Assembly: GCF_003171515.1 (NCBI RefSeq)
Contig: NC_089390.1
Location: 7,502,001-7,566,000 of the forward strand
Direction of reading: 5' to 3'
From: Pyrenophora tritici-repentis
Lineage: Eukaryota; Ascomycota; Dothideomycetes; Pleosporales; Pleosporaceae
Length of the DNA stretch: 64,000 nt
Of this stretch, positions 1 to 64,000 are shown piece by piece; position 1 is the first letter of the stretch, and each line of letters opens with the position of its first letter. Under the pieces are notes generated by a model that searched no databases, was not told the DNA's origin, and was given only the letters and a program-made list of their open reading frames with translations. A program made the position numbers and the translations under genes.

Positions 1-1621
1 TGCGCGAGTTGTGCCCAGTCTCCTTGCACCTAGTGCAGCGCCTTTGAGCCCGCTGGCTGAGGCCTGATCGCGCTCCTCCTTGACGCTCTTCATGAGCAAT
101 CTGCTGGTCAGCCTCATTTTGAGCCAGTATATCCTCTCCAGCTCCCTTTGTGAGTACTCCATGCTTCTGTATACGCCTTTTAGAGCGCCGCCTACGCTCT
201 GAGGCTGCGCTATTGGCCTTCTCAAGACTAGAGATCCGATCGCGCATCAGCTCAGCAGAGAGCATCATCACCTCGGCGCCCTTCTTTAGCTGGTCAATCG
301 CCATAATAATTGAAGCTGGTGATGAGCTCTTGTGCTGGCGCACGCGCTCACGTATTAGGCTTGACTGAGCCTCAAGCTCACGCGCGTTGCTCGGCGTTTG
401 AGCTACCCAGGGAGCCTCTGGCAGAGCTGCTGGAGGAGTAGGTGTACGCAGTTGTACATCTACCTTTGATAGAACAGCCTCTGGTTGTAGAGGAACAAGG
501 CCTGCGCCGCGGAAGGCTGAGCAGATATTGGCTGGCGTGAACGCTTGATCAAATGCTGCCTTGAACGCTGGCAGAAACTCTAGCTTGGTGATGTGGTTGA
601 TGTGGTTGCGCATGAGGCTCTCCACCTCACGGCTGTACGCGCGCTTCAATGGCGAGAAGCAGCCAACATCAAGTGGCTGGAGTAGGTGAGATGAGTGAGG
701 AGGCATACAGAGCGTATGGATATTGTTCTCCTTGCAGAGCTCCTGGAACTCTAGAGATTGGTGGCTCTTATGGCCATCAATAATAAGCAGGCGACGCGCG
801 CCTACACTACGAGCCTGCGTGTGAGCGTTGAAGTGCTTTAGCCACTCAACTCCAAGCTCATTATTCGTCCAGCCATTATCGCTGACTGCGATCGCCCAGT
901 CGCGTGGGATCTCAGCTTCCTTATACCAGGCTGATAGGTGGTACTGGCCAGCGAAGATGAGGAACGGTGGGACTGACCAGCCAGCAGCGCTGATAGCAGC
1001 GATCAGCGTTACCCACTCGCGATTGCCTGGCTGAATACTCTTCGGCCTGCCTCTCCTCTCTGCTCCTGTTATAACTAGCTGCGTTGTAATCTTGCCCATC
1101 ATAAAGCCAGCTTCATCAAAGTTGTAGACGTCCTCATCGCAGATACCTAGCTCAGCCTTTGTCTCTTCTACAAGCTTAAACCACCTCTTTATTAATGTTG
1201 CATCCTCACAAAGAGCTCTCTGCCTATCGTACGCTTGGTTGAAACACGTCCGAAGACTGTCTGTACGCTTAACAAAGGTAGATGGCCAGTTGACTCCAAC
1301 CTGCTCTCCACCACGCGCAGCCAGCAGCTTATCAGCCATATCACGTACAGCTGTGTAGGTAGGCGCAAATCCACGCAGATCTAGCTGAAGTATATAGCTA
1401 ATAATCACCTCCTCTTCTCTCTGGGTAAGCTTCCTTGAGTTGGGCGGGCAATCGCGTCGGGCAGGTATACCAGCGCGTCGGCGGCGGAGCGTTGTTTCGG
1501 CTACGTTGTAGACTACTGCAGCAGTACGGGTACCTTGGATCTGGTGCGCATTAATAGATGAGATAGCAAGCTGAATATCTGCTTCATTTGATAGTAATTG
1601 AGTAGCGCTGCGTTGAGCCAT
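1..1621 (-). CDS. FotA transposase, DDE superfamily (C-terminus outside window)
   Basis: Catalyses excision and TA-targeted insertion of FotA. The ATG lies at 1621-1619 and begins [10 protein letters not shown]. The frame stays open to the window edge, and by alignment to the copy at 59160-60812 only about 10 residues plus the stop are missing of 550. It has an N-terminal helix-turn-helix region, a CENP-B-type DNA-binding region, and a DDE core with NFDEAGF (D169), IIDGHKSH (D282) and HLLQPLDV (D318), i.e. DD35D spacing. A C-terminal CCHC knuckle begins just before the edge. Function is assigned from family motifs. Confidence 0.9.
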
Positions 1622-1702
1622 TGTAGATTAAGATCAGTAAGGTGAGTAAAGTTGGTGGGGTGCGCCGCTCGCCCGTGTGCGCCGCTCGCCCATGGATCAT
1701 GT
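1..1702 (-). mobile_element. FotA copy 1, pogo/Fot-type DNA transposon, cut by window start
   Basis: Right part of a cut-and-paste element reading on the minus strand. Its outer end at 1648-1702 is the same 55-bp terminal inverted repeat (TIR) found at both ends of the complete copy at 59079-60932, and a TA target duplicate follows at 1703-1704. Every stretch I compared with the second copy was identical, and the two align base for base without a gap, so about 152 bp of this copy lie outside the window. The TIR holds two direct copies of a GGGCGAGCGGCGCAC motif. Absence of RIP marks a recent insertion. Confidence 0.93.
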
Positions 1703-1704
1703 TA

Positions 1705-2521
1705 ACCTACATTAAGACATCATAAACACTGGACTTAGTCACTTATTAATAAGATAGACGCGAGATCTTAAGGCTAGACGAGGGCATAATAAAAGCGGCA
1801 TTTAATGCGAGCAATTAAAGATACCTATTAAAGGATGTATTTATTCTGGATTCTAGCACGACGACGTATATCTGCAATAACCTCTTGAGGCTTAAAGATG
1901 TACGCCCGCGTACGATAGGAGATCACATTTAGGCTAGCAACTTAAGGGCTTAGATATAAGGATATAGAGTAGTTAAGGTAACGATAGAGGGGGCTTAGGG
2001 TAAATAAATTTTACGCCTAAGTAATATTACATAGTGCCTAGACTTCCTCTGCAACCTTTCATTATTTAGGCTACTCTAAAGACAAGGTATATAGTAAGAT
2101 AATTAAGAAGACCTAATAAGCCTACAATAATAGGAAAGTTTGACTATTACTACCTTATTAGAATACTATAGGGAATAGGTTATTAAGCTTCCCACTATAT
2201 TAACTTTAGCCTTTTATGTGCGTGTCAATTAAGCTAAATAATTACTATAAAAGGCTACTACTATACTATAGCGTAAACGACTTAGACATCCTGGACTGTC
2301 CGCGATTAAGCACCTCGTGAAGTAATCTAAGGGGGTCAGGATTAAGGGTATTACTACCGTAGATTATAACGCCTGTAGTAGGGCAAAATTAAAACGATAA
2401 ATACGCAGGACGCCTAGACTAAACGACGAAGGGCTAGGTAAAAGTGTAGCCATCGACTTCTATAAGTATAAGAAAGGTAGTTTTACTAAGCAGAAGAGCT
2501 AAATGCTAGTTACTTGCTAAC
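1705..2521 (+). pseudogene. Copia pol relic: protease end, GAG-pre-integrase, integrase start
   Basis: Translation in the plus frames gives copia-like segments interrupted mainly by TAG and TAA: a protease-like ILDSSTTTYICNN, a segment near 1920-2080 (GYRVVKVTIEGA) and a GAG-pre-integrase block near 2290-2510 (HPGLSAIKHLV, then IRRTPRLNDEGLGK). The same block recurs at about 14030-14200 in Cop1. Stops fit CAG or TGG changed to TAG. The piece is bounded by FotA at left and an LTR at right, so it is the remnant of an older copia copy. No functional product is expected. Confidence 0.7.
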
Positions 2522-2737
2522 TGTCAGATAATAGCACTGTTGAAGATGAGAGCGTACAGACGCTGGGTTAGACTAGCGCGACCCGGCAGTTGTGAGAGCC
2601 AATCGGATCACAGGAAGGCTTGGCACCCCCTAGGTGTGCCCACAACCGTAGACAGAACCACAACACAATTAGTTATCAATATTATCACTATTATTATCTA
2701 TTTCATTAGTATTCCAGATAAGAGTGAATATCTGACA
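2522..2737 (+). repeat. Cop1-type LTR (216 bp), acting as 5' LTR
   Basis: Begins TGTCAGATA and ends TATCTGACA, so its termini are 9-bp inverted repeats. Near-identical copies lie at 33273-33491 (solo), 41274-41489 (minus) and 44244-44460 (minus, solo). Here it is followed by a primer-binding-like site and a gag start, so it is read as the 5' LTR of Cop1. Confidence 0.85.
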
Positions 2738-2748
2738 ATTAAGAGTCT
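2738..2748 (+). promoter_or_regulatory. Putative Cop1 primer-binding site for a half tRNA-Lys
   Basis: The bases directly after the LTR, ATTAAGAGTCT, are the exact complement of AGACTCTTAAT, which matches my knowledge of the anticodon loop of tRNA-Lys(CUU). Some copia elements prime from a tRNA cut in the anticodon loop rather than from the CCA end. The related leader left of 41274 has ATTAAAAGTCT, one G-to-A change. The tRNA match is from memory of the family, not from this window. Confidence 0.45.
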
Positions 2749-2772
2749 TACTATCTTTACCTACCTACCAAA

Positions 2773-3069
2773 ATGACCACATTTACCACCCGCGACGCGA
2801 CCGTGACTTTACGCAACTAGTCAGACTACACTGGTTAGATTCTATAACTGCAATCGCGTTGCATAGCACACAATATTTAGGATAAGATTAACCTAAAGAC
2901 TACTACTTAGCCCCTCCGGAGGCCTACTAACCTTAGAATCCTAATCCTTGCTAACTACTAAGCAGCTTCTAGCATCGAAGAGCTAGGAAGACTTAGCAAG
3001 CTATTAAATAGCAGATAGAAAGCGTTTAAAGAAGACCTCGAATACTATCGCATGTCGATAGAGCAGTAC
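2773..3069 (+). pseudogene. Cop1 gag start (RIP relic)
   Basis: An ATG 36 bp after the LTR opens a frame starting MTTFTTRDATVTLRN that continues, apart from TAG codons, as a gag-like sequence (EELGRLSKLLNSR, KAFKEDLEYYRM). It is cut by the insertion of Gyp1 at the AAAAG target (3070-3074), and the interrupted DNA resumes at 10187. Assignment as gag rests on position after LTR and primer site. Confidence 0.6.
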
Positions 3070-3074
3070 AAAAG

Positions 3075-3241
3075 TGTTACGGATCCATAGACTCGCTCGG
3101 CCCATGGCCCCCATATCGATAAGATCCTTATCTTATCGGACTAGCGCCTTGGCGCCCACAGCATAAGTTCGGGCTCACAACGTAGATAGCTCGATAGCTT
3201 GTATCTTGTCAAATCCAATCTTTCTTGATCGATCCCTCACA
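3075..3241 (+). repeat. Gyp1 5' LTR
   Basis: 167 bp, starts TGTTACGG and ends CTCACA. Contains a perfect hairpin at 3117-3138 (9-bp stem CGATAAGAT, 4-nt loop CCTT). The 9-mer AGCTTGTAT at 3196-3204 is complementary to the sequence just after the LTR (see primer site). Confidence 0.95.
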
Positions 3242-3243
3242 TT

Positions 3244-3252
3244 ATACAAGCT
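3244..3252 (+). promoter_or_regulatory. Putative self-priming site of Gyp1
   Basis: ATACAAGCT begins 2 nt after the LTR end. It is the exact reverse complement of LTR positions 3196-3204. No TGG typical of tRNA 3'-end priming is present. In Tf1/sushi-type gypsy elements the mRNA 5' end folds back to prime reverse transcription, and this geometry fits that scheme if transcription starts near 3196. Confidence 0.5.
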
Positions 3253-3385
3253 CCCTTTCAAGACGGGCCCTGGAAGCTCGTTCGCGAATTGTATTTTCTT
3301 GTCGCTGCGAGCGACACGCCAACGACAGAAACACTTACGCGACGAGGATCGCATTGACTATACGTACCGCCGCAGAAGAGCCGCC

Positions 3386-3535
3386 GTAGTAAAGACACCT
3401 GATTGCCCAGCTGCATAGCTGTACCCACCTGCCAGAAAAGACCCGCCGCCGCAGAGTGCCGCCGCGGAAGACACTGGATTGCCCAGCTGCATAGCTGTAC
3501 CCACCTGCCAGAAAAGATCCGCCGCCGCTTCTAGC
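3386..3535 (+). repeat. Tandem duplication of about 76 bp in the Gyp1 leader
   Basis: Two adjacent copies with a 76-bp period: GATTGCCCAGCTGC occurs at 3401 and again at 3477, each followed by the same CATAGCTGTACC segment and a run of CCGCCG. The array ends directly before the gag ATG, so it is transcribed leader sequence. Its role is unknown. Confidence 0.85.
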
Positions 3536-3545
3536 GCTGCCGCCG

Positions 3546-5384
3546 ATGATGGCCCGACTAAACGAGACGAGCAAGGATGCCCACGACCAGGGTGCTCAGA
3601 ACGACACACAAACCATTCCAGCAGAGTCGCACCTTGAGTACGGCGACTTTGAGAATGACGACGACCTCACCGAAGCGGAGAAGGCGACTATTAGACAGAA
3701 GCTCGCCACCCGCAAGAGACAGGTCACTTTTGGCCGTGGAGACGGCCAAGGCAACAGCGAGGACGAGGGCAATGACGTCAACGCCGCTGAACGCCGACGA
3801 CAGTCTTGTAGACAGTCTCTTAAGAAAGCCGTTAAGCCAGCGGATAAGACTTCTATAGAACTAGGCTACGACGACGACACGGATGACATGTATCTACGTT
3901 TTTATGGCATCCACGACAACGATGAGCGCGAGATCCTCGCGGACATGAGGAACGTTGACGACTTCACCGCTTGCATCGCTGAACATGCTGAGAGTGTCTT
4001 TGGACACCTAGCAGATTTGCTTAGTCAGATAGCTGAACAAGCCGAACAGCTAGACCAAGCACATAATGAAGCCCGTGTACAACAAGAAGCAGCTGACGCC
4101 CGCGTGGAGCGCGCCCAGACGCAAGCTCGCGCTGCCGCCGCAGACGAGCTTGCCCAAGTCACCCAGAAATGCAACCGCATGATCACTACTAAGAACAGCT
4201 ACGCTTCACGGCTAGCAGTGCTCGAAGACGAGCTTGCAGCCTCGCGCGAGTCAAACGTGAAGCTCTACTCCCAGATTAGCGACCTCTACAACGAGAGGAG
4301 TGTCCTGCAACAGCACGCGGGCGTCCCGACGAATGGAAATTTATATGACACGCGCCCAGCTCAGTTCCAGTCGTCCCCTCCTCCAATGACTGCGAACCCG
4401 TTCATTGGCACTGGCACTCACGACTTGATGCTGCCTCCCCCTATGGCACATCATCAGAAAAACCGACCCCTAGCTCGGTCTGCTGTATCGGACAACCTCA
4501 CTGCAACGGGTGCAAAGCTGAAGGATATTGACATCTTTCGCGGAGACAGCACCGACAAAGAGGACTACAAGTATTGGCGCCGCAGCGCCAGGAACTTCTT
4601 AAACAAAACTACTATCCACACAACTGTTCAAGATCAGCTCGACTACCTGATTGACCACTTGCGAGGACCAGCCGCTGCACAGGTGGAATATAGAGCAGCA
4701 CCCGGAGCTCGTAACGCCTACGTGACAGCGGAAGAAGTCCTCACGGAACTTGATCGCATCTTTGACACGGTCGACAAGGTCACCGAAGCCAGCGCAGCGC
4801 TACACGACAGTGGCTCTGGAGGATTAAAGCAACGCGACAATGAATCGTTTAACACCTGGGTAGCCCGCTTTACCTCTACAGTCGCACCATTGAACCTGGG
4901 CGACAACGAAATGATCCAGCACGCGATCCGACTCATGAAGTTTGGTCGTAACGCAGGTTTACAATTCCGCCATGGTGATACTTGGGAAGCGTTTGCCCAG
5001 AATTGCCGCACTCAGCAACAGCTCTCACGTCTCACCCAGAGCAGCGGAAATAATGGTACCCGAACCGGCCGCAACACGTCTAACGCTGGTGGTGGAGGTA
5101 ATGGCAACGGCAACAGCAATAGCAGCGGCTCCACAACGCGTAACAACTACGGTCGCACGCGCGCGCAACTCAACGCGTTGAGTAAGCAAGGCGAGTGCTT
5201 TAAATGCGGAGGCACGGCAAATGTCAGCGGCAAGAAACATCGTCCGACCGACGCAGACGTCCCAGCAGCCTGCAAGTCTGGCTCTATCGTGCCAGCTAGC
5301 CGCGTCCCTGCCCTCAAAGCTACATTCACCAACGCCGCCCTCCAGGCCACAGTCGTCGATGCCACCGACGAGTCGGAAAACTAG
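3546..5384 (+). CDS. gag: Gyp1 Gag
   Basis: 612-residue capsid/nucleocapsid protein. Residues 1-150 are acidic and charged, about 155-250 form an Ala/Gln/Glu-rich stretch likely to be a coiled coil, and about 325-470 resemble the retrotransposon Gag fold (DIDIFRGD, then YWRRSARNFL). A Gly/Asn-rich linker (GGGGNGNGNSN) leads to a cysteine motif from residue 551, CFKCGG with a histidine and a third cysteine further on. That knuckle is stretched compared with the canonical CX2CX4HX4C. Starts at tandem ATGs directly after the leader repeat. It overlaps pol, which lies in the +1 frame. Confidence 0.92.
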   Translation: MMARLNETSKDAHDQGAQNDTQTIPAESHLEYGDFENDDDLTEAEKATIRQKLATRKRQVTFGRGDGQGNSEDEGNDVNAAERRRQSCRQSLKKAVKPADKTSIELGYDDDTDDMYLRFYGIHDNDEREILADMRNVDDFTACIAEHAESVFGHLADLLSQIAEQAEQLDQAHNEARVQQEAADARVERAQTQARAAAADELAQVTQKCNRMITTKNSYASRLAVLEDELAASRESNVKLYSQISDLYNERSVLQQHAGVPTNGNLYDTRPAQFQSSPPPMTANPFIGTGTHDLMLPPPMAHHQKNRPLARSAVSDNLTATGAKLKDIDIFRGDSTDKEDYKYWRRSARNFLNKTTIHTTVQDQLDYLIDHLRGPAAAQVEYRAAPGARNAYVTAEEVLTELDRIFDTVDKVTEASAALHDSGSGGLKQRDNESFNTWVARFTSTVAPLNLGDNEMIQHAIRLMKFGRNAGLQFRHGDTWEAFAQNCRTQQQLSRLTQSSGNNGTRTGRNTSNAGGGGNGNGNSNSSGSTTRNNYGRTRAQLNALSKQGECFKCGGTANVSGKKHRPTDADVPAACKSGSIVPASRVPALKATFTNAALQATVVDATDESEN

Positions 5385-8300
5385 CCGTCCCCGGCGAAAG
5401 ACGCCCCGGGGACCGCACCAAAATGGTCCACAGATACAGTTACAGTCACAGTCAAAGCCACAACTACCAGTCCAACCCTTGTTAGCGATACCCCCTATTG
5501 TTTCACCGACCCTTGATACCCAAACTACCCCGCTCACCGGAGCTACACCTAGCACTTTACGCGTTTGTTTACAAGAATTGGAGGACTGGACGCCTCCCCA
5601 GGCTATAGAGGACAGACACGTTGTCTTGAGCGCGAACACTATGGTCAAAGGCAAGCAGCTTGTCCAAGGCCAGCAGTTCGTTTTCAAGTGCAAGGTCGCC
5701 ACTTCGAATAGCTATATTGATACGGAAGCTTTGACTGACTCTGGTGCTACTGGAAACTGTATCTCCACACTATTTGCGCAACGACATAACCTGCCGACGT
5801 TTCGGCTTAAACAACCTTTGCAACTACGACTTGGCGACGGCAATTTCGCCATGGCGCCTATCACACACGGCGTCCTAGCCCCCATCTCCCACGCTGAACA
5901 CGTTAGCGAGGAACTCTTCTACAGTGTACCTATGACGACTTACGACTTTATTTTCGGCACTTCATGGCTAGAAGAGCATAATCCACACATCGACTGGAGG
6001 GAAAAAACTATGCGTTTCAACAGCGAGCATTGCTACGCCAACTGCCTACACAAAGGCGAGCAAGTCACTGTTCGCAGCAGTCGACACCGACGGGCCGCAG
6101 CAAAAGCCAAAGAACGGAACCCGACCTACGCGAACATGGACATACACCATGTGTCAGGTGAGGCCGCTGCCGCACTGGCATCACGACCAGAGAACGGTAC
6201 TATCTGGCTGTACCCACATGATTTTGAACAACTCGACAAAGATGACAGCGATGACGCCGACGAGAGAGCCCAGGCTAGCCGCGTCTTCGCCTCACTATTT
6301 GCCATGGACATGAACGCCCTATCTCAGGAAGACATTGATAAGTTCCACCAGAAGCTGAACTCGCCCGCTAAAACTCGCGACGAGGTCCTAGACAAGTTGC
6401 CCGAATGGCTCCACGATCTCGCCCACCGATTTAATCCTGATCCCGCCACGACAGACTTGCCCGCTCGACGAGGCGCGGTCGACCACAGCATTGACATTAT
6501 CCCCGGATCAAAACACCCAAACGCTAAGATGTACGGCATAAGTAAGGACGAAGGCCTTGCCGTTAAAGCTTATGTTGAGGACATGAGAGGACGCGGTGAG
6601 ATCCGTGAAAGCAAGTCAGACTTCGCTTCGCCTGTGCTCGTCGTCCGCAAATCTGGAGGTGGACTCCGCATTTGCGTGGACTATAGAGCGCTCAATGCCG
6701 TCACTATCAAGAACAGGAACGCTCCTCCGATGATTAAAGAAACGCTCGCGCGGCTAGCTAACGTCGCCTACTTCACCGTGGTCGACGTCATCGCCGCCTT
6801 TAACAAAATCCGCATCAAGGAAGGCGACGAACATAAGACTGCCTTCCTAACACGGTATGGCCTATTCGAATACTTAGTGATGCCTTTCGGACTCTGCAAC
6901 GCACCAGGTACCTTTCAGGCCTACATTAACGAGGTTTTACGCGATTACCTTGACGAGTTCTGCTCTGCATACCTCGACGACGTCCTAATCTACAGCGCGT
7001 CTTTGGCAGAGCATAAGGTTCATGTCCGCAAGGTTATCGAGAGTCTAGGTGAGGCCGGACTTCATCTAGACATTGACAAGTCCGAGTTTGCCGTCCAAGA
7101 GGTGAGATACCTGGGCCTCATTCTTACAACTGAAGGCATCAAAATGGACCCCGCCAAGGTTAAGTCAGTGCTCGACTGGGGCACCCCAACAACATTGAAA
7201 GAGTTGCAAGCATTCCTAGGTTTCGCAAATTTCTACCGAAGGTTTATTGTTGCCTTCTCTTATATCGCGCGGCCGCTCACGGATCTTACCCGCGGGACAA
7301 ACGGCGACGTCAAGCTGAACTTTCCTATCGCCCAAGGATCTGCTGCCCACGACGCATTCGAAAAGCTTAAGAAAGCATTTACCATCGCCCCGGTCCTCGC
7401 GCACTTCAACCCCGCGCTTGAGACCTGGGTCGAAACAGACTCCTCCGACACCGTCACAGCAGCCGTGCTGTCCCAAGTCCAGACTGACGGAGTGCTAAAA
7501 CCAGTCGCTTTTATCTCCACAAAGATGTCACCAGCTGAGTGCAACTATGCCATCTACGACAAGGAGCTTATGGCCATCGTCCGCGCCTTTGAGGAATGGA
7601 GACCAGAGCTGGCCGGCACCTCGGACCCGGTGAAGGTCATCTCAGACCATGCCACCTTACAGACCTTTATGGTCAACAAAGCACTCAACAGGCGTCAAGC
7701 AAGATGGGCTGAGTTTCTGAGCGAATTCAACTTTAAGATCACTTACCGACCAGGCAGACTAGGCAGCAAACCCGACGCCTTGACGAGACGCCCCGGCGAC
7801 ACACCCACGAACCCAAACGATCCACGGATCATACATCAGACCCAGACGATCCTCGGCCCCGACCGCGTCGACGACGTCATCAAACGAGACACGCACACAC
7901 ACAACGACGCCCGACAAGCAATTCAACTCGCGGCGCTGTTATTCGAATACGCGGAGGAGGTACAAACGCTAGCAGGCATGCTATATCTAATGAGCGAGGA
8001 GGCGTATGGCGTCGATGATTTGGTGGATGACGACTCAACCCCAGACGTAGCCTTGGACAGCCAGCCTAAGGGGGAGACAATTGAGATCCCTCACGCTGCT
8101 GCGCCAGCTTCCCTGGCACGGGTGCCGGGGGAGAACGCGCCTGACGATGGACTTATGACAGCGATCGTAAATGCCTACCGCGTCGATCCCACACTACAAG
8201 AAATAATACGAGCAAAGGCAGACGGCGCCCGTCACCTTCCCCACACTGTCGCCATACAAATGAAGCTGAAGCTAGAGCTACAGGACTGCGAAATCCGCAA

Positions 8301-9735
8301 CAGTCTGGTTTACTTCCGCGGCAGACTCTTCATCCCCTACGACGACGATCTTCGCAAAGACATCGTCCGTCGGTTCCACGACACCGCCACGGCGGGCCAC
8401 GGCGGCAAGCGCTCTACCTACTACCTAGTTAGCCAACAGTACTACTGGCCGCTCATGACAGACACAGTCGCTCAGTATACCCGGAGTTGTGTAGTTTGCC
8501 GACGCGCAAAGCCATACAGAGACCGCAAGCAGGGACTGCTGCACCCGCTCCCCGTACCGAAACGATTCTGGACTGACATTTCAGTCGACTTCATCACACC
8601 CCTGCCAGACTGTACTAGATTCGGATGCACCTACTCTCATGTCATGGTCGTGATTGACCGGCTAAGCAAGTCGCAACGGTTTATCGCCCTAGACAGCCTT
8701 GAAGTTGATGCTGTTGTCCGAGCATTTGTCGATTACGTCTGGAGAGAGGAAGGTTTCCCTACTACAATTGTGTCTGACCGAGGGTCACAGTTCGTCTCTC
8801 ATTTCTGGAAGGAGCTGTGTCATCGACTGGGTGTTACACCAAAGCTCTCTACAGCTTACCACCCAGAAACAGACGGCCAGACTGAAGTCGCCAACGCCGG
8901 ACTAAAGTGTTACCTGCGTGCTTACACGAACTATATGCAAAACGACTGGGTAGACTGGCTGCCACTAGCCCAGCTCGCCATCAATAACAGAGAAAACGTG
9001 TCCTCTGGCGTCGCACCCGCGCTTGCCACCAAGGGCTACCTACCTCGCATGGGATCGGAACTAGTCACCGAAGACTCGCCCATTACCGACGCCCGTTCAC
9101 GCGCAGAACAGTTGCTCCGCGAAGACGCCCGAGGCACGGTGAAAAGGATGACCGACGTTATCCGTTTCATGCAAGAAAATCTTCGCTGGTCCCAAAACAA
9201 GATGGAACACTACGCCAACCAGCACAGACAGCCCGCTCCAGACTACCGCGTCGGTGACAAAGTCTATATTGATGCCCGCAATATCCCTACGATGCGCCCG
9301 AGCCGCGGTCTCAGCGCAAAGAACCTTGGCCCATACAAAGTGCGAGCTTTGCCCAACCGATATGCAGTCGAGCTCGCACTACCAGACTGCTACAAACAAG
9401 TCCATCCAGTGTTCCACCCATGGTTACTACACCTGGACGCCGATCAAACAGCTCGCCCAAGTGAGGGCGTCATCGCTGAGAAACACCCTGACGGAGAGCA
9501 CGACTACTACGTAGACATGGTCGTCGACTGTCGCATAGATAAACGACGCAAGGACACCCTCACAAACAAGAAAGGCATGCTCCAGTATAAGGTTAAGTAC
9601 ACCAACTCCCCAGACTGGAATGCCTCGCCCGCATGGCAAGACTATACAGACCTGTGGGGCGCAGAGGAAGCGGTTGAAGACTTTCACCGTCTCTATCCCG
9701 ACAAGCCCCACCTCACGAACTGTATCGAGACCTAG
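5221..9735 (+). CDS. pol: Gyp1 Pol: protease, RT, RNase H, integrase, chromodomain-like tail
   Basis: 1504 residues from the first ATG. The frame itself opens at 5182 after a TGA and is +1 relative to gag, so a +1 shift (or -2) or internal initiation is needed within 5182-5384. Protease: LTDSGATGN, D173. RT about 445-625 with YLDD 584-587. RNase H about 735-860 (ETDSSD, later SKPDALTRR). Integrase zinc domain about 1050-1100 with paired cysteines CVVC, core D1123, D1186 and E1222 (35 residues between the last two). C-terminal 1425-1495 is chromodomain-like (YKVKYTNSPDW), expected to steer integration to chromatin marks. All key residues present, so probably active. Confidence 0.96.
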   Translation: MSAARNIVRPTQTSQQPASLALSCQLAASLPSKLHSPTPPSRPQSSMPPTSRKTSRPRRKTPRGPHQNGPQIQLQSQSKPQLPVQPLLAIPPIVSPTLDTQTTPLTGATPSTLRVCLQELEDWTPPQAIEDRHVVLSANTMVKGKQLVQGQQFVFKCKVATSNSYIDTEALTDSGATGNCISTLFAQRHNLPTFRLKQPLQLRLGDGNFAMAPITHGVLAPISHAEHVSEELFYSVPMTTYDFIFGTSWLEEHNPHIDWREKTMRFNSEHCYANCLHKGEQVTVRSSRHRRAAAKAKERNPTYANMDIHHVSGEAAAALASRPENGTIWLYPHDFEQLDKDDSDDADERAQASRVFASLFAMDMNALSQEDIDKFHQKLNSPAKTRDEVLDKLPEWLHDLAHRFNPDPATTDLPARRGAVDHSIDIIPGSKHPNAKMYGISKDEGLAVKAYVEDMRGRGEIRESKSDFASPVLVVRKSGGGLRICVDYRALNAVTIKNRNAPPMIKETLARLANVAYFTVVDVIAAFNKIRIKEGDEHKTAFLTRYGLFEYLVMPFGLCNAPGTFQAYINEVLRDYLDEFCSAYLDDVLIYSASLAEHKVHVRKVIESLGEAGLHLDIDKSEFAVQEVRYLGLILTTEGIKMDPAKVKSVLDWGTPTTLKELQAFLGFANFYRRFIVAFSYIARPLTDLTRGTNGDVKLNFPIAQGSAAHDAFEKLKKAFTIAPVLAHFNPALETWVETDSSDTVTAAVLSQVQTDGVLKPVAFISTKMSPAECNYAIYDKELMAIVRAFEEWRPELAGTSDPVKVISDHATLQTFMVNKALNRRQARWAEFLSEFNFKITYRPGRLGSKPDALTRRPGDTPTNPNDPRIIHQTQTILGPDRVDDVIKRDTHTHNDARQAIQLAALLFEYAEEVQTLAGMLYLMSEEAYGVDDLVDDDSTPDVALDSQPKGETIEIPHAAAPASLARVPGENAPDDGLMTAIVNAYRVDPTLQEIIRAKADGARHLPHTVAIQMKLKLELQDCEIRNSLVYFRGRLFIPYDDDLRKDIVRRFHDTATAGHGGKRSTYYLVSQQYYWPLMTDTVAQYTRSCVVCRRAKPYRDRKQGLLHPLPVPKRFWTDISVDFITPLPDCTRFGCTYSHVMVVIDRLSKSQRFIALDSLEVDAVVRAFVDYVWREEGFPTTIVSDRGSQFVSHFWKELCHRLGVTPKLSTAYHPETDGQTEVANAGLKCYLRAYTNYMQNDWVDWLPLAQLAINNRENVSSGVAPALATKGYLPRMGSELVTEDSPITDARSRAEQLLREDARGTVKRMTDVIRFMQENLRWSQNKMEHYANQHRQPAPDYRVGDKVYIDARNIPTMRPSRGLSAKNLGPYKVRALPNRYAVELALPDCYKQVHPVFHPWLLHLDADQTARPSEGVIAEKHPDGEHDYYVDMVVDCRIDKRRKDTLTNKKGMLQYKVKYTNSPDWNASPAWQDYTDLWGAEEAVEDFHRLYPDKPHLTNCIET

Positions 9736-10000
9736 CGTTGTATCTCAACCTAGTCGCCGCATATTCACTTGGTCGCGATGATGTTGAAGTTGTTAGCGTA
9801 CTAGACAGTTGTGAGCTTGCCCTATCACCTTCGCATTCACTGATGGCACAGCTTGGACCTGGGAAGGTGGCACAACTCAGGACGTCTGTCTCCAAGCAGA
9901 AGCAAGGACCCGAAGGATGAGACACAACATAACTGCTCGGCATCAAGCACAGCGTCATAAAATAAAAGACATTCACGGCTTGCAGGTGCAACCGTCTTCT

Positions 10001-10011
10001 GAAAGGGGGGG
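10001..10011 (+). promoter_or_regulatory. Gyp1 polypurine tract
   Basis: GAAAGGGGGGG, separated from the 3' LTR by TAA. Such tracts prime plus-strand DNA synthesis. The 279-bp stretch 9736-10014 between pol and the 3' LTR holds no other feature I recognise. Confidence 0.75.
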
Positions 10012-10014
10012 TAA

Positions 10015-10181
10015 TGTTACGGATCCATAGACTCGCTCGGCCCATGGCCCCCATATCGATAAGATCCTTATCTTATCGGACTAGCGCCTTGGCGCCCACA
10101 GCATAAGTTCGGGCTCACAACGTAGATAGCTCGATAGCTTGTATCTTGTCAAATCCAATCTTTCTTGATCGATCCCTCACA
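10015..10181 (+). repeat. Gyp1 3' LTR
   Basis: 167 bp, identical to the 5' LTR by eye over its full length, followed by the target duplicate AAAAG at 10182-10186. Confidence 0.95.
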
Positions 10182-10186
10182 AAAAG

Positions 10187-11247
10187 CGACTAACACTAAT
10201 ACGAAAAGGAGCAGTTAAGCTTCTAGCACATCATGACCCTAATTTAATTAAGCGTGTCACTGCACCTACTACGCATATGCTGTCTCCTAGACAAGAGACT
10301 TTGCGAGTAGATTATAAACTTAAAGCTTACAGTTAGAGTGAGCGATCGCACTAAGAAGGAGCGAGCTAGAGAAAGATACCTAGCATCCCTTAAACTAATA
10401 AGGACCCCAAATCAATGGGACACGTGGCTGGCGGAATATGACTAAGCCGCCACGGAAGCTGAAGTATACAGCGTACTAGAAGTGTCATAACTTAATGCGA
10501 TGTTAAAGGACTTTCTAGTGGCCGTCTAGAAAACAGCACCTTTCTAGGCCGTAAACTTTTAAGAGAACGGACGATAGGTAGCTAGGATAAGCTAAAAGAA
10601 GATAATAAATTGGTTCCGAGAGTACGTAATAATGCACTATTCCCTTTCTAGATTAGGGAAGCACAAAGCAGCTATAGCAGCTTACGATAAAAGCATACAT
10701 AATAATACAACTCTCGCTAGAGGTGCATCCTACTAGCCACTGCGCGGGACGCCGAGCAGTGGGGTCACTGCGCCATCTACTAACTTAAATCTAGGGAATA
10801 CCTCGCAAACAAAGTATTAGGGACGTCCTCGTAAATAACTACAAAGTTTATAAGCTATAAGAAAGGTAGCACAGAAGCAGTCCTCAGCGTAAAGTAAAGG
10901 GACTACCTCTAGTTAGAAATGCTTAGCGTGTTATTAATATTATAAACTTAGAGCATGCTACTATGTTAATTCAGACCTAGTGCTAGAGTAGTAGACACTA
11001 AGTAAAGCTATAAATAGACTAGTATAGTTTAAATTCAAAAACAATATATAGCTGTAAGGGCTAATCCGCGGATGATATAGATCCTGTATACCCACGCTAG
11101 CTCTAAAATAATTATATATACTAACGCCGGAGTACTCTTAGTTACTAATCGAATAACTAGAAGGCTAAAAGATTACGGACATAGACGCCGCGTTCACTAC
11201 CATCGTACGGAGTAGGACAGCTGAGCACACGTACCCTCTCGCACGAT
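10187..11247 (+). pseudogene. Cop1 gag and protease relic, continued after Gyp1
   Basis: RIP-decayed coding DNA resuming after the Gyp1 target duplicate. Plus-frame translation gives gag-like segments (MHYSLSRLGKHKAAIAAYDK near 10625-10690) and, near 10920-10990, a cysteine-bearing stretch that may be a nucleocapsid knuckle. Near 11100-11200 it gives IIIYTNAGVLLVTNRITRR, the position and style of a copia protease (DxG replaced). Many TAG and TAA stops. It is cut at 11248 by Pogo1. Domain labels are inferred from order. Confidence 0.55.
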
Positions 11248-11249
11248 TA

Positions 11250-13357
11250 ACGTGTCCGTGCACCTTGTGCCCGGATTCATCTCATGCCCCGCGAACACCA
11301 TCTTAGCGATCTCAAATTTGAAGCTGTACAACACCACACAATAGCTTAATATTAATAAAAACATAGCATTGCAGTAATTAGATACTTGCGATTAACTTGT
11401 ACTATCTGAATTTTTGTGGGAGGTTGACGTTGCGGCCACGTGATGTGGTCTTTGGTGGTGGAGGCGATGGAGGAGATGCAACTCTATCGCGAGCTCTATC
11501 CTCCATCGCTCGTTTTTGACGCTTGTTCTTAGAAGAGGGCGCTCTTGAGGCTTTACGCTTGCGTTGTTGAGCTTGTTGGGTGGCTTTTTTCTGGTGTTGA
11601 GCTTCAACTTTGCGCGCGCGTTCAGCTGCTTTCTCAGCTCGCTCAAGCTCCCTTATCTCCTTGAGCCTCTGCCTCTCTACACGCTTCTCCTCGAGCTTAA
11701 CTTGACGCTGCAGTTGAACCTCCTCACGCTGCTTCTTGGCCTGTGCTTTTTGGAGTTTCTCCTCTATCTTATCTCGCTCCCGTACTACTTCTCTAGCTCG
11801 AGCCTCGCGTATCTTGCGAGGAGACCAGAAGACAGAGCCACCGTGATACTCCTGGCGCTGTTGAAGGTCAAGAGCTTTGCCCTTCTTCTTATGCTTCTTT
11901 TTATGTTGAAGAGCCTCCTTTAAGCCCTCGTTCTCATGCTGTAAAAGCTTATACTGCACAGAGGGATGGTGAACGCTTGAGCGCAGCTTTCTTGCCTCAT
12001 ACTGATGGCTATCATTGACAGCAGCTCGTACTAACCGATCGAGCTTTCTCCAGTCATGATCAGAGAGCCCTGAAGATGAGCTTCTCTCAGCTTCTGGCGT
12101 GCTGGCAAATCTACGAAGGATAACGTTGGGATCTATTGGCCATATACCAGTAGCTTCAAACGCTTTTAATATAGTTGATTGCTTAAACGAGGCCTGCCAA
12201 GCTCTCCAGAAGAGTGGGAAGAAGTCTCCTTTCTTAATTGGAATGAGGCCTTGAGCCTTGTAGAGATGGTTAGTGAGCTCGTTGGAGTAGGCTTGAGAGA
12301 GTGGCTTGAACAGCACTACATCGAGCGGCTGGAGCGTATGAGTCGAATGGGGAGGAAGGATCATGAGGAGGATCCTATGGCGATCGCAGTACTTGATAAA
12401 CTCCATCGTGAGGTGAGATCCATGGCCATCAAGGATGAGCAATCGCCATCTCCCTGATCGCTGCTTTGTATAGCGATCAAACACCTGCTCTAGCCAAGCT
12501 AGGCCTACGTCATTGTTTGACCAGCCTGTTAGAGATGATGAGACAAAGACCTCATGTTCTCCTGCCTTAATATCCTCCACCCAACTCGATCGTATGGCTC
12601 CATTTTTAGCTGCGTAGATAAGGGCTGGAGGCAGCGAGCTCCCATCGGCGCAGCAGCAGGCCAGGAGTGTCAGAAACTCGCGTGATCCATCCTGGAGAGA
12701 TGCTCGAACCTCTTTCTTATCCCATTGACGCCTGCTAAATATCCTCTTACTCCTGCCTATCATACCAATAAGGAAGCCCTTTTCATCCATATTGTATATA
12801 TCTCGAGCCTCTAGGTGGTATTCGGTGATCTTCTGGTGCAGCAGCTCGAAGTAGAGTCTATACTTTGACTCAGAATCAGCCAGGTGGCGCGTACGATCCA
12901 TGGCGGTGGTCCACTTTGAGATAAGATAGATCTCGTGTCGGTTAATGAAGCGAGTAACCCAGCTCTCGCTGAGCTGCTGATGGGCTACTTCTGATGAGAA
13001 ATTCCTGATCATCTCTCTTGTAGGAGGTAGGCCTTGCTTAGTGAGCTTAGTGATATATCGTACAAGCTCTAACTCTTGTTGTGGGCCGATAGCTTGCTGC
13101 TGAGCGTATCCATCGCTCCTAGGCCCTGTCACGCGCCTCCATCTTCGCCCTAGCGTTGAGCGGTTAACCCCCCATTTTTCAGCAACTTCTTTTAATGTGA
13201 ATTTCTCTCCTGGATCGCGCGATTCTAAATCTGCAATCGCTTCATCAATCGGAGCCATAGTTGTGGAGTTATTGCGCGTCAAAGTTGTAGTATTGAGACA
13301 CGCGTCGGTGTTCGGCGGGGCATGAGATGAATCCGGGCATGAGGTGCACGGACACGT
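11250..13357 (-). mobile_element. Pogo1, complete pogo-type DNA transposon (2108 bp)
   Basis: Flanked by TA (11248-11249 and 13358-13359). TIRs start ACGTGTCCGTGCACCT at both ends and match for about 42 bp with two differences at positions 17-18 (TG/CA) before diverging. Contains one intact minus-strand transposase. It sits in the Cop1 relic, shows no RIP, and no second copy occurs in the window. Confidence 0.95.
11402..13258 (-). CDS. Pogo1 transposase (HTH-CENPB/DDE)
   Basis: 618 residues from the ATG at 13258-13256 (MAPIDEAIADLE). An upstream in-frame TTG would add 8 residues but is a poor start. N-terminal helix-turn-helix (LKEVAEKWGVNRSTLGRRW), a CENP-B-like second DNA-binding domain (about 55-150), then the DDE core: IYNMDEKGF D158, LLILDGHGSH D277, HTLQPLDV D313, DD35D spacing. 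Residues about 440-600 are a long Lys/Arg/Gln/Glu-rich coiled coil, and the C-terminus is strongly basic with a run of prolines. Longer than FotA because of this tail. Reading frame and catalytic triad intact. Confidence 0.95.
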   Translation of the reverse strand: MAPIDEAIADLESRDPGEKFTLKEVAEKWGVNRSTLGRRWRRVTGPRSDGYAQQQAIGPQQELELVRYITKLTKQGLPPTREMIRNFSSEVAHQQLSESWVTRFINRHEIYLISKWTTAMDRTRHLADSESKYRLYFELLHQKITEYHLEARDIYNMDEKGFLIGMIGRSKRIFSRRQWDKKEVRASLQDGSREFLTLLACCCADGSSLPPALIYAAKNGAIRSSWVEDIKAGEHEVFVSSSLTGWSNNDVGLAWLEQVFDRYTKQRSGRWRLLILDGHGSHLTMEFIKYCDRHRILLMILPPHSTHTLQPLDVVLFKPLSQAYSNELTNHLYKAQGLIPIKKGDFFPLFWRAWQASFKQSTILKAFEATGIWPIDPNVILRRFASTPEAERSSSSGLSDHDWRKLDRLVRAAVNDSHQYEARKLRSSVHHPSVQYKLLQHENEGLKEALQHKKKHKKKGKALDLQQRQEYHGGSVFWSPRKIREARAREVVRERDKIEEKLQKAQAKKQREEVQLQRQVKLEEKRVERQRLKEIRELERAEKAAERARKVEAQHQKKATQQAQQRKRKASRAPSSKNKRQKRAMEDRARDRVASPPSPPPPKTTSRGRNVNLPQKFR

Positions 13358-13359
13358 TA

Positions 13360-13577
13360 TTTATTCTTATTTCAGGAGCGACGTGCTACATCACAAACTA
13401 TCTAGATTAGATATATAACTACCGCCCGTTATTATTAAGAAACAACATATAGGCTAGTAGTATAAAGATTTAGATACGAGGATACGGGACTATAGACATT
13501 ACGCTGCAACATTAGCATAAGATAACAAAGCTAGTGCTGCGAGATATAGCAATCTGCCTAGAGATCGTATATAATCT
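13360..13577 (+). pseudogene. Cop1 relic segment between Pogo1 and a solo LTR
   Basis: About 220 bp of AT-rich decayed DNA continuing the copia relic interrupted by Pogo1. The only support for identity is position: it resumes across the following solo LTR into clear copia integrase sequence. No domain recognised. Confidence 0.4.
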
Positions 13578-13582
13578 AGTAT

Positions 13583-13778
13583 TGTCGCGGAAATGGACTT
13601 GATGTTGGACGTCGGATGATCACGTGATCGGATCGGGTCTTTGAGACTCCGGATCCGTGCCAAGGGACTGATCCATCATGTACAAATACCGGACCAGCCG
13701 TCTGATCTTTCTGATCCTTAGAGCAATCAATGATCCCACTCTTGAACGAATCTGATCGGTGTCATCCCAACTATCATA
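13583..13778 (+). repeat. Solo LTR of the Cop2 family (196 bp)
   Basis: Starts TGTCGCGG and ends CTATCATA, with the 5-bp duplication AGTAT at 13578-13582 and 13779-13783. Nearly identical to the LTRs at 30889, 38680 and 45222. It carries almost no RIP although the host DNA around it is saturated, so it arrived later, or short solo LTRs escape RIP. Confidence 0.93.
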
Positions 13779-13783
13779 AGTAT

Positions 13784-16700
13784 CCTTCTAACTACTACGG
13801 CAGAGAGGAATCTAGTAGGATACTAAATTAAACCTAACCAACCTACGAGGACTAGACGATTAAGTTATAAGCAACTTCTTCGAAAATTTTGGCTAGTAGG
13901 TATTAGAGTATAATCCTCTAGCCTAGGTATTTATCTTTATAAAAGCTATCACAGCACGCACGCAGCAAGGACTAAATAAGGCCTTAGCGATGCTGTGGCA
14001 CAAGAGACTTAGCTACTTAGGACTAGCAGTAATCGAGCATCTCGTGTAGCAGTCTAAGGGGGTGCGAGTTTAAGAGGTAACGACAGTATAATGCGACTCC
14101 TGCGGAAGAGCTAAGTCTAAGAGACAGATACAACGCTTACAGCGAACTAACGACGAAGGCCTCAGAGAGCGACTCGCTATCGACTTCTATATATACCAAG
14201 CCTAGGCTATTATAAAAGAGAAGAGCTAAATGCTTATTACTAATTATTTTTTAGGCCTCTAATAGGACCTATACTTTACTAATAACTAGACAGCTAAGTC
14301 TATTATCTAGCTACTTATAACTTTCTTCTTATTTATAAAGAACTATTATAACATATCTGTTAAAACTATAGAGTCTAATAACGAGATTATAACTACTGAG
14401 CTAGATGTTAAGCGATAGCTAGTAACACAAGGTATTAGAGTCGAGCCCTTAGCCCTAGATACATAGGCACAAAACGGTGGAGCTAAGCGCTTAGGGGGTG
14501 TAAACAAGGAGAAGGCACGCGTAATACGACTTAACGCTAATCTCTCTTAGGAACTATAGCTGGAAATTACTTAAGCCGCAGTCTATCTCTATAATAAAAC
14601 TCTAAACTATAATAATTACTAGAAGACACTATACGAAGTCTTCTTTATATAAGTAGATTTTAGTAATAAAATAGTTATATCTCTCTAAAAACTAAACCTT
14701 ACTTATCTTAAAGTATATAGCTGCAAAGCTTTCGCTATAATAGACGACACCTATAGAGAGAAGTTACGCCTTCAACGCCTCGAGCTAAAGGTATAGATCA
14801 GATACCTAGTTAGATACTAGTTATTAAACATCTACTAAATCTAGATACTATTACTCGCTAAAGTGAGAAGCACTAGAGACGTTATCTTTAACAAACAGTT
14901 AATCTTTAATAGCGAAACTAAAGACCTAATAGATAACCTTATATATAATACGCTAGAAGAAATCGCAATATACGTGAGGACTATTAAGCTGCTAACACTA
15001 GCGCAGCAACTAGAGACGAAGTCCTTCTATAAGGACAGTCTACTAGAGGAGTTACTCGCTCAGGACAGCGAGGGCGACTAGCTATGATACTATTAAGGGA
15101 GAAAAATCTAGGATAGCTACTTAACACCTCTAGCGACACCGCTACCCGCAGCGTTGCTCGCGCGGCTAATAGCAGGAGCATCGCTAGATAAGAAGAATTA
15201 ACAAGGAACCACTAAGACTGCCCTATAGGCAGCAGCGTTCATAGTAGGTACCTAAGCTAGAAAGGTTAGAGAATATAGAGGAGTAGCAATAGATAAGGCT
15301 GCGATTATAAGAATACTCGCTGAAGGCTTAAAGCCCTATCGTAGTTAGCTACTACCTCTGCTAGTATGCTAAACTAAGCTTAAGGACTACCTAATAGGAG
15401 AACTATTTAAAGAAGTAGAACAGTCCTATCTAGCAAGCTATATGATGGGCTAGACCCATGTATGCCTACTTGTAGGCCGAGAAAGAGCAGCGCAGTCATG
15501 CCTCCTACATAAATATTAGCTACGCAATCTGAATCACGTTGATTCAACTTGTGCATGCCTTTTGCGCACGCGTGGTGCATGTAGTTGTGCCGCTAGTCTT
15601 ATAGATTAATGCCCTTTACAAACTAATATTACATAAACTTTCAGATAGAGATCCCTATAAAGAAAATTAATTAAATAGGATAATAAATCCTGCACTGTAT
15701 GTAGGTGTACACCTACAAACTTAATAAGCATCACTAACTACTTAAGTGAAAGGCACAACTAGTCATCTACGGTGATTAGCAGCGAAACATTACATCGTAA
15801 GACACCTACGCAGCAACACTCGCAAGCTAGTTATTCTAAATACTAACTATAATTATCGTAAAGTACAACTTAGAGCATGAACAATACAGCGTAGTAAACG
15901 CCTTCGTGTATATAATAATAGACTAAGGAGTATTTATAAGAATACTACGCGGCTATTAGAAGCTAGGTACTATACTTGAGCTTAATAGGTCATTATATAG
16001 ACCACGTATATCCCCCCTCCTCTGGCAGAAAGAGTTTATAAGCACTCTTAAAAAACTTAGGCTCTGGGAAGTATTACATAAACCATACTATCTTGCTAAA
16101 GATAGTATTATTATATTCTTCTACGTAGACAATATTATACTCGCATACTAAAAAGATATATAGTAATTCGCCTAATAGGCAATTACGCGCCTCTAGGATA
16201 GATACCTATTTAATGGAGGAAACAACTTATAATAGTTCCTTAGCGTCGAGATTATCTAAGATAAAAAGGCATAGATAATCTAGCTGTCGTAGTCGGCCTA
16301 TATAGATAAGATTAGTAGACTATCTAATAATACTAATATTAGACACGACACGCTAATAGCGACTACTAAATTCCTTCTACGAGATAGCTTCGCCTCCCTA
16401 TTAGAGATTAATAAATACTAGCGTAAGATAGGCTTACTCGTCTTTGCAGCTGTAACTACTAGACTAGATATCGCCTTTGTAACGTCGTGGCTCGCTCGCT
16501 TTCTCTTAAACCTAGAACTAGAGCACTGTAACGCTGCTAACTAAGTCCTCTAATATCTACTAGTAATAAAGCACCTTACGCTTTAACTTAGAGGAGGCAC
16601 TAGACTATAGATAGCTAGCGACACCTCCTTTACTAATAATACCCTAGACAGAATGAGCTTACAAGGCTACGCAATTAAGCTCTTAAATAGGCTTATTGTA

Positions 16701-16837
16701 TTGAAATCTAATGAATAAGACACTATTATAATATTAACGATAGAAGCTAAGCTCCTCGCTCTATCTTAAGTAGCTAAGGAAGCTCTATTTCTATCTCGTC
16801 TCCTTAAGGAGCTAAACATCTACCTAGAGAACCCTAG
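13784..16837 (+). pseudogene. Cop1 pol relic: GAG-pre-integrase, integrase, RT, RNase H
   Basis: Continuous homology to Ty1/copia pol read through RIP stops. About 13950-14200 GAG-pre-integrase (NDEGLRERLAIDFY). 14250-14650 integrase core (WDLYFTNN region with one stop, then VKTIESNNEIITTEL, AQNGGAKR, corresponding to the D and E motifs). 15830-16160 RT with FYVDNI in place of YVDD. 16280-16500 (AAVTTRLDIAFV). 16590-16830 RNase H (LTIEAKLLALS). About 15440-15720 does not translate and may be a small insertion. The 5' side carries the Cop1 LTR, the 3' LTR is missing and the relic ends at a Pogo2 TIR. Confidence 0.85.
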
Positions 16838-16839
16838 TA

Positions 16840-17342
16840 ACATACCTCACGGGCGAGTGGCCCACATGGGCGAGTGACCCACCTATGCCAAGACCCCACC
16901 AAACCCACGACTGTACACGATAGTATAGCATCGCCTAGGACTACTATAGAGAATCGTAATAGGCTATTCCACATAGAATCTACTACTACTACTACTACTT
17001 CTTACTTACATGTACGTTAGTTATATCCTACCTTGCCGCAGTGTCTACAGCGCTGTTAGCTAGGCTTACCTACCCTAACGCGCACCCTCTTCTTCGTCTT
17101 CTTCCTATTACTACGCGCCCTAAACTCCTTAAGGGTCGTTAGTCGCACGCCCTTATTAAATATTAAAGTCGCTTACTACTATATACGCTTTCTTTTATAT
17201 AATCTACGCTTACTTTAGGCTTCGTTAGCGGCTTAGAGCTTAGCGGTACGCTTAGTTATTAATACCAGAGAATCCGCTATTATCTCTACACCTTTTCATA
17301 GGCTTTCCATCGCTTTAACTATATACGTAGGTAAGCTATCTG
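16840..17342 (-). pseudogene. Pogo2 fragment: one TIR and transposase C-terminus
   Basis: Begins after TA (16838-16839) with ACATACCTCACGGGCGAG, the TIR also seen at 42220 and 44049. Minus-strand translation recalls the C-terminal part of the relic at 42220-44049 (knuckle-like cysteines, then basic residues). A (CTA)n-like run lies near 16980. The rest of the element was lost or displaced by the FotB insertion at 17345. Confidence 0.65.
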
Positions 17343-17474
17343 TAACATGTTTTATAAGCGAGTCGTCAATACAAGCGAGTCGTCAGCCCCACCAACTTTT
17401 ACGACTTTAAAGCGACGCATCTTAACAACGCGATAATATCATTGCTAGATATTAATATAGTGGATTACTCTATA

Positions 17475-19311
17475 ACGTGGTTGGCAAGCGAGTCGGTCAG
17501 ACAAGCGAGTCGGTCACCCCACCAACTTTTGCAACTTTAAAGCGATATATCTCAACAACACGATAATATTATTGCTAGATATTGATATAGTAGACTACTC
17601 TATATTAATAGTATTAGTGTTGCATGTGCGCGAGTTGTGCCCGGTCTCTTTGCATCTAGTGCAGCGCCTTTGAGCGCGCTGGCTGAGGCCTGATCGCGCT
17701 CCTCCTCGACGCTCTTCATGAGCAATCTGCTGGTCAGCCTCATTTTGAGCTAGTATATCCTCTCCAGTTCTTTTTATAAGTACTCCGTGCTTCTGTATAC
17801 GCCTTTTAGAGCGCCGCCTACGCGCTGAGGCTGCGCTGTTAGCCTTCTTAAGACTGGAGATCTGATCGCGCATTAGCTCAGCAGAGAGCATTATCACCTC
17901 AGCGCCCTTCTTCAGCTGGTTAATTGCCTCAATAATTAATACTGGTGATAAGCTCTTGTGCTGGCGCACGCGCTCACGTATTAGGCTTGACTAAGCTTCA
18001 AGCTTACGCGCGTTGCTCGGCGTTTAAGCTACCCAGGGAGCCTCTGGCAGAGCTGCTGCTGGAGGAGTAGGTGTACGCAGCTGTACATCTAGCTTTGATA
18101 GAACAGCCTCTAGTTGTAGAGGAACAAGGCCTGCGCCGCGGAAGGCTGAGCAGATGTTGGCTGGCGTGAACGCTTAATCAAATGCTATCTTGAATGCTGG
18201 CAGAAACTCTAGCTTGGTGATGTGGTTGATGTGGTTGCGCATGAGGCTCTCCACCTCACGGCTGTACGCGCGCTTCAATGGCGAGAAGCAGCCAACATCA
18301 AGTGGCTGGAGTAGGTGAGATGAGTGAGGAGGCATACAGAGCGTATAGATATTGTTCTCCTTACAGAGCTCCTGGAACTCTAGAGATTGGTGGCTCCTAT
18401 GGCCATCAATAATAAGCAGGCGACGCGCGCCTATAGTACGAGCCTGCGTGTGAGCGTTGAAGTGCTTTAGCCACTCAACTCTAAGCTTATTATTCGTCCA
18501 GCCATTATCGCTGACTGCGATCGCCTAGTCGCGTAGGATATCCTCCTTATACCACGCTAATAGGTGGTACTGACTAGCGAAGATGAGGAACAGTGGCACT
18601 AACCAGCCACCAGCGCTAATAGTAGCAATTAGCGTTACCCACTCGCGATTGCCTAGCTAAAGAGTCTTCGGCCTGCCTCTCCTCTCTGCTCCTGTTATAA
18701 CCAGCTGCGTTGTAATCTTGCCCATTATAAAGCCAGCTTCATCAAAGTTGTATATATCCTCATCGCAGATACTAAGCTCAGCCTTTGTCTTCTCTATAAG
18801 CTCAAACCAGCTTCTAATAAGGGCTGGATTCTCACAGAGAGCTCTCTGCCTATCGTACGCTTGGTTGAAACACGTCCGAAGACTATCTGTCCGCTTGACA
18901 AAGTTGGCTGGCCACTTCTGCCCAACCTGGCCAGCGCCGCGCGCAGCCAGCAGCTTATCAGCCATATCGCGTGCAGCTGCGTAGGTAGGCGCAAACCCGC
19001 GCTGATCTAGATGAAGTATATAGCTAACAATCACCTCCTCTTCTCTCTGGGTAAGCTTCCTTGAGTTAGGCTGGCAATCGCGTCGCGCGCGCTTTCCAGC
19101 GCGCCGGTCAATTAGGGTTGATTTTGGGATATCGAAGACTGTAGCAGCGCGTCGCGTACTCTGAATTTGGGCAGAATCTATAGATAAGAGAGCAAGCTGA
19201 ATATCTGCTTCATTTGAAGGCACAAGAGGAGCGCGGCGTGGAGGCATTATGTGTTGAGATAGAGTAGGTGATTAAAGTTGGTGGGGTGACCGACTCGCTT
19301 GCCAACCACGT
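17475..19311 (-). mobile_element. Inner FotB copy (1837 bp) nested in the outer FotB
   Basis: Complete element with ends ACGTGGTTGGCAAGCGAG and the reverse complement, flanked by TA (17473-17474, 19312-19313). The outer copy sequence is continuous across it, which proves insertion into its own family. Left end carries two direct repeats of AAGCGAGTCGGTC, right end one, as in the copy at 39118. Confidence 0.93.
17595..19247 (-). pseudogene. FotB transposase pseudogene in the inner copy
   Basis: Begins at ATG 19247 ([16 protein letters not shown]) and stays open for 196 residues to 18657, including the first catalytic motif NFDEAGF. It then meets stops (for example CAG to TAG after GRPKTL) and is open again for the last 124 residues (17595-17969), which end in the CCHC knuckle [14 protein letters not shown]. 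Mutations relative to the intact copy at 39238-40893 are mostly G-to-A and C-to-T, plus a block of non-RIP differences around 18535-18620 informative for gene conversion. Confidence 0.9.
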
Positions 19312-19929
19312 TATTAATAGTATTAGTCTTGCATATGCGCGAGTTGTGCCTAGTCTCCTTGCACCTAGTGCAGCGCCTTTGAGCCCGCTGGCTAAGGCCT
19401 GATTTCGCTCCTCCTTAACGCTCTTCATGAGCAATCTGCTGGTTAGACTCATTCTAAGCCAGTATATCCTCTCCAGCTCCTTTTGTGAGTACTCCATACT
19501 TCTGTATACGCCTTTTAGAGCGCCGCCTACGCGCTAAGGCTGCGCTGTTGGCTCTCTTAAGACTAGAGATCTAATCGCGCATCAGCTTAGCAGAGAGCAT
19601 TATTACCTCAGCGCCCTTCTTTAGCTAATTAATCGCCTTAATAATTAATGCTAGTAATAAGCTCTTGTGCTAGCGCACGCGCTCACGTATAAGGCTTAAC
19701 TAAGCCTCAAGCTTACCTAAGCCTCAAGCTTACGCGCGTTGCTCGGCGTTTAAGCTACCTAGGGAGCCTCTGGCAGAGCTGCTAGAGGAGTAGGTGTACG
19801 CAGCTGTACATCTAGCTTTGATAGAATAGCCTCTAGTTGTAGAGGAATAAGGCCTAAGCCGCAGAAGGCTAAGTAGATGTTAGCTAGTGTAAATGCTCTA
19901 TTAAACGCTATCTTGAATGCTGGCAGAAA

Positions 19930-20137
19930 TGTAAGGGTCTCACATGGGTCAGGTATTTGAAACTGTGTTGAATTACAAAGTAATTGCAGTGCAGAGCTTG
20001 TAAGAAGCTCTGCGCGGAATATATCTAAGTAGGGGTGCGCATGGGCCACTAAACAGGTGGCTCGTGCGCAAACATTAAAACAACGCTAAGGCATCTAGCA
20101 GGTAGCCTGTGCGGGGCAACGGCCTAAAACCATCACA
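19930..20137 (-). repeat. Gyp3 LTR (208 bp), 3' LTR of a minus-strand gypsy relic
   Basis: Same 208-bp sequence as the solo LTR at 49919-50126, with several G:C to A:T changes. Read on the minus strand it is preceded by a purine run (AGAGGGGAA) and by gypsy pol C-terminal sequence, so it is a 3' LTR. It contains a perfect 9-bp hairpin (GCAGAGCTT, loop GTAAG) at 19991-20013. No matching target duplicate on its two sides, as expected for one end of a longer element. Confidence 0.85.
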
Positions 20138-20894
20138 CATTCCCCTCTAAAAAGCGCTCAAAGTTCTGACTAAGGCGTAAACTTATTTAAGTACTTACTA
20201 TCTAGTAGCTAGAGCAGGGCTATAGCGAGCTGTCTGTCGTCATCGTAGTTATAAAATATAGCGTGTAGTCCTAGTTAGCTAAGGTTACGGGTGTAAAAGT
20301 CCTAGACTAAGTCTTTACAGCTGCGTAGGTTATAGTAGGGCTGCTATAGCTCTAACTTATTGTCGCCTACCTATTCTACCTTATATTGTAGTAATCCACG
20401 CTTACCTATATAAGGGTCGACGAGATTACGTTGTATGCGAGAGTCTAGGACTTAGGAGACCACGTATTCTGTGACTCTATCGTTGCTAAGGTGGACTTTA
20501 GGGGGAGCGGCATCGCCTAGACGAGGTTATCTAGGTAAGGCGTCGTCCTCGTACGGTTGTAGGAGCCATAGGTAGAAGGCTAGGAAGATAGCTTTAAGCT
20601 AAGGAGGAAGGTCTAGTTCGTAGGCTATATTATTAATAACCTAAGTAATCTAGTATAGCCCTATACTCTTATAGTCTAGTAACTTGACTAGTCTTTTAGT
20701 TTTAATATAGCTGGCGTTTAGTATTACCTAGTTACCTACGTTAAACTATAGTGCTAGGTATTAGTTCGCGTCTACGAACTCTTTCATCTTGTCTTAAGCC
20801 TATAGGATTTATTATTGTAGGAAGGTGCGCGTTGTGTTAATGCGCTAGGTAAGGGCATTGGCGTTCTATTGCTGTTAGGCGATAGCAGGGTAAT
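20138..20894 (-). pseudogene. Gyp3 pol C-terminus relic (integrase tail and chromodomain)
   Basis: Minus-strand translation through RIP stops gives VMLNASYIKTKRLVKLLDYKS-like sequence, then INNIAYELDLPP, a linker, VLDSR and GLLQYKVE, the usual gypsy order of integrase C-terminal domain and chromodomain. Interrupted at 20895 by Tcl and continued at 23001. Confidence 0.75.
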
Positions 20895-20896
20895 TA

Positions 20897-22998
20897 CAAT
20901 AGCGTGACAAAAAGAAAACAACATTGAAAAAGCTACCTTTTTTAAAGCTAAATATCTAGATAACTAGACTAGTTAGAACTTTAACTTTTAGTGTTCTGGA
21001 AAGCGAAGATCTTCTTCTTTAGGCTAGCTTATGCAAGAGTCTGATTAGTAAGCTTAGATTCGTGTAACTTTGGGAGTGCTTAAGTATACTAAAAAGCTTT
21101 GCTCTTTTCTAGCTACAACTTTTTATTTAGAATATCTTTTCGGCTAGAAATTTCATATATTATTTCATAGATATCAGTGAATAGTATACCGTAGTTTAGA
21201 GCTATTCTATCAATTATTGCAATAGTTAGATAAGAAAGTTAATTTTTAAGCTTTTAGTATATTAAACTAGCTAGATCTAGTAACTAGTACTTAATATACC
21301 AACCTTTAGCTTGTTTTACCGCAGTATAACGTCTAGGTAAAGACGTAATACAGTTATTTATTGCCTCTTGCGGTATTTGCTCCCATTTTTATTAAATTGC
21401 TTTTTTTAACAACTCTACTGCCTTTATACTTTAACCGACGCCTAAAGAGGCAGTAGATCTTCTAACTAGTCTATTTTTAAGTAGACTTCAAACGTTTTCG
21501 ATAGGATTTAGATCTAGGCTATAGGTATGATGCTCAAAAAGAGGAATCCTATTTCTTGAAAACTAAGAAATAACTGCTGGCGTTTTATGAATCTTGGCGT
21601 TGTCTTGCTGAAATGTCCACTTTAGATAGAAAAAAATGTCAGCTTTCTATATCTAAAAGAGTTTTTGAAAAATAATCAAAAATAACTTAGTTAGAGTCTT
21701 TTAAAGCTGTAAGTAAAGTAATACTCTCTTACCTCTTTTAGATAGAGGTTTAACAATTGGATTTAAAACCTCTCGTATATATCTTGTATTTGTAAAGCTT
21801 CTCGGTTCTTGTGGCGTTCTAGTTATATATAACTTAGATCTTCCACCTAACCAAATAGCTCCCAAAATAGAGATAGTACTGTCTCGGGCTATAACTTAGT
21901 TAGTAAGCTAGATAAAAATAATCTAAAAAACTAGAAAAATACTAGATTTTTGGGAGAATAATAAGGGTTTTTCAGATTTTATTCAAAATCACTTGAATTA
22001 GCTGTCGAAACTTGTTCTTTGCCAGTTCTCTTGTTTCTTCTCTTTCTAACGTATTCTTGCCTAGCACCGTGTCTACGCTATATATAAGACTCGTCTGAAA
22101 GCATAACTTTGTTAAAGCGCATATATTTTAAAATTTTAAGTGTCTTCTTAGCGTATTTATTCTGTAAAGCAGCTTTTTTTTGCGTTTAAAAGCAGTTTTT
22201 TCTTAGCAGTAGAAACAGAGTATTTCTCTACTTTTAATAGGCGTTGTAGGCTTCTAGTAGAGAAATCGAGATTGTTCTCTTCTAAAATGCGTTGATTTGT
22301 CTTTTTAGGAATTCGTTCTAGGTCTCTATTAACTACTCTAGTAGCTCTTTTAGAGATCTTAGAAGGGCGACCTAGTTTAGGCTTAGAAAGAAGTAAAGAA
22401 GTACTTTTTTTCTTCTTAATACGTTGTAAAGCGTCTGTAATAGATCTAGAAGACTTTTCTAGGATAGTACTAATAGCACTAGTAGATAGCTGTTGTAAAG
22501 ATAGAGTATAAACTTCTTTTTCAAATTTCGAAAGTTTAATAGACATAGAGAGGTAATATAGAGGCGAGAAGTTCAGATTAGAAAGAGAAAAATATATAGA
22601 ATAAGACTAGAAGAAGCTGACGTAATTTTAGCGTCTTTCTTTAGCGTCCTTTTTTTAAACTTTGATTTAAAAAAAAAGTAAGTAGCATACACTAGTTCTA
22701 ATTTTGCTAACATAGTGCTCATATAAGCTAGTATCATATGAATTTTTTATACCTTTTTATACGCTCACTAAAAAGTTGTAGCTGCATTAAACTAGAATAA
22801 TTTTTATCTCTATATTTACTGCTACTGATCTTCTCCTGAGTGCTTACTGAGCAGGTATATTAGGACGCTCACCTCAAGAAGAAGCTCTTAGCTTTCCAAA
22901 ACACTAAAAATTATAGTTCTAGCTAGTCTAGTTGTCTAGATATATAGCTTTAAAAAAGGTGTCTTTTTTAATGTTGTTTTCTTTTTGTCACCCTACTG
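20897..22998 (-). mobile_element. Tcl, Tc1-like DNA transposon (2102 bp)
   Basis: Flanked by TA (20895-20896, 22999-23000). Ends are CAATAGCGTGACAAAAAG and the inverse of CAGTAGGGTGACAAAAAG, the typical Tc1 CAGTRG-GTGACAAAA terminus. The inverted repeats continue AACAACATT and then, imperfectly, deep into the element. It interrupts the Gyp3 relic and holds one minus-strand transposase gene. Confidence 0.92.
21290..22546 (-). pseudogene. Tc1-like transposase with frameshift
   Basis: ATG at 22546 (MSIKLSKFEKEVYT). The first 129 residues hold two helix-turn-helix motifs with a GRPSKISKRA linker, the DNA-binding half of Tc1 transposases. The frame ends at 22157 because a run of eight A (22174-22181 on the complement) appears one base too long. 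In the next frame the DDE part follows: VMLSDES, WGAIWLGGRSK, QQDNAKIHKT and HTYSLDLNPIENVW, giving the expected D, D, E. Additional stops occur, so it is inactive. Confidence 0.85.
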
Positions 22999-23000
22999 TA

Positions 23001-23718
23001 TTAAGGGGGCTTAGAAAGTGAGTAAGCTCTAGTCTAGACCACGATTAGCGTCCTTTTATAGCGAGGAATAGAGATAACCTAGTAGCTGTGCTAATAGCTA
23101 AAATAGCTTTAAATTCTACTAAAGGTAATAGCTAGGCCTAATCCGTCTGTATGTAGTTAACGTACGCCCTTAGGTATTATTTAAGATCAGCGTTTGCACT
23201 CTTAGTCTGACTGTCGGTTTCTAGGTGATAAGAGGTAGAGAGTTTAGGGTGCGTTCCCACCTAGGCACACAGGCGATTCTAGAAATGTGACGTGAATTAG
23301 CGGCCCTAATCTAATATAAGAGTCCTTAGATATCCTTCCTCTTTTTGGATGTATTCTATAAACTTGTTAACGACTATAGGCACCTCTAGATTTTCTATCA
23401 TAATGAAATTCTTTATTTTTAATAGATAGTTAACTATAACTATAATGTGTTAGTAAGAGTGAATATACTAGGTTAACTTAGGTAGTAGGGTGATAAAGTT
23501 AATAGATTTGTTGTCCTAGTACTAAGTAGGGATAGGCAGCGGGTAAAGTAAACTATATTTAGCGGTACTGTTAACCTTAGAGCGTTTATAGGTTAGATAG
23601 TTATTAGTAAAGCGCGTAATTATGTTTGTTATACCTTGCTAGTAGTACTACTAGCTTACTTGTTAGTACGTCGTCGTGCGACCTCCGTGGCCGCCTAGTA
23701 GGCTATTGTGGATGTGTA
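23001..23718 (-). pseudogene. Gyp3 integrase relic
   Basis: Minus-strand continuation of Gyp3 pol after the Tcl target site. A segment matching the QTDGQTER motif region and the following LxxY-rich helix of gypsy integrases is visible (PTVRLRVQTLILNNT) near 23160-23230, and the earlier integrase core near 23400-23600. It is cut at 23719-23726 by hAT1 and resumes at 29600. Confidence 0.65.
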
Positions 23719-23738
23719 CGATAATCTACGCTGGCAAA

Positions 23739-23898
23739 TGGGTTGGGTATACCCAGTCTTGGGTTAGTATACCCAGTCTTGGGTTAGGGTTGGGTTGGGG
23801 TCGCACAGACCATGGGTTAGGGTTGGGCTGGGGTCGCACAGACCAAGTGGTAGGGTTGGGCTTGGGTTGGGTTGGGTTGGGTTGGGGTTGGGTTATAT
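23739..23898 (+). repeat. Telomere-like G-rich repeat array at the left hAT1 end
   Basis: About 160 bp of GGGTTGGG, GGGTTAGGG and GGGTTGGGG units, with a repeated GGGGTCGCACAGACC block (twice) and a repeated TATACCCAGTCTTGGGTTAG block (twice). G-rich strand runs inward. Lies directly inside the TIR. Confidence 0.95.
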
Positions 23899-23991
23899 TT
23901 TTTGGGTACTTTAACGGAACAACACTTAATTAAGATAATGTGTACACGTTGATAATATAGTAGATACATAAAACGAGATATATTAACACAG

Positions 23992-26607
23992 CTAATTATC
24001 ACGGTAGCGCTGAGGACGCTGGCGCTTTCGAGGTGGCAATTGACGCTCCTCCTGGACCTCTTCCTCCGACTCTTCTTCTGTAGTCTGGTTCTCCTTATCT
24101 ATATCAAAGGTATGCTCTAACGAGGCTAGAAGCTCAAAAAGATCATTAACCTCGTTAATTGGCTCTCCATCCTCCCCTAATTAAGCAACTAGGTAGTCTA
24201 GACCCTGTTCTTCCTCTTAAGATATTGTATCCTTAAGAACTATTATCTGCTGTATTGTCTGGGCAGATAGTTGGTGCCTCTAACTACCAATAACATCCTT
24301 AGCAACATTGAAAACTCTTTTAACCCCAACCCAAGCAATTAGTATTGCTAGTATATCCTTCGCCACTTAGGATAGTCGTGGGTAGGTAGGCTCGTTCGTC
24401 TTCCACCACTCTAGAATATCGAAAGAGTCATCTGTCATTACACAGGCAGTACTAAGGTAGGACTCTCCTTCTTGGCGGGTTAGGCCAGTTGTCTTGTCTG
24501 ATTCTACTAGTGAAGAGTTCTAGGAAGATAAGCTGTTTAACGCTAATATAGGGGGAAGAGCTAGCTTTCTAAACTACTTATTCCTAAGTGACCTCCTTTT
24601 AACTATGCTAGAGCCTAGGGTTGAACCTCTCCCATCCGTATTATCATAACGATCAAGGTAAGCAAGAAATTGGCCTCGGTAGAGATGCTTGTACTGTGGC
24701 TCCTATGAATCGTCCTATAAGCGTAATTAGAGCGTGACTGTGATAAATAGCTGTAATAATTATACATTATATGCTGTAAGCTTCTGCGTTGAATCAAGGA
24801 TAGTGGCACAATTAAACAAGAATCTACGTTCTGCGTCTGTCTTCGAATAGTACTTGCTTAGTTCTAGACGACCCCTGTCAGCTGCAGCTCGTACTACGTC
24901 TAGCCATTCCCTATTATCTTAATTTTCTTTATCCTTATCTAGGTCCTCTAATATTTTGTCTAAGTAATCAAACAGTCGATTATACATTAACCAAATATAC
25001 TGAATCTAGGGCTTCTCGTTCTAGCTAAGGAAGCTAGTTGCTGTTTTAAACCGTTCAAGCATCTCAGTAATAAGTTCGAGATAATGCCACTTAGTCAAAG
25101 ATAAGCGGAGGCGTTTAAGATCCCAGAAATTAATCTCAGCCATTTGATTGTTGTCTAGAGAGCTATCTAGGTAACTACCTAGCCTTAGCAAGATTTCTTG
25201 TTTGAGCTATTCATTAATATATTTTTGGATTTTGAGCGCGCGCTCTAACATGTCGTAGGTTAAGTTCCATCAGGTTTTCACGTCGCGGATAACAGATAAT
25301 CGCTCCTTTAGTGGTAGATGTTGTTGTACCGCAATAAACTGCTAAAAGCGTTAAAGTGATACGTTAATAGCGATACAAATCGCCCTTATCTAGTCTATTA
25401 TTAGTATGTGATAAATAAATATGTTAAAAGCGAAATACCTTGCGAAGGGGATTTGGGACTGAAATATGCGTCTCAATGTCCTGTATATAACGTCTCTGTA
25501 GGGTATCCCTTGCTCCTAACTCTGTAGTTGCTGCTAGCCGAAGGTGTTAGATAATATCCTGGACAACGAGGTTGATAATATAGGCAAGGCAAGGGATAGT
25601 ATTTTCTCTAGCACTCCACTAAATGTCGACTTCTTGGAGTTTAGACTAGAGAGTGCGAGCAAGTACGCTATTTTTACTAGCGTTATCACAAGTAATAGCT
25701 AGAAGCTAGGTTTTAGTCTTTGTATCCAGAAGAATATGCAGTACCTCGTCTGCCATAGAAGTACCGGTGTGCCTGCCGCGCATAGGGGAAAGTCAAGTAG
25801 CTTTTCCTAAAGTTTCCAGTCTTTGTTAATATAGTAACCCTTTACCGCAAGAAAGCAGAGGTGATTAGCTGCAGACTAGGCATCTAAGGCGATTAAGATC
25901 TTTGTTGATTTTCCAAGATCTCGAAGGATAGACCTTTTTGCTTCCTTATATTAACTCTTGAATATCGTCTTGAATTTACAACGACTAATTATCACAGTAT
26001 CTAGTCGAAGGAACCAAAGAAATCGATAGAAAGATGGTCGTTCAACTGTTCGGAATGACTAGTTGCTGTCGATTACTACCCGTGCAAGCTCCTTTTCAAA
26101 GGTAGTAGTAGTGTAAGCTAGTATTAATAAAGTACTGTTTCTTTGTTAACGTTGGGATAGAGTAGAGGCTGATAAGTCTGCCTCATTATAAATAGGAGTA
26201 AGGACATTTCGACAGCTTTTTGTTTTAAGATACGTAATAAGGTGCTTTATCCTAATACCACCTAGATTTAGATGCTGGAGTGCAAGACTACAGTTATAGC
26301 AGAACACGTAGGGGTGGCTAGTTCAAAGCTCAGCAGCTTCTCCAAATCGTAACTATACTGTGCCATAGCGAGTAAAAGAGTTCCATCGTAGGTTATCATT
26401 CTTGGGGTTTATACCCCAGCTAGTATTACTCCACCACGCTGTCTATGTCCCTAAGATCTCACTTACACTACAATCTTGCAGAAAACGATTATTTAGATAT
26501 TTCACTAATTCAATCGTTCTCCTGTCACCCCCCTTTGTAACCTGTAAAGAACTAATTTTTAAACAGTTAAGGTCCTCCGGAAATTCAATATTAGTAGGAT
26601 TAGGCAT
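23992..26607 (-). pseudogene. hAT1 transposase, RIP-decayed
   Basis: Minus-strand gene with in-frame TAG/TAA but long coding stretches. Likely ATG at 26607-26605 (MPNPTNIEFPEDLN). A BED-type finger region near 26240-26440 (RWNSFTRYGTVWLRF, CYNC, then paired histidines), then the RNase H-like core, and near 24290-24430 the hATC dimerisation motif: FDILEWWKTNEPTYPRLS, DILAILIAWVGVKRVFNVA. Ends PRKRQRPQRYRDN at 23992. Two probable introns, 24715-24765 (51 nt) and 25395-25438 (44 nt), both GT..AG and both holding the TTATCACA motif. Function is transposition of hAT1, but it is now inactive. Confidence 0.85.
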
Positions 26608-26986
26608 AAGCTCAATAGACTGTGCAGCTATGTCTATAGCTTCTAGAAAGTAGTAGAATAAGGCATTAATAGGAGTAGCACACAATAGGAAAAAGTTAAG
26701 AAGTTTAAGTTTAGATGTAGGACTCAAGGCTTCTCACGCTCCTCTTAGCTTTGCTTGCGCTATAACGCCTGTAATTTAACTTGAAACCTTGGCATACTAC
26801 TAGCGGAATATCATTTTTAATGCCTCATAGTAAACACAGAGATCGTCAGGAGTGCACGGATATTAATCTGCATAAATAACAGATCACAATCTTAAATTAA
26901 GATTATATGGCGCAATAATCCGTGTTAATTAGTTGTGATAACTGCTTACTATCCCTCAATGCTTAAAAGTGTCTTAGCCTAAAACT

Positions 26987-28190
26987 CTAATTATCAGACT
27001 TAGAAGCGGCATTAGAATCCGGAAACCCCTCAAACTCAGACTCATTAGATTCCTCAGACTCCTTAAGCGCTACCTGCTTCTGTACAGCAGCCCACTAGTC
27101 GTCATCCTCGTACTCGCCTTTAAGTGAATTGAAATGCTCCTCAAGATCAGAGTTATAGTTAACCTCTTCTTCACACTTATCGCTATCGTCATCTTTAACG
27201 TACGGCTTATCACCCTCCAGCTTAATATTAGCGTCATTAAGTAAGTTAAGAATACTAGGTGGCTCCCGTTGCCTTATTATATTAGTATCTCTGTAATAAA
27301 AGGATGTGATAAACTTACTGCTAGTCATTATTAGTTACGACTTTCATCTCATTAGGTGTAAGTTCCTCCACGAACTTCTTAAACTCTCTCTTAGCCTCCT
27401 TGCTCTCAAAGTCGTTGTTGTTAAGCTTTGCTAATCCTTCTTAATAGGTCTTTCGAAGAATCTTTTGCAAAACACTACCTAAGCCGTAAATTCTTGCTAT
27501 TCCTCTACTACTAATGTTATAGGTGGGCTTGTTATCTTTGCTAAGCACTTTCGCAATCGTGATCTCGTGTTTTCTCATATCCACCTGCTTAGTGATCGCA
27601 TCCCATTTACGATGCACGTAAGTTAGGTTTGTCTCTAGCCATTTAGCTATAGTCTATTAGCAGATATCTATAATAAACAGCTGTGATAACTTACTAGACT
27701 TTTTCTAGGTAAACCGCTTCTCTAAAAGTATATCTCACTCTTTCTCTAGCAGCTTAGCCTATCTAGCACTACTTGCTAATTTATACTTAGGCTGTTGCAA
27801 AAGCGATTTCTTTAGTTAGTACTTCGCGGAGCGGTCGGCTGTTCTAACGCTTTTAAGTACCTTCTCCTCTTTATCGAAAAGAGCTTTGCGTTCACGTTGA
27901 GTAATAGCACGGGCGCTACCACTTAGAGAGCCAGTATAGGGGACGCTAAAATTGATAGGTCGGCCTTTTCGTGAACCCCTACTACCTCTTTAATCTAAGA
28001 TACCGTCAATCTCGTCAGCTTTATACGCAAATCCCTGCTTATATTAGTATAAGCTGTGATAAATGGCTGTAATTATTACATCAGTAAGCTGCTCCCACTC
28101 ATCTTGTTCGAACCTAGGCGGAGGTTCAAATTTGATAGCTAGAACTAGGCCTTCAGGTACCTCGCCGACTTGCTCTTTCGCGACAGGCAT
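26987..28190 (-). pseudogene. hAT1 accessory gene: unknown protein with acidic C-terminus, four exons
   Basis: Start ATG 28190 (MPVAKEQVGEVPEGLVLAIK). Exons 28190-28080, 28034-27695, 27646-27319, 27272-26987, introns of 45, 48 and 46 nt with GT..AG ends and CTAAT branch sites. The spliced frame is consistent through all junctions and gives 354 residues interrupted only by a few TAG, TAA or TGA codons of RIP type. Middle part is basic and helical (WLETNLTYVHRKWDAITKQ, FKKFVEELTPNEM). The last about 80 residues are very acidic (KDDDSDKCEEE, KESEESNESEFE). Not a recognised family. It lies head to head with the H3-like gene. Confidence 0.7.
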
Positions 28191-28700
28191 GGCGGGGACT
28201 ATAATAATGCGCTGTTGTAAATGGGGTGTTTTTAATGTAGTAAAGAGAGTTATTAGGTGTTAGGAGTTACTGGGCGTTAGGGGCTGGAGAAATAGGTAGA
28301 CAGTATTATGCTTACCTAGAAACGGTCCGTGCGTTGCTGCCTGCGCTAGCGCGAAAACGCGGAAATTACCTAAAATAGTCAACACATCGATGATTCCTTC
28401 ATTTTTAGGCTGCACGCATGCGCGAGCTCAGCGGTTATCACAGCAGTTTAACACGTTTATATAATATGCTTAATACTAATTTTGCAACAGAAATAGTTGT
28501 ATGCGATCGTGAAACAGCAAATTACGTTATGCAGTCCGTGCGCTGCTGCCTTTACTAGTGCGGAAATCGGGAAATTGCCGTCGCCTAAACTTTCCAGCTA
28601 CCCAACTCTTTCAGCCTACTACTTTCTTAATTGTCGACCACATTGATTACAGTAATTAATTACATACGTCGCCTACGTTTATCATCTACTCCACTACGCA

Positions 28701-29273
28701 ATAGCAAGGACAAAACCACGGCCTAAGGTCACCGGTAAAGCCGGCCGGGGTGGACCTAATAGCAAGACAGTTACTGGCGGCAAGCCGGCTCAGAAGGCCC
28801 TTGCTAGTAAGGCTAGACGTCAAGTAGCAGGAAAGTCTACGCGAAAGGCACCTGTAGCTGTTAAGAAGAAGCGCAAGTTTAAGGCCGGCAGTAGGTTATC
28901 ACAGTTGTTTATTACAGCTATTTTCTAATCAAGCTTAGCTGTCGCATTACTGAAAATTAAGAGATACCAGAGAGGTTTTAAACTACTCTTGCGAAAACTC
29001 CCCTTTTCCCGCGTAGTGCGCGAATTTGCACAGGTGCACAAGGCCGATATCCGCTTTTAACGATCTGCAATCGAAGCTCTTCAGGAAGCTACATAAGCTT
29101 TCTTAGTTAGTTATTTTAAGGGTATGATCTATCTATCCTATACTATTTTTCATTTAATAACTTTTATAGACTGCAACATCAATGCTATTCACGCAAAGAG
29201 GGTTACTATTCAAGAGAAGGATTCTCAATTAGCTAGGCGCTACTTTGCGCGCGAGTTAATAGCTTTTCTCTAG
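28701..29273 (+). pseudogene. Histone H3-like gene carried in hAT1, three exons, RIP-inactivated
   Basis: Exons 28701-28890, 28939-29121, 29170-29273, two 48-nt introns (28891-28938, 29122-29169) with GT..AG ends. The spliced frame encodes 158 residues. It starts ATA-GCA-AGG-ACA-AAA, i.e. the H3 tail start ARTK with its ATG apparently changed to ATA. The core is unmistakable: [32 protein letters not shown], and AIHAKRVTIQEKDSQLARR. The N-terminal tail is about 18 residues longer than canonical H3 and keeps GGKPAQKALASKARR and GKSTRKAP. Two in-frame TAA codons in exon 2 (after KADIRF and before AFLVSYF). Identification as H3 is from sequence, and origin as captured host gene is inference. Confidence 0.9.
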
Positions 29274-29437
29274 ATTATAAGATATATCTAGATACATGTG
29301 CTTAAATGGTAGCTGGCGAAGCCTCTGTATAGTATAAATGAAACTAGTTAATGCTACACTGTAATAATCTACTGTGATACTATATAAACTTTTCTTTTAT
29401 TGAAATCTATATTATATATCTTGCAATTTTTTTACTA

Positions 29438-29580
29438 TAACCTAACCCTAACCCATGGTCCGTGCGACCCCAACCTAACCCTAACCTAACCCTAAGCTTG
29501 GCGCTGACAAATGGGTTGGGGTTGGGTTGGGGTCGCAAAATTTCTAACCCAAACCCAACCCCAACCACACCCCGACCCAT
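29438..29580 (-). repeat. Telomere-like repeat array at the right hAT1 end
   Basis: CCCTAACC and CCCAACC units on the plus strand, the mirror of the left array, plus an internal block at 29499-29540 that repeats the TIR-like GCGCTGACAAATGGGTTGGG in the opposite direction, so that this end could fold on itself. Contains the same GGTC(C)GTGCGACCCC block as the left end. Confidence 0.9.
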
Positions 29581-29599
29581 TTGCCAGCGTACGATAATC

Positions 29600-30057
29600 C
29601 TCGTACGGAGTTTCTTACTAAAGAGGACAACAAGACGCCCGTTACTAATAAATAGCTTGCCGTCGTTGCTAGTTTCTAGGTTAGCTAGTTCTATCTAAAT
29701 GCCTTCTACTATAAGGTAATGTGGGATACGGCGGTTATTAGAAGCGAGGGCTGTCTTTACATCGCGTAGGCGTGGGTCGCTAAGGCAGAGTTCTAAGAGG
29801 ACATCGTCGAGGGGACGATTATTAGCTCCTTTGATGTCGTTATATAGGTTATAGGTGCCCTTAAGGGAGAAGCGGGCTAACCCTACTAACATTATAGAGG
29901 TGGACAGTGAAGCGCCTTCACTGCTCTCTTGCATTAGTGTAAGGACAGAACCTAGGTTGTAAGGGTTGTCACCTAAGCATACTCCGGCGAGGCGTACAGC
30001 GGTATAGCTGCCGCCCTATTAGTTAGAACCTAGGATAGTCTAGCATTTGTCAAATGA
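29600..30057 (-). pseudogene. Gyp3 pol relic upstream of the hAT1 insertion (RNase H to integrase junction)
   Basis: Minus-strand segment resuming after the hAT1 duplicate: ASNNRRIPHYLIVEGI, then LETSNDGKLFISNGRLVVLF, which matches the region before the integrase zinc domain of gypsy pol. The last 79-residue stretch (29695-29934) is open. Gyp3 is truncated at 30057 by the Cop3 LTR. Confidence 0.6.
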
Positions 30058-30217
30058 GATGAGATGTCACACAAAGTGGATGAAATTGATGGTTGTTGAT
30101 AATTGTGTCTCCGTTCTGTTCTAAGGTGCGCGCTGAGAGTTTTGTTCTGCTAAGACGCTAACTCGTTATTAGCTAGCGGTGTTGGCACTTTCGGCTTAAC
30201 ACGCCTGCTATCTAACA
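30058..30217 (-). repeat. Cop3 3' LTR (about 160 bp)
   Basis: Plus-strand TGTCAAATGAG to CTATCTAACA, so minus-strand TGTTAGATAG to ATTTGACA. On the minus strand a purine tract GCTGAGGGGGTG directly precedes it, as at the Cop4 3' LTR. No second copy in the window. Confidence 0.7.
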
Positions 30218-30883
30218 CACCCCCTCAGCTTAGAAGGCATATTGTAAGCTACATGAAATAGTTAATTAATCCTACATAATAAGGCCTTCCAGTTGCTCTT
30301 GCACCTCCTTAAGTTCAATCTCTCTAAGCGGCGCTCGACGAGTCCTAGTTAATTAAGGAACCTAGCCTATTTATTAGCTGGCATTGGCTTTATAAACCCG
30401 TCTGCGATCATATCATTAGACGGCACATACTCTACCTTAATCACCTTTTAAGTAACCCCTTGTCGTAGCTAGTAATTATGTACGTTAACGTGCCGAAGCT
30501 TTATTTAAAGTTTAGCTACGTCCTTTATAACTACTTAGATAGTCTATTAGTTGTCGTATTTAATTATAATTATTAGATTGCTTAGAGTTACCTAAAGCTC
30601 CCTTAGCAGTCGCGACGTGAATAAAGCCTCCTTAGCCACCTAGGAAAGAGCAAGTAATTCTGCTTCCGTGGTTAAAGTAGTAACAGTATTCTACTTGCTT
30701 GCTCTCTAGGAGATAAGGCCACTAAACAGCTTAATAGCGTAGCCTTATAAGCTCTGCTTATCTAGGGTGTTATCTATAAATAATGCGTTACTTACTACTT
30801 GGAAGACCTTCACCTGTTCCTAGCTCTAGAGCTAGGTTTATTATTTTTCTTAGATAGAGTAGTATACGGTCCGCTGCCTCTTA
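30218..30883 (-). pseudogene. Cop3 RNase H relic
   Basis: Minus-strand copia RNase H: SKQNTVTTLTTEAELLALS-like sequence around 30650-30700, ending with the conserved KHI-type region toward the LTR. RIP stops throughout. Interrupted by Cop2 at the ATATT target (30884-30888) and continued at 38881. Confidence 0.7.
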
Positions 30884-30888
30884 ATATT

Positions 30889-31084
30889 TGTCGCGGAAAT
30901 GGACTTGATGTTGGACGTCGGATGATCACGTGATCGGATCGGGTCTTTGAGACTCCGGATCCGTGCCAAGGGACTGATCCATCATGTACAAATACCGGAC
31001 CAGCCGTCTGATCTTTCTGATCCTTAGAGCAATCAATGATCCCACTCTTGAACGAATCTAATCGATGTTATCCTAACTATTATA
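30889..31084 (+). repeat. Cop2 5' LTR
   Basis: TGTCGCGG to CTATTATA, 196 bp. Differs from the solo copies mainly in the last 35 bases, where G-to-A and C-to-T changes cluster beside the decayed interior. Confidence 0.92.
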
Positions 31085-31095
31085 GTTATAAGCCC
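31085..31095 (+). promoter_or_regulatory. Putative Cop2 primer-binding site (half initiator tRNA-Met)
   Basis: GTTATAAGCCC directly follows the LTR. Its complement GGGCTTATAAC differs by one C/T from the anticodon-loop sequence GGGCTCATAAC that I recall for initiator tRNA-Met, the known primer of several copia elements, and the difference is a RIP-type transition. Tentative. Confidence 0.4.
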
Positions 31096-31199
31096 GGCGT
31101 TTTAAGATCGCAGTATTAATTCTCCTTGCGCACCTTTTTTACGTTAGTTACACAATTAGATTATTGCTCTGTTTATCTCTCTCTATTTATTACTTTCGT

Positions 31200-34100
31200 T
31201 CTCGTTAAGTCTATTAATTAATCCTAAGACAAAGAAGACTATTATAGATTATAACCCTAAAATCCTAGCACCGAATGTCATCCTATATGCCTATAAAGAC
31301 TAGCACCTATAGTTCCCGCTGCTTAAGAAACACTCGCGCGATCGCGGAGTCTAGGAATATATTAACCTAGATGTTAACACTCTTATGCTAGCGATCGAAT
31401 CCCTCGAGCTAGTCTATCTAGCTATTCCACCTAAGCTAGTTAAGCCTACCTCGCCTACCTTAGAGCCGACGCCTAAATACTAGGTTTCTCTTAAGGAGTA
31501 CAATTATAAGAAGGCAGCCTACTAGCTCGCTGTTAAAAATTATAAGGAGGATACTTGCGTTGACAAAGTCCTATATAACTACTAGGTTAAGAAGACTTCG
31601 AAGATCGCAAATATTAATAAGTGGATTAATCGTATAGTTTCCTAGGACTTGCTCCTACTAATTACTATGCAACTCCTGCGCGGAACATCCACTCTACAGG
31701 CTATAGTTAGGGAGCTCAAGAAGCGTCTCTCGCCATCAGATTCAAACACTAAGAACCTCCTGCGTATATAATACAGGGCTTACTTAGAGAAGGCTAAAAC
31801 TAGTTAATCTAATGTAGATAAGTAGTTTAACGATTAGCAGGCTCTCTATATAAAAGCTTAAGCGTTTAGACTTTACGAAGTTAAAGGTAATCTCGCTATT
31901 ACTAACTTTCTAGATACGTTAGCGGCAAAGATCGCTTCTAACTAGGAACGTAATTTTCGATAAATGATTACGACTGCGTTAGCTATAGGTTAGCTAACTA
32001 TAAGCCTTAATAATATAGCTAGAGTGTTTAACTTAACTATGCAAGAGCACGAAGCATCTAGCGGAAAGGGTAGATTAACTAAAGTATTCTCTACGTTTAG
32101 CGGTAAATCCGCTCTAAGCGAAGGAAACTCTAGAGAATTAACTAGAGGACTATAGAAGTATTATCCGTGCAAACTTAGCAAGCGATCTTATTTTTAGGAG
32201 CCTATTAAATACTGCAGGCTTTAATAGGCAATTACTAGAAAATCTAATCTAGGACCTACTCTAATGTATTTATCTAACACGGATACTAGGATAATTAACT
32301 AAAGGCTTTATAGTTCTAAGTTTTTAACGCTGCTTACACAGCTAAAATAAGCTAGATAGAAAATTAATTCCGCTTAGCAAACGTCTAAAAAGTCTAAGAC
32401 TACCAACACTATAATAGCTTATATTATTAATCCTCGCACTTGAAGGGATCTAAGTAATACTATCTTTAACCTTAACTATAGTAGTTACCTATTTTCCTAT
32501 AGCACGATCTTCGACGGCGGTGGCGCGCTCTACCTTACTAATAATTAGAACCTATTAGTCTTTGGAACTTATAAGAAGTGTTTAGACTACCTAATAATTA
32601 AGGCTAGTACTTAATCCTTGCTAGTCTTAGGGATAGGTAATTAACTATTTAAAGATTTCTTTAATAGACTAGACAATCTACAAGACATATTACTCAAGAA
32701 CGTTGTAGTTATTCAAGGATTTTATGTTAACATTGTTTCTAAAGCCTTACTTAAAAAAGTTAGATTCTAGTACACTAGTTATAATTAGACTATCTATTCT
32801 AGATATATAGAGTACAGTGTTATCCTTAAAAAGCTCTACTTCGCCTATGACCTAGCCTTTATTAAATATAAGCTATTCTATTATTCTTCTATACTACTAC
32901 TATTAGTAAATAGTGTAAGATAATTAGCTTAGCCAAAACTTCGATTAGATAATAAGTTTTTATAGTATTAAAGATTAGGCTACCTAAGTTAGAAAGCTTT
33001 GTAGGCACTTGCCTAAGCTGCCTAGAACGTTAAGATCGAAGGCACCCGACGGCTAGAGTGTGAGCATTGTGCCACTACCTATGCCACACAGGTGATCTCT
33101 CGGAGACAAGAGAGCGATCCCCCTAACTATTCTATCGAGTCTCGTGGGATCTGTTCGATTTTCTTAAGAGATAATTAAATAAGCAGTTTACTCTAATTAT
33201 TAGAGAAGATTTTTTTAGGCAAAATCTTTAATTACAATGTCTAAGGGAGGACTCTGTCAGAGATTATGCGGGTGTCAGATAATAGCACTGTTGAAGATGA
33301 GAGCGTACAGACGCTGGGTTAGACTAGCGCGACCCGGCATCTGAGAGAGCCTATCGGATCACAGGAAGGCTTGGCACCCCCTAGGTGTGCCCACAACCGT
33401 AGACATAACCAACACACAATCAATAATCAATATATCATCACCATTCATTACCTATTTCATCAGTATTCCAGATGAGAGTGAATATCTAACAGCGGGTAAT
33501 CACAGCTTTTGAAGCTTAGGTATAATAGAAGTACGACTTACAGATTATAGAAATCTATTAAAATAACGATACTACTACTTTGCCTTAGAGAGGGCGATTA
33601 AGATACGTGGAATAGGCTAAAGAGAAAGAGATTATAATCCTTAGTCCTTCGCTATATACATATGAGCTGAATAGCTTGGCGGAGCGGGCGGGCTAAGAGC
33701 TAATCACGAAGTCGATTAAAATGCGCCTTAGCGCAAACTTCCTTGAGAAGCTCTAGCCTAAGATTATAGATGCGGCGGCTTACCTATACGCGAGAAGCCC
33801 TACCGCAGTCTATTAGTACTAATCTCCTAATAAAATCCTTGAGAGCTAGTTTAGGCAGTACTTTAGATAGTACGAGCCGGCGCAGATTAGACACCGCACC
33901 GCGGATCTACGACTAGATTAGAGTGGGATCTACGCCTATAGCTGTCGCGCATATCCCTTAGATCGGGACCGCGCAGCAGGGCGAGATCGTCGTGGATTTA
34001 AAGTTAATCTAAGGGGTTATATTAGATATTTAGTTAGCTATTAAGCGTCTAATCTCTATAGGATATAGATCCCTATTACTAATTAAGTAATTACTTCTCG

Positions 34101-36700
34101 CGATGTGTCCTTTAACGAGACTCGTTTCTATATAGGGAAGAACGAGGATAAGATGCTAAAGGAACAAGCAATCGAACTTGCGGATATACTTAATATTGGA
34201 GAATTACATAATCTAGGGACAGACATTAATATCCTGTCTCTTAGAGATTGGGCAATCTAGACAACAGATCTAACTACTAAGAGCAATTTTAGGGTGAGCT
34301 ACCTAAAGGACCTAAACTAGAGGCCGGCTAGGTAGATAAATAGGAACAAGGGCAAGCAAAGACTAAGCAAAGTAATTTACTAGCTAGTAATTATTTAAGA
34401 ATTCGCACAGGTTAGAATCTAGGATATAGACTTGCAACCCTAGAGCAGACGCCTAAGCCGCATAGCTCTAGGATAGACGCTAATTAGCGTTTCTTATCTA
34501 GTATTTAACAAGGAATGCATCAACCTAGTGGAATTAGAGATCTAGATGCGGGTGATCTAGTCGTTACTCGATCACGTGGCGAAGGGCTAGAGCGCCCGAC
34601 GCAACTCGATAAATCTCCTGCGCAACTAGTGTCCACTAACGCAGATAATTAAGAGGGAATAACCACTCGCGAATAATTAGTTGCTCGAGGCACGAGACGT
34701 CGTGGACGTCTGCGCGTATTAGCGGGATCTTCCTTAAGGGCGACTGCGCTAACAGGGGATCTAGATGTTAGATTAAGTGCGCCTATATAAAGAACTAGTA
34801 GGAGACTCTAGGGAGATTAGCTAGAGCCTAATGTAATCTATCGCTATATACCTATTAGGCGTAGACGAGGCAGAAGCAAGGATCTAGACGATTAACTAGG
34901 AGGTGGAGCTGCACCTAGAGGTGTGCACGCATTAATCGCGGATCTCTAAGATATAGATGGTCTAAAGAGCGATTTCAAGCACAAGTACATACTAGGGATA
35001 AATCAGACCTAGGAGGATCGAGCAAGTTATAAGACGCTGAATGCCGTGGTTATGTTAGCGACGCTCGATCTATCTGTGCCGCAGGCACTTAATTTAGGGG
35101 ATCGTCCGCATAGGGACGTCCTACCTCAACTACTAGTAATATAGCGCGAGCTACAGAGCTATTTAATACGCCCTCTATTTATAGATGCCTCTAACAAGGA
35201 GATTAATTTGCTGAGGAAAAAAAGTATATAGACTATAATCCTAATAGATTAAGTCCCTAATAAGCTACTCCCGCTTAAATAGGTTTAGACATATAAGTGT
35301 GATTAAGATAGGTACCTTAACTAAAGCAAAGCTTAGATTGTTGTAAGAGGTAATCTCTAAGAAAAAGACTTGCTAGATTCTACTTATATAGCTACGTTAG
35401 TAGCTAAATCCTTCAGGACCGCTATAGCAATCGCAGCTAAGTTCGATATAGAGATTATACAATTTAATGTCGTAGGAGCATTCTTAAATGCTAAGACTAC
35501 AGCAGAAAATCCTATATTCTGTTAGCTACGTAACGGATTCAAGAAACCTAGAATATATATTTCGCTTAATCGCGCGTTGTACGGATTAAGAGACTCGCTA
35601 CTCCTTTAGTATAAGGAGTTCTCTAGATCGCTTAGGAAAGCAGGACTAGAGTGCTTAAAGGAAGAGCCCTGCCTATTTCTAGATAAGGATCGCAAGTTCT
35701 TGTTATTGTTCTATGTAGACGACATCCTACTTATATTTTGCAAAGAGTTTAAGGATTAAGCTATAGAATTATAGAAAGTAATTAGTTCGAAGTATAAGAT
35801 TAAGGTACAAGGACTAGTCAAGTAGTTCCTTAGAGTTAAGGTTATTCGGGACCGAGACTCTTAGACGATAACCCTAGTCTATAACACGTATATTAATAAG
35901 ATCACTAAGAAGTTTAGCTTAAAGAATAGAATATTCCCTTTCACTCCGCTACTATTAGAAGAACTAATCAAGTCTAATAGAGAGGCAACTAAGCAGCAGA
36001 TTAAGGTATACTAGGAAAGAGTCGAATTAGTCCTATACACGGCTATTATACTTAGACCTAACGTAGCCTTTGCTGTCTCTAGGCTGTCCCATTTCCTAAC
36101 TAATCTAAGTAATCAGCATATAAAGGCGGTGGAACGAGTGATTATATCTCTATACAGGACTCGATAGGATGCTATCTAGTATAGGCACTACAATAGACCA
36201 GACCTAGTTATCTATAGCGACGCGTCTTTTGCGGACGATCTAGAAACGCGTCGCTTATCGCACGGCTACATTACGATGCTCTTTAGCGGCGCGATCTTCT
36301 AGAAAGCGACGCGCTAGAACACAGTAACTACCTTAACTACTAATGCTAAATTCCTTGCTCTTAAGCATACAGCTAAGGAAGCTATAGCACTTAAGCGCTT
36401 TTTTAAGGAACTAACCTTTAATCTTAGGGACGTTTAGAAGATCTAGTGCAATAATCAATAAACGATTTAGCTAGTTGTTAGGAAAAATAACCGGATTACA
36501 ATAAGACTACGACATGTAGACATTTAGAACATGTAGCTTAGGTAGGAGCACGCAAAGGGATCGTTCTAGGTAGAATACCTAGAGACCAGCTTAATACTAG
36601 CTAATAGTCTCACAAAGTCGTTGACCTAACAACAGTTTAAGAAGTTTAAGGCACAGCTTAATCTTTAAGATGCGAAATAACAGATCGCTAATTAATAAAG
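31200..36700 (+). pseudogene. Cop2 gag-pol relic
   Basis: Read through TAG/TAA: gag at about 31280-32450, GAG-pre-integrase near 33000-33110 (CEHCATTYATQVISRR), integrase 33110-33260 and on after the solo LTR from 33497, RT 35240-35760 with SLNRALYGLRDS and intact FYVDDILL (35709-35732), RNase H about 36200-36470 (TEAEFLALEHTAKEA). Stops correspond to W or Q codons hit by RIP. No active product. Confidence 0.85.
33273..33491 (+). repeat. Solo Cop1-type LTR inside Cop2
   Basis: 219 bp from TGTCAGATA to ATCTAACA, with target duplicate GCGGG at 33268-33272 and 33492-33496. It inserted into the Cop2 integrase and then lost its interior by LTR recombination. Confidence 0.92.
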
Positions 36701-36779
36701 CGTTGTTTATAGAAATTAGTCTAATTAAGGAAACTACTATATAAGGCTTAAGGCTAAAGGCCTTAATTAGCTAAAATGC

Positions 36780-38020
36780 GTCATCAGCGAGGCTTACCTA
36801 AGAAGGAGCAAGAGATTAATAGAAAAGAAAAGAACCTAAGCTTTATCACGCTCAAGCTTCTTAGCAAACTTAATAGCCATCTTACTAATGCGATTAGTAA
36901 AGTCTTAAATAGACTTGCGACGAATAGCAGCGCGATTAGGAATAGCAAGACGCTAAGGCTTTCGAGCAGACGAAGGACTAGCAGAAGGCTCACGATTAAG
37001 AAAAGGATTATACTTATCCTAGCGAAAGATGCTTATCTTACGAGTAGGCGTAGTGTAGTCAGCCTCGCTAGAGAGATCAACATAGTCCTCCTCTTTCTAA
37101 GAAGAGCGGGCATGGTATTTATCGATATAAAAAACGACGTCCTCCTCTTTAGAAACGAATTAATTATTGTTATTATAAGACACGGGGGCCTTCTTAGAAG
37201 CGCGAGTAGATAGACGCTTAGACTTAATGCAATTATTAAGCTTCTAGATTATCTCAAAGACAACATCGCAGTACTTCTTAATAATATACTAGATAACCTT
37301 GTTAGCTATACACAAGCTATTAATTAACTAGAGCATTACTTACAAAGGGAACGTCCTTGCGCTGCTTAAGCATGCCTTGCTTTATAGCAGCGTAAACGTT
37401 ACTAGCGATCGACTCGTCGCTAGGAACAGCATTAGCTAATCTGATTAAGATTAAGGACTAAGCGCGAAACTTACACTAGAGCACACACATAGCTCCCGTA
37501 GGCCTCGCAGCAACCACTCTTGCTGTTAGCCTAATTATAATAAAGCCTATTACTATTGTTCGAAGCCTACCGCTTAACGCAACGCTCGCAGGCGAACTCG
37601 CGAGGAGCACTAGCTTAAGAGTTGTATTGTTTCTTAACAGACGAGCGGGAAAACGGGCTTACATTATCGTTAATTAGAGAGGCGGTGCGGCGACGAGACT
37701 TAGGCCTAGAGCGATTACTAGCAGTAGAACGGGGAGCGCTAATCAAACGCGAGCTACTAGAGGCAGTAATCTTAGAGTTGCGAGTATATTTAGCATTAGC
37801 TTATTAAGCGGCCTTGCCGCAAGTAGTCCTAGGCTGTATTTCGTTAGTATCTTGCTTACTTACTACTGCGCAGCTACTTAAACTTACTATAACTAGAGCG
37901 GCGACGACGAAGACGAGCAGAGAGTGTGCTATGTAGGAATGCGAAGGAGTGATAGTGCGGAGTAAAGGCGATAGTAAGGATTTTTGTAATAGTAAAGTAG
38001 AAAATATAGAGTAGCTAAGC
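36780..38020 (-). pseudogene. Antisense cysteine- and basic-rich relic between Cop2 pol and 3' LTR
   Basis: Beyond RNase H the plus strand no longer encodes copia domains. The minus strand has a low-complexity coding-like signal: a Ser/Arg-rich part near 37640-37790 (SRPKSRRRTAS), FACERC at 37577-37594, CCEAYGSYVC near 37500, then after a probable frame change SDESIASNVYAAIKQGMLKQR near 37400 and, further, REPSASPSSARKP and FTNRISKMAIKFAKKLE near 36850-36980. Interruptions are mostly TAG/TAA. Not recognised as a family. Position and orientation parallel the antisense ORF of Gyp2. Confidence 0.4.
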
Positions 38021-38679
38021 AAGGGACTAAGCTATAGGCATTAATATTAGGGATTAGCGCTAGCCTAGCGGGGGCAACGCTCTTAGCGTTGGTAGCGTAA
38101 TGCTCGCTGACTAGTTTTCAGCATAACAAACACTCTCTAACTATTTACAGCGCAAGGATTATTAATTATTACTACGCACCTTACGAAGTCTTTAAAACGC
38201 AAGATTAACCGCTTAACCGTAAAAAGACTTAGGACTAAGACATTAACTAATACGGATATTATTTTTTAGCAGGTTTCTACACACAGGAGCAGAAGGTCTA
38301 GGATAACATAGCCTATCTAGGACGACTTTTTAGACCGCTATATAGTTGGCGATTGATTAATTTTAAGAGACTAGTCAAAGCTACTAGAAGGAACTAAGCA
38401 GCCGCACATACTGGCTGCGAACACTTATTTTTAAGCATTTTATAGGAATAGAAAGGAGAACTTATAATTATACAGCAGGCATATTTTTTAAAAAAGCTCG
38501 AAGGAACAAGGTGTGATGGTCGAAAGCGACTAGAGGAGCAGCTTTTATACCTATAGAGGGGCGCGCCGGTTAGTGGCGGACTTACAGAGGATCAAAAAGA
38601 TAGAGGGGCACCACGATAAGTGATCTAACTTACGCGAATAGCAGTCCGACTTTTTGAGACGGCGTCGGACTGGGGGGTG

Positions 38680-38875
38680 TGTCGCGGAAATGGACTTGAT
38701 GTTGGACGTCGGATGACCACGTGATTGGATCGGGTCTTTGAGACTCCGGATCCGTGCCAAGGGACTGATCCATCATGTACAAATACCGGACCAGTCGTCT
38801 GATCTTTCTGATCCTTAGAGCAATCAATGATCCCACTCTTGAACGAATCTGATCGGTGTCATCCCAACTATCATA
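38680..38875 (+). repeat. Cop2 3' LTR
   Basis: 196 bp, TGTCGCGG to CTATCATA, preceded by a G-rich purine stretch (GGACTGGGGGG) and followed by ATATT. Almost free of RIP changes. Confidence 0.92.
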
Positions 38876-38880
38876 ATATT

Positions 38881-39115
38881 CTATACTTAGACCAACTAGT
38901 AACTAAGCAAGGCGCGATATTGCGAAGGCGATGTTAGGTCTTATAGTAACTACTGCGAACAGCAGAGATATAATCTTACGTTAGTACTTACTAACTTTAG
39001 CTAGTGCTGCGAGTCCTTCCTATAGTTAGAGTTTAATACCTAATATTAGCGTATTATGCCTTACATTTTAGTAGTTAATAAGTTAACTAATTTCATCGAC
39101 GTATACAACTTAAGA
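38881..39115 (-). pseudogene. Cop3 RT relic
   Basis: Minus-strand continuation of Cop3: LLFAVVTIRPNIAFAISRLA, the conserved copia segment between RT and RNase H. It ends at the TA where FotB inserted (39116-39117). What lies right of FotB is not copia, so Cop3 is truncated there. Confidence 0.65.
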
Positions 39116-39117
39116 TA

Positions 39118-40957
39118 ACGTGGTTGGCAAGCGAGTCGGTCAGACAAGCGAGTCGGTCACCCCACCAACTTTTGCAACTTTAAAGCGATATATCTCAACA
39201 ACACGATAATATTATTGCTAGATATTGATATAGTAGACTACTCTATATTAATAGTATTAGTGTTGCATGTGCGCGAGTTGTGCCCGGTCTCTTTGCATCT
39301 AGTGCAGCGCCTTTGAGCGCGCTGGCTGAGGCCTGATCGCGCTCCTCCTCGACGCTCTTCATGAGCAATCTGCTGGTCAGCCTCATTTTGAGCTAGTATA
39401 TCCTCTCCAGTTCCTTTTATAAGTACTCCGTGCTTCTGTATACGCCTTTTAGAGCGCCGCCTACGCGCTGAGGCTGCGCTGTTAGCCTTCTCAAGACTGG
39501 AGATCTGATCGCGCATTAGCTTAGCAGAGAGCATTATCACCTCAGCGCCCTTCTTCAGCTGGTCAATTGCCTCAATAATTGATGCTGGTGATGAGCTCTT
39601 GTGCTGGCGCACGCGCTCACGTATTAGGCTTGACTGAGCTTCAAGCTCACGCGCGTTGCTCGGCGTTTGAGCTACCCAGGGAGCCTCTGGCAGAGCTGCT
39701 GCTGGAGGAGTAGGTGTACGCAGCTGTACATCTAGCTTTAATAGAACAGCCTCTAGTTGTAGAGGAACAAGGCCTGCGCCGCGGAAGGCTGAGCAGATAT
39801 TGGCTGGCGTGAACGCTTGATCAAATGCTGCCTTGAACGCTGGCAGAAACTCTAGCTTGGTGATGTGGTTGATGTGGTTGCGCATGAGGCTCTCCACCTC
39901 ACGGCTGTACGCGCGCTTCAATGGCGAGAAGCAGCCAACATCAAGTGGCTGGAGTAGGTGAGATGAGTGAGGAGGCATACAGAGCGTATGGATATTGTTC
40001 TCCTTGCAGAGCTCCTGGAACTCTAGAGATTGGTGGCTCTTATGGCCATCAATAATAAGCAGGCGACGCGCGCCTACACTACGAGCCTGCGTGTGAGCGT
40101 TGAAGTGCTTTAGCCACTCAACTCCAAGCTCATTATTCGTCCAGCCATTATCGCTGACTGCGATCGCCCAGTCGCGTGGGATCTCAGCTTCCTTATACCA
40201 GGCTGATAGGTGGTACTGGCCAGCGAAGATGAGGAACGGTGGGACTGACCAGCCAGCAGCGCTGATAGCAGCGATCAGCGTTACCCACTCGCGATTGCCT
40301 GGCTGAAGAGTCTTCGGCCTGCCTCTCCTCTCTGCTCCTGTTATAACCAGCTGCGTTGTAATCTTGCCCATTATAAAGCCAGCTTCATCAAAGTTGTATA
40401 TATCCTCATCGCAGATACTAAGCTCAGCCTTTGTCTTCTCTATAAGCTCAAACCAGCTTCTAATAAGGGCTGGATTCTCACAGAGAGCTCTCTGCCTATC
40501 GTACGCTTGGTTGAAACACGTCCGAAGACTATCTGTCCGCTTGACAAAGTTGGCTGGCCACTTCTGCCTAACCTGGCCAGCGCCGCGCGCAGCCAGCAGC
40601 TTATCAGCCATATCGCGTGCAGCTGCGTAGGTAGGCGCAAACCCGCGCTGATCTAGATGAAGTATATAGCTAACAATCACCTCCTCTTCTCTCTGGGTAA
40701 GCTTCCTTGAGTTAGGCTGGCAATCGCGTCGTGCGCGCTTTCCAGCGCGCCGGTCAATTAGGGTTGATTTTGGGATATCGAAGACTGTAGCAGCGCGTCG
40801 CGTACTCTGAATTTGGGCAGAATCTATAGATAAGAGAGCAAGCTGAATATCTGCTTCATTTGAAGGCACAAGAGGAGCGCGGCGTGGAGGCATTATGTGT
40901 TGAGATAGAGTAGGTGATTAAAGTTGGTGGGGTGACCGACTCGCTTGCCAACCACGT
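39118..40957 (-). mobile_element. FotB copy with intact transposase (1840 bp)
   Basis: Flanked by TA (39116-39117, 40958-40959). Left end ACGTGGTTGGCAAGCGAG carries two AAGCGAGTCGGTC direct repeats, the right end only one, a 17-bp difference shared with the inner copy at 17475. No RIP. Confidence 0.95.
39238..40893 (-). CDS. FotB transposase, DDE superfamily
   Basis: 551 residues, ATG at 40893 ([16 protein letters not shown]). N-terminal helix-turn-helix and CENP-B-like DNA-binding region (about 1-150), DDE core with [15 protein letters not shown] and HLLQPLDV in DD35D spacing, a helical linker and a C-terminal CCHC knuckle [14 protein letters not shown]. Compared with FotA the DNA-binding part is clearly diverged while the catalytic part is almost the same, and about 550 bp (39757-40306) look identical in DNA. 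Intact, so it could mobilise the decayed FotB copies. Confidence 0.95.
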
Positions 40958-41041
40958 TATTATTATTATTATTTATATTATTATTATTTATATTATTTTT
41001 ATTATTATTATTATTATTATCATTATTATTATTATTATTAT
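40958..41041 (+). repeat. TTA/TAT microsatellite
   Basis: About 84 bp of ATT units with single interruptions (TTTATA, TCA), starting at the FotB target TA. Confidence 0.95.
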
Positions 41042-41273
41042 TCCATTTAGAGTCCTTTTCAGTCAGAGACTATGCAAGACTTCGGCCTAGGCCGTTCTAT
41101 ATAGGTGTTTTCTATGAGTAGTTTCTTTGGGGTAGTACAGTTTGGAGGATGTTTTGCGTGCTCCTATTCTAGAGTAGATCTGGAGTAGGCGCTAGTGCTA
41201 AAGAGCAGTGTGGTAGATAGAAAGAGATGTAAGGTCATTTTGGTAGGTAGGTAAAGATAGGAAGACTTTTAAT
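41042..41273 (-). other. Leader-like sequence of a Cop1-related element
   Basis: Read on the minus strand it begins directly after the LTR with ATTAAAAGTCTTCC and CTACCTACCAAAATGACC, matching the Cop1 leader up to its gag ATG, then diverges. No gag similarity follows and no gene is supported. Confidence 0.55.
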
Positions 41274-41489
41274 TGTCAGATATTCACTCTTATCTGGAAT
41301 ACTAATGAAATAGATAATAATAGTGATAATATTGATAATTGATTGTGTTGTGGTTCTGTCTACGGTTGTGGGCACACCTAGGGGGTGCCAGGCCTTCCTG
41401 TGATCCGATTGGCTCTCACAACTGCCGGGTCGCGCTTGTCTAACCCAGCGTCTGTTCGCTCTCATCTTCAACAGTGCTATTATCTGACA
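41274..41489 (-). repeat. Cop1-type LTR (216 bp), 5' LTR of a truncated minus-strand element
   Basis: TGTCAGATA to TATCTGACA on the plus strand, reverse orientation of the copy at 2522. It cuts into a Cop2-type LTR, whose last 40 bp remain at 41490-41530. No matching target duplicate seen. Confidence 0.85.
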
Positions 41490-42217
41490 CTTACTCTTAA
41501 ACGAATCTAATTAGTGTTATTCTAACTATTATAGTTATAAGCCTAGCGTTCTAAGATCGCAGTGTTAATTCCCCTTGCGCACCTTCTACGTTAGTGTTAT
41601 AATTAAATTATTGCTCTGTTTATCCCTCTCTATTTATTACTTTCGTTCTCGTTAAGTCTATTAATTAATCCCAAGACAAAGAGGACTATTATAGATTGTA
41701 ACCCTAAAATTCTAGCATCTAATGTTATCCTATACGCCTATAAGGACTAGCACCTATAGTTCCCGCTATTTAAGAGACACTCGCGCGATCGCGGAGTATA
41801 GGAATATATTAACCTAGATGTTAACACTTTTATACTATTAATTGAATCCCTTAAGCTAGTCTATCTAGCTATCCTATCTAAGCTAGTTAAGCCTACCTCG
41901 CCTACCTTAGAGTAGACGCCTAAACACTAGGCTGCTCTTAAAGAGTATAGTTATAAGAAGGAAGCCTACTAGCTCGCTATTCAAAATTACGAGGAGGATA
42001 TTTACGTCTTTAAAATCCTATATAACTTGTAGGTTAAGAAGGCCTTTAAGATTATAAAATTAATAAGTAGATTAATCATATAGTTTCTTAGGACTTACCC
42101 TTACTAATTATAATATAACTCTCACGCAGAGCATCTACTCTATAGGTTATAGTTAGAGAGCTTATGAAGCGTCTCTCGCTTTTAGATTTACACACTAAGA
42201 ATATCCTACGCATCTAA
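41490..42217 (+). pseudogene. Second Cop2 copy (relic): LTR end, leader and gag start
   Basis: Matches Cop2 from the last part of its LTR through leader and gag start (compare 31045-31770), heavily RIP-mutated and independently decayed. Interrupted at TA by Pogo2. Confidence 0.85.
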
Positions 42218-42219
42218 TA

Positions 42220-44049
42220 ACATACCTCACGGGCGAGCTGCCACTTTTTGCCAAGCCCCCACTAAAACACCTACCTCCTCTAATGTCGCAACAACAACAC
42301 CCTACAAGATCTTCTAGCGAACGTAAGATACAGAATGCGCTTTGCACTATTAAATAAGACCTAACACTTAAGATAGGACGCGCTGCAGCTATCTATAACG
42401 TTCCTTAAAAGACACTAAGCGATTAATGTGCTGGACGACCTGCACGCGTAGATTGTGAGCCTAACTTAAGGAATCTAAATAAGCTTAAGGAGGAGGTAAT
42501 TATTAAGTATATACTTAAGCTAGTCGCGCGAGGGTTTCCCCCTAGGCTCGCAGCTATAGTAAATATAGCTAATTCCTTGCGCGTAGAGCGCAAAATAAAC
42601 TATATTAGCTTAAACTAGCCTAGTACGTTCGTTAAGCGCCGCACTAAGCTTATAATAATGTTTAATTGTAAGTACGATTATAAGAGAGCCCTCTGCGAGG
42701 ATTCTAAGATTATATAAGGCTAGTTTAGCCTATTAGCTAATATTAAAGCTAAGTACAGCATCTTAGATAAAGACACGTATAACTTTAACGAGTCTAGCTT
42801 TATAATAAGCTAGATATTAACTAGCGCGGTTGTTATAGCTTTAGAGAGATAAGGATAACTAAAATTATTGTAGTAAGGTAATAGAGAGTAGATAATAGTT
42901 ATCTAAGGCATTAACGCGATAGGGTAGGCTATTCTACCCTTCATTATCTTCTAGGGCAAGTACTACCTCTTTGCCTAGTATAAGGAGGGCAGCACGCTGT
43001 ACGACTAGGTTATTGCAGTCTCTAAGAACGGCTAGATAATAAATAAGCTTAGCCTACAGTAGTTAAAGCACTTTAATAACCATATAAAGAGGAGGGTTAT
43101 AGGCGCTTATTAACTGCTCGTTATTTACGGCTATAAGAGCTACAACTCGCTGAAATTCTAGCAATACTATAAGGAGAACAAGATTATTACTATCTATATG
43201 CCTCCATACTCGTCGCACCTACTACAGCCCCTTGATATAGGGTGTTTCTCACCTTTAAAGACGGCGTATAGGCGCTAAGCTAAGGATCTTATACGTAACT
43301 AGATTACCTCTATTATAAAGCTTAAGTTCTTACTATGCTTTATATGTGCCTATAATACAGCAATTACTCCTAATAATATCTAAGGAGGGTTTCGAGGCGC
43401 TAGATTAGTCTTATTTAACCTAGAACGGGTTATAACATCCCTTAACGTCTATTTGCGTACTTTATTACTACTACTACCTATTAACAACGAGCTCTGGCAG
43501 TCGCAAACCCTAAGTAATACCCTTAGATTATAGTTATAATTAACGCATGTAAAGGCGAGGATTTAGAGGCATATAGATAGCTTACTAACGTCTATAGTAG
43601 AGGCCTTTGAGAAGGTCTTAGAGGGGGCAGCGATTATCGCGCATAAGCTACTGTTGGCGTAAATGGAGATCGCAGAGCTTCGAGCGGCAAATAAGGCTGC
43701 TACGCGACGTAGATTATATAAAAGGAGGCGGATTTAGGCAGGTAGGACTTTAATAGTTAAGGATAGGGCTCGTCTAACTGCTTTAAAGGAGTTTAGGGCC
43801 CGTAGTAATAGGAAGAAGCTAAAGACGCGGGTGCGCGCTAAAGGAGGTGAGCTAACTCAAAGATAGTGTGGACGGTGCAATTAGTCTAGACATAACGCGC
43901 GTACGTGTAAGCAAGTAGTAGAAGTAGACTCTAAATAATATCTCGTGTTGTATTATACTATATAGGGCCAAAGTGGGCTGTTATGGCCAGAATAGGGTGG
44001 AGTTTGGTGGGGGCTTGGCAAAAAGTGGCGGCTCGCCCGTGAGGTATGT
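42220..44049 (+). mobile_element. Pogo2 relic (1830 bp), RIP-mutated
   Basis: TIRs of about 45 bp starting ACATACCTCACGGGCGAG at both ends, flanked by TA (42218-42219, 44050-44051), inserted in the Cop2 relic, which reads on at 44052. Confidence 0.92.
42281..43940 (+). pseudogene. Pogo2 transposase relic
   Basis: ATG at 42281 (MSQQQHPTRSSSERKIQNA). Read through many TAG/TAA: helix-turn-helix (GRAAAIYNVP), CENP-B-like part, DTYNFNESSF for the first catalytic motif, [20 protein letters not shown] for the third, and a C-terminal knuckle remnant (CGRCN, then HNARTCKQ) near 43870-43915. Same layout and length as FotA and FotB but a distinct family. Confidence 0.85.
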
Positions 44050-44051
44050 TA

Positions 44052-45216
44052 TAGGGCTTGCTTAGAGAAGGCTAAAGCTAGTTAATATAATATAGATAAA
44101 TACTTTGACAATTAGTAGGCATTCTATAGAAAAGGTTAAGCGTTTAAACTTTAAGAAGTTAAAGGTAATTTTGCTATTACTAAGTTTCTAGATACGCTAG
44201 CAGCAAAGATCCCTCTTAACTAGGTACGTAATTTATAATAAATTGTCAGATATTCACTTTTATCTGGAATACTGATGAAATGGGTAATGATCGTGATGAT
44301 ATTGATGATTGATTGTGTGTTGGTTCTGTCTACGGTTGTGGGCACACCTGGGGGGGTGCCAAGCCTTCCTGTGATCCGATTGGCTCTCTCAGATGCCGGG
44401 TCGCGCTAGTCTAACCCAGCGTCTGTACGCTCTCATCTTCAACAGTGCTTTTATCTAACATAAATGATTATAACAGCGTTAGCTATAGGTTAGCTGACTA
44501 TTATCCTTAATGATGTAGCTAGAGTGTTTAATTTGACTATATAAGATTACGAAGCATCTAGCAGAAAAGGTAGATTAACTAAAGTATTCTCTACGATTAG
44601 CGGTAAACCTACTCTAAGCAGAGGAAACTCTAGAGGATTAACTAGAGGACTATAGAAGTATTATCTATATAAACCTATTAAGCATTCTTATTATTAGGAG
44701 CCTATGAAGTGCTGTAGGCTTTAATAGATAATTCCTTAAAAATCTAATCTAGGATCTACTTAGATCTACTTATCTAATATAGATACTAGGATGACAAACT
44801 AGAGGCTTTATAGTTATAAGCTTCTAACGCTACTTATATAGCTTAAATAAGCTAGATAGAAAACTTATTCTACTTAGTAAACGTCTAAAAAGTCTAAGAC
44901 TATAAATAGTATTATGGCTTATATTATGAATCCTCGCACTTTAAGAGATCTTAGTAATACTATCTTTAACCTTAACTATAGTAGTTACCTCTTTTCCTCT
45001 AGCACGATCTTCGACAGCCGTAGCGCGCTCTACTTTACTGATAATCAAGACCTTTTAGTCTTAGGAACGTATAAGAAGTGCTTAGACTACCTAATAGTTA
45101 AGGCTAGTACTCAATCTTTTCTAGTCTTAGGGGTAGGTAGTTAACTTTTGAAAAATTTCTTTAATAGACTAAACAGTCTACAGGACCTATTCCTTAAGAA
45201 AATCATGATTATCAAA
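44052..45216 (+). pseudogene. Second Cop2 copy (relic): gag, continued
   Basis: Parallel to Cop2 31770-32730 with the solo LTR 44244-44460 removed. One 76-residue stretch (44914-45144) remains open: DLSNTIFNLNYSSYLFSS. This segment encodes the part of gag-pro also visible at 32440-32640. Confidence 0.8.
44244..44460 (-). repeat. Solo Cop1-type LTR
   Basis: 217 bp in reverse orientation, target duplicate TAAAT at 44239-44243 and 44461-44465. The interrupted Cop2 sequence is continuous across it. Confidence 0.93.
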
Positions 45217-45221
45217 GAATT

Positions 45222-45417
45222 TGTCGCGGAAATGGACTTTATGTTGGACGTCGGTTGATCACGTGATCGGATCGGGTCTTTGAGACTCCGGATCCGTGCC
45301 AAGGGACTGATCCATCATGTACAAATACCGGACCAGTCGTCTGATCTTTCTGATCCTTAGAGCAATCAATGATCCCACTCTTGAACGAATCTGATCGTTG
45401 TCATCCCAACTATCATA
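45222..45417 (+). repeat. Solo Cop2-type LTR inside a Cop2 relic
   Basis: 196 bp, TGTCGCGG to CTATCATA, target duplicate GAATT at 45217-45221 and 45418-45422. Nearly unmutated within a heavily decayed host of its own family. Confidence 0.93.
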
Positions 45418-45422
45418 GAATT

Positions 45423-46185
45423 CTATATTAACATTATTGCCAAAGCCTTACTTAGGAAAGTTAGATTCTAGTATACTAGTTGTAATTAGACTATCTGTTC
45501 TAAGGATATAGAGTATAGCATCATTCTTAGAAAGGTCTTCGTCGCTTATAACCTAGTCTTTATTAAACATAAGCTATTCTATTATTCTTCTATATTACTA
45601 TTAGTAAACAGTATAAGATAATTAGCTTAGCTTAAACTTTAATTACATGATAAGTTTTCGTCGTATTAAAGATTAGGCTACCTAGCTTAGAAAGCTTTAT
45701 AGGTACTCGCCTAAGCCGCCTAGAACGTTAAGATCAAAGGCACCTAAAGGCTAGAATATAAGTAATATGCTACTACCTATACTACATAGGTGATCTCTTA
45801 GAGACTAAGAAAGTAATCCACCTAACTATTCTATTAAGTCTCGTAGGATCTATTCGATTTTCTAAAGGGACGATTAATTAAGTAGTTTACCCCAATGATT
45901 AAAGAAGATTTTTTAGGCAAAATCTTTAATTATAATATCTAAGAGAAGACTGTATCAAAGATTATATAGGTAATTATAGCTTTGAAAGCTTAGGTATAAT
46001 AGAAGTATAAACTGCGGATTATAGAAGTCTATTAAAAGAACGATACTACTACTTTGCCTTAGATAGGGCGATTAAGATATAAGGAATAGGCTGAAGAGAA
46101 GGAGATTATAATTCTTAGTCCTTCGCTATATATATATAAGCTAAATAGCTTAGCGGAGTATGCGGGCTAAGAGCTAATTATAAAG
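45423..46185 (+). pseudogene. Second Cop2 copy (relic): protease to integrase start
   Basis: Parallels Cop2 32720-33705, including the GAG-pre-integrase region, without the solo LTR found at 33273. Homology stops at 46185. Confidence 0.8.
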
Positions 46186-48100
46186 TAACATATCAGACGG
46201 CAAGCCTGCATTAGGAAATTGTTGCACCCCGTTTGGGTAATCCGGGCCTCGCGTACGGCTTTTGCACTACGCCTAAACAGGAAATTGACCTCCAACGTAT
46301 GTCATAAAAGGCCTTCCTTTATTATCATTTTCTATCCCTTTCTTCTACCCATTACTATCTACTCTCATTTTTTCTATCCGCAACCCCTCGTCTGCGCCTA
46401 GTCTTCGCCCCCTCCCTACCCGGCCTAACCATCCTTCATGTGGCATTTTTCTCAAACCTAGTTGCCCGCTTAGAAGAAACAGACCGCCTTGCTACGGTGC
46501 CCGTTTCTCTCCGTCGACCGCTTCTTTTAGGTTCCTTTGGTCCTAGTAGGCTAGCTACTCTAGCCTTTGCACACGCTAGGCCTCGCTAATTTACACATCT
46601 CTAAACTTCTACCTGCAACGTAACGGTGACGAATATACTAGCAGAATGTCTCCCTTATTCCCTCTGTCTAAGTTTCGTCCCTAATTACTGCGCTGGCTTC
46701 ACACGGAGCACATCTACGGTCGAATGAGGCGTGTTTGCCCGTCGCACGGGTCAGCCCCTTATAGTGTCAACTAATTAGCCTGTTTACTATCGCTTTTCTT
46801 TAGTATCGCCGGGGCATTAATACTTCTACAACGCACTGTCTTATGTATAATAATTTAGTTAGGACAGACTATATAAGCTTTCATGCCGTAATCTTAGTCC
46901 TAGTTACTGTCTCCCGCACCTTTCTCCTTCTTCAGAACACGCCCTCTCATCCAAATCGTTAGCACGCGTTATGCCCCGACAGGCTCTCTCCCTTAGACGC
47001 GACCGTTCACTTACATAAGGCGCTAGTCTTGCGCTGGGGGCTCTACAATACTTTGCTACGCATAGTAGGTCTGCAGTGCGTGTAGTGTTGCAGTGCAATA
47101 AGCAAAGGGCAGAGGTTAGGAGGCAGGTAGCTAGCGGCTCGGCGTTGCTATTAACCTATTAAGTAAGAGATAAACAGAACTGTGCCTACGTCCTACTCTA
47201 GCCAGAAGGGTACACTTTCTAGTTAATAGCGCTTAAGTCTTAGCTCTAATTAGCTAGCACCGCCTCCTCTTACCTTCGGTCCTTCTAAAAAAACACGCTG
47301 GCGAATCTAAGCTTAAGTATCTACGTTCTGCTAGAGCTAGATCTGTCGGCGATAACACGGTTAAGCACTTTTTGTCTTAGTTATAACGCTGTAGTGTAAC
47401 TAGCAGGGGCTGTTTATATAGACGCTTATAGCTAATAGCTTAGCATTAACCTATAAGGGTTAAGCAGGGCCTTCTCTACTACCGTTTTAGCCTAAGATAC
47501 AGTGCTGTCTAGTGAGTAGCCTTTATGCTTACGTCTTAATTTAGGTTTCCCAGAGTCGTAATTAACACTCCTTTGGTCAAATAAATTCCACGGCTACTCC
47601 CTAGTGTTATTAGTTCCTCTAAGGCTAGACCCGCTTAGGGAGTTATATATACCCTTAAAGCATCTGTAGCAATAGTTAGCTTAAGAGTAAGGTAAGATGA
47701 AATAACAAAGATCGCGTTGGAGACACCAAAGATGGCGTACTATAATTAATTTAGCGTTATTAGCTAGGCGTCTTCTCCCCTAGAGAAGTCGTTAGCTTAG
47801 TAAGCGGTTTTCTATTTAAACTCTTAGATACGGCACTGTTCCCTTAGCTAGAGTCTATTAGATTATATTATAATCTCACAATAGCTACTTTTACTTCGCT
47901 TTCTTAGACCACTTTATCTTAGTTTAGACATTATAACCCTACATCACTTAAGCGTACTTAATCTAAGCCTAAGACTAAAATGATAGGGCACACTCTTTGT
48001 AGAGATTATAGAGAGGTAGCGACTTAATCTTTAGAATTGCTACACTAAGGTAATACTTGCTCTTTAATTATATAAGGGAATTAATCTAGACTAAGTTGTG
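46186..48100. other. Decayed DNA without a recognisable gene
   Basis: Begins sharply where Cop2 homology ends. About 46190-46700 is less AT-rich and pyrimidine-rich on the plus strand (46310-46440). Frames after about 46900 have scattered coding-like stretches broken by TAG/TAA, such as MPRQALSLRRDRSLT near 46970. No domain, TIR or LTR identified. It may be an old gene or an old transposon. Confidence 0.4.
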
Positions 48101-48229
48101 TCTAGAAAGCGAAGGCGATCTTCCCGTCGCTCTTCCCGTCGCCCCTCGACAAACACTAGAGGCCTAGAAAACGGGCTATATTAGAGATGTTAAGGGCATA
48201 GACTTAGGGATGTGCGATCTATTTAGAGC

Positions 48230-50270
48230 AGGCTATGGAACAAGCATCTATGAATTCGCGTCTAGCGACGGTCACTACTAGCTTCCCTATGAATTGCGTG
48301 ACGAGGGAGAGAAGGACTACGCAATATTAGATTTTACCTTAAATGAGTCGTTTAATAGAAGCAGTCGAGGCAAGTACTTAAGTAGACTGTTGTGCTAATT
48401 TCACTAATAGGGATAGATTTCTATCTAATTAGGGAGAGTGGCGCGACTAAAGAACGCTACAGCGCTATAAACTTCTAGTATAGCAACGGTGCCTCTAAGT
48501 ATTAGAATAAAAGCTACTACCTAACTACTGCTAATAGGGGAGAGCACGCCAAACATCGCAGCGACCTCGCCGTAGCTGTAGGGTACGCTTTCCCCGTAGA
48601 GAATATTGAGGGCCCTTATCGTGGTAAGTAGAACTATATAACTAGTATATAGAGCTACGTTAACACTGTTAAAGAGGGATTACTAGCGGAGGACAAAACG
48701 TTCTCTAGTATTACTGGTGTAATAAATAGACTGTTACAAACGCTAAAACGATCGCATTAATTATTAGTCATCAATGCGATAACTATCCTAGAAGCAGTAC
48801 TAAACGTTGTATTAGATCTAGAGCCGGAAAACACCTATCTAGCGAAGCGGCGAAGGATGGCTAAGCGATAGGCATAGAGTCCTGTACTCGAACCTACACA
48901 TACGCCTAATTTAACGTCTCTGCTAGATCTTAGCGACCAATCTTCCCGTCCTAGTACTAGTGACGGCCTTATCCCTAGACCTCTAGATATTAGCTATAAA
49001 GACGATAGTACTATAAGCCTAGCTATGTCTCTAACTAACCTCTGCGATGTAGAAGATAGCGTCGGTGCCTATGCCTAAGGAGCAGTGAAGGAGCTACTAT
49101 AGGCAAAAGGATCTATCCCTCCTTCTAAAGAACTAGAATTCGAATAAGATCTTAGTTAGGAATCTAACAGGCGTGTAATAAATAGATAAGGTAGCGGTAG
49201 CAAAGTTAGGGAAATCTTCGAAGAGGAACTTAGCTACAACAAGGTATGCAACACCCCTCTATCGAGATCTTAACGGCGTACACGCAGGGCTTAGGTACCC
49301 GAAACGGGACGCGAGCTATCAAACACTGCTCTCAGACCACTAGACTGCAATACGGTACCTACGAGGGCACCGTGATAGGTAAGGTCGAGCTAGCTACAAC
49401 AAAAGTTAATGCTAGGATAGCCTAATGTCGATAAAAGGCCTTAGTCTTGCTGCCCACGATTATACTCTCTAGGCACGACGGCTGGAGATAGAACTAACAT
49501 TAACTATAAACCTAGCCTTAGCATGTCTTGTTAGATAATGGATCTTACACTCTACACTATTCTAAACGGCTCCTTAATCGTGACAGCAATTGTACGTCAT
49601 TACGACTCGAATAGGTTTCTCGACCTAGTAGCCTAAGATCACAAGGTTCTCGGCGAACAAGGCAAAGTTATCCGTATAACCTAGCTATCGCCAGGCTCCT
49701 AGATGCTACTAGGGTACTAGTGTAACAATAGTGCCCTAGACCTCTGTAATCACGGAGGGTTAAATGCAGATTAGATAAGTAGTTCCCATAATGACACTAC
49801 TAGTGATAGAACGGACCACTCAGACGACGACTCGGACGAAGAGAACGTGAATAGAGAGGAAGTCACAAAAGAATCTAGCCGATAAACGCACAAGCCGTAG
49901 CTAGAGTTAGACAAAGTCTGTAAGGGTCTCACATGGGTCAGGTATTTGAAACTGTGTTGAATTACAAAGTAATTGCAGTGCAGAGCTTGTAAGAAGCTCT
50001 GCGCGGAATATATCTAAGTGGGGGTGTGCATGGGCCACCAAACAGGTGGCTCGTGCGCGAGCATCAAAACAACGCTAAGGCATCTGGCAGGTGGCCTGTG
50101 CGGGGCAACGGCCCAAAACCATCACAAAGTCCTTCTACTCTTATTAAAGGATAAATAGGGCATAGAGTAGAAAGAGATATGTAAACGCTTCCCTAGTCGG
50201 TCGCCTAGTGCAGTAAAACTGCGTTACTACATATTGCGGAAGAAAGGCTTATGAGGCTATTGCGATATTC
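48230..50270 (+). pseudogene. RIP-decayed gene with C-terminal Myb/SANT-like motif, cut by a solo LTR
   Basis: A plus-strand coding signal read through TAG/TAA: ELRDEGEKDYAILDFTLNES near 48300, EHAKHRSDLAVAVGYAFPVE near 48540, LLDLSDQSSRPSTSDG near 48920, an acidic stretch (SDDDSDEENVNREEV) near 49820, and LELDKV joined across the LTR to LLLLKDK, KEICKRFPSRSPSAVKLRYY. The last block has the tryptophan-poor but otherwise typical shape of a SANT/Myb DNA-binding motif (one W lost to TAG). Frame shifts occur between blocks. Function unknown, possibly a transcriptional regulator. Confidence 0.5.
49919..50126 (+). repeat. Solo Gyp3-type LTR (208 bp)
   Basis: TGTAAGGG to CCATCACA, target duplicate AAGTC at 49914-49918 and 50127-50131. 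Same length as the copy at 19930-20137 but without its RIP changes. Perfect hairpin at 49980-50002 (9-bp stem, loop GTAAG). Confidence 0.93.
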
Positions 50271-50659
50271 TTTGGTATAGATAGCTTTGTGTATCCCTAC
50301 GGCCCTATTTGGTTTCTTATGCTAGACCTCGGGGTGGCTAACCGCCAAATAAACCTAATTATTATGAATCTATATGATTGTCGCATTCGAGTGCTTGTAG
50401 CCCTTCGAGCCTTTTTACACACTAGCGGCATCTAAGGATTAGCTGTCTAGGTAGTAAAATATAGTTGCTCTAAGGACTAGATAAATCTAATAGTTTGCCC
50501 TAGAATAATTAAGTCCTTAATTAGCCTAATCCTTAGCACGCTTCGGGCTTACACAATAGCTAAGTCCGACATACGATCGCAGCACGTTATATCAAACTAT
50601 CTAGTCTAGGACACACCCCCAGCTCTAGTACTATTTAAATACTAAGCTGCACATCGAGT
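50271..50659. other. No feature recognised
   Basis: AT-rich decayed DNA after the Myb-like relic. A short coding-like stretch (SFVYPYGPIWFLMLDLGV) near 50280-50340 may still belong to the relic. Nothing else supported. Confidence 0.5.
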
Positions 50660-50670
50660 TAATCCATTAC

Positions 50671-50807
50671 TATGCCACCTGCATCCTCCATTCCGCCGCG
50701 ATTGGACCTCCGGCCTGTCTCCCCAGTCTAGATACTAATCCGTCAGCTTACAATTGAATTGCCTATAATGCTGCGACCAAGTCTATAGTCACCCTGCTTA
50801 GAGGATA
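50671..50807 (+). pseudogene. Start of a decayed gene, split by Gyp2
   Basis: ATG near 50671 with MPPASSIPPRLDLRPVSPV then a TAG and further coding-like sequence up to the Gyp2 target GTTGC (50808-50812). The same frame continues with TAG/TAA stops after Gyp2 at 57532. Not recognised. Confidence 0.4.
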
Positions 50808-50812
50808 GTTGC

Positions 50813-51230
50813 TGTTACGAACCTGTGGGAAGGGGCACGGCGGTTAAGTTAAGGAGCGTCGGCGGGATAGCTGACCCCTCCATATGTGACACGGGAACTT
50901 AATCACGTGACCTCCTCGGCTTGGCATGCACGAGGAAAAGTCTTGGCACACCCCTCGTACATACGCCACCGAGGAGTGCTCCTCGCGCGTCAGCCACCGA
51001 GGAATCCTCGGACTCCTCTGAGCGAGGACAGCGAGCACCATAGGTATATAGCATTAGGCAATGAGCTCCTATAGCTCATTGTGTTCAACTTCGAAATCTA
51101 AGGATTAGTACTTGATTCTCAACTCCCCGTATATTACATCGATCTACCAATCGTGCTATACACCCTCGTGTCCATCGCATCACTCTATCCCCGAGAACCA
51201 ACCCAAGATCATCTTCGGACGACCTTCACA
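50813..51230 (+). repeat. Gyp2 5' LTR
   Basis: 418 bp, TGTTACGAACC to CCTTCACA. Holds a cluster of inverted repeats around GAGGA units (50970-51030), a TATATA at 51045-51050 and a perfect 9-bp hairpin (CAATGAGCT, loop CCTAT) at 51059-51081. Confidence 0.95.
51045..51050 (+). promoter_or_regulatory. Putative TATA box of Gyp2
   Basis: TATATA 31-36 bp before position 51081, where the primer-site complement GTGTTCAA begins. Spacing fits transcription start near 51081 and would make that 8-mer the mRNA 5' end. Confidence 0.5.
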
Positions 51231-51232
51231 CT

Positions 51233-51240
51233 TTGAACAC
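51233..51240 (+). promoter_or_regulatory. Putative self-priming site of Gyp2
   Basis: TTGAACAC, starting 2 nt after the LTR end, is the exact reverse complement of LTR positions 51081-51088. Same 2-nt offset as in Gyp1. Confidence 0.45.
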
Positions 51241-51247
51241 CCTCAAG

Positions 51248-53203
51248 ATGAGTGACACCCCGATGAACACACCTAACGAAACTTCGTCAAGCCGCACCAA
51301 GGTGGCCAGACCCGATCTATTTCACGGCGATCGACACAAGCTCGAAGACTGGATTCTCCAGTTCGATCTCTTCTTCAGGTTTGAAGATGAGAAGGTCGAC
51401 CCTACTGATCGTGGACTGCTCATGGCAAGTTACATGCGAGGAACTGCCGCCACCTGGATCAAGCCTTACCTCAACAAATACATGGACGACAACGATGACG
51501 ACGACGATATTGAACGAATGTTTGAAGACCATCCAACCTTCAAAGACAAGCTTAGACAGCAATTCGGAGTCATCAACGAAGAATCCAAGGCAGATCGTGC
51601 AATCCAACAGCTCAAACAAACCCAATCAGTCGCCGACTACGCCAGTATCTTCCAGGGGCATGCCCTGAAGACCGACTGGGACGACAAGGCATTAAGGGTT
51701 ATGTACCGACAAGGACTCAAGGAAAGAGTCAAAGAAGAGCTCATGCGAAGCGGCGTGGCAATCAACAACCTACAGGATCTCATCCGAGAATCAATTCGTA
51801 TCGACAACGCACTCTACGAATTGCAGCAGGAAATCCGACCGGTTAGAGCCAACCAGTCAGTGCAACGCACAAAGGGACGATTCTTTAAGAAGAAACCAGG
51901 ATATCGGACGACACCCGGAGGTATTGTACCCTCCGCCGGTAACAACTGGCACGACCCTGATGCAATGCAACTGGACAACATCAACAAAGGCAAGAGTTTC
52001 GGAAGGAACGACAAGAAGAAGCCGTATAACAAGAAGGAGATCACTTGTTATAACTGTGACAAGAAAGGTCACATGGCTAGGGACTGCCACAGCAAGAACA
52101 AGGTGGTTAGACAACTCAACGTTATCCACAAAGCAGTACCCACTGAGCAACACGAGACATGGAATGTCATATCTAAACCAACCATCGAAATCAACACGCA
52201 GGAAAGCGTTTTGGGATTGGATAACCTCACACTCGTGGAATCAGACTCAGAAGAAGAACAGCCCTCTTCGGAGTACGACATGCTCGAAGACGAGTCCAAG
52301 GACTTAGAGGCTACGGAAATCGACCAGACCAAATTCGGCAAGATGGCCATGTTTGAAGGAATCAACAGGCCACCCACACCTTATATACAGGAAGAAGAGT
52401 TCTACAAGCTCGCAGGACAAATCAACCAGCTACTACGACACCTCAACAAGGCTAATATCGAGTACGCCTGTGAGGAACCCAACATTATGGCTGCTATGCG
52501 ACAGGACTTCTACCGATTGTCACTAGAAGTACAACAAAATAAGGAAAACATTTCAACCGAAATATTGGAGTTCCTACCAACAACATGGGAACTAAGCTGG
52601 ATCGAAGACGCAATCCGATCATGGGAAGAACCAACGTTGCCAATCTCGGAAGAAGAGAAGCAAGAGATCTACGACGAACTCTGCCAGACCAGGAACGACT
52701 GGAAGACCTTCCAACACGGCCACAAGAGAAAGGCCAAGGACATCAGTAGATCAAAGGAACACGACTACTGGATGGACCCTAGGAACCCAGAACATGAGAA
52801 GTTATCATGGGTTACATGCATTCACGACCATTGCAGAGTACACTACTCGGATAAGTCCGGATCAGGATGGTTCCCGGAAGAAACCAAACGATCGTACCGC
52901 TGCAAGTGGCAATTCTTCGACTGCAAAAACGACCTATGCCCAATACATTTATGGGACAAAAGGGAAAAGACATACTTCCCAGGTCACGACAACCCCGAAG
53001 AAATTGATCAGATGCAAACAGTATGGCTAAAAGAATACGATGAAGGAGACGCTTGGGAATGTCAACAACCCAACTGGCAAACGTGCCTTAGCAAAGAATG
53101 CGACCTTCATGCGATAGCCAAAGGATTCCATGGATTTGGAAATCAGGCTTTTTTAGGCCAGCACCCGGCCCAGAGCGGCCCGGCAAGGAGATTAACTCAG
53201 TAA
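51248..53203 (+). CDS. gag: Gyp2 Gag
   Basis: 651 residues from the first ATG 17 bp after the LTR (MSDTPMNTPNE). Residues about 15-190 are the retrotransposon Gag capsid fold (FHGDRHKLEDWILQFDLFF, YMRGTAATWIKPYL). A canonical knuckle CYNCDKKGHMARDC lies at 267-280. The unusually long remainder (280-651) is acidic and then carries three C-X4-C-X2-H motifs at 524-532, 559-567 and 613-621, each embedded in W- and Y-rich sequence. The last 16 codons follow a TTTTTTA slippery site, where a fraction of ribosomes should enter pol. Confidence 0.93.
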   Translation: MSDTPMNTPNETSSSRTKVARPDLFHGDRHKLEDWILQFDLFFRFEDEKVDPTDRGLLMASYMRGTAATWIKPYLNKYMDDNDDDDDIERMFEDHPTFKDKLRQQFGVINEESKADRAIQQLKQTQSVADYASIFQGHALKTDWDDKALRVMYRQGLKERVKEELMRSGVAINNLQDLIRESIRIDNALYELQQEIRPVRANQSVQRTKGRFFKKKPGYRTTPGGIVPSAGNNWHDPDAMQLDNINKGKSFGRNDKKKPYNKKEITCYNCDKKGHMARDCHSKNKVVRQLNVIHKAVPTEQHETWNVISKPTIEINTQESVLGLDNLTLVESDSEEEQPSSEYDMLEDESKDLEATEIDQTKFGKMAMFEGINRPPTPYIQEEEFYKLAGQINQLLRHLNKANIEYACEEPNIMAAMRQDFYRLSLEVQQNKENISTEILEFLPTTWELSWIEDAIRSWEEPTLPISEEEKQEIYDELCQTRNDWKTFQHGHKRKAKDISRSKEHDYWMDPRNPEHEKLSWVTCIHDHCRVHYSDKSGSGWFPEETKRSYRCKWQFFDCKNDLCPIHLWDKREKTYFPGHDNPEEIDQMQTVWLKEYDEGDAWECQQPNWQTCLSKECDLHAIAKGFHGFGNQAFLGQHPAQSGPARRLTQ

Positions 53204-56200
53204 ACTCCTTAGACCTCATCAAGCTTCAGGTGAAGCTTGAAGGGAGGTGGATGAAGGCACTAGTAGATTCGGGATCACAAGCCAACTACGTTTCAGCGCA
53301 CGCAGCGTCTTCAGCCGGACTGAAGCCACTACGGAAACAAGAAGCTTACCCACTACATGTGGCCAACGGAGAGCCAATGCCAGGTGAACAAGAGATCACC
53401 CACGAGGTCAGACAAGTGACGCTCAACATCCAAGGACACCAAGAGAAGATAGACCTAGATGTCTTCGGACTAGCTACCCACGACATCATATTAGGACTTC
53501 CATGGTTACGAGAACACAACCCACGGATCGACTGGAAGTCGAAGATGTTCTCATTTGAGTGCTGTGGAACGGACGCAACCACAAGCCAGCCTACGCATTG
53601 TCAGAGTACGATGGTAGATGAGAGGAAACTGAATAACATCGCAAAGAAAAAGCGAGCCTCGACAAAGGACGGCCTTAAGAAACAAGGGTCCGACTCAGCA
53701 GACGCCGGAACGGAGCCACCGGGTCGACAGACTAGAGTTTTGGAGAAACGCGCAACTCCTGAGATCCCCGCAGAATACAAAGAATTCGAACATCTATTCC
53801 GGGAAGTGGCAGATGAACAAGCATTGCCAAAACACCAACCCTGGGACCACAAGATTGTCTTACAGGAAGGAAAGAAACCGACTTTCGGCCCAATATACGG
53901 ACTATCGGAAAAAGAATTGAGCACGTTACGCGACTACATCAAGACAAGTCTAGCAAAGAAATATATCCGACCATCGAAGTCACCAGCAGGATATCCAATC
54001 ATGTTTGTCCCGAAGAAAGACGGAAAACTACGACTATGTGTAGACTATCGCAAGCTCAACGACATCACAATCAAGAATCGATACCCCCTACCGAATATTA
54101 CAGAATTACGGGATCGATTATCTCGCGCAGAGATCTTTACAGCATTAGATCTTCGAGATGGATACCACCTAATTCGCATAGCGAAAGGTGAAGAGTGGAA
54201 AACGGCGTTCCGATCAAGATACGGACACTACGAATACACAGTTATGCCGTTTGGACTCACGAACGCCCCAGCAACGTTCCAGGAACTCATCAACAATGTG
54301 TTAAGAGCACATCTAGACATCTTTGTCATAGCTTATCTAGACGACATTCTCGTCTACTCCGAGACTTTAGAGGACCATGTTGAACATGTCAAGACGGTAC
54401 TAAGGGCCCTTGAGCAGTTCAACCTCCGACTCAAACCAGAGAAGTGTGAATTTCACAAGACTAAGGTCAACTTCTTAGGCTATGTAGTAGGAGCGGACGG
54501 AGTACAAATGAGCGAAGAAAAGATTCAGGTTATTAAGGATTGGCCAACACCGACAACAGTTGTACAGATACAGTCCTTCTTAGGATTCTTGAACTTCAAC
54601 CGACAGTTCATCAAGGACTTCTCAAACATTGCCATCCCTTTGACAAAACTCACAAGAAAGGACGTACTCTTTAAGTGGAGCAAGGAAGCAGAGAACGCAT
54701 TCCAAACGCTTAAGAAAGCAAGCACAGAACCACCATGTTTTCGAATATTCCAAGCAGGACACCCATTACGCTTTGAGACCGACGCATCGGATCTCGCGCT
54801 AGGCGGATGCGCAAGTCAATTGCACGAAGGCAAATGGCACCCCATCGCCTACTACTCTCGCAAATTCTCAGGACCAGAAGAACGATACGACGTTCACGAC
54901 AAGGAGCTACTAGCTATTGTCGCATGCTTACAACACTGGAGAGTATACGCAGAAAGCTGCTCGGAACTTACGATATACACAGATCACAAAAATCTAGTGA
55001 ACTTTACGACTACCAAAGTACTCAACCGCAGACAAGTAAGATGGTCAGAACTACTAGGACAATACAAGTTCAAGATTGTGTACACACCAGGAAAAGAAAA
55101 CGGTAGAGCAGACGCTCTCAGCCGTAGACCAGATATCGCAGGCACCAAGGAAGTCATCGACACCGCGATACTCAGGGTTAACGAAGACGGATCGCTAGGA
55201 CCAGCAAAAACGCTGAACGCCATCCTCCACATCGGAAACAATGTACCGGAAGAATTGCAGGAAGCAATTATTCAGCAACACCACGACGACCCTGTACACG
55301 GCCACCCGGGCATTACCAGAACAATGGAACTCATCAGACGCAACTACGAGTTCCCAGGAATGAAGGAAAAGGTTACCTTATTCATCGCAAAATGTGCAGA
55401 ATGTCAGAAGAACAAACACGACACACACGCACCTTACGGCGAGATGCAAGCGTTAGAGCTACCCACAGAACCTTGGGCAGACATCTCTATGGACTTTGTC
55501 ACAGGTTTACCAGTCTCAAGAGACCCGGCGACAAACATAGGATACAACGCAATACTCGTTGTAATCGATCGATTCACCAAGCAAGCAGAGTACATTCCGT
55601 TTAGAAACGATTTCACGGCAGTACACCTAGCTCACATCATCAACGATCGAATTATCAGACATCACGGCATACCAAAGTCAATCATAAGCGACAGAGACAA
55701 GCTCTTCACTTCAAACTTTTGGACGACACTTTTGGCCGCGATCGGTACAAAACGCAAGCTATCAACAGCGTTTCATCCGCAGACAGACGGACAGACAGAA
55801 AGAACGAACAGAACTATGAAAGCATATCTCAGGATATACGTCAATCATCAGCAAACCAACTGGGTTTCGCTTCTGCCTATGGCACAAATGGCATACAATA
55901 ACAAGCTTTCAGAGTCTACAGGACAGACTCCGTTCTATGCAAACCACGGGAGACACCCAAATCTCTTTACACGCACACTTCCAAGCCAGAAAACGGAAGC
56001 AGCCATCGCCACAGCCGAGGAGCTGAAGGCAGTACATGAGTTGCTACAGAGCAAACTCGAGACAGCACAACGTCAAAGCATTTCATATGTCAACAAGAAA
56101 CGAAAAATGGCACCTCAGCTAAAGAAGGGGGATAAAGTTTATCTACGCACGAAGAATCTTCGCACGAAGCGACCAAGCAAAGGACTCGACAACGTCAAAG

Positions 56201-56595
56201 TCGGACCATTTTTGATTCTCAACCGAAAAGGACCAGTTACGTACACACTCGATCTTCCACCAGACGCTAGAATACATCCCAGATTCCATGTAAGCCTCTT
56301 AGAACCAGCACACCCAGATACGCCATTACAGAAAACCTTCCACTACGAAACGGAAGAAGAAAACGAATTTGAAGTCGAAAACATTGTCACACACAGAGTT
56401 GTGGACAACGGCACCGAATATCTAGTCAAATGGTTAGGATACCCAGACAGCGAAAACACATGGGAACCAGACACCAACCTCACAAACTGCCGACAACTAC
56501 TTCAAGAATATAAGAAAAAGACATACCAGACAGCCTCAGCTAGAGGAAAAAACGGGAGCATCGCCAGGATTCGCGGGCGACGCGAGCGCATCTAG
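53098..56595 (+). CDS. pol: Gyp2 Pol: protease, RT, RNase H, integrase, chromodomain
   Basis: 1165 residues from the first in-frame ATG, though translation probably enters by -1 frameshift at 53155. Protease ALVDSGSQ with D57. RT about 240-450 with YLDD from Y413. RNase H from about 555 (FETDASD). Integrase zinc domain from about 727 (HHDDPVHGHPG, CAECQ), core D near 797 (DISMDFVTGLP), D near 864 (ISDRD) and E near 900 (TDGQTER). Chromodomain about 1090-1142 (YLVKWLGYPDSENTWEP), which targets integration to modified histone H3 in other chromoviruses. Its last 60 nt overlap the antisense ORF tail to tail. All catalytic residues present. Confidence 0.96.
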   Translation: MRPSCDSQRIPWIWKSGFFRPAPGPERPGKEINSVNSLDLIKLQVKLEGRWMKALVDSGSQANYVSAHAASSAGLKPLRKQEAYPLHVANGEPMPGEQEITHEVRQVTLNIQGHQEKIDLDVFGLATHDIILGLPWLREHNPRIDWKSKMFSFECCGTDATTSQPTHCQSTMVDERKLNNIAKKKRASTKDGLKKQGSDSADAGTEPPGRQTRVLEKRATPEIPAEYKEFEHLFREVADEQALPKHQPWDHKIVLQEGKKPTFGPIYGLSEKELSTLRDYIKTSLAKKYIRPSKSPAGYPIMFVPKKDGKLRLCVDYRKLNDITIKNRYPLPNITELRDRLSRAEIFTALDLRDGYHLIRIAKGEEWKTAFRSRYGHYEYTVMPFGLTNAPATFQELINNVLRAHLDIFVIAYLDDILVYSETLEDHVEHVKTVLRALEQFNLRLKPEKCEFHKTKVNFLGYVVGADGVQMSEEKIQVIKDWPTPTTVVQIQSFLGFLNFNRQFIKDFSNIAIPLTKLTRKDVLFKWSKEAENAFQTLKKASTEPPCFRIFQAGHPLRFETDASDLALGGCASQLHEGKWHPIAYYSRKFSGPEERYDVHDKELLAIVACLQHWRVYAESCSELTIYTDHKNLVNFTTTKVLNRRQVRWSELLGQYKFKIVYTPGKENGRADALSRRPDIAGTKEVIDTAILRVNEDGSLGPAKTLNAILHIGNNVPEELQEAIIQQHHDDPVHGHPGITRTMELIRRNYEFPGMKEKVTLFIAKCAECQKNKHDTHAPYGEMQALELPTEPWADISMDFVTGLPVSRDPATNIGYNAILVVIDRFTKQAEYIPFRNDFTAVHLAHIINDRIIRHHGIPKSIISDRDKLFTSNFWTTLLAAIGTKRKLSTAFHPQTDGQTERTNRTMKAYLRIYVNHQQTNWVSLLPMAQMAYNNKLSESTGQTPFYANHGRHPNLFTRTLPSQKTEAAIATAEELKAVHELLQSKLETAQRQSISYVNKKRKMAPQLKKGDKVYLRTKNLRTKRPSKGLDNVKVGPFLILNRKGPVTYTLDLPPDARIHPRFHVSLLEPAHPDTPLQKTFHYETEEENEFEVENIVTHRVVDNGTEYLVKWLGYPDSENTWEPDTNLTNCRQLLQEYKKKTYQTASARGKNGSIARIRGRRERI
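53149..53155 (+). promoter_or_regulatory. Programmed -1 frameshift site T TTT TTA
   Basis: The heptamer is in the correct gag phase (GCT-TTT-TTA gives X XXY YYZ) inside the gag-pol overlap. Nine nt downstream a GC-rich hairpin can form: CCGGCC (53165-53170), loop CAGAGC, GGCCCGG (53177-53183) with one bulged C. Pol is in the -1 frame, exactly as this site would deliver. Confidence 0.8.
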
Positions 56596-57051
56596 GGAAC
56601 CAAGGGTTTCCCACATCATCGGCGAAAACCCCACCAAGGCATCCGCCACGGGGCAATTCATCGACTCTTGCGCATCCACGTCATCACCACCATCGCGCAA
56701 GGTATTCGCCAAACATATCGCCTTCTTAGCAGCGCGCTCTTCGGCCTGCTTCAAAATCTTCTTATTTCGCATCAAGCGCGAAATCACCTGAGCCAACAAC
56801 TGCTCATCCTCCTCCACCTTCTTTTTATACTCTTCACGAGTCTTATCTAGGGACACCCACGACATGTTTACACATGGATGTCCTAGACGAGTACACTCCG
56901 AACACTTCAAACGCTTGCCATCGACTTCGGGCATCGCGACGCACTGACGGTTATTCGCAAAACAGTAATCGCAGGATACGGGCGCAAGGAGGCCGTTTCG
57001 ACGAATCTCAAGGGCAAGGCGAAGATGTTCTTTAGACCTGGGGACGGACAT
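56536..57051 (-). CDS. Antisense ORF of Gyp2: Zn2Cys6-type cysteine cluster plus coiled coil
   Basis: 171 residues from ATG 57051-57049 (MSVPRSKEHLRLALEIRR), reading from next to the 3' LTR back toward pol. Cysteines C27, C30, C37, C50, C53 and C60 follow C-X2-C-X6-C-X12-C-X2-C-X6-C, the exact spacing of fungal Gal4-type Zn(II)2Cys6 clusters, although the first loop (FANNRQ) is less basic than usual. Residues about 67-112 are charged and helical (EEYKKKVEEDEQLLAQV, KKILKQAEERAAKK), a likely dimerising coil. The start is 57 bp from the LTR, so a promoter would have to lie in the 3' LTR antisense. Could be DNA-binding or nucleic-acid-binding. Whether it is expressed is unknown. Confidence 0.75.
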   Translation of the reverse strand: MSVPRSKEHLRLALEIRRNGLLAPVSCDYCFANNRQCVAMPEVDGKRLKCSECTRLGHPCVNMSWVSLDKTREEYKKKVEEDEQLLAQVISRLMRNKKILKQAEERAAKKAICLANTLRDGGDDVDAQESMNCPVADALVGFSPMMWETLGSLDALASPANPGDAPVFSSS

Positions 57052-57090
57052 CGTCAGACACAGGCGCACGGACAAGCTTGAGGACAAGCT

Positions 57091-57108
57091 TAGGAAGGAA
57101 GGGGATGG
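57091..57108 (+). promoter_or_regulatory. Gyp2 polypurine tract
   Basis: AGGAAGGAAGGGGATGG-type purine run immediately before the 3' LTR at 57109. Confidence 0.7.
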
Positions 57109-57526
57109 TGTTACGAACCTGTGGGAAGGGGCACGGCGGTTAAGTTAAGGAGCGTCGGCGGGATAGCTGACCCCTCCATATGTGACACGGGAACTTAATC
57201 ACGTGACCTCCTCGGCTTGGCATGCACGAGGAAAAGTCTTGGCACACCCCTCGTACATACGCCACCGAGGAGTGCTCCTCGCGCGTCAGCCACCGAGGAA
57301 TCCTCGGACTCCTCTGAGCGAGGACAGCGAGCACCATAGGTATATAGCATTAGGCAATGAGCTCCTATAGCTCATTGTGTTCAACTTCGAAATCTAAGGA
57401 TTAGTACTTGATTCTCAACTCCCCGTATATTACATCGATCTACCAATCGTGCTATACACCCTCGTGTCCATCGCATCACTCTATCCCCGAGAACCAACCC
57501 AAGATCATCTTCGGACGACCTTCACA
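57109..57526 (+). repeat. Gyp2 3' LTR
   Basis: 418 bp, identical to the 5' LTR by eye, followed by GTTGC (57527-57531). Confidence 0.95.
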
Positions 57527-57531
57527 GTTGC

Positions 57532-57910
57532 TAAGTAGTCTAGATCTTAGTAGTTTGGTTTGTATGTCTAGTCTAGACTCGCTGCGCCTTCAGTCTATGC
57601 GCTTAGCTAAGATACCGGACCGTTTGCTCCCATTAAAGTCTGCGTGATTCGCTGAGGTCTCTAGTAATAGCTACAAGGTGAGAGGCTCGCTGCCTGATTG
57701 TTCAGCTTATAAGTCATATCGAGCCTAATACTAAGCGGTAAGAGAGCTCTAATCTCGCGTTAGGGTTTAGGCTGCGGCTTCTAGTGTTGTAGCATATAAG
57801 CTTTACTCTGCCCTTAACTACTCTAACTCTTTAACCTCTTACACTACTACATTCTTAATCGAAGTCATAAAACTACTATACACCCATCTATCTCCTTTGT
57901 TTCACTTATT
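57532..57910 (+). pseudogene. Decayed coding-like DNA after Gyp2
   Basis: Continues the frame begun at 50671, with repeated TAG/TAA interruptions (DSLRSLVIATR, then CLIVQLISHIEPNTKR). No domain recognised. Confidence 0.35.
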
Positions 57911-57916
57911 TATTAT

Positions 57917-57942
57917 TATCATCATCATCATCATCATCATCA
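57917..57942 (+). repeat. ATC trinucleotide microsatellite
   Basis: About eight or nine CAT/ATC units near the start of the following relic. Confidence 0.9.
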
Positions 57943-57949
57943 TAGTTTA

Positions 57950-58997
57950 CTTTGTTAATGAGCAGCAAGTCATCGAGGCCTACTCTAGCAGTGTTGGCTA
58001 AGTCGACTATGCAGACGTAGTCTATGCTCCGGATTCTTTAACCGCCATCTCGCTTACCGATCTTAAATCTGGCCACTCCGTCCTTAAACTTGGTCCTACT
58101 AGCGGTCGCCTAATCACTGCTGCGAAGCTAGCTGTCAATGATGGCTTCTGCGCTGCAGTCGATGCCGTCTAAGGCTTTATCGACAAGGACATTTCGTGGA
58201 AGCTCTAGTGTGAGGGCCTCGAAGTAGCTCCTAGTAGCACGTCTAAAAATTAGGTCCACCTGCTGTGCATGGACGTCACCAATCTTATAATGCGCCCTAG
58301 GCTCCTTGCGCTTTATCCAGACGGCTTTAACCGAATTTTCGCCCTTTATATTATTAATACTATGCCGGCGGATAAGCGCCTTTACTTCCTTTAAGAGTTG
58401 CGCTAACTCCTTAACCTAACTAGTCGTCTAATTATCTCTCGATCCGCCCGCTTTGCTGGTGTGCTAACTTCTCTAGCCGAAGAAGGTCTACTAGCTCAGT
58501 TTAAAACCACCCTAATAACTAAGTGTTCTAGCTTAATTCTCACTATACAATACCTTGATACGCGAGTTCCTACTCCTAATAAATCTCCTTGTGACAAGGT
58601 TGTAATTAGTGCTATTTAGTTTGCTCCTAATCGCCTCTAGACAACCGCCGCCTAGCAAGCTCGTAAGGCCGCTAAACATGCTAGTTTCTAGATCTACTAT
58701 ATCCACCCTATTAGTGACGGTAAAGACTTTAACCTGCTAGTTATCTAGTATCCTCCTTCTCTGTCACATCTCGACTAGATAGCTGTGCCTAACATTTCTA
58801 ACATGTTATTAGGGGTCCCTATTAATAGTCGCGCGCAATTCGGTCAGGCCCTCGAGATCACCGCCAAGAAAGGGTTCCCCAATTTCTCCTCTTTAACGCA
58901 AGAGGAGCAAGACTTTGTGTTGGTGGATGCACTCCAGCGGAAGGCCATGAATGTGGTGTTCTTAATAGGGGCAGCCCGTCCTGCTCCTAGCGTTTAG
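57950..58997 (+). pseudogene. RIP-decayed gene of unknown function
   Basis: One frame from about 57955 (NEQQVIEAYSSSVG) to the TAG at 58996-58998 stays in phase for about 350 codons, broken only by TAG or TAA at positions where CAG, CAA or TGG is likely. Segments: VYAPDSLTAISLTDLKSGHS, FNRIFALYIINTMPADKR, GVPINSRAQFGQALEITAKK, FSSLTQEEQDFVLVDALQRK. Looks like a structural or gag-type protein but I do not recognise it. 58999-59076 holds nothing visible. Confidence 0.5.
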
Positions 58998-59078
58998 GCG
59001 CGCGCGGCTAAGCACGTACAGGTTGCAGTTCTCGCTGTTCTAGGCAAGCCTTAAGAGCCCTTTTCTCTCTTTTGTCTA

Positions 59079-60932
59079 ACATGATCCATGGGCGAGCGGC
59101 GCACACGGGCGAGCGGCGCACCCCACCAACTTTACTCACCTTACTGATCTTAATCTACAATGGCTCAACGCAGCGCTACTCAATTACTATCAAATGAAGC
59201 AGATATTCAGCTTGCTATCTCATCTATTAATGCGCACCAGATCCAAGGTACCCGTACTGCTGCAGTAGTCTACAACGTAGCCGAAACAACGCTCCGCCGC
59301 CGACGCGCTGGTATACCTGCCCGACGCGATTGCCCGCCCAACTCAAGGAAGCTTACCCAGAGAGAAGAGGAGGTGATTATTAGCTATATACTTCAGCTAG
59401 ATCTGCGTGGATTTGCGCCTACCTACACAGCTGTACGTGATATGGCTGATAAGCTGCTGGCTGCGCGTGGTGGAGAGCAGGTTGGAGTCAACTGGCCATC
59501 TACCTTTGTTAAGCGTACAGACAGTCTTCGGACGTGTTTCAACCAAGCGTACGATAGGCAGAGAGCTCTTTGTGAGGATGCAACATTAATAAAGAGGTGG
59601 TTTAAGCTTGTAGAAGAGACAAAGGCTGAGCTAGGTATCTGCGATGAGGACGTCTACAACTTTGATGAAGCTGGCTTTATGATGGGCAAGATTACAACGC
59701 AGCTAGTTATAACAGGAGCAGAGAGGAGAGGCAGGCCGAAGAGTATTCAGCCAGGCAATCGCGAGTGGGTAACGCTGATCGCTGCTATCAGCGCTGCTGG
59801 CTGGTCAGTCCCACCGTTCCTCATCTTCGCTGGCCAGTACCACCTATCAGCCTGGTATAAGGAAGCTGAGATCCCACGCGACTGGGCGATCGCAGTCAGC
59901 GATAATGGCTGGACGAATAATGAGCTTGGAGTTGAGTGGCTAAAGCACTTCAACGCTCACACGCAGGCTCGTAGTGTAGGCGCGCGTCGCCTGCTTATTA
60001 TTGATGGCCATAAGAGCCACCAATCTCTAGAGTTCCAGGAGCTCTGCAAGGAGAACAATATCCATACGCTCTGTATACCTCCTCACTCATCTCACCTACT
60101 CCAGCCACTTGATGTTGGCTGCTTCTCGCCATTGAAGCGCGCGTACAGCCGTGAGGTGGAGAGCCTTATGCGCAACCACATCAACCACATCACCAAGCTA
60201 GAGTTTCTGCCAGCGTTCAAGGCAGCATTTGATCAAGCGTTCACGCCAGCCAATATCTGCTCAGCCTTCCGCGGCGCAGGCCTTGTTCCTCTACAACCAG
60301 AGGCTGTTCTATCAAAGGTAGATGTACAACTGCGTACACCTACTCCTCCAGCAGCTCTGCCAGAGGCTCCCTGGGTAGCTCAAACGCCGAGCAACGCGCG
60401 TGAGCTTGAGGCTCAGTCAAGCCTAATACGTGAGCGCGTGCGCCAGCACAAGAGCTCATCACCAGCTTCAATTATTATGGCGATTGACCAGCTAAAGAAG
60501 GGCGCCGAGGTGATGATGCTCTCTGCTGAGCTGATGCGCGATCGGATCTCTAGTCTTGAGAAGGCCAATAGCGCAGCCTCAGAGCGTAGGCGGCGCTCTA
60601 AAAGGCGTATACAGAAGCATGGAGTACTCACAAAGGGAGCTGGAGAGGATATACTGGCTCAAAATGAGGCTGACCAGCAGATTGCTCATGAAGAGCGTCA
60701 AGGAGGAGCGCGATCAGGCCTCAGCCAGCGGGCTCAAAGGCGCTGCACTAGGTGCAAGGAGACTGGGCACAACTCGCGCACATGCAAGACTGATACTATT
60801 AATATAGAGTAATCTACTGTATCAATATCTAGCAATAATATTATCGCGTTGTTGAGATGCATCGCTTTAAAGTTGCAAAAGTTGGTGGGGTGCGCCGCTC
60901 GCCCGTGTGCGCCGCTCGCCCATGGATCATGT
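59079..60932 (+). mobile_element. FotA copy 2, complete pogo/Fot-type transposon (1854 bp)
   Basis: Perfect 55-bp TIRs (59079-59133, 60878-60932) starting ACATGATCCATGGGCGAG, flanked by TA (59077-59078, 60933-60934). Identical to the part of copy 1 in the window wherever compared and in opposite orientation. No RIP. Confidence 0.97.
59160..60812 (+). CDS. FotA transposase, DDE superfamily
   Basis: 550 residues, ATG 27 bp inside the TIR end. Helix-turn-helix about 15-60, CENP-B-like domain about 65-150 ([20 protein letters not shown]), DDE core with NFDEAGF D169, IIDGHKSH D282, HLLQPLDV D318 (DD35D). About 420-500 helical linker, C-terminal zinc knuckle [14 protein letters not shown] at about 529-542, a feature of some Fot-type transposases that probably aids DNA binding. 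Intact and duplicated in the window, so likely active recently. Confidence 0.96.
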
Positions 60933-60934
60933 TA

Positions 60935-61075
60935 ATTTGCTTACTTCTTCTTATTTCCTTTGTTCTGGCGCCTCTAGACTTAAGAGGCTTCTACCTTCTA
61001 ACTATGTATAGTAGAAAGTATTGGAACAAGGTCTCCTCTGGTGGTATGACTACCATAGGGAACCGAGTAGAGGTA
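60935..61075. other. Short spacer between FotA and Cop4
   Basis: About 140 bp with no feature. Its last five bases AGGTA (61071-61075) would be the Cop4 target duplicate if the same bases follow the other LTR outside the window. Confidence 0.5.
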
Positions 61076-61255
61076 TGTTAGGTCACCACGTATTGGATTG
61101 AACTACACTAAGAGCTGTTGTTCTGTCTTCTTATTATCATGATGATCTGGGGATTTACATGACAGATCATCATTCCGCGTCGGTCCTTCTGCTCGGGCTT
61201 ACTTCCACGAGCCTCATCCCCGCCGACCTGGACTGAACCTTACATCTTCTCAACA
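61076..61255 (-). repeat. Cop4 3' LTR (180 bp)
   Basis: Plus-strand TGTTAGGT to TTCTCAACA, so minus-strand TGTTGAGAAG to CCTAACA. On the minus strand the purine tract CCTGAGGGGGAG precedes it at 61256-61267, next to the pol stop. Confidence 0.8.
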
Positions 61256-61262
61256 CTCCCCC

Positions 61263-64000
61263 TCAGGGCAGGTCCGGTCTAAGGACAACTCCTAATTGGT
61301 TCTTGAATTTCTCGAATGCGACTCGCTGCAACGGCTTTGTCATTCCATCAGCCACCATATCTACAGTTGGCACGTAGGCCACGTCGAGTTTACCTTGTTC
61401 TGCTAGGTCTCTGATAAAATGATAACAGACGTCGATGTGCTTTGATCTTTCGTGAAGGTGAGGGTTCTTTGTAAGTGCAATGGCACCCTGGTTATCTCCT
61501 AGCATCTGGACCTTGTTGGTGTCTTTTCCAATGTACTTTGGGAACCCAAGATCTCTGAACATTTGAGCAATCCACTGGCCTTGCTTACAGCATGTTGATA
61601 GTGCGATGTATTCAGATTCGCAGCTTGACGTTGCAACAGACCGTTGCTTCTTGCTAGACCATGATATTGGACCTCCGTAGAACATTGCAGTGCTCCCTGA
61701 AACGCTCTTTCGGTCTACCATGTCGCTTGCCCAGTCAGCATCAGAGTAGATGACAAATTGCGAGTGTACTCCCCCTGGTCCGTAGCGTAGCTTCATTGTT
61801 ACTGTCGACCTTAGATATCGTAGCAGGTTCTTCAACGCATGGCCATGATGTTCTGCTGGATCGCTCATGTATTGGCTTAGCTTTCCGAGGGTGAATGCAA
61901 TGTCTGGGCGTGTAAGAACCATAGCAAACATAAGGCTCCCTATCACTTGCTGGTATTCAGTGATGTCGATTCGGGTGTCGTTGTTAGTGGCTGGCCTAAA
62001 TGACGTGTAATCTGCGGATGGAATCTTCTTGTCTCTGTGTTGTTTGCTAGACATTCCAAACTTGTCAAGTACTGCGTGTATGTACTGTTCTTGATCGAGG
62101 TAGATTGTGCGGCGCTTTCTGTCTCGCGTAACTCGTACTCCAAGGATCTTATGAATCTCCCCTAGGTTCTTGGTGTTGAATCTTCCAGAAAGCTTCTTGT
62201 AGAACCAATCAATTTGAGCTCGATCTTTTGCGGCAACAGCAATGTCGTCAACGTAGACGAGGATACGGAGTTGTTTTTCTTCGTGGATAAACATGCACGG
62301 GTCGGCAAGGCTTTGCACGAATCCCCATGCCAGAAGTTCTTTCTTTATTAACAAGTTCCAGTCACGAGCAGCTTGTTTGAGTCCATATAGGCTGCGGAGA
62401 ACTTTAAGGACGTATCCTTTCTTAACTTCTACTCCCTGGGGTTGCTTAAGAAAGATCTCTTCCTTCAAATGCGACTCTGTGAAAGCATTCTTGATGTCAA
62501 AGTGAAAACATTCTAGGTTTTCCGCTGCGACAGTGGCCATAAACAGACGTAAGGTGTCCATGCGAACTGTCGGGCGAAAGTCTCGTTGTAGTCTGTTCCG
62601 TGTACTTGCGTAAAACCTCTTGCCACAAGGCGTGCCTTAAACCTCTCAACAGTCCCGTCGAGATTTGTTTTGACTGTAAAAACCCACTTTGAATCAACCA
62701 TGTTCGCGTCTTTTGGCTTTGGAACTTCCTCCCAGGTTCGATTCTCCATTAACGCGATTATCTCTTCAAGTATTGCTGCTTTCCATTGCTTTCCATACTT
62801 TGGGTCGTTGATAGCTTGCTCGTGTGTCTGGGGGATCTGGATTCCTGCGATCTCGGTTGCTGCAAAAGCCTTCTCAGATAGTCGTGTTTGCTCTTCTATA
62901 AGGCCAGCTTGGGCTAGCATAGCTTTAACGATCTTGCTAAATCTCTCGTCCTCAACAACCTCTTCGTTAGACCTCTTTCGTTTGGCTTGTCTGGTGAAGT
63001 ATCGTGGAGCCTCCTCTTCTCGTACAGACTGGGTATACGGTTCTTCGGGTCCCTCTTCGTCCACAAGATTAGGAACCCGCTCATCAGATGGTGCAGTAGG
63101 GGGAATAGTCGTTAGCTTCCCTGGTCTTCCTCTGTGACGCTTAACTGGTTCGGGAGTTAGCTCTGCCGACGACAGTTCTATTGGGTTCTCGGGAACTGGC
63201 TCCACTATTTCTGCAGGAGATGGTTCCATTGGTTCGACAGGAGATGGTTCCATTAGTTCGACAGGAGATGGTTCCATTAGTTCGACAGGAGATGGTTCTA
63301 TTGGTTCTGCAGGAGATAGTTCCATTGATTTGGCAGGAGGTGGTTCCATTGGTTCTGCAGGAGATGATTCCAGATCCTTCCTAGGTCTTCCTCTTGGTTT
63401 TCGGTCTGGCATCGTATTCTGCGTCCCTTGTGGTCCAGCTGGTATGTTTCGCAGTCGTAGTTCAACTTTTCCTCCAGGGGTGTATTCGTCCACTGATAAT
63501 CGGCTTGTCCTTGAGGTGTATCCAAGCTCTGGCGAATAGAACTTGAACTGCTTGTTTGTTGTCTCAGAATATCCCATGAATACTCCAACTCTGCCACGGT
63601 CCACGAGCTTGTCATGTCGTTGGTCTGCTGGAATCGTTTTGGGGTTGATGTAAGAATAGCATTTGCTCCCCCATACACGGATGTGGTCAATGGATGGTTT
63701 CGTTCCTGTGAATGCCTCTTCAGGACTGACTTGCTTTCCATTGATCGTGGGTCCTGTGTTTGTGCGGTTTCGCAGGTATGCGTCTGCTTCGACAGCTTCA
63801 TCCCAAAACTCAATTGGTAAACCAGCGTCTTTCAGCATTGCTCTCATATCAGCTTCAGCGGTTTGGATGTTTCGCTCAGCTGGTCCATTCTGGTGTGAGG
63901 AAGCAATTGTTGTAGGCTGAATTTCCACGCCCTGTGTAACTCTCCATTCCTCGGCTTGCTGTAGAAGTTCTGGTGCGTTGTCAGTTCCAGCAGCTTTAAC
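61263..64000 (-). pseudogene. pol: Cop4 Ty1/copia pol, one-base frameshift, 5' part outside window
   Basis: Minus-strand polyprotein open from the window edge: integrase with TDNAPE near 63970 and SHQNGPAER near 63890 (catalytic D and E), a Pro/Glu-rich linker with 8-residue repeats, RT from about 62780 (WVFTVKTNLDG, KARLVARGFTQ), YVDD at about 62245-62256, RNase H and the KHIDVCYHF end, stop at 61263. At 62572-62574 a run of three G (C on the coding strand) should be four: the frame breaks after YNETFA and resumes as VRMDTLRLFMATVA. Otherwise undamaged. Could be a real mutation or a homopolymer sequencing error. Confidence 0.9.
63190..63400 (-). repeat. In-frame 24-bp minisatellite in Cop4 pol
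   Basis: About eight to nine units of 24 bp encoding MEPSPVEL-like octapeptides, with the central units nearly identical. It lies in the linker between integrase and RT. Confidence 0.9.

Follow-up and report, generated by a model that had tools for sequence, protein, structure and literature searches.

An H3-carrying hAT family of Pyrenophora tritici-repentis (Ptr) has already been published (Manning et al. 2013, PMC3538342), which is the report of a transposon-linked H3 duplication to which the initial annotation of the locus described here had alluded. The authors present it as the first transduplication in fungi, count 26 copies, report ESTs and suggest drift. Their family has the same three genes, long and short forms, a tail insertion in the H3-like gene (H3L) and near-identical copies, all of which recur here. 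In contrast to the near-identity stressed there, the copy analysed here is mutated by RIP; where H3L was thought to have drifted, we find derived residues common across genera; and the published sizes (5.6 and 2.3 kb) lie about 0.25 kb below ours. The main text of that paper contains neither the word lysine nor H3K9.

A similar event was later described in Mycosphaerellaceae, with the Ptr event regarded as recent and independent (Dhillon et al. 2019, PMC6710886). As in Ptr, the hAT-H3 elements of Pseudocercospora fijiensis, Cercospora and Sphaerulina combine H3-like sequence within a hAT, 8-bp TSDs and RIP, and where a hAT-H3 has two H3 copies, the second has a 16-aa insertion. Unlike in Ptr, the captured H3 has no introns and all copies are dead except the original gene; according to the authors, these elements lack similarity to the Ptr element. 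In Parastagonospora nodorum, the repeat R25 likewise is RIP-degraded and shows similarity to H3 and, weakly, to a DNA transposon, with Ptr H3 EDU47581.1 as its listed match (Hane and Oliver 2010, PMC3017866); however, its authors reclassified it as an endogenous gene region, and the P. nodorum relative of the central gene discussed below is P0137. More distantly, a Culex Helentron is another DNA transposon with pieces of histone genes, yet its H4 and H15 fragments carry a premature stop, a frameshift and indels, whereas H3 is intact in Ptr (PMC4067079). Among the titles listed in searches of open-licence literature on these subjects, none was recognised as reporting an old H3L clade, an H3L pairing surface or the state of Lys9 in H3L.

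The stretch analysed here (the window) comprises 64,000 nucleotides of contig C1 (7502001-7566000) in a Ptr genome of 40.9 Mb and 41 contigs. It contains an element that is a hAT by its TIRs, 8-bp TSD and transposase dimerisation domain, and that is a member of the published family by its three genes, TIRs, length and similarity to seven young long-form relatives, with whose column consensus it shares 95.3% of 5,859 aligned bases (Table 1). The initial annotation had placed the H3-like gene between TIRs and perfect 8-bp duplicates and concluded that it moves, or moved, with the hAT; both statements are borne out. The TIRs are perfect over 17 bp and the TSD over 8 bp, and L022, a paralogue of the repeat around the element that lacks the insert, has CGATAATC once, near its position 8,150, so that the insertion is shown directly; H3L copies matching the element lie elsewhere in the genome. 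Perfect 8-bp duplicates also flank 9 of the 13 relatives with both ends compared and are absent in 4, and the relatives measure 5,857-5,882 bp in the long form and 2,574-2,595 bp in the short form. The surroundings (window 23001-30050) form a nest, the hAT lying in a second repeat family that is uninterrupted elsewhere (L022 7428-8604) and whose L022 copy is about 11-15% diverged from that in the window. Just inside the ends of the element (23727-23870 and 29430-29591) lie subterminal G-rich, minisatellite-like repeats (GGGTTGGGGTTGGG, TTAGGG-like) with a telomere-like look.

Table 1. Features of the H3L-carrying hAT element, in window coordinates.
Feature	Position	Strand	Sequence or state	Basis
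Long-form hAT element carrying H3L	23727..29591		5,865 bp; RIP-mutated	Ends, length, TSD
Left TSD	23719..23726	+	CGATAATC	Single copy in empty paralogue L022
Right TSD	29592..29599	+	CGATAATC	Single copy in empty paralogue L022
Left TIR	23727..23743	+	17 bp, TACGCTGGCAAATGGGT	
Right TIR	29575..29591	-	17 bp, TACGCTGGCAAATGGGT	
hAT transposase gene, 3 exons	23992..26637 (23992-24714, 24766-25389, 25439-26637)	-	Broken	
Central gene, 4 exons	26987..28190 (26987-27272, 27319-27646, 27695-28037, 28080-28190)	-	8 stops	
Motif in divergent H3L/central-gene promoter region	28435..28443	+	TTATCACAG	
Other exact motif starts in window	24738, 25989, 27681, 28054, 28896		TTATCACAG	
H3L exon 1	28701..28890	+	Tail extension; ATG lost	Alignment to intact relative L033
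H3L intron 1	28891..28938	+	Contains paired TTATCACAG-like motif	
H3L exon 2	28939..29121	+	Two in-frame TAA	L033 alignment; PF00125 match in own-genome search
H3L exon 3	29170..29273	+		L033 alignment

Intact copies, whose existence elsewhere had been proposed, are indeed present. A Pfam Histone search of the genome gave 41 matches, 33 of which could be assigned to H3L from their location and the part of the profile covered: 32 have no stop within the match, the second exon being open, and the other is the window copy with its two TAA codons; one relative, L033, encodes all three genes intact. The remaining eight are the own H3 (one), CenH3 (two rows) and five others, four of which read as non-H3 proteins; own H3 and CenH3 were named by reading translations, and 7 of the 8 non-H3L rows were read, all but the weakest (27.3 bits). 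A nucleotide search with 1,031 bases of the element gave 36 rows, of which 30 cover the full length, 3 are partial and 3 are detached ends. This agrees with the 33 copies above, and every one of the 33 H3L places matches the piece searched. The H3L gene was compared in 20 of the 32 young copies: 13 are identical to the reference, two have one silent change, three have one missense change (of two kinds) and two have indels, variants too few for a selection test on these 20 copies to be informative. The present burst of 32 near-identical copies looks recent, and it is the amplification alone that appears young. Three close pairs of H3L copies lie in opposite orientation with starts 4-5 kb apart (C4:2930089-2935422, designated L023, C7:1128788-1134402 and C18:6620-12233); the 8-mers flanking the L023 pair do not match.

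The gene models derive from L033, in which splice sites and starts were chosen by the analyst, the resulting H3L and central proteins agreeing closely with the database proteins P0001 and P0121; the exon maps were then transferred to the window by alignment. The exon span so obtained coincides exactly with the three-exon gene first proposed at 28701-29273, and the other features ascribed to its product hold as well: the motifs KRYQRG, LLRKLPF and AIHAKRVT, the ARTK tail start and a tail some 18 residues beyond that of canonical H3 (18 in the spliced protein). H3L of L033 has 158 aa and, in the HMM comparison proposed as a check of H3 similarity, matches Pfam Histone (PF00125) at E 9.4e-32. P0001, 99% identical to it, matches a solved histone H3 at a best E of 5e-40, and the 60 matches listed of 162 among solved structures are all named histone H3 or H3 variants. 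H3L therefore belongs to the histone H3 superfamily, although its 70% globular identity, its 18 additional tail residues and its altered Lys9 register set it apart from canonical H3/H3.3. Among the matches listed, the nearest proteins to H3L and to the central protein are from Ptr, at 99% identity.

The transposase of L033 (848 aa) has the hAT C-terminal dimerisation domain (PF05699, E 2.4e-20), and its match to the RNase-H-like core PF14372 is weak and below the cut-off (E 0.042). In the window copy, the chosen transposase start codon reads ATA, and a 1-bp gap accounts for some of the many stops. Between transposase and H3L lies the central gene, whose product in L033 has 355 aa and is acidic (pI 4.5; 4.05 for the last 110 residues). 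A protein search with it gave 17 matches: 11 from Ptr, two from Pyrenophora teres and one each from Bipolaris sorokiniana, Exserohilum turcica, P. nodorum (P0137) and an unnamed contig, the six from outside Ptr being 39-66% identical to the Ptr protein. These relatives share the acidic C-terminal stretch, and [DE]FEGF stands near the C-terminal end in five of seven aligned central proteins. The central gene was rejected as a member of a known family, given that the protein of the intact relative has no Pfam match over the cut-off and no solved relative was found (best E 0.67); Pfam matches of the seven relatives are weak and each confined to one member (best Elongin_A, E 0.0032), and no relative was confirmed in the viral contigs scanned with the protein. 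Structure models are poor (pLDDT 51.6, and 59.7 for the central protein). In P. teres, H3L (P0094) and the central protein (P0124) have the consecutive locus numbers CFE70_001393 and CFE70_001394, and the two genes are therefore probably neighbours there; no H3L of Bipolaris or Exserohilum was seen among the 120 matches listed of the H3L protein search. From its acidity and its position beside H3L, the central protein may be a delivery factor for the histone.

The window copy is dead, as had been stated, with all three genes broken, mainly by RIP-type mutation. The loss of the H3L start codon (ATG to ATA) and the two in-frame TAA codons had both been read as fitting RIP; both lesions are present, but of the two stops only one arose by a RIP-type change at CpA and the other by a transversion. 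The coding exons of H3L have 14 base changes in all, 9 of them RIP-type at CpA. For the whole element, counted against the column consensus of the seven young long-form relatives, which themselves differ from it by 3-8 substitutions each, there are 278 substitutions, 228 of them C-to-T or G-to-A and 183 of these at CpA on either strand. Put differently, 183 of 724 CpA sites are changed as against 45 of 1,882 other C/G sites, a strong CpA bias across the two strands that marks the element as RIP-mutated. RIP in Ptr has been described as very inefficient or lacking (Dhillon et al. 2019, PMC6710886), a published view to which RIP-type mutation in a member of the Ptr H3L family runs contrary.

Over 88 globular positions, H3L is 70% identical to the host's own H3, which has a single intron, in the Gln19 codon; H3L is without that intron, and its introns interrupt the Thr45 and Asp106 codons, both of which are uninterrupted in own H3 and CenH3. 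On account of this identity and these different introns, a direct origin of H3L from own H3 was rejected. CenH3 (CENP-A) has a longer loop 1; that of own CenH3 is three residues longer than in H3L, where loop 1 has H3 length, and this, with own CenH3 falling outside the H3L clade, led to rejection of a CenH3 identity.

A protein search with H3L gave 7,925 relatives among 8,000 scored candidates, and the 120 matches listed include H3L-like proteins from P. teres and from Paraphoma, Alternaria and Massariosphaeria, which are Pleosporales; a further search added no new H3L among its 120 matches listed, other H3 proteins dominating. A first tree (15 rows) united Ptr, P. teres, Paraphoma and Alternaria with moderate support (91/89) and left Massariosphaeria outside. 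The initial annotation had called for a tree with canonical H3, H3.3 and CENP-A; a larger tree of 57 rows, with own H3 and CenH3 included, puts H3L in a separate H3 clade. In it, a branch with support 100/98 separates seven members (the above five plus the metagenomic P0067 and P0069) from own H3, own CenH3 and 48 further H3s; the alignment has 95 columns, branches are long and the bootstrap had yet to converge. These 48 controls are listed proteins of 130-165 aa, and P0094 and four Ptr variants did not enter the tree. Since P0067 and P0069 were selected by their Asn110 and Tyr130, their place in the clade and the seven-member residue counts are partly circular; the other five had been recognised by general similarity, independently of these residues. 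Apparently, then, H3L is a distinct, old H3 clade rather than a fresh copy of host H3, and it has probably long been carried by a hAT lineage in Pleosporales, with the other genera known from proteins alone. The two metagenomic proteins have a shorter tail than Ptr H3L and are possibly closer to the ancestral form.

The clade is further marked by its H3-H3 pairing surface. Positions 109, 110, 126 and 130 of H3 form a hydrophobic cluster between the two H3 molecules, and the engineered H3Y alters it by L109I, A110W and L130I (eLife 2017, PMC5626479). H3L differs at the same positions 109, 110 and 130, including L109I, although H3X/H3Y is a laboratory design that forces heterodimers, whereas H3L is natural and its pairing behaviour a prediction from sequence. 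Asn110 and Tyr130 are found in all seven clade members (five found independently, two picked by these residues), Leu126 in all seven and Ile109 in five. Among 183 controls, the pair was located in P0067 and P0069, and in the remaining 181 H3 proteins Asn110 occurs in none and Tyr130 in one. The pairing surface is consistently changed across the clade. Five H3Ls that span several genera have the same residue at 45 of the 88 globular positions; Asp123 is kept in all five and His113 in four, with Tyr in one P. teres copy. The residue table left out 17 central proteins and six H3L rows, namely P0094 and five Ptr variants, most of them truncated or altered.

In the tail, counted from the TGGK anchor, Lys9 is replaced in five of seven clade members (Thr, Leu, Ala, Ala and Pro) and kept in P0067 and P0069, so that a universal loss was rejected; the HMMER alignment to solved H3 also puts Thr opposite Lys9, and the second P. 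teres copy P0094 is likewise without Lys9. Other TGGK proteins have Lys9 in 163 of 166 cases, or in 161 of 164 after removal of P0067 and P0069. This count leaves out the rows excluded from the residue table and the five H3Ls as well, and of the 183 proteins that remained, 17 did not pass the filter for TGGK or length. All seven clade members retain Lys14 and Lys18, and six of them Lys23 (not P0069). A loss of Lys27 was dropped as a candidate: of the proteins compared, Ptr H3L is alone in being without it when residues are counted from TGGK, and the tail alignment further on is ambiguous.

A further feature of the element is the motif CTGTGATAA/TTATCACAG, of which an intact element has 11 copies in its 5,430-bp core; in 50 shuffles of the core, drawn as first-order Markov samples and hence a simple control, no 9-mer exceeded four. 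Seven of the 11 lie in introns, three in the H3L/central-gene leader and divergent promoter and one in transposase coding sequence. Five of the seven introns have the exact motif, and in six a pair is recognisable by eye. Exact TTATCACAG pairs with 13-base spacing number 43 in the genome, against none for the reversed control, and by coordinates and sequence all 43 are in the H3L hAT family, 32 of them at the first intron of H3L and 11 at the second of the transposase gene; one pair far from any H3L belongs to a transposase fragment 99.9% identical to the element. As single motifs, six exact TTATCACAG lie in the window, all within the element, where 0.39 were expected for the 64 kb. That the pair is common to introns of three different genes looks as if there were a common origin or a common binding site, and our guess is that it is a putative binding site for an element protein.

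How might such a histone serve its element? Intact copies would make H3L, which would pair with H4 via the conserved histone fold, while the changed H3-H3 surface (Asn110, Tyr130) may favour pairing with itself over pairing with host H3. The acidic central protein might help to deliver H3L, and H3L nucleosomes without the usual Lys9 methylation site could allow the element to stay expressed or mobile; the retention of Lys9 in P0067 and P0069 is a point against this scheme. Taking together the dead, RIP-mutated long-form Ptr copy, the old H3L clade and the mechanism of self-pairing and Lys9, we lean slightly towards this reading being right. Its fullest version, a selfish histone that has been kept for long, pairs with itself, is delivered by an acidic partner, is laid on element DNA perhaps via the TTATCACAG pairs and, unmarkable at Lys9, resists silencing, strikes us as decidedly improbable.

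The published reading, a recent capture of a host H3 transcript that was amplified into copies drifting without function, would account for the near-identity of the young copies and for the absence of the host H3 intron, and the Ptr event has been called very recent, independent and transcript-derived (Dhillon et al. 2019, PMC6710886). Set against this are the low identity of H3L to own H3, the derived residues and the 100/98 clade shared with H3Ls of P. teres and three other genera. The capture would therefore have to be older than the Pyrenophora-Alternaria-Paraphoma splits or to have had another source; we disfavour recent capture as very unlikely. H3L could also be a host-encoded Pleosporales H3 variant, taken up by a hAT once or more, the clade then reflecting host history; the Alternaria, Paraphoma and Massariosphaeria members, known from protein sequences alone, would fit this, and a tree by itself cannot separate host from transposon descent. 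Yet no H3L outside the transposon was found in the Ptr genome, where all 33 places match the element piece searched, the P. teres H3L locus number adjoins that of the hAT central gene, and the RIP-degraded R25 of P. nodorum joins H3 with weak DNA-transposon similarity (PMC3017866), and we regard this origin as rather unlikely.

That H3L is a neutral or mildly useful passenger without a chromatin role, its frames intact only through youth, agrees with the lack of a selection signal in the 20 of 32 young copies compared. However, about half of the globular positions (45 of 88) are invariant among H3Ls of different genera, the H113/D123 pair and the arginines that we take to be the DNA contacts of H3 are mostly kept, and the joint fixation of Asn110 and Tyr130 is hardly expected from free drift. 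ESTs, moreover, have been reported (Manning et al. 2013, PMC3538342), and we regard the passenger explanation as unlikely. A role of H3L in chromatin may instead be envisaged on the preferred reading of an old, transposon-borne clade.

Relative to published accounts, what appears to be new is the apparently old H3L clade, its changed pairing surface and the absence of Lys9 from most of its members, the relatives of the acidic neighbour in four other named species, RIP-type mutation in this family and the element-specific motif. In the published account, the histone is a recent capture of a housekeeping transcript, from which the old-clade reading differs. Should H3L indeed be a long-established H3 clade, borne by a transposon and altered in its pairing surface, it would make a natural candidate for a histone at the service of a mobile element.
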